Source of the DNA: Candidatus Nitrosocaldus schleperae
GTDB lineage: Archaea; Thermoproteota; Nitrososphaeria; Nitrososphaerales; Nitrosocaldaceae
Assembly (NCBI GenBank): GCA_013538805.1
Contig: JABXGR010000008.1
Coordinates: forward strand, 1 to 63,736
Reading direction: 5' to 3'
DNA: 63,736 bases
Part shown: positions 1 through 63,736 of the stretch, piece after piece
Layout: each line of letters begins with the position of its first letter
Numbering within the stretch: position 1 is the stretch's first letter
Made by a program: the position numbers and the translations under genes
Notes under the pieces: generated by a model
Told to the model about the DNA's origin: nothing
Databases searched by the model: none
What the model saw: only the letters and a program-made list of their open reading frames with translations

Positions 1-418
1 AGGATTGAAACATCACATTCAGTAGGCTTAACACAGATGAGAACTATTAGTTTGAATCGAACTATAGTAGGATTGAAACCTTGCTTGAATTCACCTTTAA
101 TGCTATATTCTTATTCGTTTGAATCGAACTATAGTAGGATTGAAACTGCTATCCTCCTCCTCTTTCTTTCCTCTATCCTTTCGTTTGAATCGAACTATAG
201 TAGGATTGAAACTAATGTCATCACTAATGAACTCAATAAGCAAATTCTCTGTTTGAATCGAACTATAGTAGGATTGAAACATTTTTCATTTTCATCATTA
301 TAGAGCATGATCATGCAAAGGTTTGAATCGAACTATAGTAGGATTGAAACGATAGGTGAGATGGTAATAGGTGGCATTGGTCTTGCTGGTTTGAATCGAA
401 CTATAGTAGGATTGAAAT
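1..418 (+). CRISPR. CRISPR array A, leader-distal end (30-bp repeat)
   Basis: Six full copies of a 30-bp repeat lie at 50-79, 117-146, 183-212, 251-280, 321-350 and 389-418, with the last 11 bases of another copy at 1-11. Unique spacers of 36-40 bp separate them. The repeat starts GTTTGAATCG and ends GGATTGAAAC; the ATTGAAAC end is the usual 8-nt 5' handle of Cas6-processed crRNAs. The copy at 389-418 ends in T instead of C and nothing repeats beyond it, so this is the old end of the array. The leader, the newest spacers and any linked cas genes must lie to the left of the window. The system type cannot be read from the repeat alone. Confidence 0.97.
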
Positions 419-420
419 AA

Positions 421-1872
421 TTATTTGTCTTGTTCAACTGGCAGCGTTGCTAACCCAAATATCTCTGGATGAAGATCATGTATTATCTCTAACTCTCTAA
501 ATATATCTATTGCAATCTTTGTAACCCTATGCGCTTCTTCAGGGTTTACTCCTGTAACCTCTACCCTATCAGGATGGTACTTTATCATTATCTTCCTGAA
601 CCTTGCAACAACATCATGCCATCTTGCATCTGCTGGTAACCCAACCCCTTCCCAGGTTAGCATTGCTAATAGCCTATTCTTCCTCTCAAATATCCTCTCT
701 ATCTCCATCTTCTCCAACTCAACAACCTTCTCCCTAGGTCTCTCAGCCTTCTTGTTGAATATGAAGTGCCATCTTCCTAGAGTTCTTGCATCCTTCTCCT
801 CTATGCTAGAAGAGATATCCTCTCCTGTAAGATGGAGCCTTATAAGATCCCATATCTCCTCATAGTAAGTATCCTCCAAGTACTTCCAGCTCACCTTCCT
901 CTTCTCCCTCTCCCATACCTCCCTTATCCTTGCCTTCTCCCTAGGGTAAAGTATGCCTAATGCTATCCTCAGCAATGTCCACTCTAACTGCTTCTCCCTC
1001 CTCAGCCTATCCCTCCTCTCCATCTCCTCAGCACTGAACATGCTAACGTTATCAAGGATTATCGCCCTTGATGTCTCGCTTATCTCAGTTGTAGCAGTGT
1101 CTAGGAAGCTCTGATCCCTCTCTATAACCTTACCATGGTGAAGTGTATGGTGTATCTCTAGCCAACTAGAGTCCTTGAGGAAGTCGAACCATGCATTAAG
1201 GTATCCTCTCAACGCTATCATAGCCTTCCTCTGATTCTCATGTGATCCTGGCCATATGCCCTTGCTTGTATACTCAGCCCACTCTTTAAGGTTAGATGTT
1301 AGAGCATCGTTGGGATCAAATATCCTTCTAACCTCCCTTGCCTTTGCTAGCCCAGCATTGATGTAGAGCGTAAGCATGAATGCTATGCTGGAGGAGAAGA
1401 GTAGAGTGAATGCATCTACGCCCTTACCATTGAGATCATGTATCCTTGGATCAGCCCTCCATGCCTCCATAAGCCCATAACCATAGAATATCTCATTGCT
1501 ACTAGGATTTGCTAGTGCAGCAACGTAAGATGTAGGATCATTGAAGAGTATGAACGGGCTAGCATATCTATCACCAACGCATATCAACCTTATCTTGCCC
1601 TTGGATAGGTCATCAAAAGCCTTGTAAAACTCCTTACTCTTGCTTCCAAGGATATCTGCTATTGGATCAACAACCTTCTTAAATAGGGTTGAACCAAACA
1701 TACCAATGCCATTACTCCTCCACTCCATAACCCCTCTCATATGCTCTAGAGCAGAGCGTATATACTCGTAGAAGGAATCATCCTGTAAGCTACCTTTATC
1801 CTTCCCCCATACTAGCATATACTCTACCACCTTGCCTCTAGCACCCATAGAGGAGGTAACCTCCTCTGCCAT
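421..1872 (-). CDS. C-terminal J-domain protein of unknown function
   Basis: 483-aa protein whose last part is a J-domain: a helix with basic residues, the invariant HPD (KYHPDR, HPD near residues 433-435) and a following helix. J-domains stimulate Hsp70 (DnaK) ATPase and bring it clients, so an Hsp70 co-chaperone role follows from the family. The first 400 residues are soluble, charged and helical, with no Cys-rich or Gly/Phe region, so this is not a classical DnaJ; I do not recognise them. I chose the ATG at 1872 because a TTG nine codons upstream sits too close to the TATA box at 1921-1930. The stop codon is two bases from the last CRISPR repeat, so the array and this gene converge with no spacer. 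Confidence 0.8.
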   Translation of the reverse strand: MAEEVTSSMGARGKVVEYMLVWGKDKGSLQDDSFYEYIRSALEHMRGVMEWRSNGIGMFGSTLFKKVVDPIADILGSKSKEFYKAFDDLSKGKIRLICVGDRYASPFILFNDPTSYVAALANPSSNEIFYGYGLMEAWRADPRIHDLNGKGVDAFTLLFSSSIAFMLTLYINAGLAKAREVRRIFDPNDALTSNLKEWAEYTSKGIWPGSHENQRKAMIALRGYLNAWFDFLKDSSWLEIHHTLHHGKVIERDQSFLDTATTEISETSRAIILDNVSMFSAEEMERRDRLRREKQLEWTLLRIALGILYPREKARIREVWEREKRKVSWKYLEDTYYEEIWDLIRLHLTGEDISSSIEEKDARTLGRWHFIFNKKAERPREKVVELEKMEIERIFERKNRLLAMLTWEGVGLPADARWHDVVARFRKIMIKYHPDRVEVTGVNPEEAHRVTKIAIDIFRELEIIHDLHPEIFGLATLPVEQDK

Positions 1873-1920
1873 TATACTGCCCTCGCCCAGGTAGAGCAAC
1901 GATAATTTATTCTTGCTTCG

Positions 1921-1930
1921 TTTATATAAA
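1921..1930. promoter_or_regulatory. Shared TATA element of two divergent genes
   Basis: TTTATATAAA is a perfect palindrome between the J-domain gene and the dUTPase-like gene. It lies about 28 nt before the ATG at 1958 on the plus strand and about 50 nt before the ATG at 1872 on the minus strand. Archaeal TATA boxes are read by TBP about 25 nt upstream of the transcript start, so one symmetric box could serve both genes. This is inference from position. Confidence 0.5.
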
Positions 1931-1957
1931 ACATATTATGAGTATACTGCTAGTGCT

Positions 1958-2338
1958 ATGGATATGACAGAACTAAGGGAGAAGGAGGGTATATATGCTA
2001 CAGATACTGTTGATATGCTAGAAAGTATATTCAAACTGCAGAAGGAGTACATGAAGATGATCGAAGGCAATAGGATGGGTAAGAGTAGGGAAGAGAGGAT
2101 CTCCCAACTATGCACTGCCATAATACATGAAGCCTGCGAGCTACAGGATCTTACAAACTGGAAGTGGTGGAAGAGTAGTATAGGATTCGATGAGGAGAAG
2201 GCAATGGAGGAGTTGATTGACATATTGCACTTTGTGGTACAGATTGCTATAGAACTTGGTATGGATGCTAGGGATGTACTTAATATCTATACTAGGAAGA
2301 ATATTATAAACAGAGAGAGGCAGTTGAAGGGTTATTAG
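1958..2338 (+). CDS. dUTPase-like all-alpha NTP pyrophosphatase
   Basis: 126-aa protein of the dimeric dUTPase/MazG-like all-alpha superfamily, which hydrolyses (d)NTPs to the monophosphate and pyrophosphate. It carries the metal-binding ExxE (HEACE, E58 and E61) and, one helix later, ExxD (EELID, E85 and D88). The tryptophan-rich segment NWKWWK between them is typical of dimeric dUTPases, so dUTP is the most likely substrate. An upstream ATG at 1913 would add 15 residues but lies before the TATA box at 1921-1930, so the ATG at 1958 is preferred and would give a nearly leaderless mRNA. The next gene downstream is convergent. Confidence 0.8.
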   Translation: MDMTELREKEGIYATDTVDMLESIFKLQKEYMKMIEGNRMGKSREERISQLCTAIIHEACELQDLTNWKWWKSSIGFDEEKAMEELIDILHFVVQIAIELGMDARDVLNIYTRKNIINRERQLKGY

Positions 2339-2517
2339 TTAGTTATAATCTTTAGACACAATATGTAATTAGATAGGCAGATAATAGGCAACAAATAATA
2401 GGCAAGCCAACCTACTATAGCCTAGACTAACTAGCTAACTAAGGCAAGGCAATAGCAGATTACAACAAAATCAGCAGGTAAGCCAGTTAGTAAGGTTATA
2501 GGCTACATTGTTAGGTG

Positions 2518-3030
2518 TTATAGGCGTTCATCGAACTGGATAGGTACTATGCTCCATGCAGTCTCTATATCTGCAGTACCCTTGATGTTCCATTCAATAC
2601 TATCTACATCTCCCCTTATGAGTTTATTCCATGAACTATCTATGTTGGATGAGTAGTTGAATGTAAAGTCACTGCTTACTGTTGTAGTCTGCCTAGTGAA
2701 GACTGGAGGCCTTCCTACCAATGAGATATCCTCATATGATAAGAAGTTCTTTCCAAGTGTAACACCATCTACAATAACCTCATAATCTATCTTAGATAGG
2801 GTGATTATCTTGTCGGTATTGTTGGTTATGCCAAAGTTTATTGTTAGAGTCATAGTGTTGTTGTTAAAGTCTACACTCTTTACGTTAATCCCCTGTATAT
2901 TTATCCTTACAGACTTTGATATCTCCCCCTCCTCTATAACTGTCCTATACCATGCAGCCATGAATATAGCTATCATCACCACTGCTGCTCCTATAACAAC
3001 CATCTTGCCCTTCCTGCCTAGGGTAAGCAA
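2518..3030 (-). CDS. Membrane-anchored LEA-2 (WHy) domain protein
   Basis: 170-aa protein with a short basic N-terminus (RKGK), one transmembrane helix at about residues 10-27, then an extracytoplasmic beta-sandwich. The repeated pattern of alternating hydrophobic residues with 'ITNNTDKIITLSKIDYEVIV' matches the LEA type 2/WHy fold, known from desiccation and stress proteins and found in many archaea. The function here is unknown; a role at the cell surface is inferred. The start is TTG at 3030; the next ATG (residue 10) would remove the positive residues before the membrane helix, so TTG is preferred. It diverges from the CopD-like gene. Confidence 0.7.
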   Translation of the reverse strand: MLTLGRKGKMVVIGAAVVMIAIFMAAWYRTVIEEGEISKSVRINIQGINVKSVDFNNNTMTLTINFGITNNTDKIITLSKIDYEVIVDGVTLGKNFLSYEDISLVGRPPVFTRQTTTVSSDFTFNYSSNIDSSWNKLIRGDVDSIEWNIKGTADIETAWSIVPIQFDERL

Positions 3031-3110
3031 CCCAGATCGATTGGATTATAGTAAGAGGTTATTATTATCTTTACCCTGCTTGAATGCAAGGTTATTATAT
3101 TGCTGTAAGG

Positions 3111-3584
3111 ATGATCTTACCATTGCTGATACACGAAGCGCTTATAACATGGATGCACTTACTCGCTGCAAGCATATGGGTTGGAGGCACGATCTTCCTA
3201 GGTGTAGTGGTTGCTCCAGTCCTTAGATATGGTCTGAGGAGCGATCTTGAGAGGTTTAATTTAACTATTATGATAGGGAAGAGGTTCAATAAAGTTGCTA
3301 TACCTACACTCGCAGTGCTTTTAAGTACTGGTGTATACAAGGCAGTAACAACACCAGAGTTCTTGCTTAGCACTATGTATGGTAGCATACTCTTCGTTAA
3401 GGTAGGGGTTGTGATCTCAATGCTGATAATTTGGCTACTGCATATGAAGCTCTCCAATATGATAGATGTAAACGATTCTGTAAAACTGATGAGGGTTAGG
3501 CTAAGGGCGAGGATACTTGGGAATATACTTGTAGTCCAATCAGTTACAGTACTCTTCCTTGCTGCTATGTTAGACTCATTCTGA
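3111..3584 (+). CDS. CopD-like four-helix membrane protein
   Basis: 157-aa integral membrane protein with about four hydrophobic helices. The first holds 'HLLAASIWVGGTIFLG', the signature of the CopD/CopD-like heme- or copper-associated membrane family (His in helix 1 followed by WxGG). The length fits the short stand-alone CopD-like form rather than the bacterial CopCD fusion. Copper transport is only one possibility; in archaea the ligand is unproven. The ATG at 3111 is chosen over one at 3084 because a TATA-like TTATTATTAT lies at about 3060-3070. No copper gene is nearby, so context does not help. Confidence 0.7.
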   Translation: MILPLLIHEALITWMHLLAASIWVGGTIFLGVVVAPVLRYGLRSDLERFNLTIMIGKRFNKVAIPTLAVLLSTGVYKAVTTPEFLLSTMYGSILFVKVGVVISMLIIWLLHMKLSNMIDVNDSVKLMRVRLRARILGNILVVQSVTVLFLAAMLDSF

Positions 3585-3611
3585 GAAACATCAGCAGGAT
3601 ACAGGTTATGA

Positions 3612-4718
3612 CTACCTTACAGGTTCTATGACCACCTGATATACACCTAGCCCATTGGTATCCTTCTCTATATTATACCTACATGAGGTTATCCTACTAG
3701 CAATGTAGAGGTTAGTATCAAGGTGCTGGGATACACTGCTAACTGTATACCTTGATTTACCATCAGCAAGGCTCAATGGTAGTACAAGCATATCTGCAAG
3801 GTTTGTATCTACAGTTGCATTGCTAATATACGACTCAAGAAACTTTGAGGCTGCAGAAGCACCAACCTCCTCTGCCCTCTTACCCTTCTCCCCTATAGCA
3901 TCCCCCCCTATGAACGGACCATAATCACTACCACTACCACTACCACCACTACTGCAGTAAACCAGTATAGATGAACCTGGTGATGCTGCTGGCTCTAGTG
4001 ATACAGATCTGTGGGCACATACAACCCCTTCTCTCTCAAGCCTTACAAGTGCTCCTGCAACCTGACGCTCTGCAACATGCCTTGGTAGGTTAGAGCATAC
4101 ACTAACTATCCTTGCATCTAGCCTTGGAGCACTAAGCAGATCCAATGCTTTAACCCCTGCACATGGTTCTATCGATACATGCACTACACCTCCACCTATA
4201 GGATAGTATCCACGCTTCTCAACAGATACACTGAACTCTATGCCTATGGCTTTGAACGCTGGTCTTACAACATACCTCATGTAGTCTAGCGTTGGGCTCC
4301 ACTTCACATCTGTGCCTCCAACTAGTTCCATCTCTAGCCTATTTCCAGATATGCTTACTGCAGGTATCAATGCTTGAAGGACCAAGGTTATGCTGCCTGC
4401 AGTCCCTATATCCATCCTCTTCTTCCTATTCCTATTACTGTTAATACTGGTACCATCAGCCTCCATTGGTATGAACCTTATTATGCTAGAGCCTACCTCA
4501 ACATTCTCTACTCTAGCATTGAATATCTCTGCAAGTATCTTAACTGTAGCAGCATGTTGTGGTCTAAGTCCTGGGTTTGGTCTCTTTGCCCTTATGTTGA
4601 ATACCTCTATCGGCTTCTTGGTTATTACAGATAATGCTATTGCTGTTCTAAGTATCTGCCCTCCTCCCTCTCCATATGAACCATCTATCCTTACCAACTC
4701 CATATCAGTCATTGACAT
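3612..4718 (-). CDS. rtcA: RNA 3'-terminal phosphate cyclase
   Basis: 368 aa, the normal length for RtcA. It converts an RNA 3'-phosphate to a 2',3'-cyclic phosphate by way of enzyme-AMP and RNA-AMP intermediates. The N-terminus GSYGEGGGQILRTA is the family hallmark, followed by 'RPNPGLRPQH'. The histidine near residue 332 (SQHLDTN) corresponds to the adenylated nucleophile. A CCA/ACT triplet tract at about 3938-3957 encodes a GSGSGSD stretch not expected from the family. It likely acts in RNA repair or tRNA processing in the cytoplasm. Upstream is a 360-bp repeat-rich gap, and the gene appears monocistronic. Confidence 0.95.
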   Translation of the reverse strand: MSMTDMELVRIDGSYGEGGGQILRTAIALSVITKKPIEVFNIRAKRPNPGLRPQHAATVKILAEIFNARVENVEVGSSIIRFIPMEADGTSINSNRNRKKRMDIGTAGSITLVLQALIPAVSISGNRLEMELVGGTDVKWSPTLDYMRYVVRPAFKAIGIEFSVSVEKRGYYPIGGGVVHVSIEPCAGVKALDLLSAPRLDARIVSVCSNLPRHVAERQVAGALVRLEREGVVCAHRSVSLEPAASPGSSILVYCSSGGSGSGSDYGPFIGGDAIGEKGKRAEEVGASAASKFLESYISNATVDTNLADMLVLPLSLADGKSRYTVSSVSQHLDTNLYIASRITSCRYNIEKDTNGLGVYQVVIEPVR

Positions 4719-5080
4719 GTATATTCCTGCTACTTAACTATCTTTACACTTCCCATGGGATGAGTTATCAAGCATGATATGCAATCTACTCCTGAATAAA
4801 GGAAGGCTGAGGAGTGCAAATAGATTAGAGCAAGAGATACTCAATAAAGCAAGCAATAAGCAATCAATCAATCAACCAACCAGGCAGGCAAGCAAGCAGT
4901 GCTTAGTCTAGTATGATTGAGAACCTGCAAGATAGACGAGGGAATAGTATAATAGTATGATTAAGCAAATAAACAAGTAAACAAGCAAAAAACAAGCAAG
5001 CAGAAGAGCCATGGATGTAAGATCAAAAGAGCAACAATCTGGTTTATTTAGAGGTATGATATAATTGCTCTAGAGCAGGT
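4719..5080. repeat. Gene-free gap with AAGC/AATC tetranucleotide tracts
   Basis: This 362-bp region separates divergent rtcA and nadM. At about 4846-4900 it holds imperfect tandem tetranucleotides (AAGC, AATC, AACC, GGCA in succession) and at about 4962-5004 a second AAGC/AAAC tract. A TATA-like TTTATTTAG at about 5041-5049 could drive nadM. I find no ORF, tRNA or strong hairpin. The tetranucleotide units resemble those in other gaps of this window. Confidence 0.75.
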
Positions 5081-5623
5081 ATGCATGGGCTACTTGTAGG
5101 TAGGTTCCAGCCATTCCATCTTGGGCATCTTAGTGCTGTTGAGCATGCATTGAAGAGCATTGATATGCTCTGGCTAGTTATAGGTTCAGCAGATAAGAGC
5201 CATGAGCCTAGGAACCCATTCACAGCAGGCGAGAGGTTGGAGATGATAAAGTATGCACTGGATGCACATGGGATAGATGCAAGGAGATGGCATGCAGTGC
5301 CAGTGTATGATGCAAGCATACACTACCTCTGGGTTGCACAAGTCAACATGCTAGTGCCTAGATACGATGTTGTCTTCACAAATGATCCATTCAGTAGGAT
5401 GCTCTTCGAAGCATATGGAAGAGGCAAGGAGGTGAGGGAGGTACCTTTGCTTAATAGGACAGAGTTATCTGGCACTGAGGTGAGGAGGAGGATTGCCAAT
5501 GGGGAGGATTGGAGGCAGTTGGTGCCAGAGCATGTAGCATCAGTTATAGATGCTATAGATGGTGTAAGAAGGGTTAAGATCCTTTATTCTATGGGAGAGA
5601 TGCATAGGCATGGTAATGGCTAA
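5081..5623 (+). CDS. nadM: Archaeal nicotinamide-nucleotide adenylyltransferase
   Basis: 180 aa, the usual size of archaeal NadM. It joins NMN and ATP to make NAD+ and pyrophosphate. The N-terminal nucleotidyltransferase motif GRFQPFHLGHL carries the HxGH pair, and near the C-terminus 'ELSGTEVRRRI' is the family's variant of the ISTTxxR phosphate-binding motif. The GSADKSHEPRNPFTAGERLEM block is typical of archaeal members. It acts in the cytoplasm, last step of NAD synthesis. The next gene starts after a 120-bp gap and is probably transcribed separately. Confidence 0.95.
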   Translation: MHGLLVGRFQPFHLGHLSAVEHALKSIDMLWLVIGSADKSHEPRNPFTAGERLEMIKYALDAHGIDARRWHAVPVYDASIHYLWVAQVNMLVPRYDVVFTNDPFSRMLFEAYGRGKEVREVPLLNRTELSGTEVRRRIANGEDWRQLVPEHVASVIDAIDGVRRVKILYSMGEMHRHGNG

Positions 5624-5743
5624 TAGCAAAATGCATCAATATAATTTATTATGATGGATGAATTGATGTATAGATGGATGTATGGATGAATGGATTTGGC
5701 ACTAACAATAGGTTTATGTAAGAGTCTAGGTACACTCTTGCTT

Positions 5744-6865
5744 ATGATGTATCCACCAGAGTATCTAGTGATGATCCCTGGACCTACAAATGTACCATAC
5801 AGGGTTATGCAGGCTATGCTTGCACCAATAATAAACCACAGAAGTGATGACTTTAGAGTATTGCATAGATCACTGCAAGAGAAGTTAAAGTATGTATTCC
5901 AGACTGAGAACGATGTTGTTGTACTAACTAGTAGTGGTACTGGTGCAGTTGAGGCATCTGTTGTTAACCTTGTACGCAAGGGTGATAGAGTGCTCATCCC
6001 TGTTAATGGTGAGTTTAGTGAGAGGTTAGCAAAGATGATAGAACTTGCTGGGGGAGAGGCGATAAAGGTGAAGGCACCATACGGTAGTATACCATCCTAT
6101 GAGCAGGTTAAGGAGGCTTATGATAACAACAAGAACATAAAGGCTCTCTATGTTGTTTACAACGAGACATCTACAGGCACAAGGATAACATGGCTTGATA
6201 AGGTTAAGGATATGCTTGCAAGGGATGACTCTTACTTTGTGGTTGATGCTGTATCCAATCTAGGAGGAGATGATCTACCTGTGGATAAATGGGGCGTTGA
6301 TGTATGTGTAACAGCAAGCCAGAAGTGCCTTGCTGCACCTCCAGGTGTTGCACCACTATCTCTAAGCAAGAGGGCTGTGAAGTTCATGAAGGATAACCCT
6401 CCAAACACACTCTACCTCAACCTACCAAGGTACCTAAAGTACTATGAGGAGAATGCAGAGACACCATTCACACCTGCACTATCGTTGTACTTTGCTCTAC
6501 ATGAGGCATTAACGATAATAGAGGAGGAAGGCATAGATGCAAGGATAAATAGGCATAAGGAGTGTGCAAAGGTATTCTATGACTCATTGGCAAAGATTGG
6601 GTTTGAGCACTTTGCTGAACCATCGTGTAGATCACATACAGTAATAGCATTAAAGTATCCAGATGGGCTTGAGGATAAGAGGTTCAGGAGCACTCTAGCG
6701 AATGAGTTCAAAGTGCTCGTTGCTGGAGGGTTTGGTGAGTTGAAGGGCAAGATATGGAGGATAGGCTGCATGGGTGAGGTCAATGGCTACCATGTTAAGA
6801 GAACTATATCATCTATAACATCAACGTTGGAGATGCTTAATGCAAAGGCTACTCCTTTAACCTGA
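5744..6865 (+). CDS. Class V PLP aminotransferase (alanine/serine-glyoxylate type)
   Basis: 373-aa fold-type I PLP enzyme. It opens with 'YLVMIPGPTNVPYRVMQAM', the start of alanine-glyoxylate and serine-pyruvate aminotransferases. 'FVVDAVSNLGGDDLPVDKW' holds the PLP-binding Asp, and the Schiff-base lysine is in 'SQKCLAAPPG'. The family moves amino groups between alanine or serine and glyoxylate or pyruvate; the exact pair cannot be told from sequence. The start at ATG 5744 (or 5747) is preferred over 5690 because homologous proteins begin just before the IPGPTNVP motif and a TATA-like stretch lies at about 5708-5716. Confidence 0.9.
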   Translation: MMYPPEYLVMIPGPTNVPYRVMQAMLAPIINHRSDDFRVLHRSLQEKLKYVFQTENDVVVLTSSGTGAVEASVVNLVRKGDRVLIPVNGEFSERLAKMIELAGGEAIKVKAPYGSIPSYEQVKEAYDNNKNIKALYVVYNETSTGTRITWLDKVKDMLARDDSYFVVDAVSNLGGDDLPVDKWGVDVCVTASQKCLAAPPGVAPLSLSKRAVKFMKDNPPNTLYLNLPRYLKYYEENAETPFTPALSLYFALHEALTIIEEEGIDARINRHKECAKVFYDSLAKIGFEHFAEPSCRSHTVIALKYPDGLEDKRFRSTLANEFKVLVAGGFGELKGKIWRIGCMGEVNGYHVKRTISSITSTLEMLNAKATPLT

Positions 6866-6980
6866 TAATATATTATCTTCTTACTAACTACTTGTTGCTC
6901 TTTAGTAAAAAGGTTCACCATAACTAGCTGCATCATTGGTTGGTTTAAGATTAATAAGGGAGCATCATAAAGCCATATGC

Positions 6981-7793
6981 ATGCCATTCAGTAAAGGTTC
7001 GTTACTACTTGTGGATTACACTGCCAGAGTGAAGGATACCAACGAGGTTATAGATACAACTAGCGATGAGGAGGCAAAGAAGCATAACATCTATGATCCT
7101 AACAAGGTGTATGAGCCTAGGCTTGTATCGGTTGGGGATGGCTGGGTGTTGAAGGGATTCGATGAGGTACTCCTTAACGCAAACCTCAACGAGGAGACAA
7201 CTGTGGAGATACCTCCAGAGAAAGCGTTCGGGGTTAGAGATCCAAACAAGGTTAAACTCATCCCATTGAGGAAGTTAGGAGATAAGGCTGATGAGGTAAG
7301 CGTAGGTGATGTTATTGAGATAGATAATAGGGTTGGGATAATAAGATCGATAAGCTCTGGAAGGGTTCAGATAGACTTCAACCATAGGCTTGCTGGAAGA
7401 ACTATAGAGTATAGGTTCAAGGTAGTTAAGTGCATCGAGGATGATATGGAGAAGGCAACTGCACTGATAAGGAGGAGGATGCCTGTAGATGCCAATAAGT
7501 TAGGCTTATCGTTCAATGCTGGTGTGTTGGAGGTTATGGTACCAAAGGATTACTATATGCAGGAAGGCCTTCAGGTTATAAAGCGTGCTATAGCCAATGA
7601 TATCTTCAGATATGTAAAGGGCGTGAAGAGTATAAGGTTCATAGAGGTCTATGAGAGGGCTGAGGAGGTGAAGGAAGAGGCAGGTACAGAGAAGAAGGTG
7701 CAGGAGGCTGAACAAGTAGAGAAGAAGGATGATGATAAGGAAGGGAAGATAGAGGAACAGCAACAAGTACATGAACAAACAAACAAGGTATAG
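6981..7793 (+). CDS. FKBP-type peptidyl-prolyl isomerase, long archaeal form
   Basis: 270-aa protein. The FKBP fold is split by an insert-in-flap domain, as in long archaeal FKBPs (SlyD-like): 'LLLVDYTARVKDTNEVIDTT', then 'VSVGDGWVLKGFDEVL', then 'EIPPEKAFGVRDPNKV', then the insert. About 130 residues of extra domain follow, ending in a highly charged Glu/Lys/Gln tail from about residue 225. It catalyses cis-trans isomerisation of prolyl bonds and acts as a chaperone in the cytoplasm. The start at ATG 6981 lies about 27 nt after the TATA-like TTAAGATTAATAA at 6946-6958, giving a leaderless mRNA; an upstream start at 6936 would precede that box. Confidence 0.9.
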   Translation: MPFSKGSLLLVDYTARVKDTNEVIDTTSDEEAKKHNIYDPNKVYEPRLVSVGDGWVLKGFDEVLLNANLNEETTVEIPPEKAFGVRDPNKVKLIPLRKLGDKADEVSVGDVIEIDNRVGIIRSISSGRVQIDFNHRLAGRTIEYRFKVVKCIEDDMEKATALIRRRMPVDANKLGLSFNAGVLEVMVPKDYYMQEGLQVIKRAIANDIFRYVKGVKSIRFIEVYERAEEVKEEAGTEKKVQEAEQVEKKDDDKEGKIEEQQQVHEQTNKV

Positions 7794-7875
7794 GGGGTAA
7801 GTGTAGGCAGGTCTGTCTTGTTATTAAGAGCCATATTTGATAAAGATTATGATGTAAAGAGTAATGAACGAATTA

Positions 7876-7932
7876 ATTAGCGAAGAAGGAAGGAAGGAAA
7901 GAAGGAGAGTAAGGAAGTAAAGGAAGGAAGAG
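7876..7932. repeat. GGAA/GGAAG purine repeat upstream of the tRNA thiolase gene
   Basis: An uninterrupted all-purine run of imperfect GAAG/GGAA/GTAAG units just before the start codon at 7944. It contains many Shine-Dalgarno-like GGAG/GGAA motifs. It may influence translation initiation, but it also resembles the tetranucleotide tracts in other gaps. Confidence 0.7.
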
Positions 7933-7943
7933 ATGGGATGGGT

Positions 7944-8957
7944 ATGAGCACTAAACCTTGCACATACTGCAATGCTGAAAGTGTCTATTATAGACACTAC
8001 TCTGGAGAGTATCTATGCTCTAGGTGCTTCACTAGATCGGTGCAGAGAAAGGTTGCTAGGACCATCTCAAGGTACTCCATGATAAAGCATGGAGATAGGG
8101 TTTGTGTTGCAGTCTCTGGGGGCAAGGATAGCCTATCCCTTCTTCACATACTGAGCAAGAGTGCTAGGAGGCATGGTAATGAACTTGTAGCAATAACCAT
8201 AGATGAGGGTATAACAGGTTACAGGGATGAGTCCTTGAAGATTGCAAAGGAGTTTACCTCCATGCTTGGGGTTGAGCATGCAATACTCTCATACAGGGAG
8301 TTATTTGGTAATACACTTGAAGAAGCACTTAAGGTAAGGGATGAGAAGGCTATCAGCATGAGTGCATGCTCCATATGTGGAACGTTCAGGAGGAAGGCAA
8401 TCGATTCTGCTGCCAAGGTTGTTGGTGCTGATGTAATAGCAACAGCACACAACCTTGATGATATGCTCCAGACATTCATAATAAACATCTCTGCTGGAGA
8501 TGTAGAGAGGATAGCATGGATGTACCCAGAGCCTGTAGAGTATGCAAATGGTTTGAGGAAGGTGAAGCCCTTACTTGAGGTTTATGAGCATGAGATAGCA
8601 TTCTATGCCCTAATCAACGATATACCATTCCAGAGTGAGCAATGCCCATACATGAACGAAGGGATAAGGAGTAGCATAAGGGAGTTCCTTAATGCTTTAG
8701 AGCAGAGGCATCCTGGCATAAAGTACAATATGCTTAGAACCATACTAAAGGTATCCAAGGTGCTCAGGGATAACCTTGAGTTCAAGAGGTATAGATGCGT
8801 TGTATGCTCGAGGGAATGTAGCAATGCTAGTGGTGTATGCTCCTCATGCATGCTTACAATGATGCTTGGGGATGGTGGTAGTAGTAGCAGCAGTATCAGT
8901 AACAGTAACAGTAGCAACAATAAGGTAAGGAAGGACAACTACATTATTGATGAGTAG
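7944..8957 (+). CDS. tRNA sulfurtransferase, Ncs6/TtuA family
   Basis: 337-aa adenylating tRNA thiolase. An N-terminal zinc knuckle (CTYC...CSRC) precedes the PP-loop SGGKDS (VAVSGGKDSLSLLHIL), a central 'CSICGTFRR' and 'ATAHNLDDMLQT', and a C-terminal zinc finger (CVVCSRECSNASGVCSSC). This layout is that of Ncs6/Ctu1 (U34) and TtuA (m5U54), which activate tRNA uridine with ATP and insert sulfur from a ubiquitin-like carrier or persulfide. U54 thiolation stabilises tRNA in thermophiles, but I cannot separate the two. After the last zinc finger an AGY/AAY tract at 8875-8923 adds a Ser/Asn tail beyond the conserved end. Confidence 0.9.
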   Translation: MSTKPCTYCNAESVYYRHYSGEYLCSRCFTRSVQRKVARTISRYSMIKHGDRVCVAVSGGKDSLSLLHILSKSARRHGNELVAITIDEGITGYRDESLKIAKEFTSMLGVEHAILSYRELFGNTLEEALKVRDEKAISMSACSICGTFRRKAIDSAAKVVGADVIATAHNLDDMLQTFIINISAGDVERIAWMYPEPVEYANGLRKVKPLLEVYEHEIAFYALINDIPFQSEQCPYMNEGIRSSIREFLNALEQRHPGIKYNMLRTILKVSKVLRDNLEFKRYRCVVCSRECSNASGVCSSCMLTMMLGDGGSSSSSISNSNSSNNKVRKDNYIIDE

Positions 8958-9027
8958 TTGTATCATTCTTTATTCATGCTATCATGATGACTTAAGATTA
9001 ATAAGGTTAGTTAGTTAATGATGAGGT

Positions 9028-10200
9028 ATGAAGAGGGTTATCTTCTACACAGGTAAGGGAGGTACGGGCAAGACTGTAACATCTTGCGCTACAGCACTTG
9101 CATGCTCAAACCTAGGCTATAGAGTACTGCTCATGTCAACTGATCCAGCACATACACTTAGCGATGCATTCAACATGCAGATAGGAAATGAGTCTACGCT
9201 AGTTAAGGAGAACCTCTACGCAATCCAGATAGACCCTGTGGTTGAGATGGGAAAGCAGTATCAGCAACTCCTAGCATACCTTGCATCTCTCTTCTCCTCC
9301 CGTGGAATAGATGAGACAATAGCATATGAGATAGCCATGCTCCCTGGGATGACCCAACTCTTCTCCATGCTAAGGCTTGAAGAGTTATCATATAGCAATG
9401 ATTACGATCTTGTCATTCTGGATATGATGGCATCTGGCGAAGCATTAAGATACCTATACCTGCCAAAGTTGGTTGGGAGTCTGAGCAGGAGGCTCTTCAG
9501 CTTTGCAGGACTCTTCAGTGGGATGGCAAGGCTCCTCGAACCTATAGCAAAGATGCCAGCACCATCATCCGATGTTATCAAGACTGAGATGGAGCTTATA
9601 GGCAGGCTTGAGAGGCTAGCAGATATACTCAAGGATAGGGGGCTTACCAGTGTAAGGCTTGTTGCAAACCCAGATCTATTCAGCATAGAGAATGCAAAGA
9701 GGTCATTGATGGCTGCAAACCTCTTTGGGCTCAACGTTGACCTTGCTGTTATAAACAAGATAATGCCTAGGGTTGATGAGCCATACTTTGCTGGCTGGAT
9801 AAGGCAGCAGGAGGAGTATGTAAGGGATGCTGAGATGAACTTCTACCCAATCCCTGTAAGGAAGGCAAGGCTATTCGAGAGCGAGTTGAGGGGCATGGAT
9901 ATGCTTGAGAGATATGCAAGGGAGTTGTTTGGAGATGATGATCCAGCAGGTTTATTCTTCAAGGAGGATATATTCAAGTTTGAGTACAACGATGATAGCT
10001 TCAGCATGAGGTTTAGGGTTCCATTCACTGAGAAGGATGACTTTGAGTTAGAGCGTTTGGGTGATCAACTAACGATAAGGATCAAGGGTGCTACAGGTAA
10101 CATAGTGAATATTGTGCCATTGCCATCTGCAACTGTAGGCATGAGGCTCTCAAAGGCAAGACTTCAAGGCTCAGAGTTGATAGTCATCTTTGAGCGTTGA
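9028..10200 (+). CDS. ArsA/Get3-family ATPase with C-terminal Hsp20-like domain
   Basis: 390-aa P-loop ATPase. The deviant Walker A GKGGTGKT (residues 9-16) and 'STDPAHTLSDAF' (switch I region) define the ArsA/Get3 group. From about residue 310 a beta-rich segment ending in 'LIVIFER' looks like the alpha-crystallin-like domain appended to many archaeal ArsA homologues. There is one ATPase unit, as in Get3, which targets tail-anchored proteins; an arsenite-pump role is less likely because no arsB or arsenic gene is near. Start ATG 9028, with a TATA-like TTAAGATTAATAA at about 8992-9004. Confidence 0.9.
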   Translation: MKRVIFYTGKGGTGKTVTSCATALACSNLGYRVLLMSTDPAHTLSDAFNMQIGNESTLVKENLYAIQIDPVVEMGKQYQQLLAYLASLFSSRGIDETIAYEIAMLPGMTQLFSMLRLEELSYSNDYDLVILDMMASGEALRYLYLPKLVGSLSRRLFSFAGLFSGMARLLEPIAKMPAPSSDVIKTEMELIGRLERLADILKDRGLTSVRLVANPDLFSIENAKRSLMAANLFGLNVDLAVINKIMPRVDEPYFAGWIRQQEEYVRDAEMNFYPIPVRKARLFESELRGMDMLERYARELFGDDDPAGLFFKEDIFKFEYNDDSFSMRFRVPFTEKDDFELERLGDQLTIRIKGATGNIVNIVPLPSATVGMRLSKARLQGSELIVIFER

Positions 10201-10269
10201 TACTTATTTACTTACTTCTCTATCTATCTATCTACCATACATAATGGAAGATCCTTGCCATCTGTTTGC

Positions 10270-10467
10270 TTATTCTACCTTTACCCTCTCCCTTACAGGT
10301 TTGCTTGCTTCACCCTCAAGGAACTCAACATACCTGCTTAACCATGAACCTACTAGCCTATTCAGTAGCAACATAATCCTTGCTTGGAGTATAAGCATGG
10401 ATATGCTTGTATCAAATACTACTGATATTAGTGATGATAAGGTATCATCCTTACTCCTCTCGCTCAT
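10270..10467 (-). CDS. Small hypothetical protein downstream of the PurC-like gene
   Basis: 65-aa ORF that starts 42 bp after the stop of the upstream PurC-like gene on the same strand, so the two may be cotranscribed. An AGGAAG purine stretch lies about 8 nt before its ATG. The product is predicted mostly helical, with a hydrophobic middle (SMLILQARIMLLLNRLVG) and a charged end. I do not recognise it. The competing plus-strand frame lacks a ribosome-binding signal and looks like a shadow. Confidence 0.5.
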   Translation of the reverse strand: MSERSKDDTLSSLISVVFDTSISMLILQARIMLLLNRLVGSWLSRYVEFLEGEASKPVRERVKVE

Positions 10468-10509
10468 AGCCTTCTTCCTACCTACTACCTTATTAATTAC
10501 TTTACCAGT

Positions 10510-11661
10510 TCATAAACCTTCAATAGGTAACAGGTTACTCCTGTTAAGATGCTCAAGGGCGTAGAGTTCAGATGCAACCTCTGCTATTGGCCTAACCAAT
10601 ACTCCAGTTGCATTAACTATCTCTGCTGTCTTGTTACTCCATAAGGATGCGAATGAGAGCATACAGTCTGCATATGCAGAGATAGCATCCCTAGGCATCA
10701 TGGGAGGTACATCAGACTTGCCACTAGCATAGAGTTGCCTCCATCCATTATCTATGTACCAGTTCCTAAGGAACTGCTTGCTCACATCAACCATATGCCT
10801 CTTCTTTATCCTTAACCCATCCTTTACAGCATCGATCCTTGATGCATCTAGCCTCCATCTTCCCATGTAGAAGTCAAGGAACCTCTCAACCATGCTCACA
10901 TCCCTTATCTCAATCATATACCTATCCTCCTCTGGGTTCCCAAATGTATCTGCCAAGCCAACATCACCATTAGAGTCAACATAGACCTCATACTTGCCAT
11001 CGAACCTAAGCAACCCTCTCTGCTCAGCATATCTGCAGATCAGCATAGTGCACTCCTTTATCAGTTCATGTGCCTTGCTCCACTGCTCATCTGTAAGCCT
11101 TGATCTTATCCTTGCCTCATCCCTGCTCAGACTTATATCCCCTCTCTTATCGTACTTGGTTGTGTATGATAGGATCAACTCACCTTTAGCAGATGAGGGT
11201 ATAAGTTCACCCCCCTCTGGCATGCTTGTAAACCCATATGAATTGTAATCCTTCCTGCCTTGCCTCATATCTGCTAGCAGGGATGACCTTGGATGCAAGT
11301 AGTAGTTGAATATGAACTCAAGATCAACCATCCTGTTCCTTGCTCCTACCTCTACCTCCATCTGATCGAGAGGAAGTTCCCTTCCAGGTACTCTAACAAC
11401 ATAAACCTTGAATCCATGCTCCATAGCCTCTATGAAGCATGTCTTTATGCCAGAACTGCTAGCAAGTTCAAAGCTCTTGCTTATTATATAACGCATTGCT
11501 AAGCCCTTATGGGGTATTGAGAATGGCCACTTGCCTCTAACCTTGTAATCGAAGATGGAGAATGTATCCTTTGGTATGAAGTAGCCTATGCCCATCTCAT
11601 CACCCTTAGGCTCTACCTCTATAAGCAGGTCCTTCGATGAGCCCTCAACCCTTCTTATCAT
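10510..11661 (-). CDS. Divergent SAICAR-synthetase (PurC) homologue
   Basis: 383-aa protein that follows the SAICAR synthetase plan: N-terminal 'GSSKDLLIEV', 'KDTFSIFD' (the family's DxxSAFD), an early 'TCFIEAM', 'MEVEVGARNRM' (usual EVIVRN) and, near residues 235-247, 'ADTFGNPEEDRYMI' where PurC normally has DEVLTPDSSRF. PurC couples CAIR, aspartate and ATP to make SAICAR in purine synthesis. The changed TPDSSR motif and the extra length (PurC is often about 240-300 aa) mean the substrate may differ. ATG 11661 is chosen because the upstream 63 codons overlap the divergent promoter. No other pur gene is near. Confidence 0.65.
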   Translation of the reverse strand: MIRRVEGSSKDLLIEVEPKGDEMGIGYFIPKDTFSIFDYKVRGKWPFSIPHKGLAMRYIISKSFELASSSGIKTCFIEAMEHGFKVYVVRVPGRELPLDQMEVEVGARNRMVDLEFIFNYYLHPRSSLLADMRQGRKDYNSYGFTSMPEGGELIPSSAKGELILSYTTKYDKRGDISLSRDEARIRSRLTDEQWSKAHELIKECTMLICRYAEQRGLLRFDGKYEVYVDSNGDVGLADTFGNPEEDRYMIEIRDVSMVERFLDFYMGRWRLDASRIDAVKDGLRIKKRHMVDVSKQFLRNWYIDNGWRQLYASGKSDVPPMMPRDAISAYADCMLSFASLWSNKTAEIVNATGVLVRPIAEVASELYALEHLNRSNLLPIEGL

Positions 11662-11736
11662 AACTAATAGGAGCAGGCATAGGATTAAAAACCTACTGAG
11701 TGAAGGTTTTAATAATACATCATTGGCAAGAGGTTC

Positions 11737-12144
11737 ATGCCTATACCTGCTGCTGAACTTGATGAGTCCAATGATCCCGTGCTTATAATCAAGGAGTTCC
11801 TCAAGAGGAATGGTGATGAGGCATGGACGCAGGAGGAGATAAGCGAGCATACAGGATTGGATATGACCACTGTATACCAGATATGCCAGATGCTAAGAGC
11901 AAGGTATATAGAGTCTATAGCAAGGGAGGAGTACTTCCCAATAAGGGCTGTTGAGAGGTATGGTCAGACATACTATGCATGGAACCCTAAAGGTAAGGGC
12001 AAGGGTAAGAGTAGTGCTAGGAAGGGTAGTAGAGGTAAGAAGAGTACATCTTTGGATGGGAGTAGTGATGGGGGCAGTAGCGTTAATGCTAAAGATAGCG
12101 TTAATGCTAAAGTTACTCCTCAGGATAGTATATCTCAACTATGA
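11737..12144 (+). CDS. Winged-helix DNA-binding protein with basic tail
   Basis: 135 aa. Residues 15-60 form a winged helix-turn-helix ('AWTQEEISEHTGLDMTTVYQ' then a wing ending near 'YFPIRAV'). From residue 80 the protein becomes a low-complexity Lys/Gly/Ser tail that includes a tandem 'SVNAKD' duplication from an 18-bp DNA repeat at about 12080-12113. The ATG at 11737 lies about 24 nt after TTTTAATAATA (11709-11719), so the mRNA is probably leaderless. It is likely a transcription factor or chromatin protein; its targets are unknown. The 3' end overlaps the convergent gene by 32 bp. Confidence 0.7.
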   Translation: MPIPAAELDESNDPVLIIKEFLKRNGDEAWTQEEISEHTGLDMTTVYQICQMLRARYIESIAREEYFPIRAVERYGQTYYAWNPKGKGKGKSSARKGSRGKKSTSLDGSSDGGSSVNAKDSVNAKVTPQDSISQL

Positions 12145-12436
12145 TGTTGAACCCATGCTCTCTAAGCCTTGATTGAAGGTAGTTTGCAAACTTGTCAAGA
12201 TAAGTATGCCCTTTAGCCCTTAACATCTGCAGCATAACATTGCCCATATCATCTATGAAGTTTATATCTATGCTGATTGTGAAGAACCTCCAACCCATGC
12301 TCTCCATAAGGTTGCTGAATGTAAGATAACTATCCCTGTGTAGCTTTGCCTCTAGATCATGCATGATATCCTCTATCGCTCTCCTAACCTTGCTATAATC
12401 ATCTGTAGTCTTTATCCTGAAGTCTTGTAATAGCAT
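12113..12436 (-). CDS. Hypothetical protein, second gene of a two-gene unit
   Basis: 107 aa, starting 4 bp after the stop of the upstream gene and so almost certainly cotranscribed with it. The protein is alpha/beta: amphipathic helices ('KVRRAIEDIMHDLEAKLHRD') and strands ('RFFTISIDINFID', 'FNIIVEIYYPEE'). I recognise no family. The end overlaps the convergent wHTH gene by 32 bp. Confidence 0.6.
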   Translation of the reverse strand: MLLQDFRIKTTDDYSKVRRAIEDIMHDLEAKLHRDSYLTFSNLMESMGWRFFTISIDINFIDDMGNVMLQMLRAKGHTYLDKFANYLQSRLREHGFNIIVEIYYPEE

Positions 12437-12440
12437 CAAT

Positions 12441-12890
12441 CTATACTATCTCTTGAGCATCCTTAAATACAGATATGGCTAGCCTTGCAAACTTGGCTAG
12501 AGGTATAAGATCCTCTTTGACCACATCTAGAGTGAAGAATCTGACTGCATTGTTACTCTTCCTAAGCTCCTTCCATAATCTAATCAACTCCTTCAAGTGT
12601 CTATACATTGTATAATTCTCCATAACAATCCACTGCTCTACACTCGATCCGCTCATCTTCTTATCTATCAGCCTCTGCTTCATCTCCTGTATAGGCTCTG
12701 CACCTCTCCCAAATAGCATCTCTATCTCTATGCATGTAGTTCTGCCATTGTTAAAGTAGATATCTGGCATACCATATCCTTCAACCTCCTCCTCTACTCT
12801 AGCAAACCTATCCAGCAACTCTTTATAGCCTATTGCACCTCCTGCTACTGTATGTCTGAATTCTGCATCCTCAAGCAGTAGGTCAAGCAA
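12441..12890 (-). CDS. Hypothetical protein with nuclease-like PD...ExE pattern
   Basis: 149 aa from a TTG codon at 12890 with GGAGG 13 nt upstream; no ATG is available. 'GMPDIYFNNGRTTCIEIEM' (about residues 40-58) places PD, a turn and an ExE on a strand, the spacing of PD-(D/E)xK nucleases, but the usual Lys is replaced by Glu. The next strand, 'EQWIVMENY', also fits such a fold. This is pattern matching only and no homologue is recalled. A TATA-like CTATATATAC at about 12945-12954 could be its promoter. Confidence 0.55.
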   Translation of the reverse strand: MLDLLLEDAEFRHTVAGGAIGYKELLDRFARVEEEVEGYGMPDIYFNNGRTTCIEIEMLFGRGAEPIQEMKQRLIDKKMSGSSVEQWIVMENYTMYRHLKELIRLWKELRKSNNAVRFFTLDVVKEDLIPLAKFARLAISVFKDAQEIV

Positions 12891-13168
12891 ACTCTTCTTC
12901 AGTTCCTCCTTATTGCTCTGTATATGTAAATTATACTTGAAGCAGTATATATAGTACTATACTGATACCCATAGTAGACTAGCCTCTTTGATGTCCTTAT
13001 TGCAATTGCTATTGTTGATAGGCTTTAGTATTAATCTCCATCATCTAGCGAATTGATCATATAAGTGGATATTTCTGCCCATGCTAGCCTTAATGTATTA
13101 CCAACCTGTAAGCTTGCCATATATTCCTTGCCAGTCTATTACTGCCTTGTGATCATGCATTAGGTTGA

Positions 13169-13242
13169 TGGGCCGGGAGAGATTCGAACTCTCGACCTCC
13201 GCCGTGTCAGAGCGGCATCCTAACCAGCTAGACGACCGGCCC
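13169..13242 (-). tRNA. tRNA-Val (anticodon GAC)
   Basis: 74-nt cloverleaf on the minus strand: acceptor GGGCCGG/CCGGCCC, D-arm with GGTTAGGA, anticodon stem CCGCT/GGCGG around the loop CTGACAC (anticodon GAC, reading GUC/GUU) and T-arm GAGAG-TTCGAAT-CTCTC. The discriminator base is A; CCA is not encoded. The stems are GC-rich against AT-rich flanks. The D and T loop consensus bases are all present, so it should be functional. Confidence 0.95.
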
Positions 13243-13302
13243 AGTCAGATGGTTAATATGGCACATACTCTAAATACACATAAATTAATTTATCTATATT
13301 GT

Positions 13303-14226
13303 ATGAGGAGGCTAAGGATAGCAAGTACACAGTTCATGCTCAAGCCCTACAATAGCCTATCCCCATTCATCGATGATGTCTCAAAGATGCTAGATATGAG
13401 TAAGGGCTGTGATATGGTTGTATTTGGTGAGTGGTTTACTTTAGGGTTAATTGCTGCTGATATTGATATTGGGAAGGCTACATACGATGATATACCAAGA
13501 ATAGCAAGGTTTACAGATGATCTATGCAAGAGGTTTGAGGAGTTAGCAGTCTCAAGGAGACAGTGTATAGTTGCTGGTACTACGGTTGAGGAGCACTCTG
13601 GCAAGTATTATGATACATGCTTCATATTCATGCCAGATGGCTCTATGGAGAAGCATAGGAAGACGCACCTCTTCCCACTTGAGAAGGATGCATGGCATAT
13701 GAGTGAGCATGATAGCATGGAGGTCTTTGAGTATGGTAGATGCTTTAATAATAGTGATAGTAGTAGCAGCATAAAGCAGGATTGGCTGAGTGTTAAGTTC
13801 GGTGTATGCATATGCTATGAATCACAGATACCAGAGTGCTCTAGGGTACTAGCATTAAATGGTGCTGAACTGATAGTATGCCCTTCACTAACTTTAACAG
13901 ATGCTGGCTATAACAGGATAAGGCACTCATGCGAGGCAAGGTGTATAGAGAATCAATTGGTTGTTGTGCTCAGCAGTACAATTGGTAACCTCGATCCATT
14001 CCCAGTAAGGGGCATAGGTAGGTCTGCAGTGCTTGCACCATGTGATAAGCCATGGCCAAGCAACGGTATAATAGCAGATGGCATGATGAACGTTGAGCAT
14101 ACTGTCATTGCTGAGGTTGATCTTGATAGCATAAACTTGACTAGAGAGCATGGTGCTGCAAGGACACATAGGGATAGGATGGAGAAGATGCAACTCTATA
14201 GTAGATGGTTTGCTCCCTATGGTTAG
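13303..14226 (+). CDS. Nitrilase-superfamily carbon-nitrogen hydrolase
   Basis: 307-aa amidase/nitrilase fold with the complete Glu-Lys-Cys triad: E43 in 'VVFGEWF', K120 in 'KHRKTHLFP' and C171 in 'GVCICYESQIPE'. The family cleaves amides or nitriles (for example omega-amidase, N-carbamoyl-putrescine or beta-ureidopropionase reactions); the substrate cannot be named from sequence. A short Ser-rich insertion (about residues 149-157) is encoded by AGT/AGC repeats. The start at ATG 13303 follows TAAATTAATTTATC at about 13281-13294; a longer reading frame would run through the tRNA-Val gene and is rejected. Confidence 0.9.
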   Translation: MRRLRIASTQFMLKPYNSLSPFIDDVSKMLDMSKGCDMVVFGEWFTLGLIAADIDIGKATYDDIPRIARFTDDLCKRFEELAVSRRQCIVAGTTVEEHSGKYYDTCFIFMPDGSMEKHRKTHLFPLEKDAWHMSEHDSMEVFEYGRCFNNSDSSSSIKQDWLSVKFGVCICYESQIPECSRVLALNGAELIVCPSLTLTDAGYNRIRHSCEARCIENQLVVVLSSTIGNLDPFPVRGIGRSAVLAPCDKPWPSNGIIADGMMNVEHTVIAEVDLDSINLTREHGAARTHRDRMEKMQLYSRWFAPYG

Positions 14227-14264
14227 GCAAATGATTATTATAAACAGACCTTCTAGCATTGGTT

Positions 14265-14948
14265 ATGAGTGATTTTCTACCAGAAGAGAGGAGAGGAGTA
14301 TACAAGGCTATCTATTCAAGGAGGGATGTTAGAGCACACTTTATATCAAAGGAGGTGCCAGATGATGTACTCTTTAGGATATTGGATGCTGCACACCATG
14401 CCCCTTCAGTAGGCTTCTCGCAGCCTTGGAACTTCATAGTGATAAGGGATAAAGGCATAAAGGCTAGGGTTAAGGAACTCTTCATGCAGGAGTTTGAACG
14501 CTCCTCCAGCATGGTAGAGGATGAGCAGAGGAGGAAGAAGTACCTCTCACTCAAACTAGAAGGCATAATGGAGGCTCCAGTTAACATATGCGTAACCTAT
14601 GATCCTAACAGGTTTGGACCATTCATAATAGGGAAGAGTAGTATACCAGAGACTGGGCTCTACAGCGTATGTTGTGCAATACAGAACCTATGGCTTGCTG
14701 CAAGGGCTGAGGGCATAGGTGTAGGATGGGTAAGCATACTGAGCAATGATAAACTCAAGGAGGTTCTAAGGATACCTGAGGGGATAGTGCCTGTAGCATA
14801 TCTATGCTTAGGGTATGTAACACACTTTGAGAGCATACCAGATCTTGAGAGGGTAGGATGGTTAAGCAGATTACCATTGGAGGATGTGTTATACTTTGAG
14901 CAATGGGGCAATAAAGATGGTAATAATAATAAGGATAGGCACATATAG
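14265..14948 (+). CDS. bluB: 5,6-dimethylbenzimidazole synthase
   Basis: 227-aa nitroreductase-fold flavoprotein of the BluB type, which cuts reduced FMN with oxygen to make DMB, the lower ligand of vitamin B12. The opening 'VYKAIYSRRDVRAHFI', 'APSVGFSQPWNFIVI' and 'NLWLAARAEGIGVGWVSI' are close to BluB consensus. Its presence implies true cobalamin (DMB form) and access to O2, which fits aerobic thaumarchaea. It starts 38 bp after the nitrilase gene and may share its transcript. The last 15 residues are a Gly/Asn/Asp-rich tail. CbiH elsewhere in the window belongs to the same pathway. Confidence 0.9.
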   Translation: MSDFLPEERRGVYKAIYSRRDVRAHFISKEVPDDVLFRILDAAHHAPSVGFSQPWNFIVIRDKGIKARVKELFMQEFERSSSMVEDEQRRKKYLSLKLEGIMEAPVNICVTYDPNRFGPFIIGKSSIPETGLYSVCCAIQNLWLAARAEGIGVGWVSILSNDKLKEVLRIPEGIVPVAYLCLGYVTHFESIPDLERVGWLSRLPLEDVLYFEQWGNKDGNNNKDRHI

Positions 14949-15055
14949 CATGATATGAAGATATACAACAAGTGGTAAGATGAGGTATCCCATAAATAAC
15001 TAAGAGTTATAAGACCATTTAGGGAGCAGTATAGCTGTATATGACATGAGCAAGC

Positions 15056-15133
15056 GGGCTCGTGGCGCAGCATGGATAGCGCGGCAGCCTCCTAAGCTGT
15101 AGGTCGTGGGATCGAAGCCCACCGAGCCCGCCA
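15056..15133 (+). tRNA. tRNA-Arg (anticodon CCT) with encoded CCA
   Basis: Acceptor GGGCTCG/CGAGCCC, D-arm GCGCAGCATGGATAGCGC, anticodon stem GCAGC/GCTGT around loop CTCCTAA (anticodon CCT, codon AGG), T-arm GTGGG-ATCGAAG-CCCAC and discriminator G. Bases 15131-15133 encode CCA, unlike the Val and Gly tRNAs in this window. AGG is a heavily used arginine codon in the surrounding genes. Confidence 0.95.
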
Positions 15134-15135
15134 TA

Positions 15136-15243
15136 TTCCATTCATTCATTAATTAATTAGCCAACCCATTACTTCATCAATCCATCCATTAGTTAATCAA
15201 TCAATCGACCCATCTACCTGCACAGATAGATAGATTGATGGAT
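15136..15243. repeat. ATTC/AATC/GATA tetranucleotide tract after tRNA-Arg
   Basis: Between tRNA-Arg and a small minus-strand gene, successive imperfect tetranucleotide runs occur: ATTC and ATTA (about 15138-15160), AATC (about 15196-15210) and AGAT/TGAT (about 15224-15241). No gene is seen. Confidence 0.7.
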
Positions 15244-15244
15244 C

Positions 15245-15436
15245 TTAACGTTCATTCAAGCATCTTATACTCCTGATTACATCCTCCAGCCTAGCCTTAC
15301 CATTGTACTCATACCTTAGCCTTGAGCATACCTCCCTTGTAACCTCATCCTCAAGGAACCTTGCTGAGTCCTTGAAGAGCATATAGAGCAAGTTTGTAAC
15401 CTTTTCTGGCTCATCGTATATATAGAGAGGTTCCAT
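15245..15436 (-). CDS. 63-aa hypothetical protein, third gene of the GvpD-like unit
   Basis: 63-aa acidic-basic helical protein (LLYMLFKDSARFLEDEVTRE near the middle). Its ATG lies 26 bp inside the preceding 43-aa gene, so translation is probably coupled. I do not recognise a family. Order on the minus strand is GvpD-like ATPase, 43-aa protein, 63-aa protein. Confidence 0.6.
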   Translation of the reverse strand: MEPLYIYDEPEKVTNLLYMLFKDSARFLEDEVTREVCSRLRYEYNGKARLEDVIRSIRCLNER

Positions 15437-15542
15437 TCATCTTCATGAATATTTCTAGAGCCTGTACAGTAACTTCGCCAAGTATGCCTGTCAGTTTATC
15501 TATAACAGCATTGATAACCTTATCCCTATACTCCTTGCTCAT
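15411..15542 (-). CDS. 43-aa micro-protein, second gene of the GvpD-like unit
   Basis: A very short ORF beginning MSKEYRDKVINAV and ending at a TGA at 15411-15413. A GGGAGGAAGGG purine run directly precedes its ATG, a strong ribosome-binding signal. It begins 32 bp after the ATPase gene and overlaps the 63-aa gene by 26 bp in another frame. The sequence is amphipathic alpha-helical. Overlap plus RBS make it a probable gene; its function is unknown. Confidence 0.55.
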   Translation of the reverse strand: MSKEYRDKVINAVIDKLTGILGEVTVQALEIFMKMNGTSLYIR

Positions 15543-15574
15543 ACCCTTCCTCCCTTCCTCCCTCCCCTTCTTAG

Positions 15575-17011
15575 TTAGACCATCTGTATCAGCCTGTAGT
15601 AGGGGTAGCCCTTGCTGTTATCGAATAGGAACATGTATATGCCCTTGTAAGGCCTCTTTATAACTAGCAAGGGTATACCATCCTCTTCAACCAACTTTAT
15701 ATGTATATCAGCAGCTTGCTTAGAGAACTCATAACTCTTCATATGTGCTGCATTTATAATTATCTCAACACATCCATTGCTCCTTATCATCCTTATACCA
15801 GATATAAGTTTGCTTATGAGTTCGCCAAGCCTATCACTAGCACTCATCTCCCTCCACCTTAGATCGTATGTTATAAGAGGACTCTTCCCATACCTACTCA
15901 TTACCTCCTCATACTTGTTCATGAAGATCCTCTCATTCTCAACTATATCATCTGTAAGCTCGTTTGCTAGATAGGGCTCATCCTTACCATCCCTCTTCTC
16001 AAATATGAAGAGTGTGTAGTAATCATTGATCTCCTCCCTGGTGCAGAATGCCTGTAGGTATCTTAGGATGCTCTTGTATGGCCTCTCGCTCGATGAGATG
16101 GTTATCGCTGGTCTCTTGCTCCTTAACGTGTTTAGCACTATGCATGCGAGGAAGTATGCAAGCACTTGCCTATTCACATCCCCAACCTCGAGCAGGATAA
16201 CGCTACCTTGCTTCACACCATTGCCAAGTATTGCATCTAACTGCTTATTACCAGTGCTTATGTAACCCTCCATGCTCTTATGTGGTTCAAATAACCTGGA
16301 ATCATCCGTTGGGAGCACACATCTATTCTGCAATGGATTTATTACATGGAAGAAAGAGCAATCTAATGAGAATGGTAGCACTGGACAGTCTATCCTTACA
16401 CCTCTTAACTTCTCTATACTCATCTTCCTCAACTTGAAACCATTCTTTATAGTATAGGATAGCGAGATTATACCATCGCATATATAGCCTAACTCAAGGT
16501 CATCTGGCTTCTCACTTATGAATACAATGATGTTGTTGTTTGCATCTGCTATTGCAATAATGCTCTTGAGCATCTTACTCCTCTCCTCACTGCTTATCTC
16601 CTTGGTTAGTGCATCGAAGCTATCAAGTATTATCAATCCATCCTTCAAGTGTATGGATGCATTCATAACCTTCTCAAGGAGTGTTAGAGCACTTGCCAAC
16701 CTTAGATCAGAGACTATGCTCACCTTGCTACTTACATCTGATGGGTTTATGCTAACAACTGACTCCTCAGCAAGCACATCCTTAGCCCATGGGAACTGGT
16801 TGATAAGATCGGTGTAGGATACCCTTGTTGATATGTAGAGCCCTTTAACGCCCATGGAAGAGAGTAGTGATAATGCAAGTGTTGTCTTGCCCGTACCTGG
16901 AAGCCCTTTTATGAGCAGAGAGTTTGATCTTAAAGTGAAGAATGGTTGGAATATCTCAGCAAGCCTCCTTCTAGAGTCTAACAACTCTTCAATCTGCATA
17001 TCACAAGTCAT
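15575..17011 (-). CDS. GvpD/KaiC-like double RecA-domain ATPase
   Basis: 478 aa with two RecA-like halves. The first has Walker A GLPGTGKT (residues 36-43) and a Walker B-like 'GLIILDSFDAL' (125-135). The second starts at residue 251 with ISTGNKQLDAILGNGV, the entry sequence of KaiC domains, but where a P-loop should stand (about 274-282) it reads EVGDVNRQV, with no GKT. The N-terminal P-loop layout resembles the GvpD P-loop family, a regulator in gas-vesicle clusters that is also found without gas vesicles in thaumarchaea. No gvp gene is present. It likely acts as a nucleotide-dependent regulatory switch; the partner is unknown. Confidence 0.7.
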   Translation of the reverse strand: MTCDMQIEELLDSRRRLAEIFQPFFTLRSNSLLIKGLPGTGKTTLALSLLSSMGVKGLYISTRVSYTDLINQFPWAKDVLAEESVVSINPSDVSSKVSIVSDLRLASALTLLEKVMNASIHLKDGLIILDSFDALTKEISSEERSKMLKSIIAIADANNNIIVFISEKPDDLELGYICDGIISLSYTIKNGFKLRKMSIEKLRGVRIDCPVLPFSLDCSFFHVINPLQNRCVLPTDDSRLFEPHKSMEGYISTGNKQLDAILGNGVKQGSVILLEVGDVNRQVLAYFLACIVLNTLRSKRPAITISSSERPYKSILRYLQAFCTREEINDYYTLFIFEKRDGKDEPYLANELTDDIVENERIFMNKYEEVMSRYGKSPLITYDLRWREMSASDRLGELISKLISGIRMIRSNGCVEIIINAAHMKSYEFSKQAADIHIKLVEEDGIPLLVIKRPYKGIYMFLFDNSKGYPYYRLIQMV

Positions 17012-17098
17012 TTACATATTAATAAGTCTTTTCATATTTTGTTAGATTAGTTAGATAGAATAGCATAATTCTACAATTAATTGATTATATATTATAAA

Positions 17099-17953
17099 TT
17101 ATTGATTCCTACTTGCTATACTTGCACTTGTGTATAGTGCCTCAAAGAGTCCCTTCAGTTGCGATGCTATATACTCATTCTCAATATAGATGCCAGCATA
17201 GAACTTGCTTGGATTATTAACATTAACAAGTTCTATACCAACATATCTACCATCGAGTATGATGAAGCTGAATGGCACATCCACTACCTTCCTATCCAAC
17301 TTATCTGGATAGAATGGATCTGTGAACATCTTGAACCTCTCAAGTTCATGCCCATTTGCATTCTTCTTGCTCATACCCATATACTCTGCTATATACTTCT
17401 CAACTAGTGCTCTATCAACCAGAACTCTTACATCTACATCCTTTCTATGCAGTTCTATAGCCTTGCTTATTACATGTTCGTTGAAGTACCTAGTTGCATA
17501 CCATGCTTGGTTCTTAACATCCTTCATCTTCTCCTCCAGAAGGTTTATCAAGGTAGCGAAATCTGTTATTAGTCTAGCACTATCATTCTCAACCTTTATC
17601 TGCAGCAACCTGTATATCTCATCCATATCAAACCTCCCACTATCCTTGAGTATATCTGCCATTATCAGCTTCTTTGCATTCCTAACCTGCTCGAATACCA
17701 ACTGTAAGCATCGCTCATAAAGTATCTTTCCCATCGTAGTCTGAACATACTTGCCCTTACTCTTTGTTATGAGTCCAGCATCCATGAGCTGCTTCAGCCT
17801 TGTATAGTACTGCTTCTTGCTCATCCCTAGCCTCTCTGGTGTATCTGTACTTGCATCTATACCCTCTATACTCTCTAGGAATATTGTTAGGGCATCCTGC
17901 TTGGCAAGTATTCCCAGCAACCTGGAAGTTTCCTGAATTATATCATCTTGCAT
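17099..17953 (-). CDS. HTH transcriptional regulator with C-terminal sensor-like domain
   Basis: 284 aa. Residues 1-75 form a winged helix ('RLGMSKKQYYTRLKQLMDAG' then 'LITKSKGKYVQTTMGK'). A helical linker follows, then about 120 residues with alternating strands ('DVRVLVDRALVEKYIAEYMG', 'FSFIILDGRYVGIELVN'), like the degenerate phospholipase-D-like domain of TrmB-type archaeal regulators. It is probably a dimeric repressor or activator; the ligand is unknown. The ATG at 17953 is followed immediately by the HTH. A tRNA-Gly lies upstream. Confidence 0.75.
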   Translation of the reverse strand: MQDDIIQETSRLLGILAKQDALTIFLESIEGIDASTDTPERLGMSKKQYYTRLKQLMDAGLITKSKGKYVQTTMGKILYERCLQLVFEQVRNAKKLIMADILKDSGRFDMDEIYRLLQIKVENDSARLITDFATLINLLEEKMKDVKNQAWYATRYFNEHVISKAIELHRKDVDVRVLVDRALVEKYIAEYMGMSKKNANGHELERFKMFTDPFYPDKLDRKVVDVPFSFIILDGRYVGIELVNVNNPSKFYAGIYIENEYIASQLKGLFEALYTSASIASRNQ

Positions 17954-18066
17954 GCTAAAATATGAGATGAGAACCTTTATAAAGTTAATGTAGAGAGTAA
18001 TATACTACAAGATGATATGATAATGGCTCATTTATAATAGATGCTGCTTGCATAGACCATGAGAGA

Positions 18067-18141
18067 TGCGGTCGGCGGGATTCGAACCCGCGTCGCCGGC
18101 TTGGAAAGCCGATATCCTAGACCAGGCTAGACGACGACCGC
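18067..18141 (-). tRNA. tRNA-Gly (anticodon TCC)
   Basis: 75-nt cloverleaf on the minus strand: acceptor GCGGTCG/CGACCGC, D-arm with CTGGTCTAGGA, anticodon stem around loop TTTCCAA (anticodon TCC, reading GGA/GGG), T-arm CGGG-TTCGAAT-CCCG and discriminator A. CCA is not encoded. No intron is needed to fold it. Confidence 0.95.
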
Positions 18142-18210
18142 ATACCTACCTGAATCACTCATTATTATGCATCTACGTATTAACATTATTATATTATTCT
18201 GTTGTACCTT

Positions 18211-18894
18211 CTAACATATTCCTTGAGCCTTCTCCACCTCATACAGTACCCTTGCTACAACTATATGTGCCTCTAGGCTGTACTTGCTTATGGCTATTGT
18301 ATGATTGAATCTACTCCTTATGGATGTTGAGAATGTACCTTTGGGGAACCCTCCTATAACTATACATGCTCCTTCAATATCCTTAACAATACTTGCCACA
18401 TACTTTGCACTTCCCATCTCACCTAACCTTGAGAGCCCAATCACTGTTGAAGGTCCTATCCTATCTAAGAGTGTCATAAAATCCATATCCTCAACCTTGA
18501 GGAGGTCTCTACTCCCATCTCCTATCCTACCTTTGTTGAATAGATCCTCCATTAGGCCAACGAACCTGTTGTAGTTCTTTGGTAACCTAACATCCTTCTT
18601 GCCTATGCTTATAACCTTATCTGCTATTGTATGTACATATACGCTTAGCATACCCTCATAGTAGAGCGGTATGCTTGTAGCCTCAAGTAATGAGAAGTGC
18701 ACTATATCTGGCCTGCCTCTCTTGTACGTATCCTTAAGGTTGAGCATTGCAGCATGATGGTAACTTCTATCTAGCAGGATCTCTTTGGACTCTTTGCCTA
18801 CCCTCTTAGCATGCTTCTTGATCGCACTATGCCATGCTATCTCCTCTGGTACCAATTCAAGTGAAGCCTCAGCTATTATAAGGGTGATCATCAT
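18211..18894 (-). CDS. nep1: Nep1/Emg1 rRNA pseudouridine N1-methyltransferase
   Basis: 227-aa SPOUT methyltransferase. 'RGRPDIVHFSLLEA', 'YVHTIADKVI', 'RLPKNYNRFVGLMEDLF' and 'VIGGFPKGTFS' are the conserved Nep1 blocks that form the knotted SAM pocket. It methylates the hypermodified pseudouridine of 16S rRNA helix 35 and helps 30S assembly. The gene diverges from the RNase P component 4 gene with essentially no gap, and both act in RNA maturation. The start is ATG 18894 or 18891. Confidence 0.93.
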   Translation of the reverse strand: MMITLIIAEASLELVPEEIAWHSAIKKHAKRVGKESKEILLDRSYHHAAMLNLKDTYKRGRPDIVHFSLLEATSIPLYYEGMLSVYVHTIADKVISIGKKDVRLPKNYNRFVGLMEDLFNKGRIGDGSRDLLKVEDMDFMTLLDRIGPSTVIGLSRLGEMGSAKYVASIVKDIEGACIVIGGFPKGTFSTSIRSRFNHTIAISKYSLEAHIVVARVLYEVEKAQGIC

Positions 18895-18900
18895 AGCATC

Positions 18901-19242
18901 ACTATCACAGCAGCAGCAAGAAGGAAGAGGAGTAGGTGGTTAAAGAAGGATATTGCGAGGCAGAGGATAGAGATACTCCTAAGGAATGTCCTGGATACTG
19001 CAAAGTATGACCTTGCTCTAGCAGAGAAGCAGGCTATGCTCATAAGGAGGATAAGCATGAGGTATAGGATAAGGTTACCGTATGAGATAAGACAACTGTT
19101 CTGCAAAAGGTGCAAGAGGCTTATAATACCAGGGCTTACATCTAGGGTAAGGATAGGTAGATCAAGCATAAGGGCTATACGCATAACATGTCTGCACTGC
19201 AACCATGTGTACAGGAAGATCATAGCAAGGGAGCATAAATGA
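18901..19242 (+). CDS. rnp4: RNase P protein component 4 (Rpp21), start codon unclear
   Basis: The C-terminal half has the zinc ribbon CKRC...CLHC with 'LIIPGLTSRVRIG', diagnostic of archaeal Rpp21/Rpr2, which supports tRNA 5' processing with RNase P RNA. The first ATG in frame is 19036, but the frame stays open upstream and encodes 'SRWLKKDIARQRIEILL', which matches the family's N-terminal helix. That helix is needed for binding, so the real protein starts near 18901-18930, yet no ATG, GTG or TTG exists there in frame (an in-frame TGA lies at 18862). The coordinate 18901 is approximate. A rare start codon or a base error is possible. Confidence 0.8.
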   Translation, partial: TITAAARRKRSRWLKKDIARQRIEILLRNVLDTAKYDLALAEKQAMLIRRISMRYRIRLPYEIRQLFCKRCKRLIIPGLTSRVRIGRSSIRAIRITCLHCNHVYRKIIAREHK

Positions 19243-19366
19243 AGGTTCTGAGCATAATCTGGATTGATTGATAGGTTAAGATCAAATTGAATCAATAATA
19301 TCAATCAGCATAACCAGCATTTGACTAGACTAAGCATATATAACAGTGGTTGAGTAGGTAATGTGT

Positions 19367-19822
19367 ATGGTTAATGCATACTATGTACCTGCAGACAGGC
19401 TTATAGCAAGGCTAGCTGCTACTCTCAAGCAAGATCAGAATATAGTGCCTCCACCATGGGCAAAGTTCGTTAAGACTGGATGCCATGCTATGAGGCCACC
19501 ATATGATATGGACTGGTGGTACGTTAGATGTGCCTCCTTGTTAAGGAAGATATACATACATGGACCCATAGGCTTATCTGATCTCAGATCAGAGTATGGA
19601 GGGAGGCAGAGGAGGGGCTCAAGTCCATCCCATCATAGGGATGCTGGAGGCGCTATAATAAGGAATGCACTACACCAACTTGAGCAGGCAGGGTATGTTG
19701 TGAAGATACCTGGCAAGGGTAGAGTGCTTACAAGCAAGGGCATGAGCCTTGTGGATAGCACTGCAAAGGATATCTTCGATGAACTGGTCAAGGTTGTGCC
19801 AGAGTTGAGCAAGTATGCTTGA
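19367..19822 (+). CDS. rps19e: Ribosomal protein S19e
   Basis: 151 aa, normal for S19e, a small-subunit protein found only in archaea and eukaryotes. 'VPADRLIARLAATLK', 'WAKFVKTGCHAMRPP', 'WWYVRCASLLRKIYIHGPIG' and 'LEQAGYVV' are conserved blocks. The start MVNAYYVPAD aligns with the usual MAxVYDVPAD, so ATG 19367 is preferred to ATG 19361. A clear TATA box, CATATATAA, lies at 19335-19343. The PDCD5-like gene follows after 41 bp, the typical archaeal neighbour pair. Confidence 0.96.
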   Translation: MVNAYYVPADRLIARLAATLKQDQNIVPPPWAKFVKTGCHAMRPPYDMDWWYVRCASLLRKIYIHGPIGLSDLRSEYGGRQRRGSSPSHHRDAGGAIIRNALHQLEQAGYVVKIPGKGRVLTSKGMSLVDSTAKDIFDELVKVVPELSKYA

Positions 19823-19863
19823 TGGTGTGAAGATGAGTGAGTGAGATGGGGTGAGGATAGGTT

Positions 19864-20145
19864 ATGGCTCAATACGATAACAGGAGCGAGGATGAGAGGG
19901 CAAAGGAGATGGAGATGAGGCTAATTCGTGAGCGCCTGCTAAGGACGCTACTAACCACAGAAGCAAGGCAGAGGCTAACAAACCTCAAGATGGTTAAGCC
20001 TGATCTTGCCAAGGCTGTAGAGGATTACATAATAGCCATGGGCTCACAGGGGAGGATAGGCAGAGCATTAACTGATGAGGAGTTGAAGAGGCTACTCCTC
20101 CAGATACAGCAACCAAGGCGTGAATTCAGGATAAACTACAAGTAA
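19864..20145 (+). CDS. PDCD5-like DNA-binding protein
   Basis: 93 aa, helical, highly charged N-terminus, with 'LLTTEARQRLTNLKMVKPDLA' and 'EDYIIAMGSQGRI', the conserved core of the archaeal/eukaryotic PDCD5 (TFAR19, MTH1615) family. Archaeal members bind DNA or ribosomes non-specifically; the exact role is not settled. It sits 41 bp after S19e and is probably cotranscribed with it. Confidence 0.9.
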   Translation: MAQYDNRSEDERAKEMEMRLIRERLLRTLLTTEARQRLTNLKMVKPDLAKAVEDYIIAMGSQGRIGRALTDEELKRLLLQIQQPRREFRINYK

Positions 20146-20259
20146 TAGCATCATCATTATCATTACTATTGGCATCTATCTCTTACTAGCATCTATCTTT
20201 GCTATATCATTTAGGATGGGATCAATATTTAATAGCAATTATATCTAGTATGATATAGC

Positions 20260-20901
20260 ATGGTAAGGGCAATAGATCTAACAAGGACTATAGAGTATGA
20301 TATGCCAGTATTCGAGCAGAGGATAAGACCAACGCTCATACCATGGACTAGGCTTGATATACATGGCTATGATCTAGAACTAATCTTCATGAGTACTCAT
20401 ACTGGCACTCATATGGATGCACCATCTCACTTCAGCAAGGGCATGAGCGTGGATGAGATTCCATTAAATGTACTTGTAAGCAATGCAATACTTGTTGAGG
20501 TTAAGAAGTGTGGGAAGGAGTACATCTATAGGGAGGATCTGGCTAGCAGGTTGGAGCATTACACTCTAAAGGGTAAGAGTATTATAATCTCAACTGGTTG
20601 GGAGCATAAATGGAAGAGTACAAACTACCTTAGCGATAACCCTGGATTGAGTAGAGATGCAGCAGAGTATCTAGTTGAGAATGGGGTTATCCTTGTTGGT
20701 ATAGATACTGCAAACATAGACCATCCAGATGATAAAAGCTTTACTGTGCATAGAGTGTTACTCCCAAATAACGTGCCCATAGTTGAGAACCTGTGCAACC
20801 TTGATGCTATAAATAGTAAGGAGTTCAGGTTCATAGCATCACCATTGAAGATCAAGGGTTCTACAGGATCCCCTGTAAGGGCTATTGCATTACTTGATTG
20901 A
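20260..20901 (+). CDS. Cyclase-family metal-dependent hydrolase (KynB-like)
   Basis: 213 aa with the family metal site HTGTHMDAPSHF (about residues 47-58) and a later 'GIDTANIDHPDD'. Members include kynurenine formamidase (KynB), isatin hydrolase and some with unknown roles. There is no tryptophan-degradation gene near, so the substrate is open. Start ATG 20260, with TATA-like AATATTTAATAG at about 20224-20235. It converges on the AmrS gene, separated by 24 bp of tetranucleotide repeat. Confidence 0.85.
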   Translation: MVRAIDLTRTIEYDMPVFEQRIRPTLIPWTRLDIHGYDLELIFMSTHTGTHMDAPSHFSKGMSVDEIPLNVLVSNAILVEVKKCGKEYIYREDLASRLEHYTLKGKSIIISTGWEHKWKSTNYLSDNPGLSRDAAEYLVENGVILVGIDTANIDHPDDKSFTVHRVLLPNNVPIVENLCNLDAINSKEFRFIASPLKIKGSTGSPVRAIALLD

Positions 20902-20931
20902 TTGATTGATGAATGAATGAATGAATTACAT
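20892..20931. repeat. TGAT/GAAT tetranucleotide tract at a convergent junction
   Basis: TTGATTGATTGATTGATG followed by AATGAATGAATGAATT. The tract begins inside the last codons of the cyclase gene, runs through its stop codon at 20901 and ends inside the stop region of the convergent AmrS gene. It is the cleanest tetranucleotide array in the window. Confidence 0.85.
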
Positions 20932-21996
20932 TATGAAGTGGAACCTCTTCCTATAAGCATTCTTGCTCAATCTTCCTATTATTGGTATTGGATAGCTACA
21001 GAAGATGCACCTATTATGCTCATCAAGATTCCAAGCTGTTATGTTGTAACCAAACCTTCCCACAACTATGTTACTACATTCAGGACAGTAAGTGCTCTCA
21101 TATTTATGCCCTGGTACATTCCCTATGTACACATACCTTAACCCTTCTGCCCTTGCTATATCATAATGCTTCTCAAGCGTCTCCACAGGTGTGTAAGGAA
21201 GGTCCATCATCTTGTAGTCTGGATGGAATCTTAGGAAGTGCAATGGTACATCTGGTCCAAGTTCATCATGTACAAACCTTGCTAACCTTCTAGCAGCATC
21301 AAGATCATCCCCAACCCTTGGCACTATAAGATCTGTTATCTCAACATGTATGCTAGTCCTATCCCTAATCTCTCTAAGGGTATCGAATACTGGCTGAGCA
21401 TCTGGTATGCCTATGTAGCGCCTAACGAACTTGGTCTCCCCACTCCCTTTGAAGTCAACGGTTATGCAATCAAGGAACTCCTTCATCATGCTAACTGTTT
21501 CAGGTGTATCATAGCCATTGGATACAAATATGTTGAATATGCCCTTGCTCCTTGCTATAACCCCAACATCCCTTGCATACTCTATGAATATAGTAGGCTG
21601 GTTATAGGTATATGCTATGCCCTCGCATCCATAGTATAGTGCTTGTTCAACAACCTGCTCTGGGCTCATCTCTATACCTTCTATCTTCCTCCTCTGGCTT
21701 ATATCGTAGTTCTGGCAGTACTGGCAGAGCCAGTTGCAGCCTGTTGTTGCTATAGAGTATATCATGCTACCAGGATGGTAATGGATGACTGGTTTCTTCT
21801 CTATAGGGTCTATCTGACCTGCTATTATCCTACCATATACGAAGAGGTAGAGTCTACCCCCTATGTTGCCCCTTATCCCACATAACCCTATCTTGCCCTC
21901 TGGTATTGAGCAGTACCTTGCACATGCTGTACACCTTACCCTGCCTCCCTTATCTCTTGTGTAGAGTACTGCTTCCTTACCTATAACCTGTTGCAC
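20926..21996 (-). CDS. amrS: AmmeMemoRadiSam-system radical SAM enzyme AmrS
   Basis: 356 aa. The radical-SAM cluster motif CNWLCQYC (C87, C91, C94) follows an N-terminal CxxC...C zinc-like segment (CTACARYC, GLCGI), and a C-terminal CPEC...CIFC pair closes the protein. 'GIAYTYNQPTIFIEYARD' and 'FLRFHPDYKM' are typical of AmrS (PflA-like), known from genomes together with AmmeMemo proteins; its reaction is not established. The start is GTG 21996; the preceding in-frame region offers no better codon. No AMMECR1 or Memo gene is within this window. Confidence 0.85.
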   Translation of the reverse strand: MQQVIGKEAVLYTRDKGGRVRCTACARYCSIPEGKIGLCGIRGNIGGRLYLFVYGRIIAGQIDPIEKKPVIHYHPGSMIYSIATTGCNWLCQYCQNYDISQRRKIEGIEMSPEQVVEQALYYGCEGIAYTYNQPTIFIEYARDVGVIARSKGIFNIFVSNGYDTPETVSMMKEFLDCITVDFKGSGETKFVRRYIGIPDAQPVFDTLREIRDRTSIHVEITDLIVPRVGDDLDAARRLARFVHDELGPDVPLHFLRFHPDYKMMDLPYTPVETLEKHYDIARAEGLRYVYIGNVPGHKYESTYCPECSNIVVGRFGYNITAWNLDEHNRCIFCSYPIPIIGRLSKNAYRKRFHFIM

Positions 21997-22100
21997 ATAT
22001 ATTATTCACCATCATGGAATATTAGGTTATTGGTTCTCCCTCCCCTTCCTCTCCCCTTGTCTGAATAAGGTTAATAACAGCACATTGGTTTGTAATCTGT

Positions 22101-22610
22101 ATGGGCAGGATAGGAGATATTGCAAGAAGAGTACATGGTAGGATCTTTGGTAGACCTCATAACTTCTCATGGGTTATAGATGGTCTACTTGCTGGTAGTG
22201 CAAAACCTATGTCTATGCAGGAGATGGAATGGGTTAAGCAGGTAGGCATAAAGAGTATACTCAGCGTTATAGAGGAGCCATTACCAGATGAGTGGTTGGA
22301 TGGTATCAACTACCTCCACATTCCAACGCTAGACTACACTGCTCCTGATGTAGAGGATATGGATAGGGCTGTTGAGTTCATAAACTCATCCATAAGGGCT
22401 GGTAAGCCTGTGATGGTGCATTGTGCTGCAGGAAAGGGCAGGACAGGAACAGTGTTAGCAGCATACCTCATCAAGTATGAAGGGTTGAGTGCTCTTGAAT
22501 CCATAAGCAGGATAAGGAGTATGAGACCAGGCTCGATACAGAGTAGTAGCCAGGAGATGGCCCTTGTACTATATGAGAGATACCTTAGGGTTAATAAGAA
22601 CAAAGTGTAA
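22101..22610 (+). CDS. Dual-specificity protein phosphatase
   Basis: 169 aa. The phosphatase loop HCAAGKGRTG gives the nucleophile C108 and arginine R114; D78 in 'TLDYTAPD' is the likely general acid. The size and layout match archaeal dual-specificity/Cdc14-like phosphatases that remove phosphate from Tyr or Ser/Thr. Start ATG 22101; a TATA-like AAGGTTAATAAC lies at about 22068-22079. No kinase is adjacent. Confidence 0.9.
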   Translation: MGRIGDIARRVHGRIFGRPHNFSWVIDGLLAGSAKPMSMQEMEWVKQVGIKSILSVIEEPLPDEWLDGINYLHIPTLDYTAPDVEDMDRAVEFINSSIRAGKPVMVHCAAGKGRTGTVLAAYLIKYEGLSALESISRIRSMRPGSIQSSSQEMALVLYERYLRVNKNKV

Positions 22611-22651
22611 AGATGAGAATCTATCTAATTAACTACCTTCTCTATCTCTAA

Positions 22652-22873
22652 CTACTCTGGCACAGATTCTGTAACGAGCCTACCATTCTCTACCCTAATG
22701 AAGAGGTATCTGTTATCCTTGAATATCAGTATCAGTTCATCTTCCTTCTCCTCAACATCCATCAACTCCTGCCCCCTTATACCATCGTACTTTGCCATAC
22801 CAACCAACCAGCCAACAGAACCTATTCCTTCCTTTATTATATAGATTATCTTACTGGATCTCAAGCCTAACAT
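22652..22873 (-). CDS. Small conserved-looking hypothetical protein
   Basis: 73 aa from ATG 22873, which lies 23 bp inside the end of the upstream gene. An internal ATG at 22798 would give 47 aa and has a TATA-like ATCTATATAAT upstream (about 22842-22852), so the short form is equally possible. The core 'EEKEDELILIFKDNRYLF' looks like a small beta-hairpin protein. No family recognised. Confidence 0.55.
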   Translation of the reverse strand: MLGLRSSKIIYIIKEGIGSVGWLVGMAKYDGIRGQELMDVEEKEDELILIFKDNRYLFIRVENGRLVTESVPE

Positions 22874-23399
22874 TATTGGATCTAGCGGTTAGCATATCTG
22901 CCTCAGCATAAACATGTTTACCCCATTCAGCACTAACCTCAGCAAATATATCATGCTTACCCTTGCCAAGCATGGATGGCATGATCTCAATCCTCCTATG
23001 CACATCGAAGAGGAGTGATCTAGCCTCATCCTCATCCCTAGGTAGTATGGAGTCCTGATCAGCAACTATCATTACCCATACCTTCTTCTCTGGGGGATAT
23101 GGCTGCATAGTAGGGTCTCTACTCCAGTATATCGATGCCTTCCTCACAAATGTTATAGGCTCAACTATATCCTTGCTTGTTAGGGAACCCTCCTTCTTTA
23201 TACTTATAGCATACTTTATCCTGAAGAGGTTATCATGGTGCTCATAAGCATCCAGCCATCTCTCCTTGGTGAACAGCTCCCTTATTCTACCATCTATCCT
23301 GAACCTTAAATCTAGTACGATAGGCTTATCTCTAGTACTTGATGCATCAAGGATCACATCCCTTATCATACTCATGGGATTGTAAGTATCATACATCAA
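22851..23399 (-). CDS. Hypothetical protein
   Basis: 182 aa, soluble, mixed alpha/beta, with strands 'KPIVLDLRFRIDG' and 'KVWVMIVADQD', an arginine/aspartate-rich middle and no Cys. I do not recognise it. It is followed by an overlapping small gene, suggesting a two-gene transcript, and lies divergent to rpoL. Confidence 0.65.
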   Translation of the reverse strand: MMYDTYNPMSMIRDVILDASSTRDKPIVLDLRFRIDGRIRELFTKERWLDAYEHHDNLFRIKYAISIKKEGSLTSKDIVEPITFVRKASIYWSRDPTMQPYPPEKKVWVMIVADQDSILPRDEDEARSLLFDVHRRIEIMPSMLGKGKHDIFAEVSAEWGKHVYAEADMLTARSNNVRLEIQ

Positions 23400-23483
23400 T
23401 TTTATTCATTTCTATCCCCTTCTCTAACCATATCATTCTTACTGCACAAGGTATTTATCTTTGATGAGGGTAAGAGTGTGATA

Positions 23484-23822
23484 ATGGTTATGATGGAGGT
23501 AAGCCTGATAGAGCGGGATGAGAAAGGGGTAACCATCAAGGTTAAGCAAGAGGATATCTCTGTACTCAACATACTCCAGCATGAGATAGCAAAGCATGAG
23601 AGCGTTGATATAGTAGGGGTAGCACAAAGGCACTATCTTATACCTGAATATGAGTTTAGGGTTAGTATGAAGCATAAGGATGATGATCCATTCAAGATGA
23701 TAGCAGAAGCAGTAGAGAGTGCACTAAATGTGGTAAGGGCTATGAAGGAAGAGGTGAGAAGCAAGGTTAGCAGTAGTAGCAGTAGTAGTAGCAACAGTAA
23801 TAGTAGTAACAGTAATACATAA
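23484..23822 (+). CDS. rpoL: RNA polymerase subunit L (Rpb11-like) with Ser/Asn tail
   Basis: 112 aa. 'DISVLNILQHEIAKHESVDI', 'YLIPEYEFRV' and 'DPFKMIAEAVESA' are the Rpb11/Rpc19-like dimerisation fold that pairs with subunit D in polymerase assembly. The family usually ends after the long helix, about 90-95 residues. Here an AGY/AAY trinucleotide tract at 23769-23818 adds about 17 Ser/Asn residues. Several in-frame starts (GTG 23478; ATG 23484, 23490, 23493) are possible. TFS follows 26 bp later, a sensible transcription pair. Confidence 0.9.
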   Translation: MVMMEVSLIERDEKGVTIKVKQEDISVLNILQHEIAKHESVDIVGVAQRHYLIPEYEFRVSMKHKDDDPFKMIAEAVESALNVVRAMKEEVRSKVSSSSSSSSNSNSSNSNT

Positions 23823-23848
23823 TTGCAGAGATGCAGGTGGTAAGTAGC

Positions 23849-24181
23849 ATGCGCTTCTGCCCCAATTGTAGTACACGTCTTGTACAGAGTAAGGGTAATG
23901 ATGGTACCATACATCTAATCTGTAGGAAGTGCGGTTACGATGAGATAGCTAGAAACCCATCTACAAGCACATCTAAGATCAGAGAGGAGAAGCCCCTCAT
24001 CCAGGTGGTTGGGGAGGAAGAGGCAGATATATCAGTTATGCCAACCATAAAGATCACATGCCCTAAATGTAGTCATGATACTGCTGTATGGTGGATGCTC
24101 CAGACTAGGAGTGCTGATGAACCAACTACACAATTCTACAGATGCGTCAAGTGCAACCATACATGGAGACACTATGCTTAG
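23849..24181 (+). CDS. tfs: Transcription factor S (TFIIS-like)
   Basis: 110 aa with two zinc ribbons: CPNCS...CRKCG at the N-terminus (RPB9-like) and CPKC...CVKC at the C-terminus. The C-terminal ribbon has 'TRSADEPTTQFYRC'; the acidic DE pair is the one that enters the polymerase funnel to stimulate transcript cleavage. TFS rescues backtracked polymerase. Start ATG 23849 gives the usual MRFCPNC N-terminus; ATG 23831 would add six residues. Probably cotranscribed with rpoL. Confidence 0.93.
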   Translation: MRFCPNCSTRLVQSKGNDGTIHLICRKCGYDEIARNPSTSTSKIREEKPLIQVVGEEEADISVMPTIKITCPKCSHDTAVWWMLQTRSADEPTTQFYRCVKCNHTWRHYA

Positions 24182-24335
24182 CATGAGATACTGCTGATCA
24201 ATGATCATAAACTCCACCATCACCACTATCATCATCCTCCCTCCTCCAACAACGATCTGATCAATAATCATTATCAATGATATCATAATCTTCAACTGTA
24301 AAGGTTTAATTGCCCTTGATTGGTTTACATACTAG

Positions 24336-25184
24336 ATGCTAATAGCAAAGAGCAAGAGTGCAGAGGAATGGAAGACCATAGTATCTGCAATAAGTACTAT
24401 AGTTGAGGAGGCTACATTTGAGGCTACAAGCGAGGGTATATCGTTCAGAGGTATGGACCCTAGCCATGTTGCACTCATAGATGTGCAGTTGCTCAACTCT
24501 GCATTTGAATACTATAGGTGTGATGGTAGCATAAGGTTCGCTGTTAGGGTAGATGAGTTCCTCAAGTTACTCAAGAGAGCAGGAAAGGATGATAGTATAG
24601 AGGTTAGCATAGGGAGTACAGGTGCTGTTGCTGAGGGTGAGGGTGAGGGTGAGAGCAATATGGAGAGAGGGGAGGAGGTTACAGCAGCAGAAGAGAAGGA
24701 GATGGTTGCTCTTGCCTCTGATGAGAATACGCTCTCTATAAGGATGGTTAACAACTACACAAGGCAATACAAGATGAGGTTGATAGAGAGTACTTCTAGT
24801 TCAACACCATTACCAAAGATAAGCTTCAACACTAAGGTGGTTATGAAGATGGCTCAATTCGTTGAGGCATTGAAGGATGTAGAGATAGTATCAGATTACA
24901 TAACGATGAGATGTGATGGTAATACGTTGCAGTTGATAGGCAAGGGGGATAGTGGAGATGCTTTGATAACATTCAAAAAGGGAGATGAGGGGGTAGAGGA
25001 GATTAGTAGTAATGGGGAGAGCAGTGCTACTTATAGCCTAGAGTACCTTGGGAGCATAGTTAAGGCAGTTGATAATGCAGAGAACATTGTTATAGAGTAC
25101 TCTACAAGGATGCCTTTGAGGCTTGAGTTCAAGATGCCTTTATGCAGGATATACTTCTACCTTGCACCAAGGGTTGAGGGCTGA
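24336..25184 (+). CDS. pcn: PCNA sliding clamp with an acidic insertion
   Basis: 282 aa; archaeal PCNA is about 245-250. The N-terminal 'GISFRGMDPSHVALIDVQL' and the C-terminal 'RIYFYLAPRVEG' are clear PCNA blocks (ring-forming clamp that holds DNA polymerase, ligase and FEN1). The excess is mainly one insertion of about 28 residues near positions 95-123, rich in Glu/Gly and starting with a GGTGAG repeat (24636-24652). It falls in a loop late in the first domain. Start ATG 24336 follows a TATA-like GGTTTAATTG at about 24303-24312. Confidence 0.95.
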   Translation: MLIAKSKSAEEWKTIVSAISTIVEEATFEATSEGISFRGMDPSHVALIDVQLLNSAFEYYRCDGSIRFAVRVDEFLKLLKRAGKDDSIEVSIGSTGAVAEGEGEGESNMERGEEVTAAEEKEMVALASDENTLSIRMVNNYTRQYKMRLIESTSSSTPLPKISFNTKVVMKMAQFVEALKDVEIVSDYITMRCDGNTLQLIGKGDSGDALITFKKGDEGVEEISSNGESSATYSLEYLGSIVKAVDNAENIVIEYSTRMPLRLEFKMPLCRIYFYLAPRVEG

Positions 25185-25279
25185 TAGATGATGATAACTA
25201 ACTAATTATAAACAGCAATTATTATGAAGCAACCAAGGTAAAGAATTTAAGCAGATCATCTCTAGCATTAACGATCCCT

Positions 25280-26731
25280 TTGAGGTTAGTGATGAAGTTT
25301 GGGGGCAATGCTGTAGCAGATGTAGAACGTATAAGGCATGTAGCAAGGGATATAGTAAAGAAGGCGAAAGAGAAGGGGAATGATGATGATAAGCATGCTA
25401 CTACCTCTACCGATTCAAATCATATAGTGGTTGTTGTATCTGCAATAAAGGGCGTAACGGATGACCTCATAAAGATATGTGATAGCATAATTGGGGGTCA
25501 GTCTTCAAGGGTCTATAGCATAATGCACAACATAGAGGAGAGGCATAGGAGCATTGCTTCCAATCTCTGTAGCAAGGGATCTTATACAAATGAGTTAACC
25601 AGCATAGTAGATATACTCATCAAGGAGATGAATGACCTACTCAAGGGCATGATGCTACTCAACGAGGTTACCCCAAGATCAAGGGATTACCTACTCTCCT
25701 TTGGTGAGAGGCTTATTGCACCAATGCTCTGCTATGCACTCAAGGATGTGGGTGTTGAGGCTGAGCATCTTACTGGCAAGGATGCTGGGATAATCACTGA
25801 TTCAAACTATGGCGATGCTAGACCATTGATGGATACAACAAGGTTGAGGGTTAGGCACAAGATACTCTCGATGCTTGAGCATGGAACAGTGCCTGTAGTA
25901 ACAGGGTTCATAGGCTCTGATCAGCATGGCAATATAACAACATTAGGTAGGGGAGGATCAGATTACACAGCAACAATAATAGCATCATGCATAGATGCTG
26001 ATGAGGTCATGCTATGGACAGATGTTGATGGCCTTATGACTGCAGATCCAAAGATAGTCAAGGATGCACAAGTGCTTAGAGAGGTATCTTATGCAGAAGC
26101 GATGGAGATGGCACTATTTGGTGCAAAGTACCTCCATCCTAGAGCATTGGAGCCCATACTGGATAAGGGTATACCGATAAGGATAAGGAATGTATTCAAT
26201 CTTGAGTGTCAAGGCACAACTATAATGAAGAGCCCTACAGCATATCCAAGCAAGATAGTCAAGGCTGTTACAGCGATAAGGAATGTATCGCTTATAGATG
26301 TTAGAGGGAGTAGTATGGTAGGCTCTCCAGGAACAGCAGGAAGGATATTCAACGTGCTTGGGGAGAATAGGATAAACATAATAATGATATCCCAAGGTCC
26401 ATCAGAAGCAAGCATATCCATGGTTGTTAGGAAGAGCGATCTTGATAAGGCTGTTAATGCTCTGGAACTCAACCTTCTAGGCAGGTTGATCAAGAGCATA
26501 GATGTTACTGATGATGTTGCAATAATAGCAGTTGTTGGTGCAGGGATGAGAGGTACAAAGGGTGTAGCAGCAAGGGTCTTCAAGGCAGTAGCAGATAGAG
26601 GCATAAACGTTATAATGATTGCTCAGGGTTCATCTGAACTTAATCTAGCGTTTGTTGTTGAGGATAGGTATGCTGAGGATGCTGTTAAAGCATTGCATGA
26701 TGAGTTTGAACTAGATAGAATAAACCAGTGA
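25280..26731 (+). CDS. lysC: Aspartate kinase
   Basis: 483 aa. It phosphorylates aspartate, the entry step to threonine, methionine and (via DAP) lysine. The opening 'VMKFGGNAVADVERI', 'GFIGSDQHGNITTLGRGGSDYTA' and 'EVMLWTDVDGLMTADPKIV' are kinase signatures, and two ACT domains follow from about residue 335 ('GSPGTAGRIFNVLGENRINI', 'GMRGTKGVAARVFKAVADRG'), implying feedback control by an amino acid. Start TTG 25280 gives the usual MRLVMKFGG; ATG 25292 is the alternative. A Lys/Asp/Thr-rich loop at residues 32-47 is longer than usual. Confidence 0.95.
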   Translation: MRLVMKFGGNAVADVERIRHVARDIVKKAKEKGNDDDKHATTSTDSNHIVVVVSAIKGVTDDLIKICDSIIGGQSSRVYSIMHNIEERHRSIASNLCSKGSYTNELTSIVDILIKEMNDLLKGMMLLNEVTPRSRDYLLSFGERLIAPMLCYALKDVGVEAEHLTGKDAGIITDSNYGDARPLMDTTRLRVRHKILSMLEHGTVPVVTGFIGSDQHGNITTLGRGGSDYTATIIASCIDADEVMLWTDVDGLMTADPKIVKDAQVLREVSYAEAMEMALFGAKYLHPRALEPILDKGIPIRIRNVFNLECQGTTIMKSPTAYPSKIVKAVTAIRNVSLIDVRGSSMVGSPGTAGRIFNVLGENRINIIMISQGPSEASISMVVRKSDLDKAVNALELNLLGRLIKSIDVTDDVAIIAVVGAGMRGTKGVAARVFKAVADRGINVIMIAQGSSELNLAFVVEDRYAEDAVKALHDEFELDRINQ

Positions 26732-26866
26732 TGTATGCCAATCTTATTCTATCTATATCCCATCTCCCCTCCCATCTCCCATCTACCAATCAGTAAGTAA
26801 TCACCTACACACAATATCACTACCTATTACGCTCGATATTTATAGAGGGTTCACCTATCGCTTTCT

Positions 26867-27925
26867 ATGGATCTAGAGTCTAGGCTTGAGTTGATAATAA
26901 GAGAGCCTACTGAAGAGGTAGTAACGCTAGAAGAACTCAGGAGGCTCTTGGAGGTGAACTCAAGGCCTAAACACTACATAGGGCTTGAGATCTCTGGCTT
27001 GCTACACCTTGGGAGTCTAGTGCTTACAGGGTTCAAGATAAATGATATGCTCAAGGCTGGGGTAGAGTGCACTGTATTCCTTGCTGACTGGCACACATTC
27101 ATAAACGATAAACTGCAGGGTAATTGGGATACCATAAAGAGTGTAGCAAGGTACTACGAGGATGCATTCAAGTTCTTCTGTCCTGGCATAAACGTTGTTA
27201 TGGGCTCTGAACTCTACAGCAATTACAGCAGTTATTGGGATGATCTTATAAGGTTCAGCAAGCACATAACACTGCCTAGGATAATGCGCTCCCTAACCAT
27301 AATGGGGAGGAGTGAGAAGGATAGACTAGATTTTGCACAACTTGTATATCCTGTTATGCAGGCAGTTGATATACATGCTCTAGCAGTTGATATTGCCCAT
27401 GCTGGTATAGATCAGAGGAAGGTGCATATGCTTGCTAGGGATATCTTCCCCAAGATGGGATGGAAGGTTCCAGTTGCTGTACACCACCATCTATTGCCAG
27501 GGTTAGGGGAGCCTGTAAGCCTTGGGCTAGAGGATGATTCAAGCATGGATGTTAAGGTATCGAGCAAGATGAGCAAGTCAAAGCCTCATACAAGCATATT
27601 CGTGCATGATGATGAGCATATAATAAGGGAGAAGATGAGGAAGGCATGGTGCCCAGAGAGCATAGATGGCAATCCAGTGCTAGAGATTGCTAGATACATA
27701 ATCTTCCATGAGTTCAAGGAGTTTACAGTTGAGAGACCAGCAAAGTATGGAGGGAGCATTACATTTGCAAGTTACAAAGAGTTGGAAGAGGCATATGTTA
27801 GCAGGAGATTGCATGCTCTAGATTTGAAGAATGCAGTTGCCTTCTACCTCAACAAGATAGTTGAGCCTGTTAGGGAGCACTTTAAGAACAGAAGAGAGAT
27901 AATGGAGGTATTGGCAAGGCAGTAG
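26867..27925 (+). CDS. tyrS: Tyrosyl-tRNA synthetase
   Basis: 352-aa class I synthetase of the archaeal/eukaryotic TyrRS type. The HIGH-like motif is 'SGLLHLGSLV' and the KMSKS motif is at residues 234-238. 'DIAHAGIDQRKVHMLARDIFP' is the tyrosine/TrpRS-family substrate pocket region. Length is normal for archaea, without the bacterial S4 domain. Start ATG 26867 with a TATA-like GATATTTATAG at about 26835-26845. Confidence 0.95.
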   Translation: MDLESRLELIIREPTEEVVTLEELRRLLEVNSRPKHYIGLEISGLLHLGSLVLTGFKINDMLKAGVECTVFLADWHTFINDKLQGNWDTIKSVARYYEDAFKFFCPGINVVMGSELYSNYSSYWDDLIRFSKHITLPRIMRSLTIMGRSEKDRLDFAQLVYPVMQAVDIHALAVDIAHAGIDQRKVHMLARDIFPKMGWKVPVAVHHHLLPGLGEPVSLGLEDDSSMDVKVSSKMSKSKPHTSIFVHDDEHIIREKMRKAWCPESIDGNPVLEIARYIIFHEFKEFTVERPAKYGGSITFASYKELEEAYVSRRLHALDLKNAVAFYLNKIVEPVREHFKNRREIMEVLARQ

Positions 27926-27966
27926 TAGTTATGGATAAAAAGTAGATAAAACCCATCAGTTACTAG

Positions 27967-28436
27967 TTATGGTAGTACATTGATGTTAAGATAGGCACCA
28001 GAACCTTTGCCATCTGAGCTTACAATTCCTACTCTCTATGTATAGAGACCCTCTTGAGCATCATTGGACGCACTTACTCTCAATTGTACAGCATGTGAGG
28101 TATTACCGCCTTCTAGTAGCAGGTATATCAATATAATAATTCTATGCAGTTGAGAGATGTTTATAAACTTCCATCTCATCAACATAATCTGGTTCTATGA
28201 TTACGTTACCTTTCGCTGCCTTATCTTAAGGTGTAACTATACATATTGATAGTCTTACTCTCACCTTTCTTGATATCTATAGTATGGGAATCCAACTCTA
28301 TTTAGAATTCAATGACTGTAATGGGAATATTCTCAGATGTAATACTTTGCATTACTATACCAATGGTAATGGTAGAAGCTAGAGCAATTGCAAATATTAT
28401 ACCCAACGTAGTATATATTCTTCTCATACTATTCAT
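27967..28436 (-). pseudogene. Decayed secreted or cell-surface protein gene
   Basis: Read on the minus strand, this otherwise empty 660-bp gap holds pieces of one coding sequence. It starts at ATG 28436 with a signal-peptide-like MRRIYTTLGIIFAIALAS, continues 'NIPITVIEF', stop, 'IELDSHTIDIKKGESKTINM', then changes frame to 'NVIIEPDYVDEMEVYKHL', stop, and in a third frame 'HAVQLRVSASNDAQEGLY', stop, 'RVGIVSSDGKGSGAYLNI' before a final TAA at 27967-27969. At least three in-frame stops and two frameshifts are needed. The pieces look like an exported beta-sandwich domain. A TATA-like AATAAATAC lies upstream (about 28455-28463). Confidence 0.75.
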
Positions 28437-28586
28437 CTTCCTTCTCACCCACTGGTATTTATTACAAAGACTGCTGTCAGCAATATTATAGCATTAAGTA
28501 TGCCTTTCAGTAAGCCAGCCATAATAATTTTCACTCTCTTCTATATATAGCCTTACAGAAATAGATCCCTTCTCTACCCTATTATA

Positions 28587-29573
28587 TTATACCCTCTTGC
28601 ATGAAGAGATGAGTAGTTTGAGTGATTCAAGATCCTCATCTAATGGAAGTAGATGGAGGATGAAGTGGCTAACACCTATAGCAGCATAGCCTTGGAGTAC
28701 CCTTGCAACCTCATCTGGAGTACCTATTATAGTTGAACCCTTACTCCTTGCAATGAACTCATCTATGCTCTCATCCCTCCTCTTCACTGCCCTAACCTTA
28801 TCCATCAACACTTCATGCCTATCTGCAATTATAACTCTCATGAGCAATGACTTGACTATGGAGTTGTAATCTCTCCCCATGCTTATGCAGTGCTCCTTCA
28901 GTACCTTCAGCCTATCAGTAAACTCATCCATGCTTGCAAATGGGCAGTTATAGATATCAGCATGCCTTGCAGCAACCTTCAGTAAGAGCCTACCAGAGCC
29001 CCCAACCATGATTGGAGGATGTGGCTTCTGTACAGGTTTAGGATAGTTCACAGCATTGATAACCCTATAATGCTTGCCATTGAACGTGCTTGATTCATCA
29101 ACCCACATTGCCCTTATTATATGCAATGCCTCATCCAACTGCTCTATCCTTGCTCTAGCACTTGGGAACTGATAGCCATATGAGATGTACTCCTCCTCAT
29201 ACCATCCAGCCCCTATACCAAACTCAAGCCTGCCATTGCTTATGTAATCTAGAGTAGATGCCATCTTTGCTAGAAGGGCAGGGTTCCTGTATGAGTTGCA
29301 TGTTACAACCTGCCCTATCCTTGCCTTCGATGTTACTCCTGCTATGGAAGAGAGTAGTGTCCAACACTCAAGCATTGGTCTGCCTATGAACGGTCTGTAC
29401 TCCTTGTATGGGATGAAGTGATCATATGCCCATAGAGAGTTGAAGCCTAGAGCCTCAGCAGTCAAAGCAAACCTCTTCACATCCTCGAATGTTAAACCAT
29501 TCAGATCATCTATCCATCCTTGAGGTAGGAGTATGCCAAACTCTAATCTATCAGTACCCTTATCCATGCCCAC
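28587..29573 (-). CDS. Luciferase-like (LLM) F420- or flavin-dependent oxidoreductase
   Basis: 328-aa TIM-barrel enzyme of the bacterial-luciferase superfamily: 'FGILLPQGW', 'AEALGFNSLWAYDHF', 'RIGQVVTCNSYRNPALLAKM', 'LDYISNGRLEFGIGAGWYEEEY' and 'IIGTPDEVARVLQGYAAIGV'. In thaumarchaea such proteins usually use coenzyme F420. The substrate is unknown. The next gene in the same direction upstream is cbiH, 45 bp away, so the two could be cotranscribed, though no link in function is evident. Confidence 0.88.
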   Translation of the reverse strand: MGMDKGTDRLEFGILLPQGWIDDLNGLTFEDVKRFALTAEALGFNSLWAYDHFIPYKEYRPFIGRPMLECWTLLSSIAGVTSKARIGQVVTCNSYRNPALLAKMASTLDYISNGRLEFGIGAGWYEEEYISYGYQFPSARARIEQLDEALHIIRAMWVDESSTFNGKHYRVINAVNYPKPVQKPHPPIMVGGSGRLLLKVAARHADIYNCPFASMDEFTDRLKVLKEHCISMGRDYNSIVKSLLMRVIIADRHEVLMDKVRAVKRRDESIDEFIARSKGSTIIGTPDEVARVLQGYAAIGVSHFILHLLPLDEDLESLKLLISSCKRV

Positions 29574-29618
29574 ACTCCATGCTACCAGGTAATATCTCTT
29601 GCTTTATACTTAGCCTTG

Positions 29619-30419
29619 TTATGTATGCTCCTTAACAAGTTCGTACTTGCTCTTGTACCCTCTAGGGTTTATCATGAGCCCTTTATAGATGAAGGTTGAT
29701 GAGTTCCCAACTATTATAGTTGTTAGCATGCCTAGATGATCCTGATACTCAAGCATATGCTCAAGATCTGTAAGCACTATGCTCTGTGCATCTCTATATG
29801 CAGCCTTGACTATAGCAACTGGTGTCCTTGCACTTCTATACTTGAGGAGTATATCCCTTGTATCCCTAAGTTGATGGACCCTCTTCTTGCTCTGAGGATT
29901 GTATATAACGATAACAAAGTCTCCTTGTGCTGCAGCCTCTACCCTCTTAACTATCATATCCCATGGGACTAGCAAGTCGCTCATGCTAACTACAGCAAAG
30001 TCAGTCATCAATGGCGAGCCTACTAGCGCTGCTGCTGCATTCAATGCTGATACACCTGGCACTATCTCAACGTATGGGTTCTTGCCATCCCAGTTACGCT
30101 CTGCAAGCACCTCATACACAAGCCCAGCCATACCATATATCCCTGGATCCCCGCTAGAGACTAGAGAGACTGTATTACCTTTTCTTGCAAGATCTATTGC
30201 ATGATTTGCTCTATCAACCTCTTGCGTCATTGCATATGCATACACTTCTTTGCCCTCAAGCATATGCCTTATCAGATCGATATAAGTCTCATACCCTATC
30301 ACTATATTGCTTGACTCTATGCACTGCTTTGCTCTAAATGTCATATGCTCCTCATACCCTGGACCTATACCAACTATGTATAGTTTGCCTACACCACTAT
30401 TGCCATTACCATTCAGCAT
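29619..30419 (-). CDS. cbiH: Precorrin-3B / cobalt-precorrin-3 C17-methyltransferase
   Basis: 266-aa SAM-dependent methyltransferase of the tetrapyrrole family: 'LYIVGIGPGYEEHMTFRA' N-terminal loop, 'VSSGDPGIYGMAGLVYEV', 'VPGVSALNAAAALVGSPL' and 'IVIYNPQSKKR'. This set marks CbiH/CobJ, which methylates C17 and contracts the corrin ring during B12 synthesis. Length is normal. It is isolated from other cbi genes here; bluB at 14.3 kb is the only other B12 gene in the window. Confidence 0.93.
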   Translation of the reverse strand: MLNGNGNSGVGKLYIVGIGPGYEEHMTFRAKQCIESSNIVIGYETYIDLIRHMLEGKEVYAYAMTQEVDRANHAIDLARKGNTVSLVSSGDPGIYGMAGLVYEVLAERNWDGKNPYVEIVPGVSALNAAAALVGSPLMTDFAVVSMSDLLVPWDMIVKRVEAAAQGDFVIVIYNPQSKKRVHQLRDTRDILLKYRSARTPVAIVKAAYRDAQSIVLTDLEHMLEYQDHLGMLTTIIVGNSSTFIYKGLMINPRGYKSKYELVKEHT

Positions 30420-30538
30420 ACCATCAGCAATGCATGATAACTTTTATTCTTTATTATAGAAGGAAGGTGTATGTTGCACGTGTATATGTCTCATTTTAGC
30501 CTTTTCGATATATATATAAGTTATCAGAAAGAATCTAT

Positions 30539-31180
30539 ATGCCAATAGTATATAGCATAGCATTAATGATCATAACTACAACGATGATCCTCTTGCCTAT
30601 ACTAACATCATCTGTATATGCTACAGATTACTACTCAGGGCGTAGATGGAGTGGCACTGCTGTTGATCTATACTATGATTCTTATGGGCTAAGTTATCTT
30701 AGAATAGATGGTCAAACTAATCAGTATACGAAGGTTCAGCAACAACTAGATATAGCAAGGAATGATTGGAATAATCAGCCATCAAGATTCACCTTGAATA
30801 AGATAAGCGGGCAAGGGTGTATAAATTGGATCTATGCTGCGAATAGAGGCTATAATGGACCAGCAGCTGAAACAATGTTATGTATAAATTCTGTATCAAC
30901 ATGTTATTATAGTTTTGATAATATGCCTAGTGGTAATATAGTAAAGGCTGCTGTAACATTCAATGCATATGATGCATGGAGCACAACACGAGAATGTACT
31001 GTATGGACAGATGAAGATGGACCATGGACATTGAACTATGTTGCAAGGCATGAGTTTGGGCACTGGGTAGCATTTAAGCATACTTCTAGGGTATCTGTGA
31101 TGTATACCTTCTATGACTGTAACTATAGGGACTCTATAAAACCTCATGATAGTGATTCCCTAACATCTATATATGGGTGA
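30539..31180 (+). CDS. Secreted matrixin-like zinc metalloprotease
   Basis: 213 aa. A signal peptide (about residues 1-28, ending TSSVYA) precedes a protease domain with HEFGHWVAFKH (residues 171-181), the HExxHxxxxxH zinc site of metzincins with Ala where Gly is usual. A Met-turn follows (SVMYTF, M188), and the C-terminus 'HDSDSLTSIYG' is like the end of matrixins. Six Cys suggest disulfides outside the cell. No propeptide Cys-switch is obvious. The next gene, a membrane-anchored protein, starts 4 bp after its stop, so they form a unit. Confidence 0.85.
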   Translation: MPIVYSIALMIITTTMILLPILTSSVYATDYYSGRRWSGTAVDLYYDSYGLSYLRIDGQTNQYTKVQQQLDIARNDWNNQPSRFTLNKISGQGCINWIYAANRGYNGPAAETMLCINSVSTCYYSFDNMPSGNIVKAAVTFNAYDAWSTTRECTVWTDEDGPWTLNYVARHEFGHWVAFKHTSRVSVMYTFYDCNYRDSIKPHDSDSLTSIYG

Positions 31181-31184
31181 TCTA

Positions 31185-32144
31185 ATGAAGAGGCAGCCTT
31201 TATTATTGGTATTAGTGCCAGCAGTAGTTATAGGAGCAGTAATAATGGTTACCTATCTAGCATTGTATGCTACACATAGCACTCACGATGAGGTTAGGAG
31301 TAATGTTGAGTCATACACACCAGGCTACATGGGTGAAGGGAACTTCAGTATAGATAGCATGTCTAGATTTGCAAGGTATATAGTGATAGGCACAATAGCA
31401 GATACAACTTCTCGATCTTATCTCTTATTTGATAAGGTTGAGGAGTATCATAATGGAATTGTGGTTAATATAGATTCAGAGCTTACAGGTACATACAACA
31501 ATGACAAAAGGATATACTTCGTTGGTCCATCAACCAATTGGGTTAAATCAGGGGATAAGGTTCTTGTATTTCTAGCAGATAAGGAGCCAGATAGTGTATG
31601 GGGCAACAACTACTATATAATAGGAGGATTATATGGGTTGTTTAAGGTTATCAATGACAAGGTGTATGGGGAGATCCTTCCAGAAGGGCTCCCATTGAGT
31701 GATGCTATCAAGATTATAGAGGAAGCAAGGGCTAATAGAATAAAGGATATCTCGCTTAATGCAAAATATATAGTGATAGGGAGGATAAGTGATATAGTAA
31801 GAGAGGACCCATACTCTGATACGCACATCAAAGTTGATGTTGAGAAGGAATTAACAGACAATTATAATGAAGAGAGGATAACACTTCTTATTGATGAGAA
31901 GGTATTAAAACACTGGGGTGAAGGTAGGGTAGGGGAAAGATATCTATTCTTCGTTAGAGATGATACAAAGAGAGGAGATGATGATAATAATAGTGATGGT
32001 AGTAGCAATACTAACTATAGTGTTGGTAAGAGTGGTGTATACTACATCAACGATGATGGTATTGCAAGAGGCCGTGAATTTCCAGAAGGTATATCTATAG
32101 ATGAGTTGAAAGCAAAGATAATTAAGTTTAGAAGAGGGGAATGA
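31185..32144 (+). CDS. Membrane-anchored protein with two repeated domains
   Basis: 319 aa: an N-terminal transmembrane helix or uncleaved signal (about residues 6-29), then two related domains of about 120 residues. Both begin with a (R/K)YIVIG-I-D pattern ('ARYIVIGTIAD', 'AKYIVIGRISD'), continue with an 'EL...YN..RI' strand pair and end with a PEG motif ('EILPEGLPLSDAI', 'REFPEGISIDELK'). The duplication is visible directly; the family is not one I recognise. An Asp/Ser/Asn run (about residue 270) is low complexity. It follows the protease by 4 bp and may be its substrate, inhibitor or anchor. Confidence 0.7.
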   Translation: MKRQPLLLVLVPAVVIGAVIMVTYLALYATHSTHDEVRSNVESYTPGYMGEGNFSIDSMSRFARYIVIGTIADTTSRSYLLFDKVEEYHNGIVVNIDSELTGTYNNDKRIYFVGPSTNWVKSGDKVLVFLADKEPDSVWGNNYYIIGGLYGLFKVINDKVYGEILPEGLPLSDAIKIIEEARANRIKDISLNAKYIVIGRISDIVREDPYSDTHIKVDVEKELTDNYNEERITLLIDEKVLKHWGEGRVGERYLFFVRDDTKRGDDDNNSDGSSNTNYSVGKSGVYYINDDGIARGREFPEGISIDELKAKIIKFRRGE

Positions 32145-32191
32145 TAATTCTATACCATCAGTAAACCATCTACAAATAAAAGGAGAATTAG

Positions 32192-32878
32192 TTACAGCAT
32201 AGACTCTGCAACCTTGATGAGTTCAGACTCTGGCAGGTAAGCCCTTATCTGTATAAGCAGTTTATCCTTTAAGCAGTCTAACTCTGCTAGCAGTGGAACC
32301 TTCCTTCCTATAGCATCCTCAACTATCTGGCTATCGTATGCTACGCATTGGTAGCCATCTATTGTAAGTTTGTGTGCCTTGTACTTCTCAAACTCTTTAA
32401 CCCACTCCTCCATCTGTTCCTCAATGCTTATAGGCCCACCAGTAGCCTTTGCTTCTTCCTCATCTGCAGCAGTGCTATATCTCTTGCTTATATCATATAT
32501 GTAGATAATCATACCCTTACCAGTATAGTAGAAGTCTTTGTATCTTGTCTTCCCATCTATCATCCTATCCCATGCATACATTTTTACACTGTCATCATAT
32601 GCATACATACCTTGTATCTTATACCCTTCAGGCAGGTATGTAGGATAAGGTACATCATAGCCAACTATGGTACTTGCCTCATCCACACCATTAACAGGTT
32701 TATCATATTCACTGAGAAGAGGTATAGGAGGTATTGCAAGATTGCTGGCAAACTCATCACTATTATTACTGCTTGTTTGTTGTCCCCCATAATCAAGATG
32801 AGCCACAGTTACACTTACACCTATCACAACAGTCGCTATAGTAATAGCAATCATTATTGCAGTCTTTCTATTTAGCAT
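32192..32878 (-). CDS. Membrane-anchored DUF4367-like protein
   Basis: 228 aa with an N-terminal hydrophobic segment (about residues 6-27), then an extracytoplasmic domain with 'YPTYLPEGYKIQGMYAY' near residue 80 and 'KLLIQIRAYLPESELIKVAESML' at the end. A 'YLPEGY' opening and a C-terminal helix ending 'LIKVAESM' are features of DUF4367-type domains found in surface proteins. Function unknown. It overlaps the preceding broken secreted-protein gene by 7 bp, implying an operon. Confidence 0.65.
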   Translation of the reverse strand: MLNRKTAIMIAITIATVVIGVSVTVAHLDYGGQQTSSNNSDEFASNLAIPPIPLLSEYDKPVNGVDEASTIVGYDVPYPTYLPEGYKIQGMYAYDDSVKMYAWDRMIDGKTRYKDFYYTGKGMIIYIYDISKRYSTAADEEEAKATGGPISIEEQMEEWVKEFEKYKAHKLTIDGYQCVAYDSQIVEDAIGRKVPLLAELDCLKDKLLIQIRAYLPESELIKVAESML

Positions 32879-33590
32879 AAGTCCCTACCACCTCCCTTTG
32901 CTACCTTAAAGTGTGTAAACGGTGCATCATTACAGTAATCTACAGTGTAACCGTTATCTGGGACTATGACGTACCACTTGCTTGCAACACTGCTAGATAG
33001 CAACACCCATCCCGTACTAGGTTTATAATACATAAAGTCTTTATAATCATTTATGCCAGGATTTACATCATAGTAACCAATCTCATAGCCAGCACCTGTT
33101 TTAATTGCATAACTATTTCCAAGATTGTTTGTAGTTATTGTATCTGTACCTACTCGTAACACCCATCTTCCATCTCTATCTGAATCTTGTATGGTAAATA
33201 ACCAAGTACTGTTATTGTTTGGACATGTATTGTTAGTACACCATCTCTTTTGTATAATTCCATCCAGAGCCCAGTACCATTGTGGTGTGTATGATGCACT
33301 TGCTATCCAACCAATCTCAAGTAATCTATCATTAACTGCAGTGACCCATAATGGACTTACCATGTATCCAACCATATTGGATGGATATGGTACCTTCTGC
33401 TTTATACCAGCCCTAGTGATGAACTATTCGTGAAAAAGGTATACATACCTGTGGCATAGCAATCCTCTCCATAGGTAGCAGTGCAGTTAGTTGCTCCATA
33501 CACCATCATCATGCTTGGTGCAATGCTTGATACTACAAGCATACCTGCAGTAATAACTGCGATTGTTATCCTTGATGCTATTGGCTTCAT
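32872..33590 (-). pseudogene. Secreted protein interrupted by one frameshift
   Basis: The first frame (ATG 33590) gives a signal peptide MKPIASRITIAVITAG...VYG and about 30 mature residues ending NSSSLGLV before a TAA at about 33402. The adjacent frame continues without an ATG of its own near the junction as 'GIKQKVPYPSN' and then 166 residues ending at 32872 ('NGYTVDYCNDAPFTHFKVAK'). Moving back one base between about 33405 and 33425 joins both into one exported protein of about 230 residues. The mature part is Tyr/Trp/Asn rich with paired Cys. It may be a true pseudogene, a sequencing slip, or a programmed -1 shift. Confidence 0.7.
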
Positions 33591-33706
33591 TATCAAGAAG
33601 GTTATGCAAGAATGATATATATATCACTAGAATATTCAACCAGTTAGTAAACACTATCATACTAGAATATAGAACCTGGTGAATAAGCAGTTACCCGCTT
33701 GCTCAT

Positions 33707-33766
33707 TCAACTATCCTCCTAACATCCCCTTCAAGTACACCAGAGCCTATATGCAATCTATCTATA
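33707..33766. repeat. 60-bp direct repeat, left copy (flanks vapBC)
   Basis: These 60 bases are identical to 34833-34892, which cover the last codons of the intact CBS-domain gene. The similarity continues leftward less exactly (33521-33600 against 34718-34790), where each copy carries the start of the MKPIAS signal-peptide gene. The two copies bracket the vapBC module. Confidence 0.92.
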
Positions 33767-33842
33767 AGTCAAAACTATCATCTAAGGGCTGATTTCTCAA
33801 CACAGCTCTATTTTACAACAGGTCTTAACAAGGAAGGTTTAG

Positions 33843-34268
33843 TTAGTCGAATCTCCTCTTTAATGGAGTTCTATCAAAGTCCTCATCATTAGATATTATC
33901 TCTCTTGCCCTACTCCTTAATGCAGAAGCCAAGTGTATAGCATCCTCATAATCTATCCTATACTCTCTCATCAGTTTAGTTGCGTTTGTTACATCTTCTA
34001 CTGTTAATGGTATTATTCTTAAACCTGCTAAGCCCCCTATTGAGTTTATAACCTCTTCTACCAATCCCTGATCCTTTAGGGTCTTTCCTGTCAAGCCACC
34101 TATTATAACCATTGTCTCGTATAACGTTAGTGCTGATGTCACATATTGCCTCCGTGAGGCTCCTTCAATCTTCTTTATCCATTTATAGGATGTTCTGCCA
34201 AAGGTAGGATGGTTGCCAAGCCAATAAACAAAGACATTTATGTCTACATAGCCTTCTGGATCAGCCAT
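33843..34268 (-). CDS. vapC: PIN-domain toxin VapC
   Basis: 141-aa PIN-domain ribonuclease: 'GYVDINVFVYWLG' gives the first acidic residue, 'LTLYETMVI' the conserved Glu, and 'RIDYEDAIHLASALR' plus 'IISNDEDFDR' the C-terminal acidic residues. VapC toxins cut tRNA or rRNA when not held by VapB. Its ATG lies 25 bp inside the end of the antitoxin gene, the usual TA overlap. Confidence 0.9.
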   Translation of the reverse strand: MADPEGYVDINVFVYWLGNHPTFGRTSYKWIKKIEGASRRQYVTSALTLYETMVIIGGLTGKTLKDQGLVEEVINSIGGLAGLRIIPLTVEDVTNATKLMREYRIDYEDAIHLASALRSRAREIISNDEDFDRTPLKRRFD

Positions 34269-34489
34269 CGTTCCATAACCTCTGTTATAAATTCATCAAG
34301 GTTCTCTGGCCATTTTGTTATCTTAAAGGCTCCAAAGTATTTGTCAGCTATAGGCTCAATGGGTTCTATCGTAATGCCTTTCTCATCAACTCTTACCTTG
34401 ACATAACTCTCCTCCTTCACCCCAATCTTCTCTCTAATATTTTTAGGGATGAGAATCCTACCTTTCTTATCTACCTTCACGATCTCCAT
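34244..34489 (-). CDS. vapB: AbrB/MazE-like antitoxin VapB
   Basis: 81 aa. The N-terminal swapped-hairpin domain 'VKVDKKGRILIPKNIREKIG' is the SpoVT-AbrB DNA-binding motif, and the C-terminal part ('WPENLDEFITEVMERWL') would wrap VapC. The start at ATG 34489 is preferred over 34516 because TATA-like GAATATTTAAATAT lies at about 34524-34537. As in other modules it should repress its own promoter alone or with VapC. It lies between the two copies of a direct repeat. Confidence 0.88.
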   Translation of the reverse strand: MEIVKVDKKGRILIPKNIREKIGVKEESYVKVRVDEKGITIEPIEPIADKYFGAFKITKWPENLDEFITEVMERWLIQKAM

Positions 34490-34693
34490 AGATATTATCC
34501 CACTGATTTTTTGCATCCCATATATTTAAATATTCCCACAATATATAAGATGGGAAATAGTTGGTTGCTATGCTGATTAGTGTAAATATTGGAAGATTTG
34601 GATCAACCTAAAAGATATGAGAGAGTAGAAGATGGTTATCAACTATAGATATTTTAAACAGAAAAGGATGAAAGATTTGGCACCATTAAGATA

Positions 34694-34786
34694 CTATGCA
34701 AGAAACTTTAGGTATAGGTTTGATACCATGAGTATGCATACAGTAATAACTACTGCAATTGTTACCCTTGATGCTATTGGCTTCAT
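34694..34786 (-). pseudogene. Truncated 5' copy of the secreted-protein gene
   Basis: ATG 34786 opens MKPIASRVTIAVVITVCILM, nearly the same signal peptide as the gene starting at 33590 (MKPIASRITIAVITAG). After 30 codons it stops at 34694-34696 with no mature domain. The region 34517-34828 otherwise holds only the vapB promoter and non-coding sequence. It is a leftover paralogue or the broken half of a duplication. Confidence 0.75.
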
Positions 34787-34828
34787 TTATAGATTAACAG
34801 ATAAGCAGGTTACTCATTAATTCACTAA

Positions 34829-35479
34829 CTACTCAACTATCCTCCTAACATCCCCTTCAAGTACACCAGAGCCTATATGCAATCTATCTATATGCTTTGA
34901 TAAGGCATTCTTATCATCGAATGGTGAGCCACAGTATGGACATGATAACTTTGCCTCAATAGCCTCCTTAACATACGCTATAGCCTTTGGGTTTATTATG
35001 CATACAGGAGTACCTTTCAATGCAGTCTGGGATGTCATCATGCTTGCCTTGTGTATCTTCTCAAACAAACCTTCCCTAGTAACCATACCTATAACTGTTG
35101 AGCCAGAACTAACTATAACCTGCCTTAGAACATGCTTCTCCATCACTGCTAAAGCATCGCTTATGCTAGTCTTTGGGGATATAGTTATTATTGGTGAACT
35201 CATTATCTCCCTTAGCCTAACCTTGTTTGGGTTCTTGCCCTGAGCCATAACCTTGAAGAGTATATCAGTCTTTGTAACTATACCTATAGCCTCACCGTTA
35301 TGTGTTACAAGCACGCTCCTAGAGCCTCTCTCCTTCATGATAGAAGCAGCATCCGCAGCACTCATATTCCCTTCAAGCGTAACAACGTTTGTTGTTAGTA
35401 CATACTCAACAGGCTTGTTGAGTAGTGATTCAACATCCTCATACTCATACCCTTCTCTTTCTTCTGATGGATATGACAT
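34829..35479 (-). CDS. CBS-domain pair protein with C-terminal zinc finger
   Basis: 216 aa. Two CBS motifs (about residues 25-80 and 85-145: 'RGSRSVLVTHNGEAIGIVTK', 'MEKHVLRQVIVSSGSTVIGM') form a Bateman module that normally binds adenosine nucleotides. After a linker, 'CPYCGSPFDDKNALSKHIDRLH' is a C2H2 zinc finger. The combination suggests a nucleotide-sensing regulator that binds nucleic acid or protein. Its last 60 bp occur again at 33707-33766. Confidence 0.85.
   Translation of the reverse strand: MSYPSEEREGYEYEDVESLLNKPVEYVLTTNVVTLEGNMSAADAASIMKERGSRSVLVTHNGEAIGIVTKTDILFKVMAQGKNPNKVRLREIMSSPIITISPKTSISDALAVMEKHVLRQVIVSSGSTVIGMVTREGLFEKIHKASMMTSQTALKGTPVCIINPKAIAYVKEAIEAKLSCPYCGSPFDDKNALSKHIDRLHIGSGVLEGDVRRIVE
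34833..34892. repeat. 60-bp direct repeat, right copy (inside CBS gene end)
   Basis: Identical over 60 bp to 33707-33766. It covers the last codons of the CBS-domain gene, so this copy is the original and the left copy is the duplicate. Confidence 0.92.
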
Positions 35480-35531
35480 GCATCTATAGTGAAAAGATGG
35501 CTATTTAAATGTGGCTATGACTATATTTTAC

Positions 35532-36113
35532 TTATCTACCTGTCAGATACCTCCTCTCATCCCTCGCCATGAGGTAGAATGCATGAGCACTTATCACAAA
35601 TGCAGCAAGGAACATCTTTGTAGCAAATACAAGGCTCCAGGGTGTCTTTGGGTTTGGATAAGGGATGTTAAGAACATCTATCCTTATTATCCCGCTTATA
35701 GCATCTGCAGTCATAAGAGCATTCCAGACTACAAAGTTGTATATCAACTCATAGAGCGAGACTACTGCTATTGATAATGCTATCAACTTGAGTATTGCTC
35801 TATTCTTAGCAGAGATGTTCTTGGTCTTCTCCCTCCCTATCTTGGTTACACAGTACCATCCAACGACTGAGGAGATCATGAGATAGGTTACAAGCTTTGC
35901 GAAGCCCTTGAATGGTACCTCAGTATTCACCAGAACCTCTCCTATGACTACGCTACCACTTGCAAGGTATTCTCTAATGCTCTCAGCAAGAGCATATACA
36001 GTTATGCTCAGCATTACTGCAGCACATATATAGAAGATGATCTTGTAGACTAGCATGCTCTTCACATACCCCTTTGCATAGTTATCATCAGTCTCATCAC
36101 TCCTTGGCTGCAT
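35532..36113 (-). CDS. Four-helix integral membrane protein of unknown function
   Basis: 193 aa with about four transmembrane helices (near residues 18-42, 68-88, 105-130 and 160-182), a basic cytoplasmic loop 'KIGREKTKNISAKNR' and a charged N-terminus. No catalytic or transport motif is recognised. The start is the ATG at 36113. It lies 52 bp after the CBS gene's start on the same strand, so the CBS gene may be cotranscribed with it. Confidence 0.65.
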   Translation of the reverse strand: MQPRSDETDDNYAKGYVKSMLVYKIIFYICAAVMLSITVYALAESIREYLASGSVVIGEVLVNTEVPFKGFAKLVTYLMISSVVGWYCVTKIGREKTKNISAKNRAILKLIALSIAVVSLYELIYNFVVWNALMTADAISGIIRIDVLNIPYPNPKTPWSLVFATKMFLAAFVISAHAFYLMARDERRYLTGR

Positions 36114-36302
36114 GATCCTACTACCTTAGCCTAAGAATAAAAATTTTTCGTAACATTAAGGGCAGTATATTAAATTAGTTACCTATACCTGGATAATACT
36201 AGTATATTCAGTAATGAATCACACTCTATTTTGGGTCTTTTGTAAGCAATAGATAGATTATTTATTTAGTCTTATGGGTATAATGTTGGTGATGATACAA
36301 GT

Positions 36303-36932
36303 ATGGTAAGCATAAGTATAGCAGAGGAGGTTAGAGATTACAGAGTAAGCCTGTATGCAAAGGCTATGGATGTTAAGGTAAGGCATGACCATGACTATAG
36401 TAAGGTTATGGATGAGTTGAGGACAAAGCTAACGTTAAGCAAGGATGATCTGAAGAACCATCCAGTCGTTAGAGCATTAAGGGACTTTTACTGGAGGTTA
36501 GGCATAGACCCCACAAAGGTTAGACCATCGAGCGAGGCATTGGCAAGGAGGTTCTTGATGGGGAAGATGCCAAGGATAAACAACGTTGTGGATGCTGGCA
36601 ATATAGCATCGATAGAGACCTTAGTACCAATAGGCATATACGATCTTGGAATGGTTAATGGTATGCTTGTACTTAGAAAAGCAATGAACAATGAAGAGTT
36701 CGTTGATATAACTGGCAAGGCTAGTAGACTTACTGGGAAGGAGATAGTACTTGCTGATGAGCAAGGGGTTATGCATGTATTTCCCCACAGGGATGCTCTT
36801 AGGACATCGGTAAAGGATTATACAAGCAGGATACTTGTAGTTGGATGCTATGTAATGGATGGTATGGATGCATCATTGGCCAAGGCTGCTGTAGATAGAA
36901 CGATAGAGTTGATAAGGGCATCTTTATCATGA
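36303..36932 (+). CDS. B3/B4 tRNA-binding-domain protein
   Basis: 209 aa consisting almost wholly of a B3/B4 domain, the fold that edits misacylated tRNA in phenylalanyl-tRNA synthetase beta. 'ALRDFYWRLGIDPTKVRPSSEALARR', 'VVDAGNIASIETLVPIGIYD' and 'VFPHRDALRTSVKDYTSRILVV' fit stand-alone B3/B4 proteins. It may hydrolyse mischarged aminoacyl-tRNA in trans, but this is not shown. Convergent with the P-II gene downstream. Confidence 0.85.
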   Translation: MVSISIAEEVRDYRVSLYAKAMDVKVRHDHDYSKVMDELRTKLTLSKDDLKNHPVVRALRDFYWRLGIDPTKVRPSSEALARRFLMGKMPRINNVVDAGNIASIETLVPIGIYDLGMVNGMLVLRKAMNNEEFVDITGKASRLTGKEIVLADEQGVMHVFPHRDALRTSVKDYTSRILVVGCYVMDGMDASLAKAAVDRTIELIRASLS

Positions 36933-36974
36933 GTAAGATAGCAGCAGTAGTACTTACATTATATGAAGTAAGGA

Positions 36975-37310
36975 TCATACCTTAACTATCTTCTCAAGCC
37001 TCCTTATCTGCTCTATTGGCATTATAACAGCCCTCCCAACAAGCCCTTCATTTACACCTATTCCTGCGTTCTTTGCTATTATATCTAGCACATCCTCAAC
37101 CTCTCTATCAGCAACTATGAGTTCTATCTTTGATGCTGGTAGAAGTTCGGGCTTGTATGAGCCAGTGCCCCTTGCTCCTGTAAGCACTATCTGAAAGAGA
37201 CCTTTACCATATCCATTAACTATGAATATGTTATCAACCCCGTATCGCTTCAATGCTCTATACACGATATCAACCTTCTCAGATGCAACTATTGCTTCTA
37301 CCTTCTTCAT
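36975..37310 (-). CDS. P-II family nitrogen regulator 1
   Basis: 111 aa, P-II fold: 'MKKVEAIVASEKVDIVYRAL', a T-loop region 'GKGLFQIVLTGARGTGSYKPE', then 'SKIELIVADREVEDVLDIIAK'. P-II trimers sense ATP/ADP and 2-oxoglutarate and bind partners such as AmtB by the T-loop. A Tyr is present at the T-loop end (SYKPE). ATG 37310 is chosen because GTTTTTATACC (37333-37343) lies about 25 nt upstream; ATG 37331 would be too close to it. It is one of two P-II genes divergent from amtB. Confidence 0.85.
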   Translation of the reverse strand: MKKVEAIVASEKVDIVYRALKRYGVDNIFIVNGYGKGLFQIVLTGARGTGSYKPELLPASKIELIVADREVEDVLDIIAKNAGIGVNEGLVGRAVIMPIEQIRRLEKIVKV

Positions 37311-37370
37311 GCTACTATTAATGGTCTTCATGGTATAAAAACCATTGCCAGTATGCTAACATTATGATAT

Positions 37371-38042
37371 CTATATCCTTAGCAGTTTGCTCCTCCCCTC
37401 TATGCTCTTCTGTCTCATCTCGCTCTCTATGATTGGCAAGTAACCGAGTATGCAGAAGTTAACGAAGTCACTGAACGATTTTATCCTATACTCTGATCTC
37501 AACGTATCCTTGTTAGCATTGTAGAACTTGAGTACCCTCATCAAGGTGTACTTCTGTAATGGCACAAGTCTACTTCTCTTTTCACGTTCCTCATACTCAC
37601 CAGAGCTTGCATCTATACTATCTGTAGAATCCTCATAGCTATCACTGCTATGCTCCTTATCAGCACCAACCATGCTACTATGCTGCTTATATGATCTATC
37701 CTCATTAGCGTTCACATCCTCAAGGTCCTTTATAACATGCATCTGCGATACATCCACTATCTCCTCAAGAGAGGAGACGAATATCTTCGTGTACTCTTTA
37801 TGTTTGCCAGATACAGTACTTATAGCATCTATAACTCTCTTTGCATCCCTATCACTTACTATAAGCTCAACCTTGGTCAAGAACTCACCTAGACCGCCCC
37901 CTCTTCCTACAGCACCATTCCTTGAGGTTATATTAGGGCTTGTGATGTTATGCATGCTCAATCCATATATCTCAAACCTCTCTAACTGCATCTTAAGGTC
38001 TGGAACTATCTCTGTCCTAACTATAGCCTCTATCCTCTTCAT
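37371..38042 (-). CDS. P-II family protein 2 with long C-terminal extension
   Basis: 223 aa, twice the normal P-II length. Residues 1-100 keep the P-II fold (MKRIEAIVRTEIVPDLKMQL, 'TKVELIVSDRDAKRVIDAI', 'KIFVSSLEEIVDV'), but the T-loop is Asn/Gly-rich with no tyrosine. An acidic Ser/Asp/Glu linker (about 105-155) leads to a helical domain 'LQKYTLMRVLKFYNANKDTL'. The partner is unknown. The start at ATG 38042 lies about 20-25 nt from TTTATAATT at about 38060-38068. It lies upstream of P-II 1 on the same strand, 60 bp apart. Confidence 0.8.
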   Translation of the reverse strand: MKRIEAIVRTEIVPDLKMQLERFEIYGLSMHNITSPNITSRNGAVGRGGGLGEFLTKVELIVSDRDAKRVIDAISTVSGKHKEYTKIFVSSLEEIVDVSQMHVIKDLEDVNANEDRSYKQHSSMVGADKEHSSDSYEDSTDSIDASSGEYEEREKRSRLVPLQKYTLMRVLKFYNANKDTLRSEYRIKSFSDFVNFCILGYLPIIESEMRQKSIEGRSKLLRI

Positions 38043-38115
38043 GGGAATATGTAATGATAACATAATTATAAATGTTAGCTAGAATGATAAGCTTTTGATA
38101 ATAAAAAATGGTTGA

Positions 38116-38328
38116 TCAAGGCACAAGTCTGTACTTGGAGTAGAAACTCTTCCTTATCAGATGCTGCACAAGCATGAAGAACAGCACGGTTAAGAGTGTG
38201 GCAAGGTATGTAACTATCAGGCCTGGAGGCTTTGATAGAGGCTGTGGTGCTCCTAAGGCATATGCGCTTGATAGCATCATAGATAGCAAGGATAGTGTGG
38301 CTAGTGCACCAACTATATATCCCTTCAT
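38116..38328 (-). CDS. Small membrane protein beside amtB
   Basis: 70 aa: a signal-like hydrophobic segment (residues 4-24, 'GALATLSLLSMMLSSAYA'), a Pro-rich turn (APQPLSKPPG) and a second helix (about 34-54) before a basic end (IRKSFYSKYRLVP). The ATG at 38328 sits about 25 nt from TTTTTATATAAG (38347-38358), consistent with a leaderless mRNA. It lies between P-II 2 and amtB, divergent from amtB. A role in ammonium transport is only a positional guess. Confidence 0.6.
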   Translation of the reverse strand: MKGYIVGALATLSLLSMMLSSAYALGAPQPLSKPPGLIVTYLATLLTVLFFMLVQHLIRKSFYSKYRLVP

Positions 38329-38483
38329 GCATACTGTATGGTATAACTTATATAAAAAGATATTCAAATGATTATCATCTTTATAAGATACTCGGTAGAG
38401 TTAATACTCATGATAAGCTATTGGATATCATTATATTATTTTTTTTAAAAAACTTTAAAAATGCTATGTAAAGTAGTAAATGC

Positions 38484-39713
38484 ATGCCAATAGATACTGG
38501 AGATACAGCATGGATGATACTCTCAACAGCGATGGTCTTCCTCATGATAGGAGGAGTAGGCTTCCTTGAGGCTGGGCTGATAAGGGCAAAGAACGCACTT
38601 GGTATCCTCATGAAGGTGTATCAGACAGCAACGATAGGGCTTATAGCATGGTTCATAATTGGCTTCAGCCTTGCATTTGCACCATCTGAGCATGGATGGA
38701 TAGGCACGTTCGATTACGCATTCATGAATGGAGTTACGCTAGAACCTATGGACTATGCACCAACCATACCAGGCTACCTCTTCTTCCTCTTCCAGGGTAT
38801 GTTCGCTGCAATAACTGTAGCACTGATAAGTGGAGGCATAGCAGAGAGGATGCGCTTCGGTCCTTGGCTTGTATTCATCTTCATCTGGATGATATTCGTG
38901 TATGGTCCAGTTGCACACTGGATATGGGGCGGAGGCTGGCTTGCACAATTGGGTGCTAGGGACTGGGCTGGAGGTATAGTCATACATGTTGCAGCAGGGT
39001 TCTCATCACTGGCAGGGGCACTTGCTCTAGGTAGAAGGCTAGGGTTTGGTAAGGCAGAGACCATGGTACAGCATAATGTACCATATCAGTTCCTTGCAGC
39101 GTTCCTGCTCTGGTTTGGCTGGAATGGGTTCAACGGAGGGAGTGCACTAGCATCGAACGAGGCAGCAGTTGCAGCAATAGTAAGTACTAACCTTGCTGCT
39201 GCAGCAGGTGCAATAACAACCTTACTTGCTGGATGGGCTAGGAGCAAGAAACCAAGCACTAGTCTTGCAGCAAACGGATGCATAGCAGGTTTGGCAGCAG
39301 TAACACCAGCAGCAGGATTCATAGAGGCATGGGCTGGTGTAGTTATAGGTGCAGTTGCAGGAGTTGTCTTCTACGGTTTCGTGCTCCTCTTCAAGGAGAA
39401 GCTCAGAATAGATGATGCATGTGATGTCATAGCAATACACGGCATGACTGGTGTATGGGGCAGCATGGGCGTAGCACTATTCGCATCTCCAATGGTTACT
39501 GGAGGGGCATTGACAGGTGTTGCATATGGCTCAGCAGAACTTGTAGGAGTACAAGCACTTGCTATAGTTGTAACTGCAGCATTTACATTCACACTAACAT
39601 ACGTAATAATGCAGATAATGAACAAGGTTACACCTATAAGACTGAAGCCACAGGAGGAAGAGGCTGGCGAGGATGTAGTACTACATGGAGAGAAGGCCTA
39701 TCTGACTGTATAG
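38484..39713 (+). CDS. amtB: Ammonium transporter Amt
   Basis: 409 aa, about 11 transmembrane helices. Hallmarks include 'GDTAWMILSTAMVFLM', 'MFAAITVALISGGIAERM', 'DWAGGIVIHVAAGFSSLAGA' (pore His), 'FLLWFGWNGFNGGSAL' and the second pore His in 'DVIAIHGMTGVWGS'. It carries NH4+/NH3 across the cytoplasmic membrane and is normally blocked by a P-II trimer when nitrogen is plentiful. The extra C-terminal 'PQEEEAGEDVVLHGEK' faces the cytoplasm. Start ATG 38484 follows CTTTAAAA (38453-38460). P-II genes lie just across the divergent promoter. Confidence 0.97.
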   Translation: MPIDTGDTAWMILSTAMVFLMIGGVGFLEAGLIRAKNALGILMKVYQTATIGLIAWFIIGFSLAFAPSEHGWIGTFDYAFMNGVTLEPMDYAPTIPGYLFFLFQGMFAAITVALISGGIAERMRFGPWLVFIFIWMIFVYGPVAHWIWGGGWLAQLGARDWAGGIVIHVAAGFSSLAGALALGRRLGFGKAETMVQHNVPYQFLAAFLLWFGWNGFNGGSALASNEAAVAAIVSTNLAAAAGAITTLLAGWARSKKPSTSLAANGCIAGLAAVTPAAGFIEAWAGVVIGAVAGVVFYGFVLLFKEKLRIDDACDVIAIHGMTGVWGSMGVALFASPMVTGGALTGVAYGSAELVGVQALAIVVTAAFTFTLTYVIMQIMNKVTPIRLKPQEEEAGEDVVLHGEKAYLTV

Positions 39714-39788
39714 GCATCAACTCTTTCATTTAATTTGTTTTTTCTATTATACTCTATTCTACTCATCAAATTATTGATCATTATCTAT

Positions 39789-40421
39789 CTATCTATCTAG
39801 TCCTCTCACACCACTAACCATATACCTTACAAGTTCGCCTATGTACACTGCATGGTCTGCTATCCTCTCGAGGTAGCGCATGACCAGCACTAAGGATAAT
39901 GCACACCTTATATCCATACCATCCTCGACTATCTTCTTAAGATTGCTCCTGTATGATGAATCAACCATATCATCCATCCTTATGAGCCTCTCTGCAAGAC
40001 TCTCATCCTTGCTGTTGAATGCGCTTATGCTATCTTTAAGCATCCTGCTCACCATCTCTGCCATCTCTGCTATCATGCTCTTATCACACCTGCCAAGGTC
40101 ACCTAACTGTTCCCTTATCTGGGCTATATCATAAGCATATCTTCCAAACCTTACAAGGTCGTATGCTACCTCCATGCATGAGCTTATGAACCTTAGATCT
40201 GCAGCAACTGGTTGATACCTTATCATCAACTCAACTGCAAGATCATTCACTTCTTCCTTGAGTATTGCAAGTTGGTTAGCCCTTGTATAAACCTCCTGCA
40301 CAACACTTCTATCCTTTAGATAAGCATCTATTGCCATCGCTACACACTCCTGAGATACTCTAGACATATCATGTAGAAGGTTGGATAACCTGCTTATCCC
40401 AACATCAAGGAGCCTTCTCAT
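39789..40421 (-). CDS. phoU: PhoU-family phosphate regulator
   Basis: 210-aa all-helical protein with two PhoU repeats ('EVNDLAVELMIRYQPVAADLRFI', 'RYLERIADHAVYIGELVRYM'). The conserved E/D...D/E pairs bind metal clusters. PhoU damps phosphate uptake by Pst when phosphate is plentiful. It lies downstream of pstB on the same strand, 37 bp apart. A TCTA tetranucleotide tract follows its stop codon (39783-39799). Confidence 0.92.
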   Translation of the reverse strand: MRRLLDVGISRLSNLLHDMSRVSQECVAMAIDAYLKDRSVVQEVYTRANQLAILKEEVNDLAVELMIRYQPVAADLRFISSCMEVAYDLVRFGRYAYDIAQIREQLGDLGRCDKSMIAEMAEMVSRMLKDSISAFNSKDESLAERLIRMDDMVDSSYRSNLKKIVEDGMDIRCALSLVLVMRYLERIADHAVYIGELVRYMVSGVRGLDR

Positions 40422-40458
40422 CTTCCCTCAATACTTATAGCATAAATATAATTATAGT

Positions 40459-41313
40459 TTAGCCAAACCTTCCGCTTATATAATCCTCTGTAACCTTGCT
40501 CTTTGGGTTCTCGAATACCTCTCTTGTTGGACCAGACTCTACCAATCTACCTATCATGTTCTCATCAACCATCATCACATTAACATAATCTGATATCCTT
40601 GCTGCCTGCTGTATGTTGTGTGTAACAATAACTATGGTTATCTTCTCCTTAAGGCGTGTAACAAGTTGCTCTATCTTTGCTGATGCTATTGGATCAAGTG
40701 ATGCTGTTGGCTCATCCATGAGTAGAACCTCTGGCTCAACTGCAAGTGCTCTAGCAATACAGAGCCTCTGCTGCTGTCCTCCAGATAGGCTATAGGCATT
40801 ATCGTTGAGCCTATCCTTAACCTCATCCCATAATGCTGCTTCCCTCAATGCATATTCAACCTGCTTATCCATATCACCCTTGAACCCATTTATCTTGAGC
40901 CCAAAGGCAACATTATTGTATATACTTGTGGGGAATGGGTTTGGTTTCTGGAAGACCATGCCTATAAGCCTCCTTATCTCAGCAACGTTTATGCCATTTG
41001 AGTAGATGTTGTGATCATTAAATAGTATCTCCCCTTCTACCCTTGCATCTAGTAGATCGTTCATCCTGTTGAAGCATCTTAGTAGCGTGCTCTTACCACA
41101 TCCAGATGGTCCTATTATTGCAGTTATGGTATTTCTTACAATCTTTATATTAACATTCTTTATAGCATATTTGTTAGCATATACTACACCAACGCCTCTA
41201 CCTTCTAACACAATCTTACCATTCATCTCATCTGCTACTGTTACCTCTTCACTCCCTTGCATATCTATCTTCCTTGCATAATAGTCTTTGCTTAGCAGAT
41301 TCCATAAATGCAT
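40459..41313 (-). CDS. pstB: Phosphate ABC transporter ATPase
   Basis: 284 aa. Walker [10 protein letters not shown] at 68-76, Q-loop '[10 protein letters not shown]', signature LSGGQQQR and Walker B '[14 protein letters not shown]'. It powers the PstSCA phosphate importer. The first 35 residues ([16 protein letters not shown]) precede the usual start of PstB and may be a natural extension, as ATG 41313 is 20-25 nt from TATACTAAAA (41331-41340). It is divergent from pstS, an unusual split of the pst cluster into two transcripts. Confidence 0.96.
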
Positions 41314-41449
41314 ACCCGTGCTACTCTTACTATACTAAAATAATTTACCTATATGAATTATATTGAATTATTTACCCCTATATACATTACGTAGTGGATA
41401 ATAATCTAAATGGGATCAGTTTATAATCTAATGCTGTTCATTAGCATCC
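41314..41449. promoter_or_regulatory. Divergent pstB / pstS promoter region
   Basis: TATA-like elements lie near both genes: 41331-41340 for pstB (minus) and 41420-41428 (TTTATAATC) for pstS (plus), each about 20-25 nt from its start codon. Between them TTTACC occurs twice, followed by CTATA or TATA-like bases (41344-41354 and 41371-41383), 27 bp apart. That spacing could be two turns of a repressor site. The operator role is inference. Confidence 0.5.
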
Positions 41450-42523
41450 ATGAACAGAAATATAGCAATAGCAGCAGTTATAGCAGCAGTAGCAGTAGGT
41501 GTTGTGGTTGGAGTTATAGGTACTGTTAGAATAGGCACTAACACAGGCACTGCTCCTACCATACCCGCAGGTACATCCTCACCAGCATTACAAGTACCAA
41601 CACAGACACCAGTAACCAGGCTTAGTGGTTCCATAGTAATAGATGGTTCAAGTACTGTATACCCAATAACTGAGGTTATAGCAGAGGAGTTTAGTAAGAA
41701 GAATCCAGATGTTAAGGTTACCGTTGGTATATCTGGCACTGGAGGAGGCTTCAAGAGGTTCACCATAGGAGAGACTGATATAAACAATTCATCAAGACCT
41801 ATAACAGATAAGGAGAGGAGCATAGCAAAGGAGAACAATGTAAGATGGGTAGAGATACCCATTGCACTTGAAGGTTTAAGTATAGTTGTGCACAGGAATA
41901 ACAACCTCTTCCCTAATGACTGTATAAGCATAGAGGAGTTGAGGGAGATATGGAAGCCTGATAGCACTATAAAGAAGTGGAGCGATCTAAACCCAGCATA
42001 TCCAGCACAGGAGATGAGGCTTTATGGCGCTGGTCCAGATTCTGGAACATTTGATTACTTTACTGAGCATGTTGTAGGCAAAGCAAGATCATCTAGAACA
42101 GATTATATACCAAGCGAGGATGATAATGTTCTGGTTCAGGGTGTAAGTACGGATAGATATAGCCTAGGATACATACCGTTGGCATATGCTGAGCATGCAC
42201 AGGATAGGCTGAAGATACTGAAGGTATCAAAGGAGAAGAATGGCGAGTGTATATTCCCTGACAACAAGAGCATAATACAGGGCAAGTATCCATTATCAAG
42301 ACCATTGTTCATACACGTTAACTATGATAAGATGCAGAACAGAGAAGAGTTGAAGGAGTTCGTGCTCTTCTATCTAAGCAATGCAAAGAGTGCTGTAGAG
42401 AAGGTAGGCTACATATTACTAAGTGATAAGTACTATGAGGATGCGATTAGACTGATCAATGAAGGTAAATATGCTCCAGATGATGACAAGACATTTATGA
42501 GCATATATAGGGAAGGCCTATAG
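41450..42523 (+). CDS. pstS: Phosphate-binding protein PstS
   Basis: 357 aa: hydrophobic N-terminus (residues 5-25), a Thr/Pro-rich linker (TGTAPTIPAGTSS... up to about 60), then the phosphate-binding fold 'IVIDGSSTVYPITEVIAEEF' with 'GISGTGGGFKRFTIGETDI'. The lack of a lipobox Cys suggests membrane anchoring by the N-terminal helix. It catches phosphate outside the cell and delivers it to PstC-PstA. PstC follows 15 bp later. Confidence 0.96.
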   Translation: MNRNIAIAAVIAAVAVGVVVGVIGTVRIGTNTGTAPTIPAGTSSPALQVPTQTPVTRLSGSIVIDGSSTVYPITEVIAEEFSKKNPDVKVTVGISGTGGGFKRFTIGETDINNSSRPITDKERSIAKENNVRWVEIPIALEGLSIVVHRNNNLFPNDCISIEELREIWKPDSTIKKWSDLNPAYPAQEMRLYGAGPDSGTFDYFTEHVVGKARSSRTDYIPSEDDNVLVQGVSTDRYSLGYIPLAYAEHAQDRLKILKVSKEKNGECIFPDNKSIIQGKYPLSRPLFIHVNYDKMQNREELKEFVLFYLSNAKSAVEKVGYILLSDKYYEDAIRLINEGKYAPDDDKTFMSIYREGL

Positions 42524-42538
42524 TATAGTTAGGCAAGG

Positions 42539-43483
42539 ATGATTAGGGCTGATAAGCATATGAAGAAAGGGAATAGAGATGCAAAACCTCTTTTTTCAGG
42601 GAAGAATAACGATAATCTAATAGATATTATGGTAAAATATTTGCTATTATCAGCAGCGTTGTTCACCATTCTCGCAATAATAATAATAGTGTACTCTCTA
42701 GCATCTGAATCATTCAACTTCTTCCTTCACATCCCTGCCCATGAGTTCCTCTTTGGTACAAGATGGGCAGCATTCTTCGATGACAAGTCATTTGGTGTAC
42801 TACCACTGCTTGCAGGTACAATGCTAACAACAGCAATAGCACTCTCACTTGCTATACCAGTTGGGATAGGCTCAGCAGTATTCCTAAGCGAGTATGCATC
42901 CTCATCACTAAGGCGTATAGTGAAGCCCGTACTTGAGATACTTGCTGGTATACCAACTGTTGTGTATGGTTACTTTGCACTATATTTCATAACACCAAAC
43001 CTACAGTACTTCATACCAGACCTCTACACGTACAATGCTCTGGCAGCAGGTATTGCTATGGGTGTTATGATAATACCAACTATAGCATCCCTAAGCGAGG
43101 ATGCGTTCTATGCTGTACCTCAGAGCCTAAAGGCTGCTGGATATGCTCTAGGTGCAAGGAAGAGCACTGTTGTGATGAGGATAGTCATACCATACACATT
43201 ATCAGCCATAGTAGCAATAATAATACTTGGTATGGGTAGAGCAATAGGTGAGACTATGATAGTGACTATAGCAGCAGGGCTTAAACCAACACTAACCCTA
43301 AACCCATTTGAGAGTGTTATGACGATGACATCTGCGATAGCACAGGCAGCAACTGGGGATGCACCTAGAGGAACGATAGAGTACACATCGCTCTTCGCCA
43401 TTGCACTCTACCTCTTCGCAATAGTTGCCATACTCAACCTGATCTCAAGTTACATAAAGAGGAGGTGGGAGATAAGGGTATGA
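42539..43483 (+). CDS. pstC: Phosphate ABC transporter permease PstC
   Basis: 314 aa with six transmembrane helices and the EAA-like loop 'ALGARKSTVVMRIVIPYTLSAI'. 'GTRWAAFFDDKSFGVLPLLAGTM' and 'EILAGIPTVVYGYFAL' are characteristic of PstC. Its TGA overlaps the ATG of pstA (ATGA), so translation is coupled. The N-terminal 25 residues are basic and probably cytoplasmic. Confidence 0.96.
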   Translation: MIRADKHMKKGNRDAKPLFSGKNNDNLIDIMVKYLLLSAALFTILAIIIIVYSLASESFNFFLHIPAHEFLFGTRWAAFFDDKSFGVLPLLAGTMLTTAIALSLAIPVGIGSAVFLSEYASSSLRRIVKPVLEILAGIPTVVYGYFALYFITPNLQYFIPDLYTYNALAAGIAMGVMIIPTIASLSEDAFYAVPQSLKAAGYALGARKSTVVMRIVIPYTLSAIVAIIILGMGRAIGETMIVTIAAGLKPTLTLNPFESVMTMTSAIAQAATGDAPRGTIEYTSLFAIALYLFAIVAILNLISSYIKRRWEIRV

Positions 43484-44418
43484 GTACAAAAGATAAGGAT
43501 AGTAATAGTAGTAGAGGAGGTGTACAGGTAATTGAAGGAAGTGTTGAGAAGGACAAGATAAGGAGGAAGAGCAGATACGCAATAATCTCAGAGTATGGTC
43601 TTCAGATCTATCTGCTGATAGCAGTATGCATAAGTGTTATGGTGCTTACGGTTCTGCTCGTTAATGTTGTACTGAATGGTGTAGAGAGATTAAGCCCTAA
43701 CCTACTCTTTAACTATGCATCAAGCAATATTGATGAGGCTGGGATGAGGGCAGCCATACTTGGCTCGCTATATACAGTATCACTTGCAATAGCTATAGCA
43801 CTACCATTAGGAATAGCAACTGGCCTGTACCTAAATGAGTATGGGCGAGATAATGTTGTAAGCAAGGTGGTATACACAACACTAACAAACCTTGCTGGTG
43901 TACCATCTGTTATCTTTGGGCTGGTTGCTCTAAGCTTCCTATCCTACACCCTAGGTTTAGGTAGGTCCATAATAGTTGGTTCTATAGCATTAGCATTCTT
44001 GGTGCTACCTCTTATAACCGTAACCACCATAGAGAGTGCTAGGATGGTACCATCAACTCATAGGCTTGCTGCATATGCTCTAGGCGCAAGGAAGTACCAA
44101 GTTGTATTCAAGGTTGTCCTGCCCCAGATAATTCCTACAGCATTAACAAGTTCCATACTTGCCTTATCTAGAGCAATGGGAGAGGCTGCTCCCATACTAG
44201 TTATAAGTGGGTTGATCTTTGTACGTAGAGATCCCTTATCCATATTCGATGAGTTCACAGTCATGCCACTCCAGATATACAACTGGGTTAGTAGACCACA
44301 GCAGGCATTCATAGAGTTGTCTGCTGCTGGCATAATAGTACTACTTCTCATCCTTTTAACACTGAACGTTATAGCAATATACTTGAGGAATAGACTCCAG
44401 AGGAGGATTGTAGAGTAG
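43480..44418 (+). CDS. pstA: Phosphate ABC transporter permease PstA
   Basis: 312 aa, six transmembrane helices, with 'GIRT'-like early region replaced by 'GMRAAILGSLYTVSLAIAI', 'TLTNLAGVPSVIFGLVAL' and the EAA loop 'ALGARKYQVVFKVVLPQII'. It pairs with PstC as the phosphate channel. The start ATG overlaps the pstC stop by 4 bp (ATGA). The first 35 residues are Ser/Asp/Lys-rich and not conserved in the family. Confidence 0.96.
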   Translation: MSTKDKDSNSSRGGVQVIEGSVEKDKIRRKSRYAIISEYGLQIYLLIAVCISVMVLTVLLVNVVLNGVERLSPNLLFNYASSNIDEAGMRAAILGSLYTVSLAIAIALPLGIATGLYLNEYGRDNVVSKVVYTTLTNLAGVPSVIFGLVALSFLSYTLGLGRSIIVGSIALAFLVLPLITVTTIESARMVPSTHRLAAYALGARKYQVVFKVVLPQIIPTALTSSILALSRAMGEAAPILVISGLIFVRRDPLSIFDEFTVMPLQIYNWVSRPQQAFIELSAAGIIVLLLILLTLNVIAIYLRNRLQRRIVE

Positions 44419-44496
44419 GTAGAAGTATTGAGAGGAGAGGTTAGGATGTAATCAATGATGTAAAGACGTAAATACTATTCAAGTATATAATATATT

Positions 44497-44813
44497 GGTA
44501 GTAGGGAGGGTCGGGGTGCTAGCCGTGCCCCATACCCGAAACCGGCTAGATGCGGGGACCAGTAACCGTTGGGTAAATCCATGGGGTATGGATACCCGCT
44601 TACCCTGCTGGTATGAACCCACGCCACGATGGGTGGTCATAGATGGGCTCCCTGTCCGAAGGGATAGGGGTACCATCTTATCACCGAACCGGGTGAGGTC
44701 CGGGAGGGAGCAACCCTAAGGTGAGATGGCCACGCTGTCGTGTCTACGTGGGGGATCTGGCTGGGTCTGAGATGGGGTCCATGCTCCATGGTGGAACCAA
44801 CGGGGCTACTACC
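44497..44813 (+). ncRNA. SRP RNA (archaeal 7S RNA)
   Basis: GC-rich RNA gene in AT-rich surroundings. The ends pair (GGTAGTAG at 44497-44504 with CTACTACC at 44806-44813), as in helix 1/5 closure. At 44691-44716, GGTGAGGTCC, a GGGA tetraloop and GGGAGCAACC form helix 8 of the S domain with the conserved SRP54-binding internal loop. The RNA is about 317 nt, as in other archaea, and serves membrane targeting with SRP19 and SRP54. A TATA-like TAAATACTA at 44469-44477 sets the 5' end; a T-rich stretch follows the 3' end. A protein frame across it (44495-44719) is spurious. Confidence 0.93.
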
Positions 44814-44902
44814 ATCCTCCTTCTTATTATATTATTATATACTTATTATCTAGTATGCCTTACACACATTACATTTTTATACTTTTAACATGTAATAATG
44901 TT

Positions 44903-45226
44903 ATGAGTAGTGATGAGAAGAGTGAGAAATTAAGTCTAAGCGACCATCTAGCAAGAGTATCGGAACCAGTGAGGAACATGCTCATGGACATAAGGGACTA
45001 TGTACTCTCCCTGCCAAGTGTTATAGAGGATATTAGACCCCATAGGATAGTCTATTCTAAAGGGTTCAATATGCGGATATTCATGGATATAGAGCCTGCC
45101 ATGAATATGTTAGCAGTGAATATAAGGACGGAGCCTAGGGCACCACCATCAAGGATACTCCTACGTTCCATAAACCAATTGCAGGATCTCTATGGTATGA
45201 TAAGGAAGGCTTACGAATACGCATGA
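44903..45226 (+). CDS. DUF5655-like small protein
   Basis: 107 aa. 'DIRDYVLSLPSVIEDIRPHRIVYSKGFNMRIFMDIEPAMNMLAVNIR' has the strand-turn-strand layout of DUF5655-type domains (a fold related to nucleases or transport-linked proteins of unknown role). The ATG at 44903 lies 20-25 nt after TTTTTATAC (about 44874-44882), suggesting a leaderless mRNA. Function unknown. Confidence 0.6.
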   Translation: MSSDEKSEKLSLSDHLARVSEPVRNMLMDIRDYVLSLPSVIEDIRPHRIVYSKGFNMRIFMDIEPAMNMLAVNIRTEPRAPPSRILLRSINQLQDLYGMIRKAYEYA

Positions 45227-45296
45227 ATAACTTTCATTTTTATTGTTGTGTTAATAACACTATACATGTAAGATTTTACCCTGTTTATGTTCCCTG

Positions 45297-45581
45297 CTAG
45301 TATAATATCTCAAATGAGTTGAACTCACCCCTATACTCTTCATACGCAACATCAACATCATCCACCCTTGCACCACTCGGCCCTATATGGCACCACTCTA
45401 TCACCTGGTGCACAGCATCCTCATCCCCCTCTAATACAGCCTCTACCCTACCATCCTTAAGGTTCCTAACCCAGCCATGAACATTGTACTTCCTAGCAAT
45501 GTTTCGCATATTCTGCCTAAAGTACACTCCCTGCACCTTCCCCTTCACGTACACATGAGCCCTTATCTTCTTCAAACTCAA
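45297..45581 (-). CDS. acyP: Acylphosphatase
   Basis: 94 aa, the standard acylphosphatase size. It hydrolyses acyl phosphates such as 1,3-bisphosphoglycerate or carbamoyl phosphate. 'VKGKVQGVYFRQNMRNIARK' holds the catalytic Arg, and 'VHGWVRNLKDGRVEAVLEGD' the catalytic Asn. Single-copy and monocistronic. Confidence 0.96.
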   Translation of the reverse strand: MSLKKIRAHVYVKGKVQGVYFRQNMRNIARKYNVHGWVRNLKDGRVEAVLEGDEDAVHQVIEWCHIGPSGARVDDVDVAYEEYRGEFNSFEILY

Positions 45582-45687
45582 ACCAGTTTATAGTAATGGT
45601 AAAATTATATATAAATTGCTGAAGTATACCTAGATGCTTCTTGCTATCCATGCCCATAGTAAAAATAAAAATAATGAAACGATTAGT

Positions 45688-47046
45688 TTATTCTATTAGT
45701 ATATCGCCGCCTTCTTCCAGGAAGAGGTGCTCTATTGTTGTTGGCTTCCTTACAAGCATCAGCCTACCATCGCTCATCTTCATCAGTATAGGAGGTTTGG
45801 TCTGACAGTGGAAGGGCATGTTAAAGACTATGGAGTATGCACCAACATTGTAGAATATTATGTACTTGTTCTCCTTGGCACCATCAAGCCTTGATGCCTT
45901 TGAGATTGGGAATATATCGTAGGTATCGCATAACCTGCCTACAAGATGTGTCCTTGTATGTGTGTAATTACCATCGTGATGATCGTTGCTACAACTGCAG
46001 TTCTTTGCATCGTACTTGCTGTTATCACCATTATTGTAATAACTACCCTTGTTTTTATCACCGCTGCTTGGGAATACCTCCTGTGGGTATTCTTGCTTGA
46101 GGAGTGCAGCATCAAGCAGTATATGGTAGCCAGAATCAATGATAAGGAACCTATCGTTAGTATACTCCTTTGTATTGACTATCCTAGATACAAGGATGGT
46201 TGACTCTGCCGTTAGATACCTCCCACTCTCTATAACAAGTGTGAAGTTGGTGTTATGGTTATCTGCTATTCTATTCAGTCTATCAACGATGCCTGATGCC
46301 ATCTCTGCTGGTGTTGGTACATACTCTCCATAACTTACAGGTGTGCCTCCACCTATGTCTATTGTATTGAATGTGAAGTTAGGATACATCTTCCTCATAC
46401 TTGCTATGAATGTATCTAGCCTATCAAGTGCATGTATAAAGCATGTATAGTCAGTTATCTGCGAACCTAGATGGAAGTGGAAGCCCTCAAACTCAAGCAC
46501 TCTATCCTCCATGATCCTCTTTATCATCTTGGTTGCACTATCTCTAGCGTTTGTATTGAATGGTACACCAAACTTGCCATGCCTATATGATGCCTTGACC
46601 TCAGCCTTCACAGCAATCTCTGGGTTTATCCTTATCATAGTCTTTGGTCTAACGCCAAGTCTATTAGCAGCATTGATCAGGTTAAGCAAGCCATTGTAAG
46701 AACTTACAACGACTCTTCCAACCCCAGCCTTCAATACTTTTAGGTACTCATCCTCCTCCTCAGCAACACTAGTGTATATTACAGCACTTGTATCCCCTCC
46801 ACACCTTGTATAGAAGTACAACTCGCCTAGAGAGGTTAGATCAAACATTATACCATCCTTTATGAATGCTCTTATCACAGATGGGTTGAAGTTGGCCTTA
46901 ATAGAGTATGCTACCTGCCTCTTGCCATTGAAGCCCTTGTAAGCATCCAGAAGCTCCCTAACCTTCCTGTGTAATGTCTCTTCATCTATTATGTAGAGAG
47001 GAGTACCGAACTTCTCTATTGCTTCATGCAACTCATCATCGCTCAT
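45688..47046 (-). CDS. lysA: LysA-like PLP decarboxylase (diaminopimelate decarboxylase family)
   Basis: 452-aa group IV PLP decarboxylase with an alanine-racemase barrel: 'VAYSIKANFNPSVI' (PLP lysine), 'FHFHLGSQI', 'DIGGGTPVSYGEY', and the C-terminal 'GRLCDTYDIF' carrying the substrate-binding Cys/Asp. The family removes CO2 from meso-DAP to make lysine or acts on polyamine precursors. The usual EPGR reads 'ESGRYLTAES', and a Lys/Asn/Asp/His-rich insertion of about 40 residues (about 325-365) interrupts the C-terminal domain. ATG 47046 is chosen; TTG 47130 is the first alternative. Lysine synthesis is plausible but not certain. Confidence 0.8.
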   Translation of the reverse strand: MSDDELHEAIEKFGTPLYIIDEETLHRKVRELLDAYKGFNGKRQVAYSIKANFNPSVIRAFIKDGIMFDLTSLGELYFYTRCGGDTSAVIYTSVAEEEDEYLKVLKAGVGRVVVSSYNGLLNLINAANRLGVRPKTMIRINPEIAVKAEVKASYRHGKFGVPFNTNARDSATKMIKRIMEDRVLEFEGFHFHLGSQITDYTCFIHALDRLDTFIASMRKMYPNFTFNTIDIGGGTPVSYGEYVPTPAEMASGIVDRLNRIADNHNTNFTLVIESGRYLTAESTILVSRIVNTKEYTNDRFLIIDSGYHILLDAALLKQEYPQEVFPSSGDKNKGSYYNNGDNSKYDAKNCSCSNDHHDGNYTHTRTHLVGRLCDTYDIFPISKASRLDGAKENKYIIFYNVGAYSIVFNMPFHCQTKPPILMKMSDGRLMLVRKPTTIEHLFLEEGGDILIE

Positions 47047-47192
47047 GAATCTGTTTAGGTTCAGGTTTATCTCCTGCACCAATTGCAACTTGCTCTTATG
47101 CTCCCCCAACTCTTTGTTACTATACTCCAACTCTATTTATTTAAAAACATTTCTTTACTATAATCTCATAACTAACATTTTTAACAACATCT

Positions 47193-47918
47193 TCATGCCT
47201 CCCGCTTTACCCTTCCTCTCCCAGTCTTCCTTGGCGCTATATGCCCTACCTTCCTGCCAGGGGGTGCATCCCTTGCTACTGAGGTCTGCTTCCCAGGATG
47301 CTGATGCCTTCCTCCACCATGTGGATGGAATGGTGCTGCCATTGCCACACCTCTAACTATGGGCCACTTCTTGCTCCTTGCCCTCATAGCATACCACTTA
47401 GCCCCAGCCTTAAGGAATGGCTTCTCTAGCCTCCCTCCTCCTGCTATGCTCCCTATCATGCCTCTACACTTTGCATCTAAGGTTATGAATCTGCCAGATG
47501 GCATCCTTAGCGTTACAGTACTGCCAGAGTGTGAGAATACTATTGCTGAAGAGCCAGCGCTCCTTACAAGTTTACCACCATCGCCAAGATTCCTCTCTAC
47601 AAGGCATACGGTTGTACCATCTGGTATCTCACCAAGGCTCTTAACTGTAAGGGGTTGAGGCTTAGAGTTGAAGTGTATCTTTGCACCAACATACATGCCT
47701 TGAAGGGCAGGGATGTAGCAATATCTACCATCATCAAGCCTTATCCTTGCAAGTGGTGCTGCTCTACCAGTCTCATGCACTATATCAACAACCTCGCCAA
47801 CATGCTCCTCACCATCTGGATAGAATGGGTAGCCTACTGGGGCTATCTTTCCTATGCTATTTGCTTGGAACTGCTTCCCTCCCTTACCTCTCCTCTGTAC
47901 AAGTATCCTCTTACCCAT
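47193..47918 (-). CDS. rpl2: Ribosomal protein L2
   Basis: 241 aa. 'GKIAPVGYPFYPDGEEHVGEVV', 'GTTVCLVERNLGDGGKLVRSAG', 'VAMAAPFHPHGGGRHQHPGKQT' and the basic tail 'HIAPRKTGRGRVKREA' are textbook L2 (large-subunit protein near the peptidyl-transferase centre, with the conserved His in GGGRHQH). Neither neighbour is a ribosomal protein gene: LysA-like follows and cdc48 diverges, so it lies outside the S10 cluster. Confidence 0.97.
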   Translation of the reverse strand: MGKRILVQRRGKGGKQFQANSIGKIAPVGYPFYPDGEEHVGEVVDIVHETGRAAPLARIRLDDGRYCYIPALQGMYVGAKIHFNSKPQPLTVKSLGEIPDGTTVCLVERNLGDGGKLVRSAGSSAIVFSHSGSTVTLRMPSGRFITLDAKCRGMIGSIAGGGRLEKPFLKAGAKWYAMRARSKKWPIVRGVAMAAPFHPHGGGRHQHPGKQTSVARDAPPGRKVGHIAPRKTGRGRVKREA

Positions 47919-48017
47919 GCCTCTCTTTCTCTATCATCTTACCCATGCTATATGTATGTTTGCATGCTGCCATCATAAAGTATAAAGATATAAGGAGATA
48001 GGTAGATAAGTAATAGC

Positions 48018-50189
48018 ATGAGTCAGAAGGTATTCACTCTGAAGGTGCTCGAAGCGTACACTAGGGATGTGGGGAGAGGGGTTGCAAGGATAGATTATGA
48101 GTCTATGGATTCACTTGGTGCATCAACTGGCGATATAGTTGAGATAAAGGGTAAGAGGAGGACAGTTGCAAAGTGCCTTCCCCTGTACCCTTCAGATGAG
48201 GGTAAGGGCATAATAAGGATAGATGGGCTTGTAAGGAACAATGCAGGTGTTGCCATAGGCGATACTGTTATAGTTAGGAAGATAAAGGCATCCCCAGCAG
48301 AGAAGGTGATAGTTGCTCCATTGGAGGCTATACCACCAATAGATGAGCGCTACCTTGCTGATGCACTTGAGAGCATGCCATTGGTCAAGGGTGATAATGT
48401 TATGGTACCATACTTTGGTGGAAGGTTAACCTTCCAGGTAGTTGCTGTTAACCCTGCAAATGTTGAGGCAGTTATAGTTACGCAGAAGACTGTATTCCAT
48501 ATAGCAGAGAAGGGAGAGACGATAAGAGGTGTTCCAAAGGTAACCTACGAGGATATTGGAGGGTTGAAGGAGGAGATACAGAAGGTTAGGGAGATGATAG
48601 AGTTGCCATTAAGGCATCCAGAGATATTCGAGAAGTTGGGCATAGAGGCACCAAAGGGTATACTGCTCTACGGTCCCCCTGGTACTGGTAAGACCCTGCT
48701 TGCAAAGGCAGTTGCAAATGAGAGCAATGCCCACTTCATAAGCATCTCAGGGCCTGAGATAATGAGCAAGTTCTATGGTGAGTCTGAGGCAAGGCTTAGA
48801 GAGATATTCAAGGAGGCAAGGGAGAAGGCTCCCAGCATAATCTTCATAGATGAGATAGACTCCATTGCTCCAAAGAGGGAGGAGGTAACTGGGGAGGTTG
48901 AGAGGAGGGTTGTTAGCCAGTTACTCTCACTCATGGATGGGTTGGAGTCTAGAGGCAAGGTTATAGTCATAGCAGCAACCAATAGGCCTAATGCAATAGA
49001 CCCAGCACTTAGAAGACCAGGAAGGTTTGATAGAGAGATAGAGATAAGGGTTCCAGACAAGAGGGCAAGGCTTGAGATACTGCAGATACATACAAGGAAC
49101 ATGCCACTTGCACCAGATGTCAACCTTGAGAAGATATCCAACATGACCCATGGCTTTGTAGGTGCAGATCTCGAGTATCTATGCAAAGAAGCAGCAATGA
49201 AGTGCTTAAGGAGGGTTCTTCCAGAACTCAACCTTGAGGAGGAGAAGATACCCCCAGAGGTTCTCAACAAGTTGATAGTTACAATGGATGACTTCATGGA
49301 GGCTTTGAAGGAGGTTACTCCATCAGCGATGAGGGAAGTGTACATAGAGACGCCAGATGTGAAGTGGAGCGATATAGGAGGGCTTGAGGATGTGAAGAGG
49401 CAACTTCAGGAGGCTGTAGAGTGGCCCCTCAAGTACCCAGATCTATACAAGAAGTTAGGGCATAACATGCCTAAAGGTATACTATTGCATGGACCATCTG
49501 GTACTGGCAAGACGATGCTTGCAAAGGCAGTTGCAACTGAGAGTGAAGCGAACTTCATAAGCGTTAGAGGTCCAGAACTGCTCAGCAAGTGGGTTGGTGA
49601 GAGTGAGAGAGGTGTTAGAGAAGTATTCAGGAGGGCAAGGCAGGCTGCTCCATGCGTAATCTTCTTCGATGAGATAGACTCACTTGCTCCAATAAGGGGT
49701 ATGGGAGGGGATAGCATGGTTACTGAGAGGGTTGTGAGCCAGTTACTTACTGAGATGGATGGGATACAATCATTGCAGGGTGTTGTAGTGCTTGCAGCAA
49801 CCAACAGGATAGATATGATGGATCCAGCACTCCTAAGACCAGGGAGGTTTGATAAGTTGGTGTATGTGCCTATGCCAGACAAGTATGCAAGGCATAAGAT
49901 ACTAGAGATACATGTCAAGAACAAGCCACTCGCACCAGATGTCAACCTTGAGAAGATAGCAGAGATGACTGAAGACTTTAGTGGTGCTGATGTTGCAGCA
50001 GTTGTAAATACAGCAGTATCACTTGTACTCCATGAGTACCTTGCAAAGTATCCAAACCCTGAGGAGGCAGCAAAGCACGTTGAGGAGGCTTACATACACC
50101 ATAGACACTTCGAGGAGGCTGTCAAGAAGGTCAGGCAGCAGAAGGAGGGCAAGCCAGGAGAGAAGGTTACAGTGCCCTATTATAGATAG
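48018..50189 (+). CDS. cdc48: Cdc48/VCP (VAT) AAA+ unfoldase
   Basis: 723 aa: an N-terminal double-psi barrel and beta-clam domain (1-180), AAA module D1 with Walker A GPPGTGKT at 219-226 and Walker B '[12 protein letters not shown]', and D2 with GPSGTGKT at 492-499 and '[12 protein letters not shown]'. SRH arginine fingers are present in both ('[10 protein letters not shown]', '[10 protein letters not shown]'). It unfolds proteins and feeds the 20S proteasome. The last residues PYYR fit a hydrophobic-Tyr-X docking tail. D2's P-loop has Ser where Pro is usual. Start ATG 48018, with RBS-like GATAGGTAG upstream. Confidence 0.97.
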
Positions 50190-50326
50190 AGAGGATAGGA
50201 TGCAAACATCACACACACCTATTTTATGATATACAACTATACTCTCTAAACTGATCAGTGCGGTGTATGGTTGCTAGAGAATTGTTTGGTGAATGATTTT
50301 AATACTCCTACTACGGGTTATTGATC

Positions 50327-51628
50327 GTGTATAAGGGTAATGCATACAAGCTCCTAGAATCATGTAATGCAAAGGTAGGGGATAGGATAGTAGTCAAGAC
50401 TAGGGATAACGAGTATAGGGGCATACTTATGCCTAGATATGAACTTGCTGATGATATGCATCTTGTCATAAAGTTGAGGAATGGTTACAATGTAGGGATA
50501 AGCACAGATGAGATAGTTAGCATAATGCTGGAGGAGAGTACAAGTGATGAAGCAATCATCGTAGGGAAGGAAGGGGGGATGAGAGATCTTACAGTATCGG
50601 ATCATGAATATTATACAAGATTGGCTATGATAAGCACTGGTGGCACAATAGCAAGTAGGATAGACTACAGGACTGGAGGGGTTAAGGCAGCACTTACAGC
50701 AGAGGAACTATACAGCATAGTCCCAGAGTTGTCAAGCATAGCAATGATAGATACAGAGGTGCTCATGCAGGAGTATAGCGAGAACCTTACACCAAAGCAT
50801 TGGAGCATCATAGCAGAGAAGGTAGGGGAGAAGATGATGCAAGGGTATGATGGGGTTGTGATAGCACATGGTACAGATACAATGCATTATACATCATCAG
50901 CATTGAGCTTTGCACTCCAGAACCTTCCAGTGCCAGTAGTCCTAGTAGGGGCACAGAGATCATCTGATAGACCATCATCTGATGCAGCAACCAACCTTAT
51001 AGGCGCTTCACTCTTCGCTGCAAATGCAGATGCATCTGGTGTATTCATTGCAATGCATCATGGCATGAGTGATGATAGGATAGCAATACATATAGGCACA
51101 AGGGTTAGGAAGAACCATACAAGCAGTAGGGATGCATTCGAGTCTATAGATGTAGAGCCTGCAGCACTGGTTGATATAAATAGCAGTAGGATAGAGATGC
51201 TTCAGAATATCAGAGGTAGGGATAAGGGTAGAATGCCAATAGTTAAGGCTAGGTTCGATGAGCGTGTAGCATTGGTAAAGTTCTATCCAGGGTTTGATCC
51301 AAGCATAATAGAGCATCTTATAAGCAAGGGTTATAGGGGTTTGGTCATCGAGGGTACAGGGTTAGGTCATGTGAGTAAGAGATGCTTCAATGCTATAAGG
51401 GATGCTACAGCCTCTATGCTTGTATGTATGACATCACAGTGTATATGGGGCAGGTTGAGGATGACAGTGTATGATACTGGTAGAGATCTGTTGAGCATGG
51501 GGGTAGTTCCATTGGATATGCTTGCAGAGACAGCATTAACAAAGGTGATGTGGGTGCTAGCAAACTCTAGCAGCATAGATGAGGCAAGATCTATGCTGTT
51601 GAGCAATCTAGCAATGGAGTTCAAGTAA
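50327..51628 (+). CDS. gatD: Glu-tRNA(Gln) amidotransferase subunit D
   Basis: 433-aa archaeal GatD: an asparaginase-like subunit releasing ammonia from glutamine or asparagine. 'MISTGGTIASRIDYRTGGV' (catalytic Thr) and 'VIAHGTDTMHYTSSALSF' are the asparaginase signatures; an N-terminal domain of about 90 residues is typical of GatD. GTG 50327 is preferred (TTG 50321 is two codons earlier) since TTTTAATAC lies at 50297-50305. With GatE it converts Glu-tRNA(Gln) to Gln-tRNA(Gln), so no glutaminyl-tRNA synthetase is needed. gatE follows by 32 bp. Confidence 0.95.
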   Translation: MYKGNAYKLLESCNAKVGDRIVVKTRDNEYRGILMPRYELADDMHLVIKLRNGYNVGISTDEIVSIMLEESTSDEAIIVGKEGGMRDLTVSDHEYYTRLAMISTGGTIASRIDYRTGGVKAALTAEELYSIVPELSSIAMIDTEVLMQEYSENLTPKHWSIIAEKVGEKMMQGYDGVVIAHGTDTMHYTSSALSFALQNLPVPVVLVGAQRSSDRPSSDAATNLIGASLFAANADASGVFIAMHHGMSDDRIAIHIGTRVRKNHTSSRDAFESIDVEPAALVDINSSRIEMLQNIRGRDKGRMPIVKARFDERVALVKFYPGFDPSIIEHLISKGYRGLVIEGTGLGHVSKRCFNAIRDATASMLVCMTSQCIWGRLRMTVYDTGRDLLSMGVVPLDMLAETALTKVMWVLANSSSIDEARSMLLSNLAMEFK

Positions 51629-51660
51629 GGATTAAATTTATAGATGGAGAGAGTCGCAAT

Positions 51661-53598
51661 GTGAATAACGATTCATCTAAACGATCAGATACACTTGATC
51701 CATACTCTATAGGACTCAAGGTTGGATTTGAGATACACCAGCAGTTAGCAACTAAGAGCAAGCTCTTCTGCTCATGTAGAACAAGCATAGATGGTGATGA
51801 GGGTTACGATATTGAGTTCTTTAGGAGGCTAAGACCTACACATAGCGAACTTGGCGAGTACGATCCAGCAGCACTCTTTGAGTTCAGGAAGGGTAAGGTG
51901 ATGAGGTATCTAGCAAGGAAGGGTACATCATGCTTGGTTGAGATGGATGAGGAGCCCCCACACGATCTTAATAGGGAAGCGTTAGAGACTGCCCTTATAA
52001 TCTCGCTTGCACTTAACGCAGATGTTGTTGATGAGGTTCATGTTATGCGTAAGATAGTCATAGATGGCTCTAATACAACAGGGTTCCAGAGGACTATGCT
52101 CATTGCAATTGGGGGCTTGCTTAAGGTTAGGTTCAAGGATGGTGAGAGAGAGGTTAAGGTACAAAGCATATGCCTTGAGGAGGATGCTGCTAGGCTTGTA
52201 GATGATGACTCACATGTAAGAACATACGCTCTTGATAGGCTAGGGATACCACTTGTAGAGATAACGTTGGAGCCAGTAACTGGTACATCAGAGGAGATAG
52301 CAAATGTTGCATTAACACTTGGTAGGCTACTTAGGGCAACGAGAAGGGTTGCTAGAGGGCTAGGTAGCATAAGGCAGGATGTCAACATCTCAATAGAGGG
52401 AGGGGGTGTGGTAGAGGTTAAGGGCGTGCAGAGGCTTGATCAACTAAAGAAGGTTATAGAGTATGAGATGAAGAGGCAGCATGGATTGAAGATCATAGCA
52501 GAGAGGCTTAGGTGCATGAATATCAGCATAGATCATCCAATGATAGTGGATGTGAGTAGGTTGTTCATCAATACAGAATCAAGGGTGATAAGGAGTGTAC
52601 TCGATGCTAGAGGGGTTGTTAAGGCATTAGCACTCAAGGGCTTTGCTGGGATGCTTGCATATGAACCATATGAAGGCATAAGGCTTGGGAGAGAGTTGGG
52701 CGAACTTGTAAGGTTCTATGGTCTTGGGGGTATATTCCATTCTGATGAGTTACCAGCATATGGGATAAGCAGGGAGGAGGTTGATGCGGTTAGAAGGGCT
52801 CTTATGCTTAACAGTAATGATGCGTTCATACTTCTTGCTGGGAGGGAGGAGAGTGTTGGTAGCGCAATGCATGCTATAGTTGAGAGGTTAAAGCAGGCAT
52901 TGATAGGTGTACCAGCAGAGACTAGGGCAGCAACACAGGATGGGAGAACAGTCTACAGCAGACCAAGACCTGGAGCAGCAAGGATGTACCCTGAGACAGA
53001 TATACCACCCATAGCAATAAGCAAGGAGATGCTCTCTAAGTTAAGGAATAGCATACCCAAGACATGGGATGAGTATGTGGATGAGTTGAGTAAGAGGTAT
53101 GGAATAAACAAGGTCCTTGCAGAGAAGGTATTCGACTCTGACCATCTAGATCTGTTTGAGCGTATAGCAGAATCAACGAGCATACAGGCAAGCTTCATAG
53201 CATCAACCCTTACAGAGACCATAGTCAGTCTTGAGAGACAAGGCTTGGATGCATCAAGGCTTAAGGATGAGCATGTAGAGGATGCATTTGCAAGGATATC
53301 AAGGGGAGAGATTGCCAAGGAATCTATAGCAAGCATATTCGAGGTTATAATGCAGGGCAAAGCAGATAGTGTAGATAAGGCAATAGATATGTTAGGGTTA
53401 AGAGCGGTAAGTGATGAGGAACTCTCAAGCATATTAGATGGGATAATAGGGGAGAATTACAACATAGTGAAGGAGAAGGGTGATAGAGCCCTAGGTATGC
53501 TCATGGGTATAGCAATGAAGAGGTTACGAGGGAGAGTAGATGGTAGTAAGGTCAATATCTTACTTAAGAGCAAGATAGAGGAGATAACTCGAAAGTAA
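51661..53598 (+). CDS. gatE: Glu-tRNA(Gln) amidotransferase subunit E
   Basis: 645 aa, the GatB-like kinase/tRNA-binding subunit of archaeal GatDE. 'GLKVGFEIHQQLATKSKLFCSCRT' begins the cradle domain, 'TTGFQRTMLIAIGG' and 'RLGIPLVEITLEPVTGTSEE' continue it, and the AspRS-like insertion ('ALALKGFAGMLAYEP...RLGRELGELVRFYG') is present, with a C-terminal YqeY/helical tRNA-binding tail. The start is GTG 51661; no ATG fits. Probably cotranscribed with gatD. Confidence 0.95.
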   Translation: MNNDSSKRSDTLDPYSIGLKVGFEIHQQLATKSKLFCSCRTSIDGDEGYDIEFFRRLRPTHSELGEYDPAALFEFRKGKVMRYLARKGTSCLVEMDEEPPHDLNREALETALIISLALNADVVDEVHVMRKIVIDGSNTTGFQRTMLIAIGGLLKVRFKDGEREVKVQSICLEEDAARLVDDDSHVRTYALDRLGIPLVEITLEPVTGTSEEIANVALTLGRLLRATRRVARGLGSIRQDVNISIEGGGVVEVKGVQRLDQLKKVIEYEMKRQHGLKIIAERLRCMNISIDHPMIVDVSRLFINTESRVIRSVLDARGVVKALALKGFAGMLAYEPYEGIRLGRELGELVRFYGLGGIFHSDELPAYGISREEVDAVRRALMLNSNDAFILLAGREESVGSAMHAIVERLKQALIGVPAETRAATQDGRTVYSRPRPGAARMYPETDIPPIAISKEMLSKLRNSIPKTWDEYVDELSKRYGINKVLAEKVFDSDHLDLFERIAESTSIQASFIASTLTETIVSLERQGLDASRLKDEHVEDAFARISRGEIAKESIASIFEVIMQGKADSVDKAIDMLGLRAVSDEELSSILDGIIGENYNIVKEKGDRALGMLMGIAMKRLRGRVDGSKVNILLKSKIEEITRK

Positions 53599-53700
53599 CC
53601 TTATAATGAGCAAGAAAGCAGCTTTAGCCTTATATAAGGTTAGTGTGTATATACCACATACTTACTAATCCTTTTTACATGATATGTGCAATAACCACGT

Positions 53701-54015
53701 ATGATGAACAGGAACGTGAGTAGTAATAAAGTAGCAGATGGTAACACTACGTATGTAGATGATGCTGTAAGGAGAGTCATATGGGATGCATTGCAAGGAG
53801 CACTATCAATGCTTGGGGAGAGTTCTATGAAGGCAATAATACATCATCTAAGCAAGAGGGGAATAAGCATAAACAATGTAAGTATCAAGGAGTTAGATGT
53901 TGCACTACACTCCTTGTTTGGAGATGGCTCAAACATGATAATGCGTGAGATACGTAAGAGGGTGAAGAAGGAGTATCCTGAACTTGTTATAGATGAGGCT
54001 AGTGCATTAGCATAA
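53701..54015 (+). CDS. Small helical protein of unknown function
   Basis: 104 aa, helical. 'YVDDAVRRVIWDALQGALSM', 'MKAIIHHLSKRGISINNVSI' and 'ALHSLFGDGSNMIMREIRKR' look like a four-helix unit, and its length and charge are like small conserved thaumarchaeal regulators. I do not recognise a family. It is the first of a run of small genes leading to NurA-HerA. The start is ATG 53701 (or 53704). Confidence 0.6.
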   Translation: MMNRNVSSNKVADGNTTYVDDAVRRVIWDALQGALSMLGESSMKAIIHHLSKRGISINNVSIKELDVALHSLFGDGSNMIMREIRKRVKKEYPELVIDEASALA

Positions 54016-54113
54016 AGAGATATATAGCCAATTAGCAGTACTCAACAGATACCTCAACAGATACTACCCCTCGAATTAATAAAGGTTTTATATCGCTTTA
54101 GAGTGTTTGATAT

Positions 54114-54620
54114 GTGTCCTTAGTTAAGATAAGGGTAAAGGCAGGTATGAATGAGGTGGAGATAGAGTCATCCATAGACTCATTACCTCATGTTATAGAT
54201 GCCATACCATCAATACTTAGCAAGATTCAGCAGTATGATGCTAATAATATGCAAGGTAATCAATACAACAATGCATATCCCCTTAACCCTACCAATAATC
54301 CAGATCAGAAGGTTGATGTACCTGATATACCAGAGATAAAGATAGAGAAGGGCGACTCTCTTAGTGATATAATAGTGAAGGTATTCAGGAGTGATTGGGG
54401 TAGGCAGGCTAGGAGGCTTGCAGATGTTAAGAACGTGTTGGAGCACTACGGTCTATCATATCCAAAGCAGTCAGTAGCAGTTACGCTCCTAAGGTTGGCA
54501 CAGAACGGGAGGCTTAGGAGGTTCAAGGGCTCAGATAGCGAGTTTTTATACACAGCATCAACCGAACTCCTGGCAGATGCTAGTAGTAGTGGTAGTGGTA
54601 GTGGTGGTGTGGTGGAGTAG
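54114..54620 (+). CDS. wHTH protein with N-terminal hairpin domain (paralogue 1)
   Basis: 168 aa from GTG 54114, which is 18-30 nt after GGTTTTATATC (54084-54094), so the mRNA is probably leaderless. 'MSLVKIRVKAGMNEVEIESS' and a helix form a small N-terminal domain, followed by an Asn-rich linker. Residues 90-160 form a winged helix ('DVKNVLEHYGLSYPKQSVAV', then 'LLRLAQNGRLRRFKG'). A GGTAGT tract (54582-54615) gives a Ser/Gly tail. The same architecture occurs in the genes at 54739 and 55345. Confidence 0.65.
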   Translation: MSLVKIRVKAGMNEVEIESSIDSLPHVIDAIPSILSKIQQYDANNMQGNQYNNAYPLNPTNNPDQKVDVPDIPEIKIEKGDSLSDIIVKVFRSDWGRQARRLADVKNVLEHYGLSYPKQSVAVTLLRLAQNGRLRRFKGSDSEFLYTASTELLADASSSGSGSGGVVE

Positions 54621-54738
54621 ATGCAAGTTAAGGAAGGGATTGGTTGTAGTAGGAGTGGAGGATATATGGGATGCAAGAATTGGTTCTCTACCATAACCAT
54701 TGATCATGATCGTTGGCTCAATGGCGGTGATGGTTTAG

Positions 54739-55254
54739 ATGGAGAGTGCTGAGGAGGAGAGGTTAGAGGTTACAGCAGTAGTTACCATAAGGGATACAAG
54801 TGTTGAGTTCAGAGGTACACCAGAGGCAGTACTTGATTCTGTGCATAGGTTCCTTGCAAGAGAGGTACCAAACCTTGATCTAGCATATAGGATCTCCCTG
54901 AACTACTCACTACCCCAACTCATGGATATGTTTGCTTCATACATAAGGCTTACACCTGAAGGCCCTAGGGTTATAAACGATCTTGGTAAGAGGCTGAGCG
55001 ATAAGGAGATTATAGCATTACAACTTGTAGCATACAAGATTATGTTCGAGTTGAAGAGGTTCAACACCCCAAGTATGACAGCGCAAGAGATACAGAGTAT
55101 AACAGGACTAAAACCAAAGTCAGTCAGTTCTAGGCTGAGTGAGTTGGTCAAGGCAGGGTATGTTGAGAAGGAGGCAGGTGAGCAGGGAGCAAGGTATAAG
55201 ATAACCACTCAAGGCATACACTGGTTAAACAATACCCTAACAAACAAGAGATGA
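54739..55254 (+). CDS. wHTH protein with N-terminal hairpin domain (paralogue 2)
   Basis: 171 aa. The N-terminus 'RLEVTAVVTIRDTSVEFRGTPEAVLDSVH' repeats the hairpin-plus-helix pattern of the neighbours, and residues 95-170 form a MarR-like winged helix ('PSMTAQEIQSITGLKPKSVSSRLSELVKAG', 'YVEKEAGEQGARYKITTQG'). No metal or ligand site is visible. It is probably a DNA-binding regulator. A gap of 120 bp separates it from the previous gene. Confidence 0.7.
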   Translation: MESAEEERLEVTAVVTIRDTSVEFRGTPEAVLDSVHRFLAREVPNLDLAYRISLNYSLPQLMDMFASYIRLTPEGPRVINDLGKRLSDKEIIALQLVAYKIMFELKRFNTPSMTAQEIQSITGLKPKSVSSRLSELVKAGYVEKEAGEQGARYKITTQGIHWLNNTLTNKR

Positions 55255-55344
55255 TTTCATATAGCATAAGCAGTAATCTCATCATTACTTACTTGCCTCC
55301 ATCTTTAGCCATTAATCCCATCCAGCCTAGTAAGCATCGATTGA

Positions 55345-55812
55345 TCAACCCATTGGGGGTCTCTTCTGTACGTATCTGTACGTTCTAGCACTCCCTATCC
55401 TGCTAAGTATACCCTCTCTAACAAGATCAGTTAATGCATGTGATACAGCAGTCCTATCATAGTTGTATCCTAGTCTTGCAAGTTCTTCATGCACCTCTCC
55501 AAGGTTACGCTCGCTTACAAACCAGCCCTCATGCCAAAGCTTCTCTATCAAGCCTTTGCATGTTGAACCCTTGCCTATAGTACCAGTACCCATCATAACC
55601 CTACCTTCTCCAACCGCAACTGCCTCTCTGCTACCTGTAATACCTCCTATAGTTGGGATGGGCTTGCTTATAATACCTGCCCCCTCTTTAGCATCTCCAC
55701 CCATGCTAGAACCCATACCAGCAAGTACACTCTCTACCACCTGCCTAACCCTATCCTCCCTGCAGGTTATCTCAACCTCCCATGCACCCCTCTTCAACCT
55801 TACCTTCACCAT
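55345..55812 (-). CDS. wHTH protein with N-terminal hairpin domain (paralogue 3)
   Basis: 155 aa starting MVKVRLKRGAWEVEITCRED, the same plan as the product of 54114 (MSLVKIRVKAG...). A Gly-rich linker follows, then a winged helix: 'KLWHEGWFVSERNLGEVHEE', 'LARLGYNYDRTAVSHALTD', 'LVREGILSRIGSARTYRY'. The C-terminal halves of 54114 and 55345 align well, so they are distant paralogues. An earlier ATG at 55878 lies only 6-14 nt from CAATATAGG (55884-55892), so the later ATG is preferred. It diverges from nurA. Confidence 0.65.
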   Translation of the reverse strand: MVKVRLKRGAWEVEITCREDRVRQVVESVLAGMGSSMGGDAKEGAGIISKPIPTIGGITGSREAVAVGEGRVMMGTGTIGKGSTCKGLIEKLWHEGWFVSERNLGEVHEELARLGYNYDRTAVSHALTDLVREGILSRIGSARTYRYVQKRPPMG

Positions 55813-55898
55813 ACTCGGCCCATCAGTGCTCTCATATTGTTCATGTTGAACATCTTGCGCAACATTTATAGGTCCCATACCCTATATTGTTGAACAAG

Positions 55899-57056
55899 AT
55901 GAAGGCACAATTAAACCTTCCTATGGTAGATCTCAGCAATCTGATGGAGATGATAGGCAAGAACCTTGATGGTATCTTGCCCTCAAGACTTGATATGCTA
56001 AATGGCAAGCAGGTTCTCTTCACCAACAATAATGTAATAATGAAGCCGATAGGGGGTTGGGATGTGACCCTTGCATACGATGATGTTAAGATAAATAGGT
56101 TAGAGCGTATAGATGTCCCAGCATGTGTAGTTGCTGTAGACTCTAGTTGTATATTGGTAGGTGAGACCATAGATGGTTCAATATACTCTGCCAAGTGCAG
56201 TATAGCATTATCATGTAATGGTGAGCCTATTACACATATCCTGATAGGACCATTGTTATTCTACACCCAGTATTGTGATTATAGCAAAAGCATGGAGATT
56301 GATGGTGTGAAGAGGATGATAAGGGTAAGGCTTGAACGTTTGGTCCAGTATGAACTTGCTAGAACCATGAGAGGTATAATAATGCTAGTAGATGGATCAT
56401 TAAGGCACTCTATACATGAATCTCTCTACACAATCCATAGGATAGAGGATGCATGTAGGGCAAATGGTAATATGTTAATAGGTTTGAGCAAGAGTACAAG
56501 GCTGAGGCATCTAGAGGGTGTGATATCACTCCTCAGTAGGGAAATGTATCCATGCTACATTGATGTTAGTTCAATGGTATATGGAGATGGAGATGGAGTA
56601 TGCTTTGATGGTAAGATGCTAGATATGGGTAGTGAGCATTGCATAGATTGTAATGGTAAAGGTATCGTGGCTGTAGAAGAAAGAGAAGGAGGAGAGGTAG
56701 ATGGAGAAGGAGGAAGAGGGTATGGATGCTATAGTAACAATTGTTCATACACTGGATGTAGTGCTAGTGTTAGAGCAGAGACAAAAGCATCAAGAGCATC
56801 TTTACTAGCAAAGCTTGCTGTTAATGGGCTGGTATTAAGGGCTGATGTACTCGATAAGCCAGAGACATCTCTTGGTATGCTTATGGCAAACGATGCACTC
56901 CACAATGGTTATCCAGAGTCTCTTAGGATTGCACATCATACATCTGTATTCACACGTACAGATATGCTATGCATAAAGGGTTTCATGAAGAGCAGGTTCA
57001 ACATAAGGGAGGTGGATGGGGATGATATCAGAAGAGCACTCTTGGGCAAGATATGA
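55899..57056 (+). CDS. nurA: NurA 5'-3' nuclease with Cys-rich insertion
   Basis: 385-aa NurA-type nuclease. 'VVAVDSSCILVG' (catalytic Asp near 81) and 'IIMLVDGSLRH' (second acidic strand) with a C-terminal 'RIAHHTSVFTRTDML' fit the RNase H-like fold. It resects DNA ends together with HerA. Around residues 225-295 it carries an insertion rich in Gly/Glu with Cys in pairs (HCIDCNG, GCYSNNCSYTGC), possibly a zinc-binding loop. Start ATG 55899 (ATG 55887 is possible). herA follows after 29 bp. Confidence 0.9.
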   Translation: MKAQLNLPMVDLSNLMEMIGKNLDGILPSRLDMLNGKQVLFTNNNVIMKPIGGWDVTLAYDDVKINRLERIDVPACVVAVDSSCILVGETIDGSIYSAKCSIALSCNGEPITHILIGPLLFYTQYCDYSKSMEIDGVKRMIRVRLERLVQYELARTMRGIIMLVDGSLRHSIHESLYTIHRIEDACRANGNMLIGLSKSTRLRHLEGVISLLSREMYPCYIDVSSMVYGDGDGVCFDGKMLDMGSEHCIDCNGKGIVAVEEREGGEVDGEGGRGYGCYSNNCSYTGCSASVRAETKASRASLLAKLAVNGLVLRADVLDKPETSLGMLMANDALHNGYPESLRIAHHTSVFTRTDMLCIKGFMKSRFNIREVDGDDIRRALLGKI

Positions 57057-57085
57057 TATGAGATGATGTTGATGGGTGGTGATGG

Positions 57086-58567
57086 ATGAGGATAATAAGT
57101 AAGGAAGGTGATGAGATAATACTCCTTGCATTACATGAAGAGGTAAACAAGGGTGATTATTTAATCATAGAGGATATGGAGTGTAGAAGGAGGTTACTGA
57201 TTCAGGTGTATGATGAGGAGTACCATAACACACAATCACTCCTTGAGGATATGATTAGGGATGAGGTTGTTAATGCAGCAAGTAAGAGCAACCAGTACGA
57301 TCCACTAGAGATAGGCAATATAGCAAGGATAGTAAGGGATGCTAGATTATTGAGATGCAAGATTAGGGCAAGTGTAGAGGATGATGATAGGCTAGGACAT
57401 ATAGTATCATGGTTACCATCGAGGGTAAGTTCAAGGCTGAGGAGAGTGGATATGCTTGAGTTGAACTCATTCATGCATGGAAGTGCTACTAATAATGCTA
57501 GTGATGTTCAGAAGATGCACCCAATCAAGATAGGCTATAGCATGGATGGTGAGCCAGTTACCATATATGCTGAGGACCTTGATGGTAGATTGAACCTTAT
57601 AACTGGCAAGAAGGGCTCTGGCAAGTCTCATCTAGCAAAGAGTATAGTAAAGAGCCTAGCAGAGTATGGTGCATATATATTCATACTCGACCTCAACAAC
57701 GAGTATCTAGGCATAGCATGGAGGCATGATGGAGGTAAGAGCAGCATAAGCGATAAGGTACTCTTCCTTGAGCCTGGGAGAGGTTTGAGGTTCACATTAG
57801 AGTATATAGGCAAGGGTGCAGTAGCAAACATGCTCAAGTATGCTCTAGATATGCCAGCAGCATCACTAAGGGAGTTCTTCAGGGTATGGGATTCATTAGC
57901 ATCAAGGAATAGGCTGAGCATATCAAACCTGATGGAGTCTGTAGCAAACTGGAGGGTTAACGAACTTGTCAAGGATGCATTAACATCTAGGCTCCATACA
58001 ATGCTAACCTCTGGGCTCTTTGCAGATGGGGATGGTATAAGGGTAGAGGATATTATAAGGGAGAGGCGTGATGGTGCAGTAGTTATAATAGGCATGGGCA
58101 GGGCTCCTCCAGTGGTTAGGAGGATGACAGTAGAGCTTCTGCTTAGCAAACTGGTAGAACTGCTTGAGCAGGGCAAGATACCCCCAATATTCTTGTTTGC
58201 TGAGGAAGCACATCTCTACCTCAGGGATACCTACTGGGAGGATATAGTGACAAGGATGAGGCACTTTGGCATATTCACAACATTCGTAACCAACCAGCCA
58301 GATGCTATAAGTGATAGCATATACAGGCAGTTGGATAACATATTCCTCTTCAACTTCACCAACGAGAATGATCTTGAGAAGATAGCAAGGGCATCCATGG
58401 TTGATGCAGAGTCTGTAAAGTCTATAGTTAGAACCCTGCCAGTAAAGCACTGTATGGTTATAGGCAATGTTGTGAACAACCTCCCTCTTGTGATAAGGAC
58501 TGCACAGCAGGAGGTGCTCATGCTTGGGGAGACTAAGAGGTTCTTCAACAACAAGAAGGTTGCATGA
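57086..58567 (+). CDS. herA: HerA bipolar DNA translocase
   Basis: 493 aa, the HerA (FtsK/HerA superfamily) length. A beta-barrel N-terminal domain precedes Walker A 'GKKGSGKSH' at 174-182 and 'YIFILDLNNEY', then Walker B 'PPIFLFAEEAHLYL' and the C-terminal 'HFGIFTTFVTNQPDAI' and arginine-finger region. The hexamer pumps DNA and works with NurA. It lies in the nurA operon; Mre11-Rad50, the usual third partners, are not in this window. Confidence 0.95.
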   Translation: MRIISKEGDEIILLALHEEVNKGDYLIIEDMECRRRLLIQVYDEEYHNTQSLLEDMIRDEVVNAASKSNQYDPLEIGNIARIVRDARLLRCKIRASVEDDDRLGHIVSWLPSRVSSRLRRVDMLELNSFMHGSATNNASDVQKMHPIKIGYSMDGEPVTIYAEDLDGRLNLITGKKGSGKSHLAKSIVKSLAEYGAYIFILDLNNEYLGIAWRHDGGKSSISDKVLFLEPGRGLRFTLEYIGKGAVANMLKYALDMPAASLREFFRVWDSLASRNRLSISNLMESVANWRVNELVKDALTSRLHTMLTSGLFADGDGIRVEDIIRERRDGAVVIIGMGRAPPVVRRMTVELLLSKLVELLEQGKIPPIFLFAEEAHLYLRDTYWEDIVTRMRHFGIFTTFVTNQPDAISDSIYRQLDNIFLFNFTNENDLEKIARASMVDAESVKSIVRTLPVKHCMVIGNVVNNLPLVIRTAQQEVLMLGETKRFFNNKKVA

Positions 58568-58653
58568 TTACTCATTACATTACTATTATTAATCCTATAA
58601 TAGGATGATAATAATGGAACGAATAGATAGAAATAAGAAGGTGGTTGGCTCTT

Positions 58654-58998
58654 TTATAGAGCCCCTGATCCTCTCTTCTTGCTCCCTATATCAACAATCT
58701 CTTCAACATTTGTTATGAATATCTTGCCATCTCCAGGGGAGCCAGTACTTGCTGCACCAACTATAGCATTGATTACATCATCAACCTTAGAGTCATCAAC
58801 AACTGTTATTAGCATTGTTCTTGCATGGAACTCTGGTATGTAGTACATGGTTCCTCTAGCACCTGCTATAGCCTCCCTCTTCCCTGCTCCTCTACCCTTG
58901 CTATCTATGACTGTTACACCTCCAACCCCTACCTTCTTCAACGCCTCATTCACTGCAGTAAGTCTCTCTGTTGGTATAACAGCCTCTACCCTCTTCAT
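58654..58998 (-). CDS. glnK: P-II family nitrogen regulator 3 (GlnK-like)
   Basis: 114 aa, canonical P-II: 'MKRVEAVIPTERLTAVNEAL', T-loop 'GKREAIAGARGTMYYIPEF' with Tyr at the expected place, then 'GSPGDGKIFITNVEEIVDIG', the C-terminal signature. It is the most complete of the three P-II genes here. ATG 58998 lies near CTTATATCG (about 59022-59030), leaderless. It is far from amtB (20 kb), so which P-II binds AmtB is unresolved. Confidence 0.9.
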   Translation of the reverse strand: MKRVEAVIPTERLTAVNEALKKVGVGGVTVIDSKGRGAGKREAIAGARGTMYYIPEFHARTMLITVVDDSKVDDVINAIVGAASTGSPGDGKIFITNVEEIVDIGSKKRGSGAL

Positions 58999-59159
58999 CC
59001 TAAGGATATTAGACAGATAACGATATAAGATTTTCCAAGCATTACCCATCCAAGGTTACTGTAATGTTATCATCTGCACACTCATATTGTGCTATACTAT
59101 ATAAGAATTATGCTGATGAGTGAAGAAATCTTTTTAATCTGCTTACGCAAATATAGCAT

Positions 59160-59597
59160 ATGTTCGGGAGACTTGATGCAGTTATACTATTCACAAATGA
59201 TCTCGAGCGTGCAGTGGAGTTCTACAGGGATGATCTTGGATTGCCTCTACAGAATACTACGAGGGATACTGCAGAGTTCTTTGCTTCTGGCACACGGATA
59301 GTCATCAAGGGCAATAGCAAGGTTGAGCAAGGTACTACTACTGCTACTACTACTGCTACTACTGCTACTTCTACCCCTAGACCTGGGATACTTTTAGGCT
59401 TCACCATCCAGAATATAGATGAGTTATGTGAGTTGCTCAAGAAGAAGGGCGTAAGGTTCCTGAAGGAGCCACGTGATGAGGCATTTGGAAGACATGCAAT
59501 CATCCTTGACCCAGATGGTCACATGATATCTTTAGCACAAATAAAGGGTGCAGTTCAAGAGGAGTTCGACCTTCTAGGTGCTATAGGTACTGAGTGA
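59160..59597 (+). CDS. VOC/glyoxalase-fold protein with Thr-rich insertion
   Basis: 145 aa, one VOC module built from two betaalphabetabetabeta units ('LDAVILFTNDLERAVEFYRDDLGL', 'LGFTIQNIDELCELLKKKGVRF', 'FGRHAIILDPDGHMISLAQ'). The metal-binding His/Glu pattern is only partly kept, so substrate is unknown. Between the halves, ACT/GCT triplets (59332-59375) encode a Thr/Ala run of about 15 residues that the fold does not need. Start ATG 59160. Confidence 0.8.
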   Translation: MFGRLDAVILFTNDLERAVEFYRDDLGLPLQNTTRDTAEFFASGTRIVIKGNSKVEQGTTTATTTATTATSTPRPGILLGFTIQNIDELCELLKKKGVRFLKEPRDEAFGRHAIILDPDGHMISLAQIKGAVQEEFDLLGAIGTE

Positions 59598-59688
59598 GTG
59601 TAATAAATAAACAACAACAAGAAAGAAGAGAGAGGGAGTATGGCAAACTTTCATAATGATAATAAATCAGCATCCCATACCTTCTTCT

Positions 59689-60144
59689 ATGGCAATAGAT
59701 ATACGATGTCCAGTATGTAGTGAGCATATAACCTATCTGCAACTGCAGACCGATGAGCCTAGATGTACCAATGGTCATTCTTTAGGCAGATGGGTCATGT
59801 GCAATGGTCCAAATGGTAACCATGTATTCTTGAGTAGAGAAGGAGGGGGAGGAGGAGATGAGGGGCAAGGTATTGCTACTTCTACTGCTACTACTACCGC
59901 TACTATTACTGTTACTACCTCCACTACCTCAGCAAGAGCAGCAAGCAGTATTTATGGTGATGCATGCCCTGTATGTGGTAGCAAGGAGAAGACAAGTGTA
60001 CCCAAGGGGATAAAGGTCAAGTGTATGAAGATGTACCCAGATGGAAGGGTATGCCCAACACCAGAGTACTCATGGCTTGTAGAGGGTCCTCCTTGTTTCC
60101 TTAACCACGTGGATGTTATAGTTGTAAGGCAAGTTACTAGATAA
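59689..60144 (+). CDS. Two-zinc-ribbon protein with Thr/Ala linker
   Basis: 151 aa. An N-terminal zinc ribbon (CPVC...CTNGH) and a second (CPVCGS...CMKM...C) are separated by a Gly-rich then Thr/Ala/Ser-rich linker encoded by ACT/GCT repeats (59873-59930). 'CPTPEYSWLVEGPPCFLNHVDV' closes the protein. It may bind nucleic acid or protein; no family is recognised. The start at ATG 59689 removes 11 unlikely residues of the longer frame. Confidence 0.6.
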   Translation: MAIDIRCPVCSEHITYLQLQTDEPRCTNGHSLGRWVMCNGPNGNHVFLSREGGGGGDEGQGIATSTATTTATITVTTSTTSARAASSIYGDACPVCGSKEKTSVPKGIKVKCMKMYPDGRVCPTPEYSWLVEGPPCFLNHVDVIVVRQVTR

Positions 60145-60186
60145 CAAACTCTAAGATTTTTATTTTAGGGCATCTACTTAATATCT

Positions 60187-60567
60187 ATGTCATGCAAGCC
60201 AGTGATAGTAAGCATGGAAGTTACAGATGAGACAGATGAGATAGTTATAGTTATACAGCCATCAAAGCGTGAGGCTGGCAAGATATCTGTATGGCTCAAG
60301 GATTACAAGTTTGGCGACCTCTCAATGGATGAGGTTGTTAGATTTGTTGCAGAGCAGTTCACAACCATTCTGAAGAGGGCTGGGTATGAGGCTAAGAAGA
60401 CCCCAAAGGTTGGAGATACCGTTATCTTCAAGCATGATATGCCAGATGTTAGTGCAGGTGCAAAGGGTACAATAGTTGATATAGAGCCAGATAGACCCTA
60501 CGCCTACCTTATAAGGGTTGGTGATGTTGAAGTATTTGCTAGGCTAGAGGATTTTGAGTTAGCATGA
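60187..60567 (+). CDS. Hypothetical protein with SH3-like C-terminal barrel
   Basis: 126 aa. The N-terminal 70 residues are alpha/beta ('IVIVIQPSKREAGKISVWLKD', 'EVVRFVAEQFTTILKRAGY'). The last 55 ('KVGDTVIFKHDMPDVSAGAKGTIVDIEPDRPYAYLIRVGDVEVFA', split by loops) resemble an SH3-like barrel of the KOW/ferredoxin-like kind. Function unknown; neighbours are also small unknown genes. Confidence 0.6.
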   Translation: MSCKPVIVSMEVTDETDEIVIVIQPSKREAGKISVWLKDYKFGDLSMDEVVRFVAEQFTTILKRAGYEAKKTPKVGDTVIFKHDMPDVSAGAKGTIVDIEPDRPYAYLIRVGDVEVFARLEDFELA

Positions 60568-60633
60568 TATTTAGATGATTTATGCTATAAGTAAAAGGTA
60601 AGTAGTTAAGTAGGATTATTATACACGCACTAT

Positions 60634-60957
60634 ATGCAAGAGGGGTTAGAGTTCACTGTAAGATCGATAACTGATAATGGTAGCCTCTTGACCCTTCTCC
60701 TCCAGCAGGAGATAAGGACTGAGCCAGTAGATCAGGCTGAGATGCTTAAGCAGAGGATAGACAGCATAAAGGAGTTGGATGAGGATACCAAGGCGATCAT
60801 GAAGAAGATAATCCCTGCAATAGTACCATTCCAGCATGTTCAGCATGTAACCTATTCCCCAATACAGATGAGCATAACTGTAACAAGGCAGGTGTATGAG
60901 AGGATTGGGAGTCCAAGGGTTGGAGATACCCTGATAGTTACCATACAGAAGGTATAG
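60634..60957 (+). CDS. Hypothetical protein
   Basis: 107 aa. 'LEFTVRSITDNGSLLTLLLQQE' and 'SITVTRQVYERIGSPRVGDTLIV' form strands at both ends with a helical middle ('DSIKELDEDTKAIMKKIIPAIV'). No motif I recognise. It stands alone between two other small plus-strand genes. Confidence 0.6.
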   Translation: MQEGLEFTVRSITDNGSLLTLLLQQEIRTEPVDQAEMLKQRIDSIKELDEDTKAIMKKIIPAIVPFQHVQHVTYSPIQMSITVTRQVYERIGSPRVGDTLIVTIQKV

Positions 60958-61053
60958 TCATTGCTATAAGAGATGATGATGGTTTATTGAAGTAGAGGAA
61001 GATGCATGATGTATAAGGCATATGTTATATTCAAGCATAGTTGTAGATAAGTT

Positions 61054-61719
61054 ATGCATGGGGATGAACTCTCCATACTCATGAGGGTATGCAGTAGATA
61101 TGCCCCAAGTAGGATGCTCTCATTTAATATGGCACATGTTGTAGTTGCATTACAACTCATGGGTAGGCTTGGGAGAGTAAGCAGGGCTATGCTTATGAGG
61201 GAACTTATGCTCGGGGAAGGGTCTGTAAAGACCATGATAAAGCATATGAAGATGCATGGTTTGATAGAGAGTAGCAGGGCAGGTGTGATGCTAACCAGCA
61301 AGGGTAAGGATCTATATGCTAGATTATCTAGTATGATTGTTGCAGAGACAAGTATACCAAAGTGCTCTCTAACTGTAGGTGAGTCCAACTATGCTGTGAG
61401 GGTCAAGGGTATAGCAAATGCAATAAGATCTGGTGTAGAGCAGAGGGATGCTGCTATAAAGGTTGGTGCACTTGGTGCCACAACCCTAGTATATAGAGGA
61501 TCTATGTTCATAATGCCTGGAAGTAATAACAACGTGTACATAAAGGAGCAGGATGCAATTGATAGGCTTAACGAGCTCATGCCAGAAGAGGATGATGTAA
61601 TAATAATAGGGAGTGCATACAACGTGAAGGTAGCAGAATTGGCAGCAAAGTATGCTGCAATAACAACACTGCTCAACATGCTACATCACAACAACCATGG
61701 TTTTGTTACTAACCAATAG
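61054..61719 (+). CDS. wHTH regulator with DUF4443-like domain
   Basis: 221 aa. Residues 20-90 form a winged helix ('RVSRAMLMRELMLGEGSVKTMIKHMKMHG', 'LIESSRAGVMLTSKGKDLY'). The rest is a sensor-like domain ('DAAIKVGALGATTLVYRGSMF', 'EDDVIIIGSAYNVKVAELAA') similar to DUF4443, found after wHTH domains in thaumarchaea. It is likely a small-molecule-responsive repressor. The next gene begins 10 bp after its stop codon, so they are probably cotranscribed. Confidence 0.7.
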   Translation: MHGDELSILMRVCSRYAPSRMLSFNMAHVVVALQLMGRLGRVSRAMLMRELMLGEGSVKTMIKHMKMHGLIESSRAGVMLTSKGKDLYARLSSMIVAETSIPKCSLTVGESNYAVRVKGIANAIRSGVEQRDAAIKVGALGATTLVYRGSMFIMPGSNNNVYIKEQDAIDRLNELMPEEDDVIIIGSAYNVKVAELAAKYAAITTLLNMLHHNNHGFVTNQ

Positions 61720-61729
61720 GTGATGCTAC

Positions 61730-62047
61730 ATGAGCAAGGCAAAGATACTTCTCTTCCTTGATCTTACATGGGGGCAGAGTTACATATACGGCAAGGCTAT
61801 GCATAGGGATAGAGTTTATGCTATAAACATACAGTATGGCAGGAAGGAGTTGAGGCTGCCAGAGGAGTTACTCTACCCTGATTCTAATGAGGCTATCATC
61901 CATCTCTACACAGACTCTGGTAATAGGATAACTGCAAAGTATACCATTCAGGTTAGCAGGAATGATATGATCGAGGTATATGATGAGGATGTAACAAATG
62001 CTATAGCAAAGGAGTTGCCAGTTGAGATGCTCATAGAGTTTAACTGA
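61730..62047 (+). CDS. Hypothetical protein, cotranscribed with the wHTH regulator
   Basis: 105 aa, mostly beta ('KILLFLDLTWGQSYIYGKAM', 'NEAIIHLYTDSGNRITAKYTIQV'). Starts 10 bp after the DUF4443-like regulator, so it may be its partner or target. The end overlaps the convergent mtnA gene by 8 bp. No family recognised. Confidence 0.6.
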   Translation: MSKAKILLFLDLTWGQSYIYGKAMHRDRVYAINIQYGRKELRLPEELLYPDSNEAIIHLYTDSGNRITAKYTIQVSRNDMIEVYDEDVTNAIAKELPVEMLIEFN

Positions 62048-63092
62048 GTATCTTTGCTATAGACTGCTCATATGGTGGCTCAAGCACACCCTTCTCTGTT
62101 ACTATTGCTGTTATGAGTGTTGGAGGGGTAACATCGAATGCTGGGTTGAATACCCTTATGCCCTTTGGTGCTACCCTCTTCCCTGCTACCTTAACAACCT
62201 CATCGTATGCCCTCTCCTCTATTATAACATCCTCAACCCTGCTCTTCAGATCAAAACTGGAGAGTGGTGCAGCAACGTAGAATGGGATCTTATGCTCCTT
62301 AGCAAGTATGGCAAGTTGATAAGTGCCTATCTTGTTGAATACATGCCCATCCCTAAGCACTCTATCAGCCCCAACTATAACCTTGTCTATCATCCCTCTA
62401 GCCATGAGTAATGCTATAGAGGTATCTGGAGCAATGCTAACATCTATCCCATCATGCTTGAGTTCAAATGCAGTTAGTCTTGCTCCCTGCATAACTGGCC
62501 TAGTCTCTGTTGCTATAACGCTTACCCTCTTACCCTTCTCCCTTGCTGCCCTTATTACTCCCAATGCAGTACCATAGCCTACAGTTGCAAGTGCACCAGC
62601 ATTGCAGTGTGTAAGCACTCTATCACCATCGTTCAGTAGCAAGGAGCCATGCTCCCCAAGCCTTCTATTAACATCTAGATCCTCCTTAAGCATTGCTATA
62701 GCCTCAGATAGCATAGCATCCCTAGCCTTATCAACAGAGTCAGTGCTTCTAGCCTTGCCCATTACCCTCTCAAGTGCCCAGAATAGGTTTATTGCAGTTG
62801 GTCTTGTAGATCTCAGTAGTTTGAATGCAGCATCCATCTCATGCATGAAACTCTCCTTATCCCTTGCCTTGCTGTTGATTGCTGCTAATGCTAGCCCAAA
62901 TGCAGCAGCAACCCCTATCGCTGGGGCACCTCTAACAGCCATGCTCTTTATGCAATCTGCAACCTGCTCATGGCTCTTGCACCTTATATACTCTAACCTG
63001 TTTGGGAGCCTCCTCTGATCTATAAGCACTAGAGCCTTATCCTTATCATCCCATTGTATGGTCATCAACCCATATCTGTACTCCATATGCAT
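62040..63092 (-). CDS. mtnA: Methylthioribose-1-phosphate isomerase
   Basis: 350 aa. It converts methylthioribose-1-P to methylthioribulose-1-P in methionine salvage; the same fold covers eIF2B-alpha and ribose-1,5-bisphosphate isomerase. 'SMAVRGAPAIGVAAAFGLALA', 'VLTHCNAGALATVGYGTALG' (catalytic Cys) and 'KVIVGADRVLRDGHVFNKIGTYQ' (catalytic Asp) support MtnA best. Start ATG 63092 or 63086. Confidence 0.92.
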   Translation of the reverse strand: MHMEYRYGLMTIQWDDKDKALVLIDQRRLPNRLEYIRCKSHEQVADCIKSMAVRGAPAIGVAAAFGLALAAINSKARDKESFMHEMDAAFKLLRSTRPTAINLFWALERVMGKARSTDSVDKARDAMLSEAIAMLKEDLDVNRRLGEHGSLLLNDGDRVLTHCNAGALATVGYGTALGVIRAAREKGKRVSVIATETRPVMQGARLTAFELKHDGIDVSIAPDTSIALLMARGMIDKVIVGADRVLRDGHVFNKIGTYQLAILAKEHKIPFYVAAPLSSFDLKSRVEDVIIEERAYDEVVKVAGKRVAPKGIRVFNPAFDVTPPTLITAIVTEKGVLEPPYEQSIAKILS

Positions 63093-63288
63093 GTTAGATC
63101 TATGCTACCTTTTATACTATACCACATCCTGCAGAATGTTAGGTATTGTTATGAATTATATTGTTTATCGTTATTCCAGATAGATAGTAGGAATTATAAA
63201 GGCAGATCTTATAGTTATAGCAATAATTCTTGAGAATATATCAATATATAAACTGCAAACCTTTATAAGGCATATGACAGATTATAGG

Positions 63289-63404
63289 TTTGAGGACAGG
63301 CCCTCCACACTAGGGAACTGATTAGGCCTGGATGACACCGTGATGTTGCGCCTTTCGGCGCATATGTGTGAACTCCCAGCAGGGATATGGCGGAAAGCGG
63401 ATCG
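63289..63404 (+). ncRNA. Structured CRISPR leader RNA (candidate)
   Basis: In the gap between mtnA and array B, 63093-63288 is AT-rich and holds TATA-like CAATATATAA (about 63243-63252) and CTTTATAAGG (63261-63270). The following 116 bases are suddenly GC-rich. Visible stems: CAGGCC (63297-63302) with GGCCTG (63325-63330); TGCGCC-TTTC-GGCGCA (63347-63362); ACAC (63335-63338) with GTGT (63366-63369); GGGA (63313-63316) with TCCC (63374-63377). Transcription from the second TATA would start near 63289 and run through this into the first repeat. It is a leader RNA or separate ncRNA; I cannot tell which. Confidence 0.5.
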
Positions 63405-63736
63405 GTAGCATAGGCTATAACTCCGTTCAGGGAATTGAGAGATATTTGCGGGAAGCGGAGGAGGGGCATCGTCTACTGGTTATGTAGCATAGGCTATAAC
63501 TCCGTTCAGGGAATTGAGAGGCGTTATATCGAGTCGATATCAATGGTAGATCGATCAATAGGTAGCATAGGCTATAACTCCGTTCAGGGAATTGAGAGAA
63601 TGGGAGAAGCGATCTGTACTCTACCTTCTCTTTAACATCTGATGTAGCATAGGCTATAACTCCGTTCAGGGAATTGAGAGTTCAGAATCCTCTGCTCATC
63701 CTCTATAACCCTGTTAGTAACCGTAGCATAGGCTAT
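63405..63736 (+). CRISPR. CRISPR array B, leader-proximal end (37-bp repeat)
   Basis: Four full copies of a 37-bp repeat at 63405-63441, 63484-63520, 63562-63598 and 63644-63680, and the first 14 bases of a fifth at 63723-63736. Spacers are 41-45 bp. The repeat starts GTAGCATAGGCTATAACTCC and ends GGGAATTGAGAG; the last eight bases ATTGAGAG look like an 8-nt crRNA handle. All copies are identical. The array starts here and continues past the window to the right; the gap on the left is its leader. The repeat shares almost nothing with array A apart from the ATTGA core of its 3' end. Confidence 0.97.

Follow-up and report, generated by a model that had tools for sequence, protein, structure and literature searches.

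Direct repeats that copy the 3' end of a protein-coding gene are known from the integrated elements of thaumarchaea (Krupovic et al. 2019, PMC6563490), which also share with the locus described here a stop-codon difference between the arms and, in a case elsewhere, a VapBC cargo. The present locus differs from these elements in its size of 1.1 kb, the lack of an integrase on the contig, a repeat longer than usual for the group and an inner end homologous to the chromosomal neighbour native to the site. Homology-facilitated illegitimate recombination, described in several species (PMC3240628; PMC5361080, the latter for Vibrio immunity-gene arrays), also combines one homologous anchor with one illegitimate junction and integrates DNA additively, leaving an orphan gene end duplicated beside a toxin-type cassette, as is proposed here. 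In the present case, however, the process is deduced from sequence, and the cassette is a putatively resident vapBC pair rather than a T6SS effector pair.

In bacteria, recombination at core genes that flank variable spots devoid of mobile elements has been documented (PMC5635113, 2017). These hotspots likewise show conserved borders, shifting content, no recognised mobile element and a mosaic border gene; they were found within bacterial species, whereas the comparison made here extends across species of one archaeal genus, in six genomes. With regard to the VapBC type II toxin-antitoxin systems, the domain content, gene order, overlapping genes and acidic residues of the PIN domain all match at this locus and nothing notable sets the present pair apart, several homologues having Q where E51 is found here.

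The window analysed is the whole 63,736-nucleotide stretch of contig JABXGR010000008.1 of Candidatus Nitrosocaldus schleperae, in which a perfect 60-bp direct repeat (33707-33766 and 34833-34892) brackets a vapBC operon. The repeat around vapBC is a genome rearrangement of an ordinary kind, and its probable origin is examined below by comparison of the six genomes of the genus, the present one included. The five congeners are denoted G001 to G005, G004 being HRbin04.

Results and discussion

The cbiH-CBS interval

The vapBC pair lies between two conserved genes, cbiH and a gene for a CBS-domain protein (hereafter CBS). The features of this interval are as follows, sec denoting a secreted-protein gene.

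29619..30419, minus strand: cbiH, precorrin-3B C17-methyltransferase, left conserved border (TIGR01466, 319 bits)
30539..31180, plus strand: M10-like metallopeptidase gene, accessory in the interval (Pfam PF00413, E=1.5e-7)
31173..32144, plus strand: uncharacterised partner gene of the M10 gene (open reading frame; co-conserved on contig C114 of G004)
32192..32878, minus strand: DUF4367-like gene, assigned to allele A of the model below (whole protein about 50% against G001 and G004)
32872..33590, minus strand: sec, left copy (open reading frames 32872-33375 and 33402-33596; frameshift near 33402-33430)
33591..33706, no strand: left intergenic DNA, G005 allele (150/152 bp over 33615-33766)
33707..33766, minus strand: left 60-bp repeat, orphan CBS 3' end, then TGA as in G005
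33767..33825, no strand: junction J1 and filler without a match in the six genomes of the genus
33843..34268, minus strand: vapC, PIN-domain toxin (Pfam PF01850, E=1.6e-17)
34244..34489, minus strand: vapB, MazE/AbrB-type antitoxin (PF04014, E=2e-10; TIGR01439, E=6e-12)
34490..34717, no strand: vapB upstream region, homologous to the same region of G004 up to 34710
34720..34787, minus strand: truncated sec start, right copy, adjoining the deletion junction J2 at about 34717/34718
34829..35479, minus strand: CBS-pair and C2H2-like zinc-finger protein, intact, right conserved border (PF00571, E=2.8e-23)
34833..34892, minus strand: right 60-bp repeat, 3' end of the intact CBS gene

The border genes are well conserved, with cbiH orthologues at 91-94% in G001-G004 and CBS orthologues at 91-98% in all five congeners. 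The intact CBS protein comprises two CBS domains and a C2H2-like finger, and proteins 90-98% identical to it are found in Candidatus Nitrosocaldus and related records.

The M10 gene and its uncharacterised partner, which has no NCBIfam match, form a recurring pair (window 30539-32144; L083 2426-4120; L081 71-1862), and a second M10 pair is present on contig C9 of G000. The M10 gene is not found in the cbiH-CBS interval of G001, G002 or G004. The M10 pair of G004 resides on contig C114, where it adjoins an IS630-type transposase, with matching 30-bp ends on both sides and the cut end of a DUF4367 gene nearby.

Regularly spaced direct-repeat arrays, with the 30-bp repeat GTTTGAATCGAACTATAGTAGGATTGAAAC and with GTAGCATAGGCTATAACTCCGTTCAGGGAATTGAGAG, occupy both ends of the contig (50-438 and 63401-63681) and look like CRISPR arrays where the assembly broke. 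Elsewhere in the window, 48651-49991 holds a diverged tandem duplication, with blocks of 229 bp and 117 bp at a spacing of 819-822 bp that are 74-79% identical.

The 60-bp repeat and its two arms

The exact repeat around vapBC, as reported in the original prediction, was confirmed and has a unit length of 1,126 bp. When the two 1.6-kb flanks were shuffled 100 times under a first-order Markov model, their longest common word had a mean length of 11 bp and was at most 15 bp, which excludes a chance origin of the 60-bp repeat. The open reading frames also agree with the prediction that the right copy is the end of an intact CBS gene, of which it forms the last 20 codons, and that the left copy is only a fragment. 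The stop-codon region of the CBS end reads GAA TGA on the left and GAG TAG on the right, and it is this difference that ends the repeat core, within the final sense codon.

Homology extends beyond the 60 bp, which are the fully matching core of a block consisting of the sec start, intergenic DNA and the CBS end. In both arms, intergenic DNA separates the CBS end from the start of one common sec gene, which, as predicted, is frameshifted on the left and cut on the right after 30 codons (translation MKPIASRVTIAVVITVCILMVSNLYLKFLA, then a stop codon), about 22 of them homologous. An intact sec homologue of 238 aa is encoded in G004, and sec is also decaying in G001. A source for the filler at J1 (33767-33825) was sought in the six genomes of the genus and none was found. 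A MAFFT alignment hinted that the left CBS fragment might reach past 33766 after a small deletion; this was rejected, as its local score was met in 8% of shuffles.

The vapBC pair

vapB lies upstream of vapC and the two genes overlap by 25 bp. The vapB start MEIVKVD is common to G004, while the mechanical open reading frame reaches 34516. The acidic PIN residues D9, E51, D109 and D128 are all present in VapC (alignment A1), and the pair is probably a normal VapC RNase with its VapB antitoxin, the toxin activity being predicted from the sequence. In the same alignment, position 51 is E here and in G004 and Q in the other four homologues, which may be weakened or rely on another residue. A PDB sequence search with VapC gave no match at E<=0.001, and in base composition the module is not distinct from the rest of the interval.

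The distribution of close VapC homologues is patchy, with matches at E<=1e-20 in 10 of 400 genomes of the class. Between the present genome and G017, VapC shares 78% identity, and an aminoacyl-tRNA synthetase-like protein whose gene lies near cbiH shares 60%. Long-term horizontal spread of vapBC, usual in such modules, is suggested by these comparisons.

Gene orders across Nitrosocaldus

The conserved borders cbiH and CBS enclose differing gene contents among the congeners, as given below.

Present genome: cbiH, M10 pair, DUF4367, sec, orphan CBS end, vapBC, sec start, CBS
G001: cbiH-DUF4367-sec-CBS
G002: cbiH-CBS, with only about 550 bp in between
G003: DUF4367-sec-CBS, with a different gene beside cbiH, across a contig gap
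G004: cbiH-vapBC-DUF4367-sec-CBS, without repeats
G005: intact CBS joined directly to the left-type intergenic DNA; the contig stops 92 bp past the CBS end, beyond which the full allele is unseen, and the assembly is without cbiH

On the cbiH side of G003 (L105 4916-5638) lies a coiled-coil protein gene, and a second, 79% similar stretch (L068 1-161) opens the contig that carries DUF4367-sec-CBS.

A single CBS end occurs in four of the five congeners (G001, G002, G003 and G005), and the same four have the insert-free site. No copy of the present VapC was found in G001, G002 or G005, and G003 has only distant PIN proteins (36% or less). A relative with one CBS end and no vapBC, proposed earlier as the way to recognise the ancestral site, is thus represented four times, and this is the common state in the genus.

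Over 898 bp, covering vapBC and about 200 bp upstream of vapB, G004 is 88.2% identical to the present genome, and the flanks show comparable identity (88.1% on the cbiH side, 88.6% on the CBS side). The G004 pair occupies the same interval in the same orientation, but is placed between cbiH and DUF4367. Because the same vapBC, resembling its neighbours in identity, sits in the interval of G004, vapBC is best seen as an older resident of the variable cbiH-CBS interval. From vapBC through its upstream region and the sec start to CBS, the right half of the locus corresponds to the G004 order minus about 1.37 kb. With vapBC taken as a resident and the right half as the G004 order after a deletion, the repeat would therefore have to stem from a second sec-CBS end added on the left. 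No flanking repeat of at least 14 bp was detected at the other vapBC loci examined, for which the bounds were exact in G004, G017 and G010 and approximate in the remaining loci.

Two arms, two probable alleles

The left arm (33615-33766) matches G005 at 150/152 bp, with the same stop codon (GAA TGA). The right arm carries the stop codon TAG, as in G004 and G001, and its sec start matches G004 at 59/62, G001 at 59/64 and the left copy at 56/65, a comparison of about 64 bp (3 versus 9 differences) that is too short to decide alone. Across the whole unit, the CBS ends agree at 60/60 and the sec starts at 56/65; the right intergenic DNA is about 70 bp shorter than the left and barely alignable to it. 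The two arms thus look like different alleles rather than fresh copies, as judged from these alignments. The CBS 3' end is conserved genus-wide, at 96-98% to G002, G004 and G005, and the identity of the CBS fragment alone therefore says little on its age.

Recombination may also be read from the surrounding sequence. The DUF4367 gene is mosaic, its last 185 bp or so being 89% identical to G001 and G004 and the remainder lacking a DNA-level match, which suggests a further recombination breakpoint inside the gene. Against G005, the sequence is 95-98% identical over about 34850-35800 but 74-85% by 35900-36800, a region in which G001 mostly stands at 91-93%, and the identity climbs again at 38450-39600. 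Tracts similar to this mosaic over CBS occur elsewhere, so that 95-98% may represent no more than the high end of ordinary variation. Over 35850-39650 of the window, the nearest relative switches abruptly from G005-like to G001-like and back to G005-like over an ammonium-transporter gene. Such switches point to frequent recombination between Nitrosocaldus species.

Proposed origin of the repeat

Built on the observed repeat, gene orders, allele identities and single-copy sites, the reading that we favour, with somewhat better than even confidence, is a fusion of two alleles through one illegitimate join and one homologous exchange in the conserved CBS 3' end, together with a deletion. The cbiH-CBS interval would be a variable segment diversified by recombination in its conserved borders. 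Allele A, G005-like, would have ended in DUF4367-sec-CBS, and allele B, G004-like, would have had the order vapBC-(DUF4367-sec)-CBS, with DUF4367 and most of sec deleted at J2. One end of the additive join may have been a homologous crossover within the conserved CBS 3' end, as the similarity of the alleles suggests, and the other an illegitimate join at J1 (33766/33767), beside the CBS end of allele A. In this way vapBC, a passenger that resided in the interval beforehand, would come to lie between an orphan CBS 3' end and the intact gene. The order of these steps, the mechanism of the joins, and the donor allele and direction of transfer are likewise tentative reconstructions from the compared genomes.

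RadA and Hjc have been reported for N. cavascurensis (PMC5797428). A RadA-type recombination is the presumed agent of the exchange. We know of no natural competence in Nitrosocaldus.

Alternative explanations

A first alternative starts from an ancestor with the G004 order, in which vapBC-DUF4367-sec-CBS end would have been tandemly duplicated in situ; the left copy would then have lost vapBC and the right copy DUF4367 and most of sec, and no foreign allele would be involved. The duplicated content and its order agree with the arrangement in G004, the copies of the CBS end are identical, and the decay of sec in G001 as well indicates that loss would be easy. This explanation accounts for the gene content but not for the unequal arms. 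The left and right sec starts show 9/65 differences and indels, as against 2/152 between the left arm and G005; the right sec start is nearer to G004 and G001, the intergenic regions barely align, and the left part of the interval has the M10 gene and its partner in place of vapBC. After a recent duplication, the copies should resemble each other closely and to the same degree along the entire unit, and they do not; an old one is at odds with the 0/60 differences in a CBS fragment that has no function, unless gene conversion is assumed. Duplication followed by loss is therefore considered unlikely. The original prediction that vapBC arrived by, or caused, a tandem duplication of its target is not supported, as vapBC occurs in G004 without repeats, the other vapBC loci examined have none of 14 bp or more, and the arms are unequal.

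Site-specific integration, in which the CBS end would serve as the attachment site and 33767-34832 would be an integrase-less vapBC element, moved in trans or decayed, has precedents among thaumarchaeal integrated elements: 14 of the 68 mapped lie in 3' ends of protein genes, one resides in a zinc-finger gene with replacement of the stop codon, and one carries VapBC (PMC6563490). The stop codon differs between the arms here as well, and contigs C4, C8 and C16 of the genome have integrase-family matches, but the present contig has no integrase (PF00589) match. The attachment sites of the thaumarchaeal elements are mostly shorter than 26 bp, with a median of 17 (PMC6563490), as against 60 bp here, and the inner right end is the sec start, a native chromosomal neighbour of the CBS end. 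Repeats are lacking at vapBC of G004 and at the other vapBC loci checked, and no relative of VapC was found in viral contigs and only one, 29% identical, on a plasmid. Taken together, these observations render integration quite improbable.

The assembly might instead have joined two co-occurring strains at a 60-bp common sequence, the left flank and vapBC being on separate molecules, or, in a variant, the repeat unit might really be a circle alongside an empty site. An exact repeat of 60 bp can be longer than short-read k-mers, the assembly is a draft of 16 contigs and the arms look like different alleles. Against such a chimera, the junction of the CBS end with 33767 must occur in the reads, and the sequence adjoining it is never found beside a CBS end in the congeners; the contamination of the genome is listed as 0.05%. 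An assembly chimera is thus very improbable, and it and site-specific integration are both less likely than the fusion of two alleles.

A highly speculative reading, to which we attach very little weight, takes the 1,126-bp unit as a minimal mobile cassette without an integrase, made up of vapBC and a CBS-end attachment sequence, which would circularise and re-enter the CBS 3' end by means of the host's RadA or an integrase acting in trans. Transposition with target-site duplication was rejected, as the homology passes beyond the 60 bp into sec and, in line with the original prediction, no transposase was recognised among the open reading frames around the module.

Implications

The biological stakes of this rearrangement are modest. 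The flanking of a toxin-antitoxin pair by a direct repeat of a gene end does not in itself demonstrate site-specific integration, and similar arrangements deserve to be read with this caution. The position of vapBC relative to its neighbours varies between species of Nitrosocaldus, and the scar at the present locus would keep two parental alleles side by side. The locus thus offers a readable case of a variable interval in a thermophilic ammonia-oxidising archaeon that changes its content without a mobile element.
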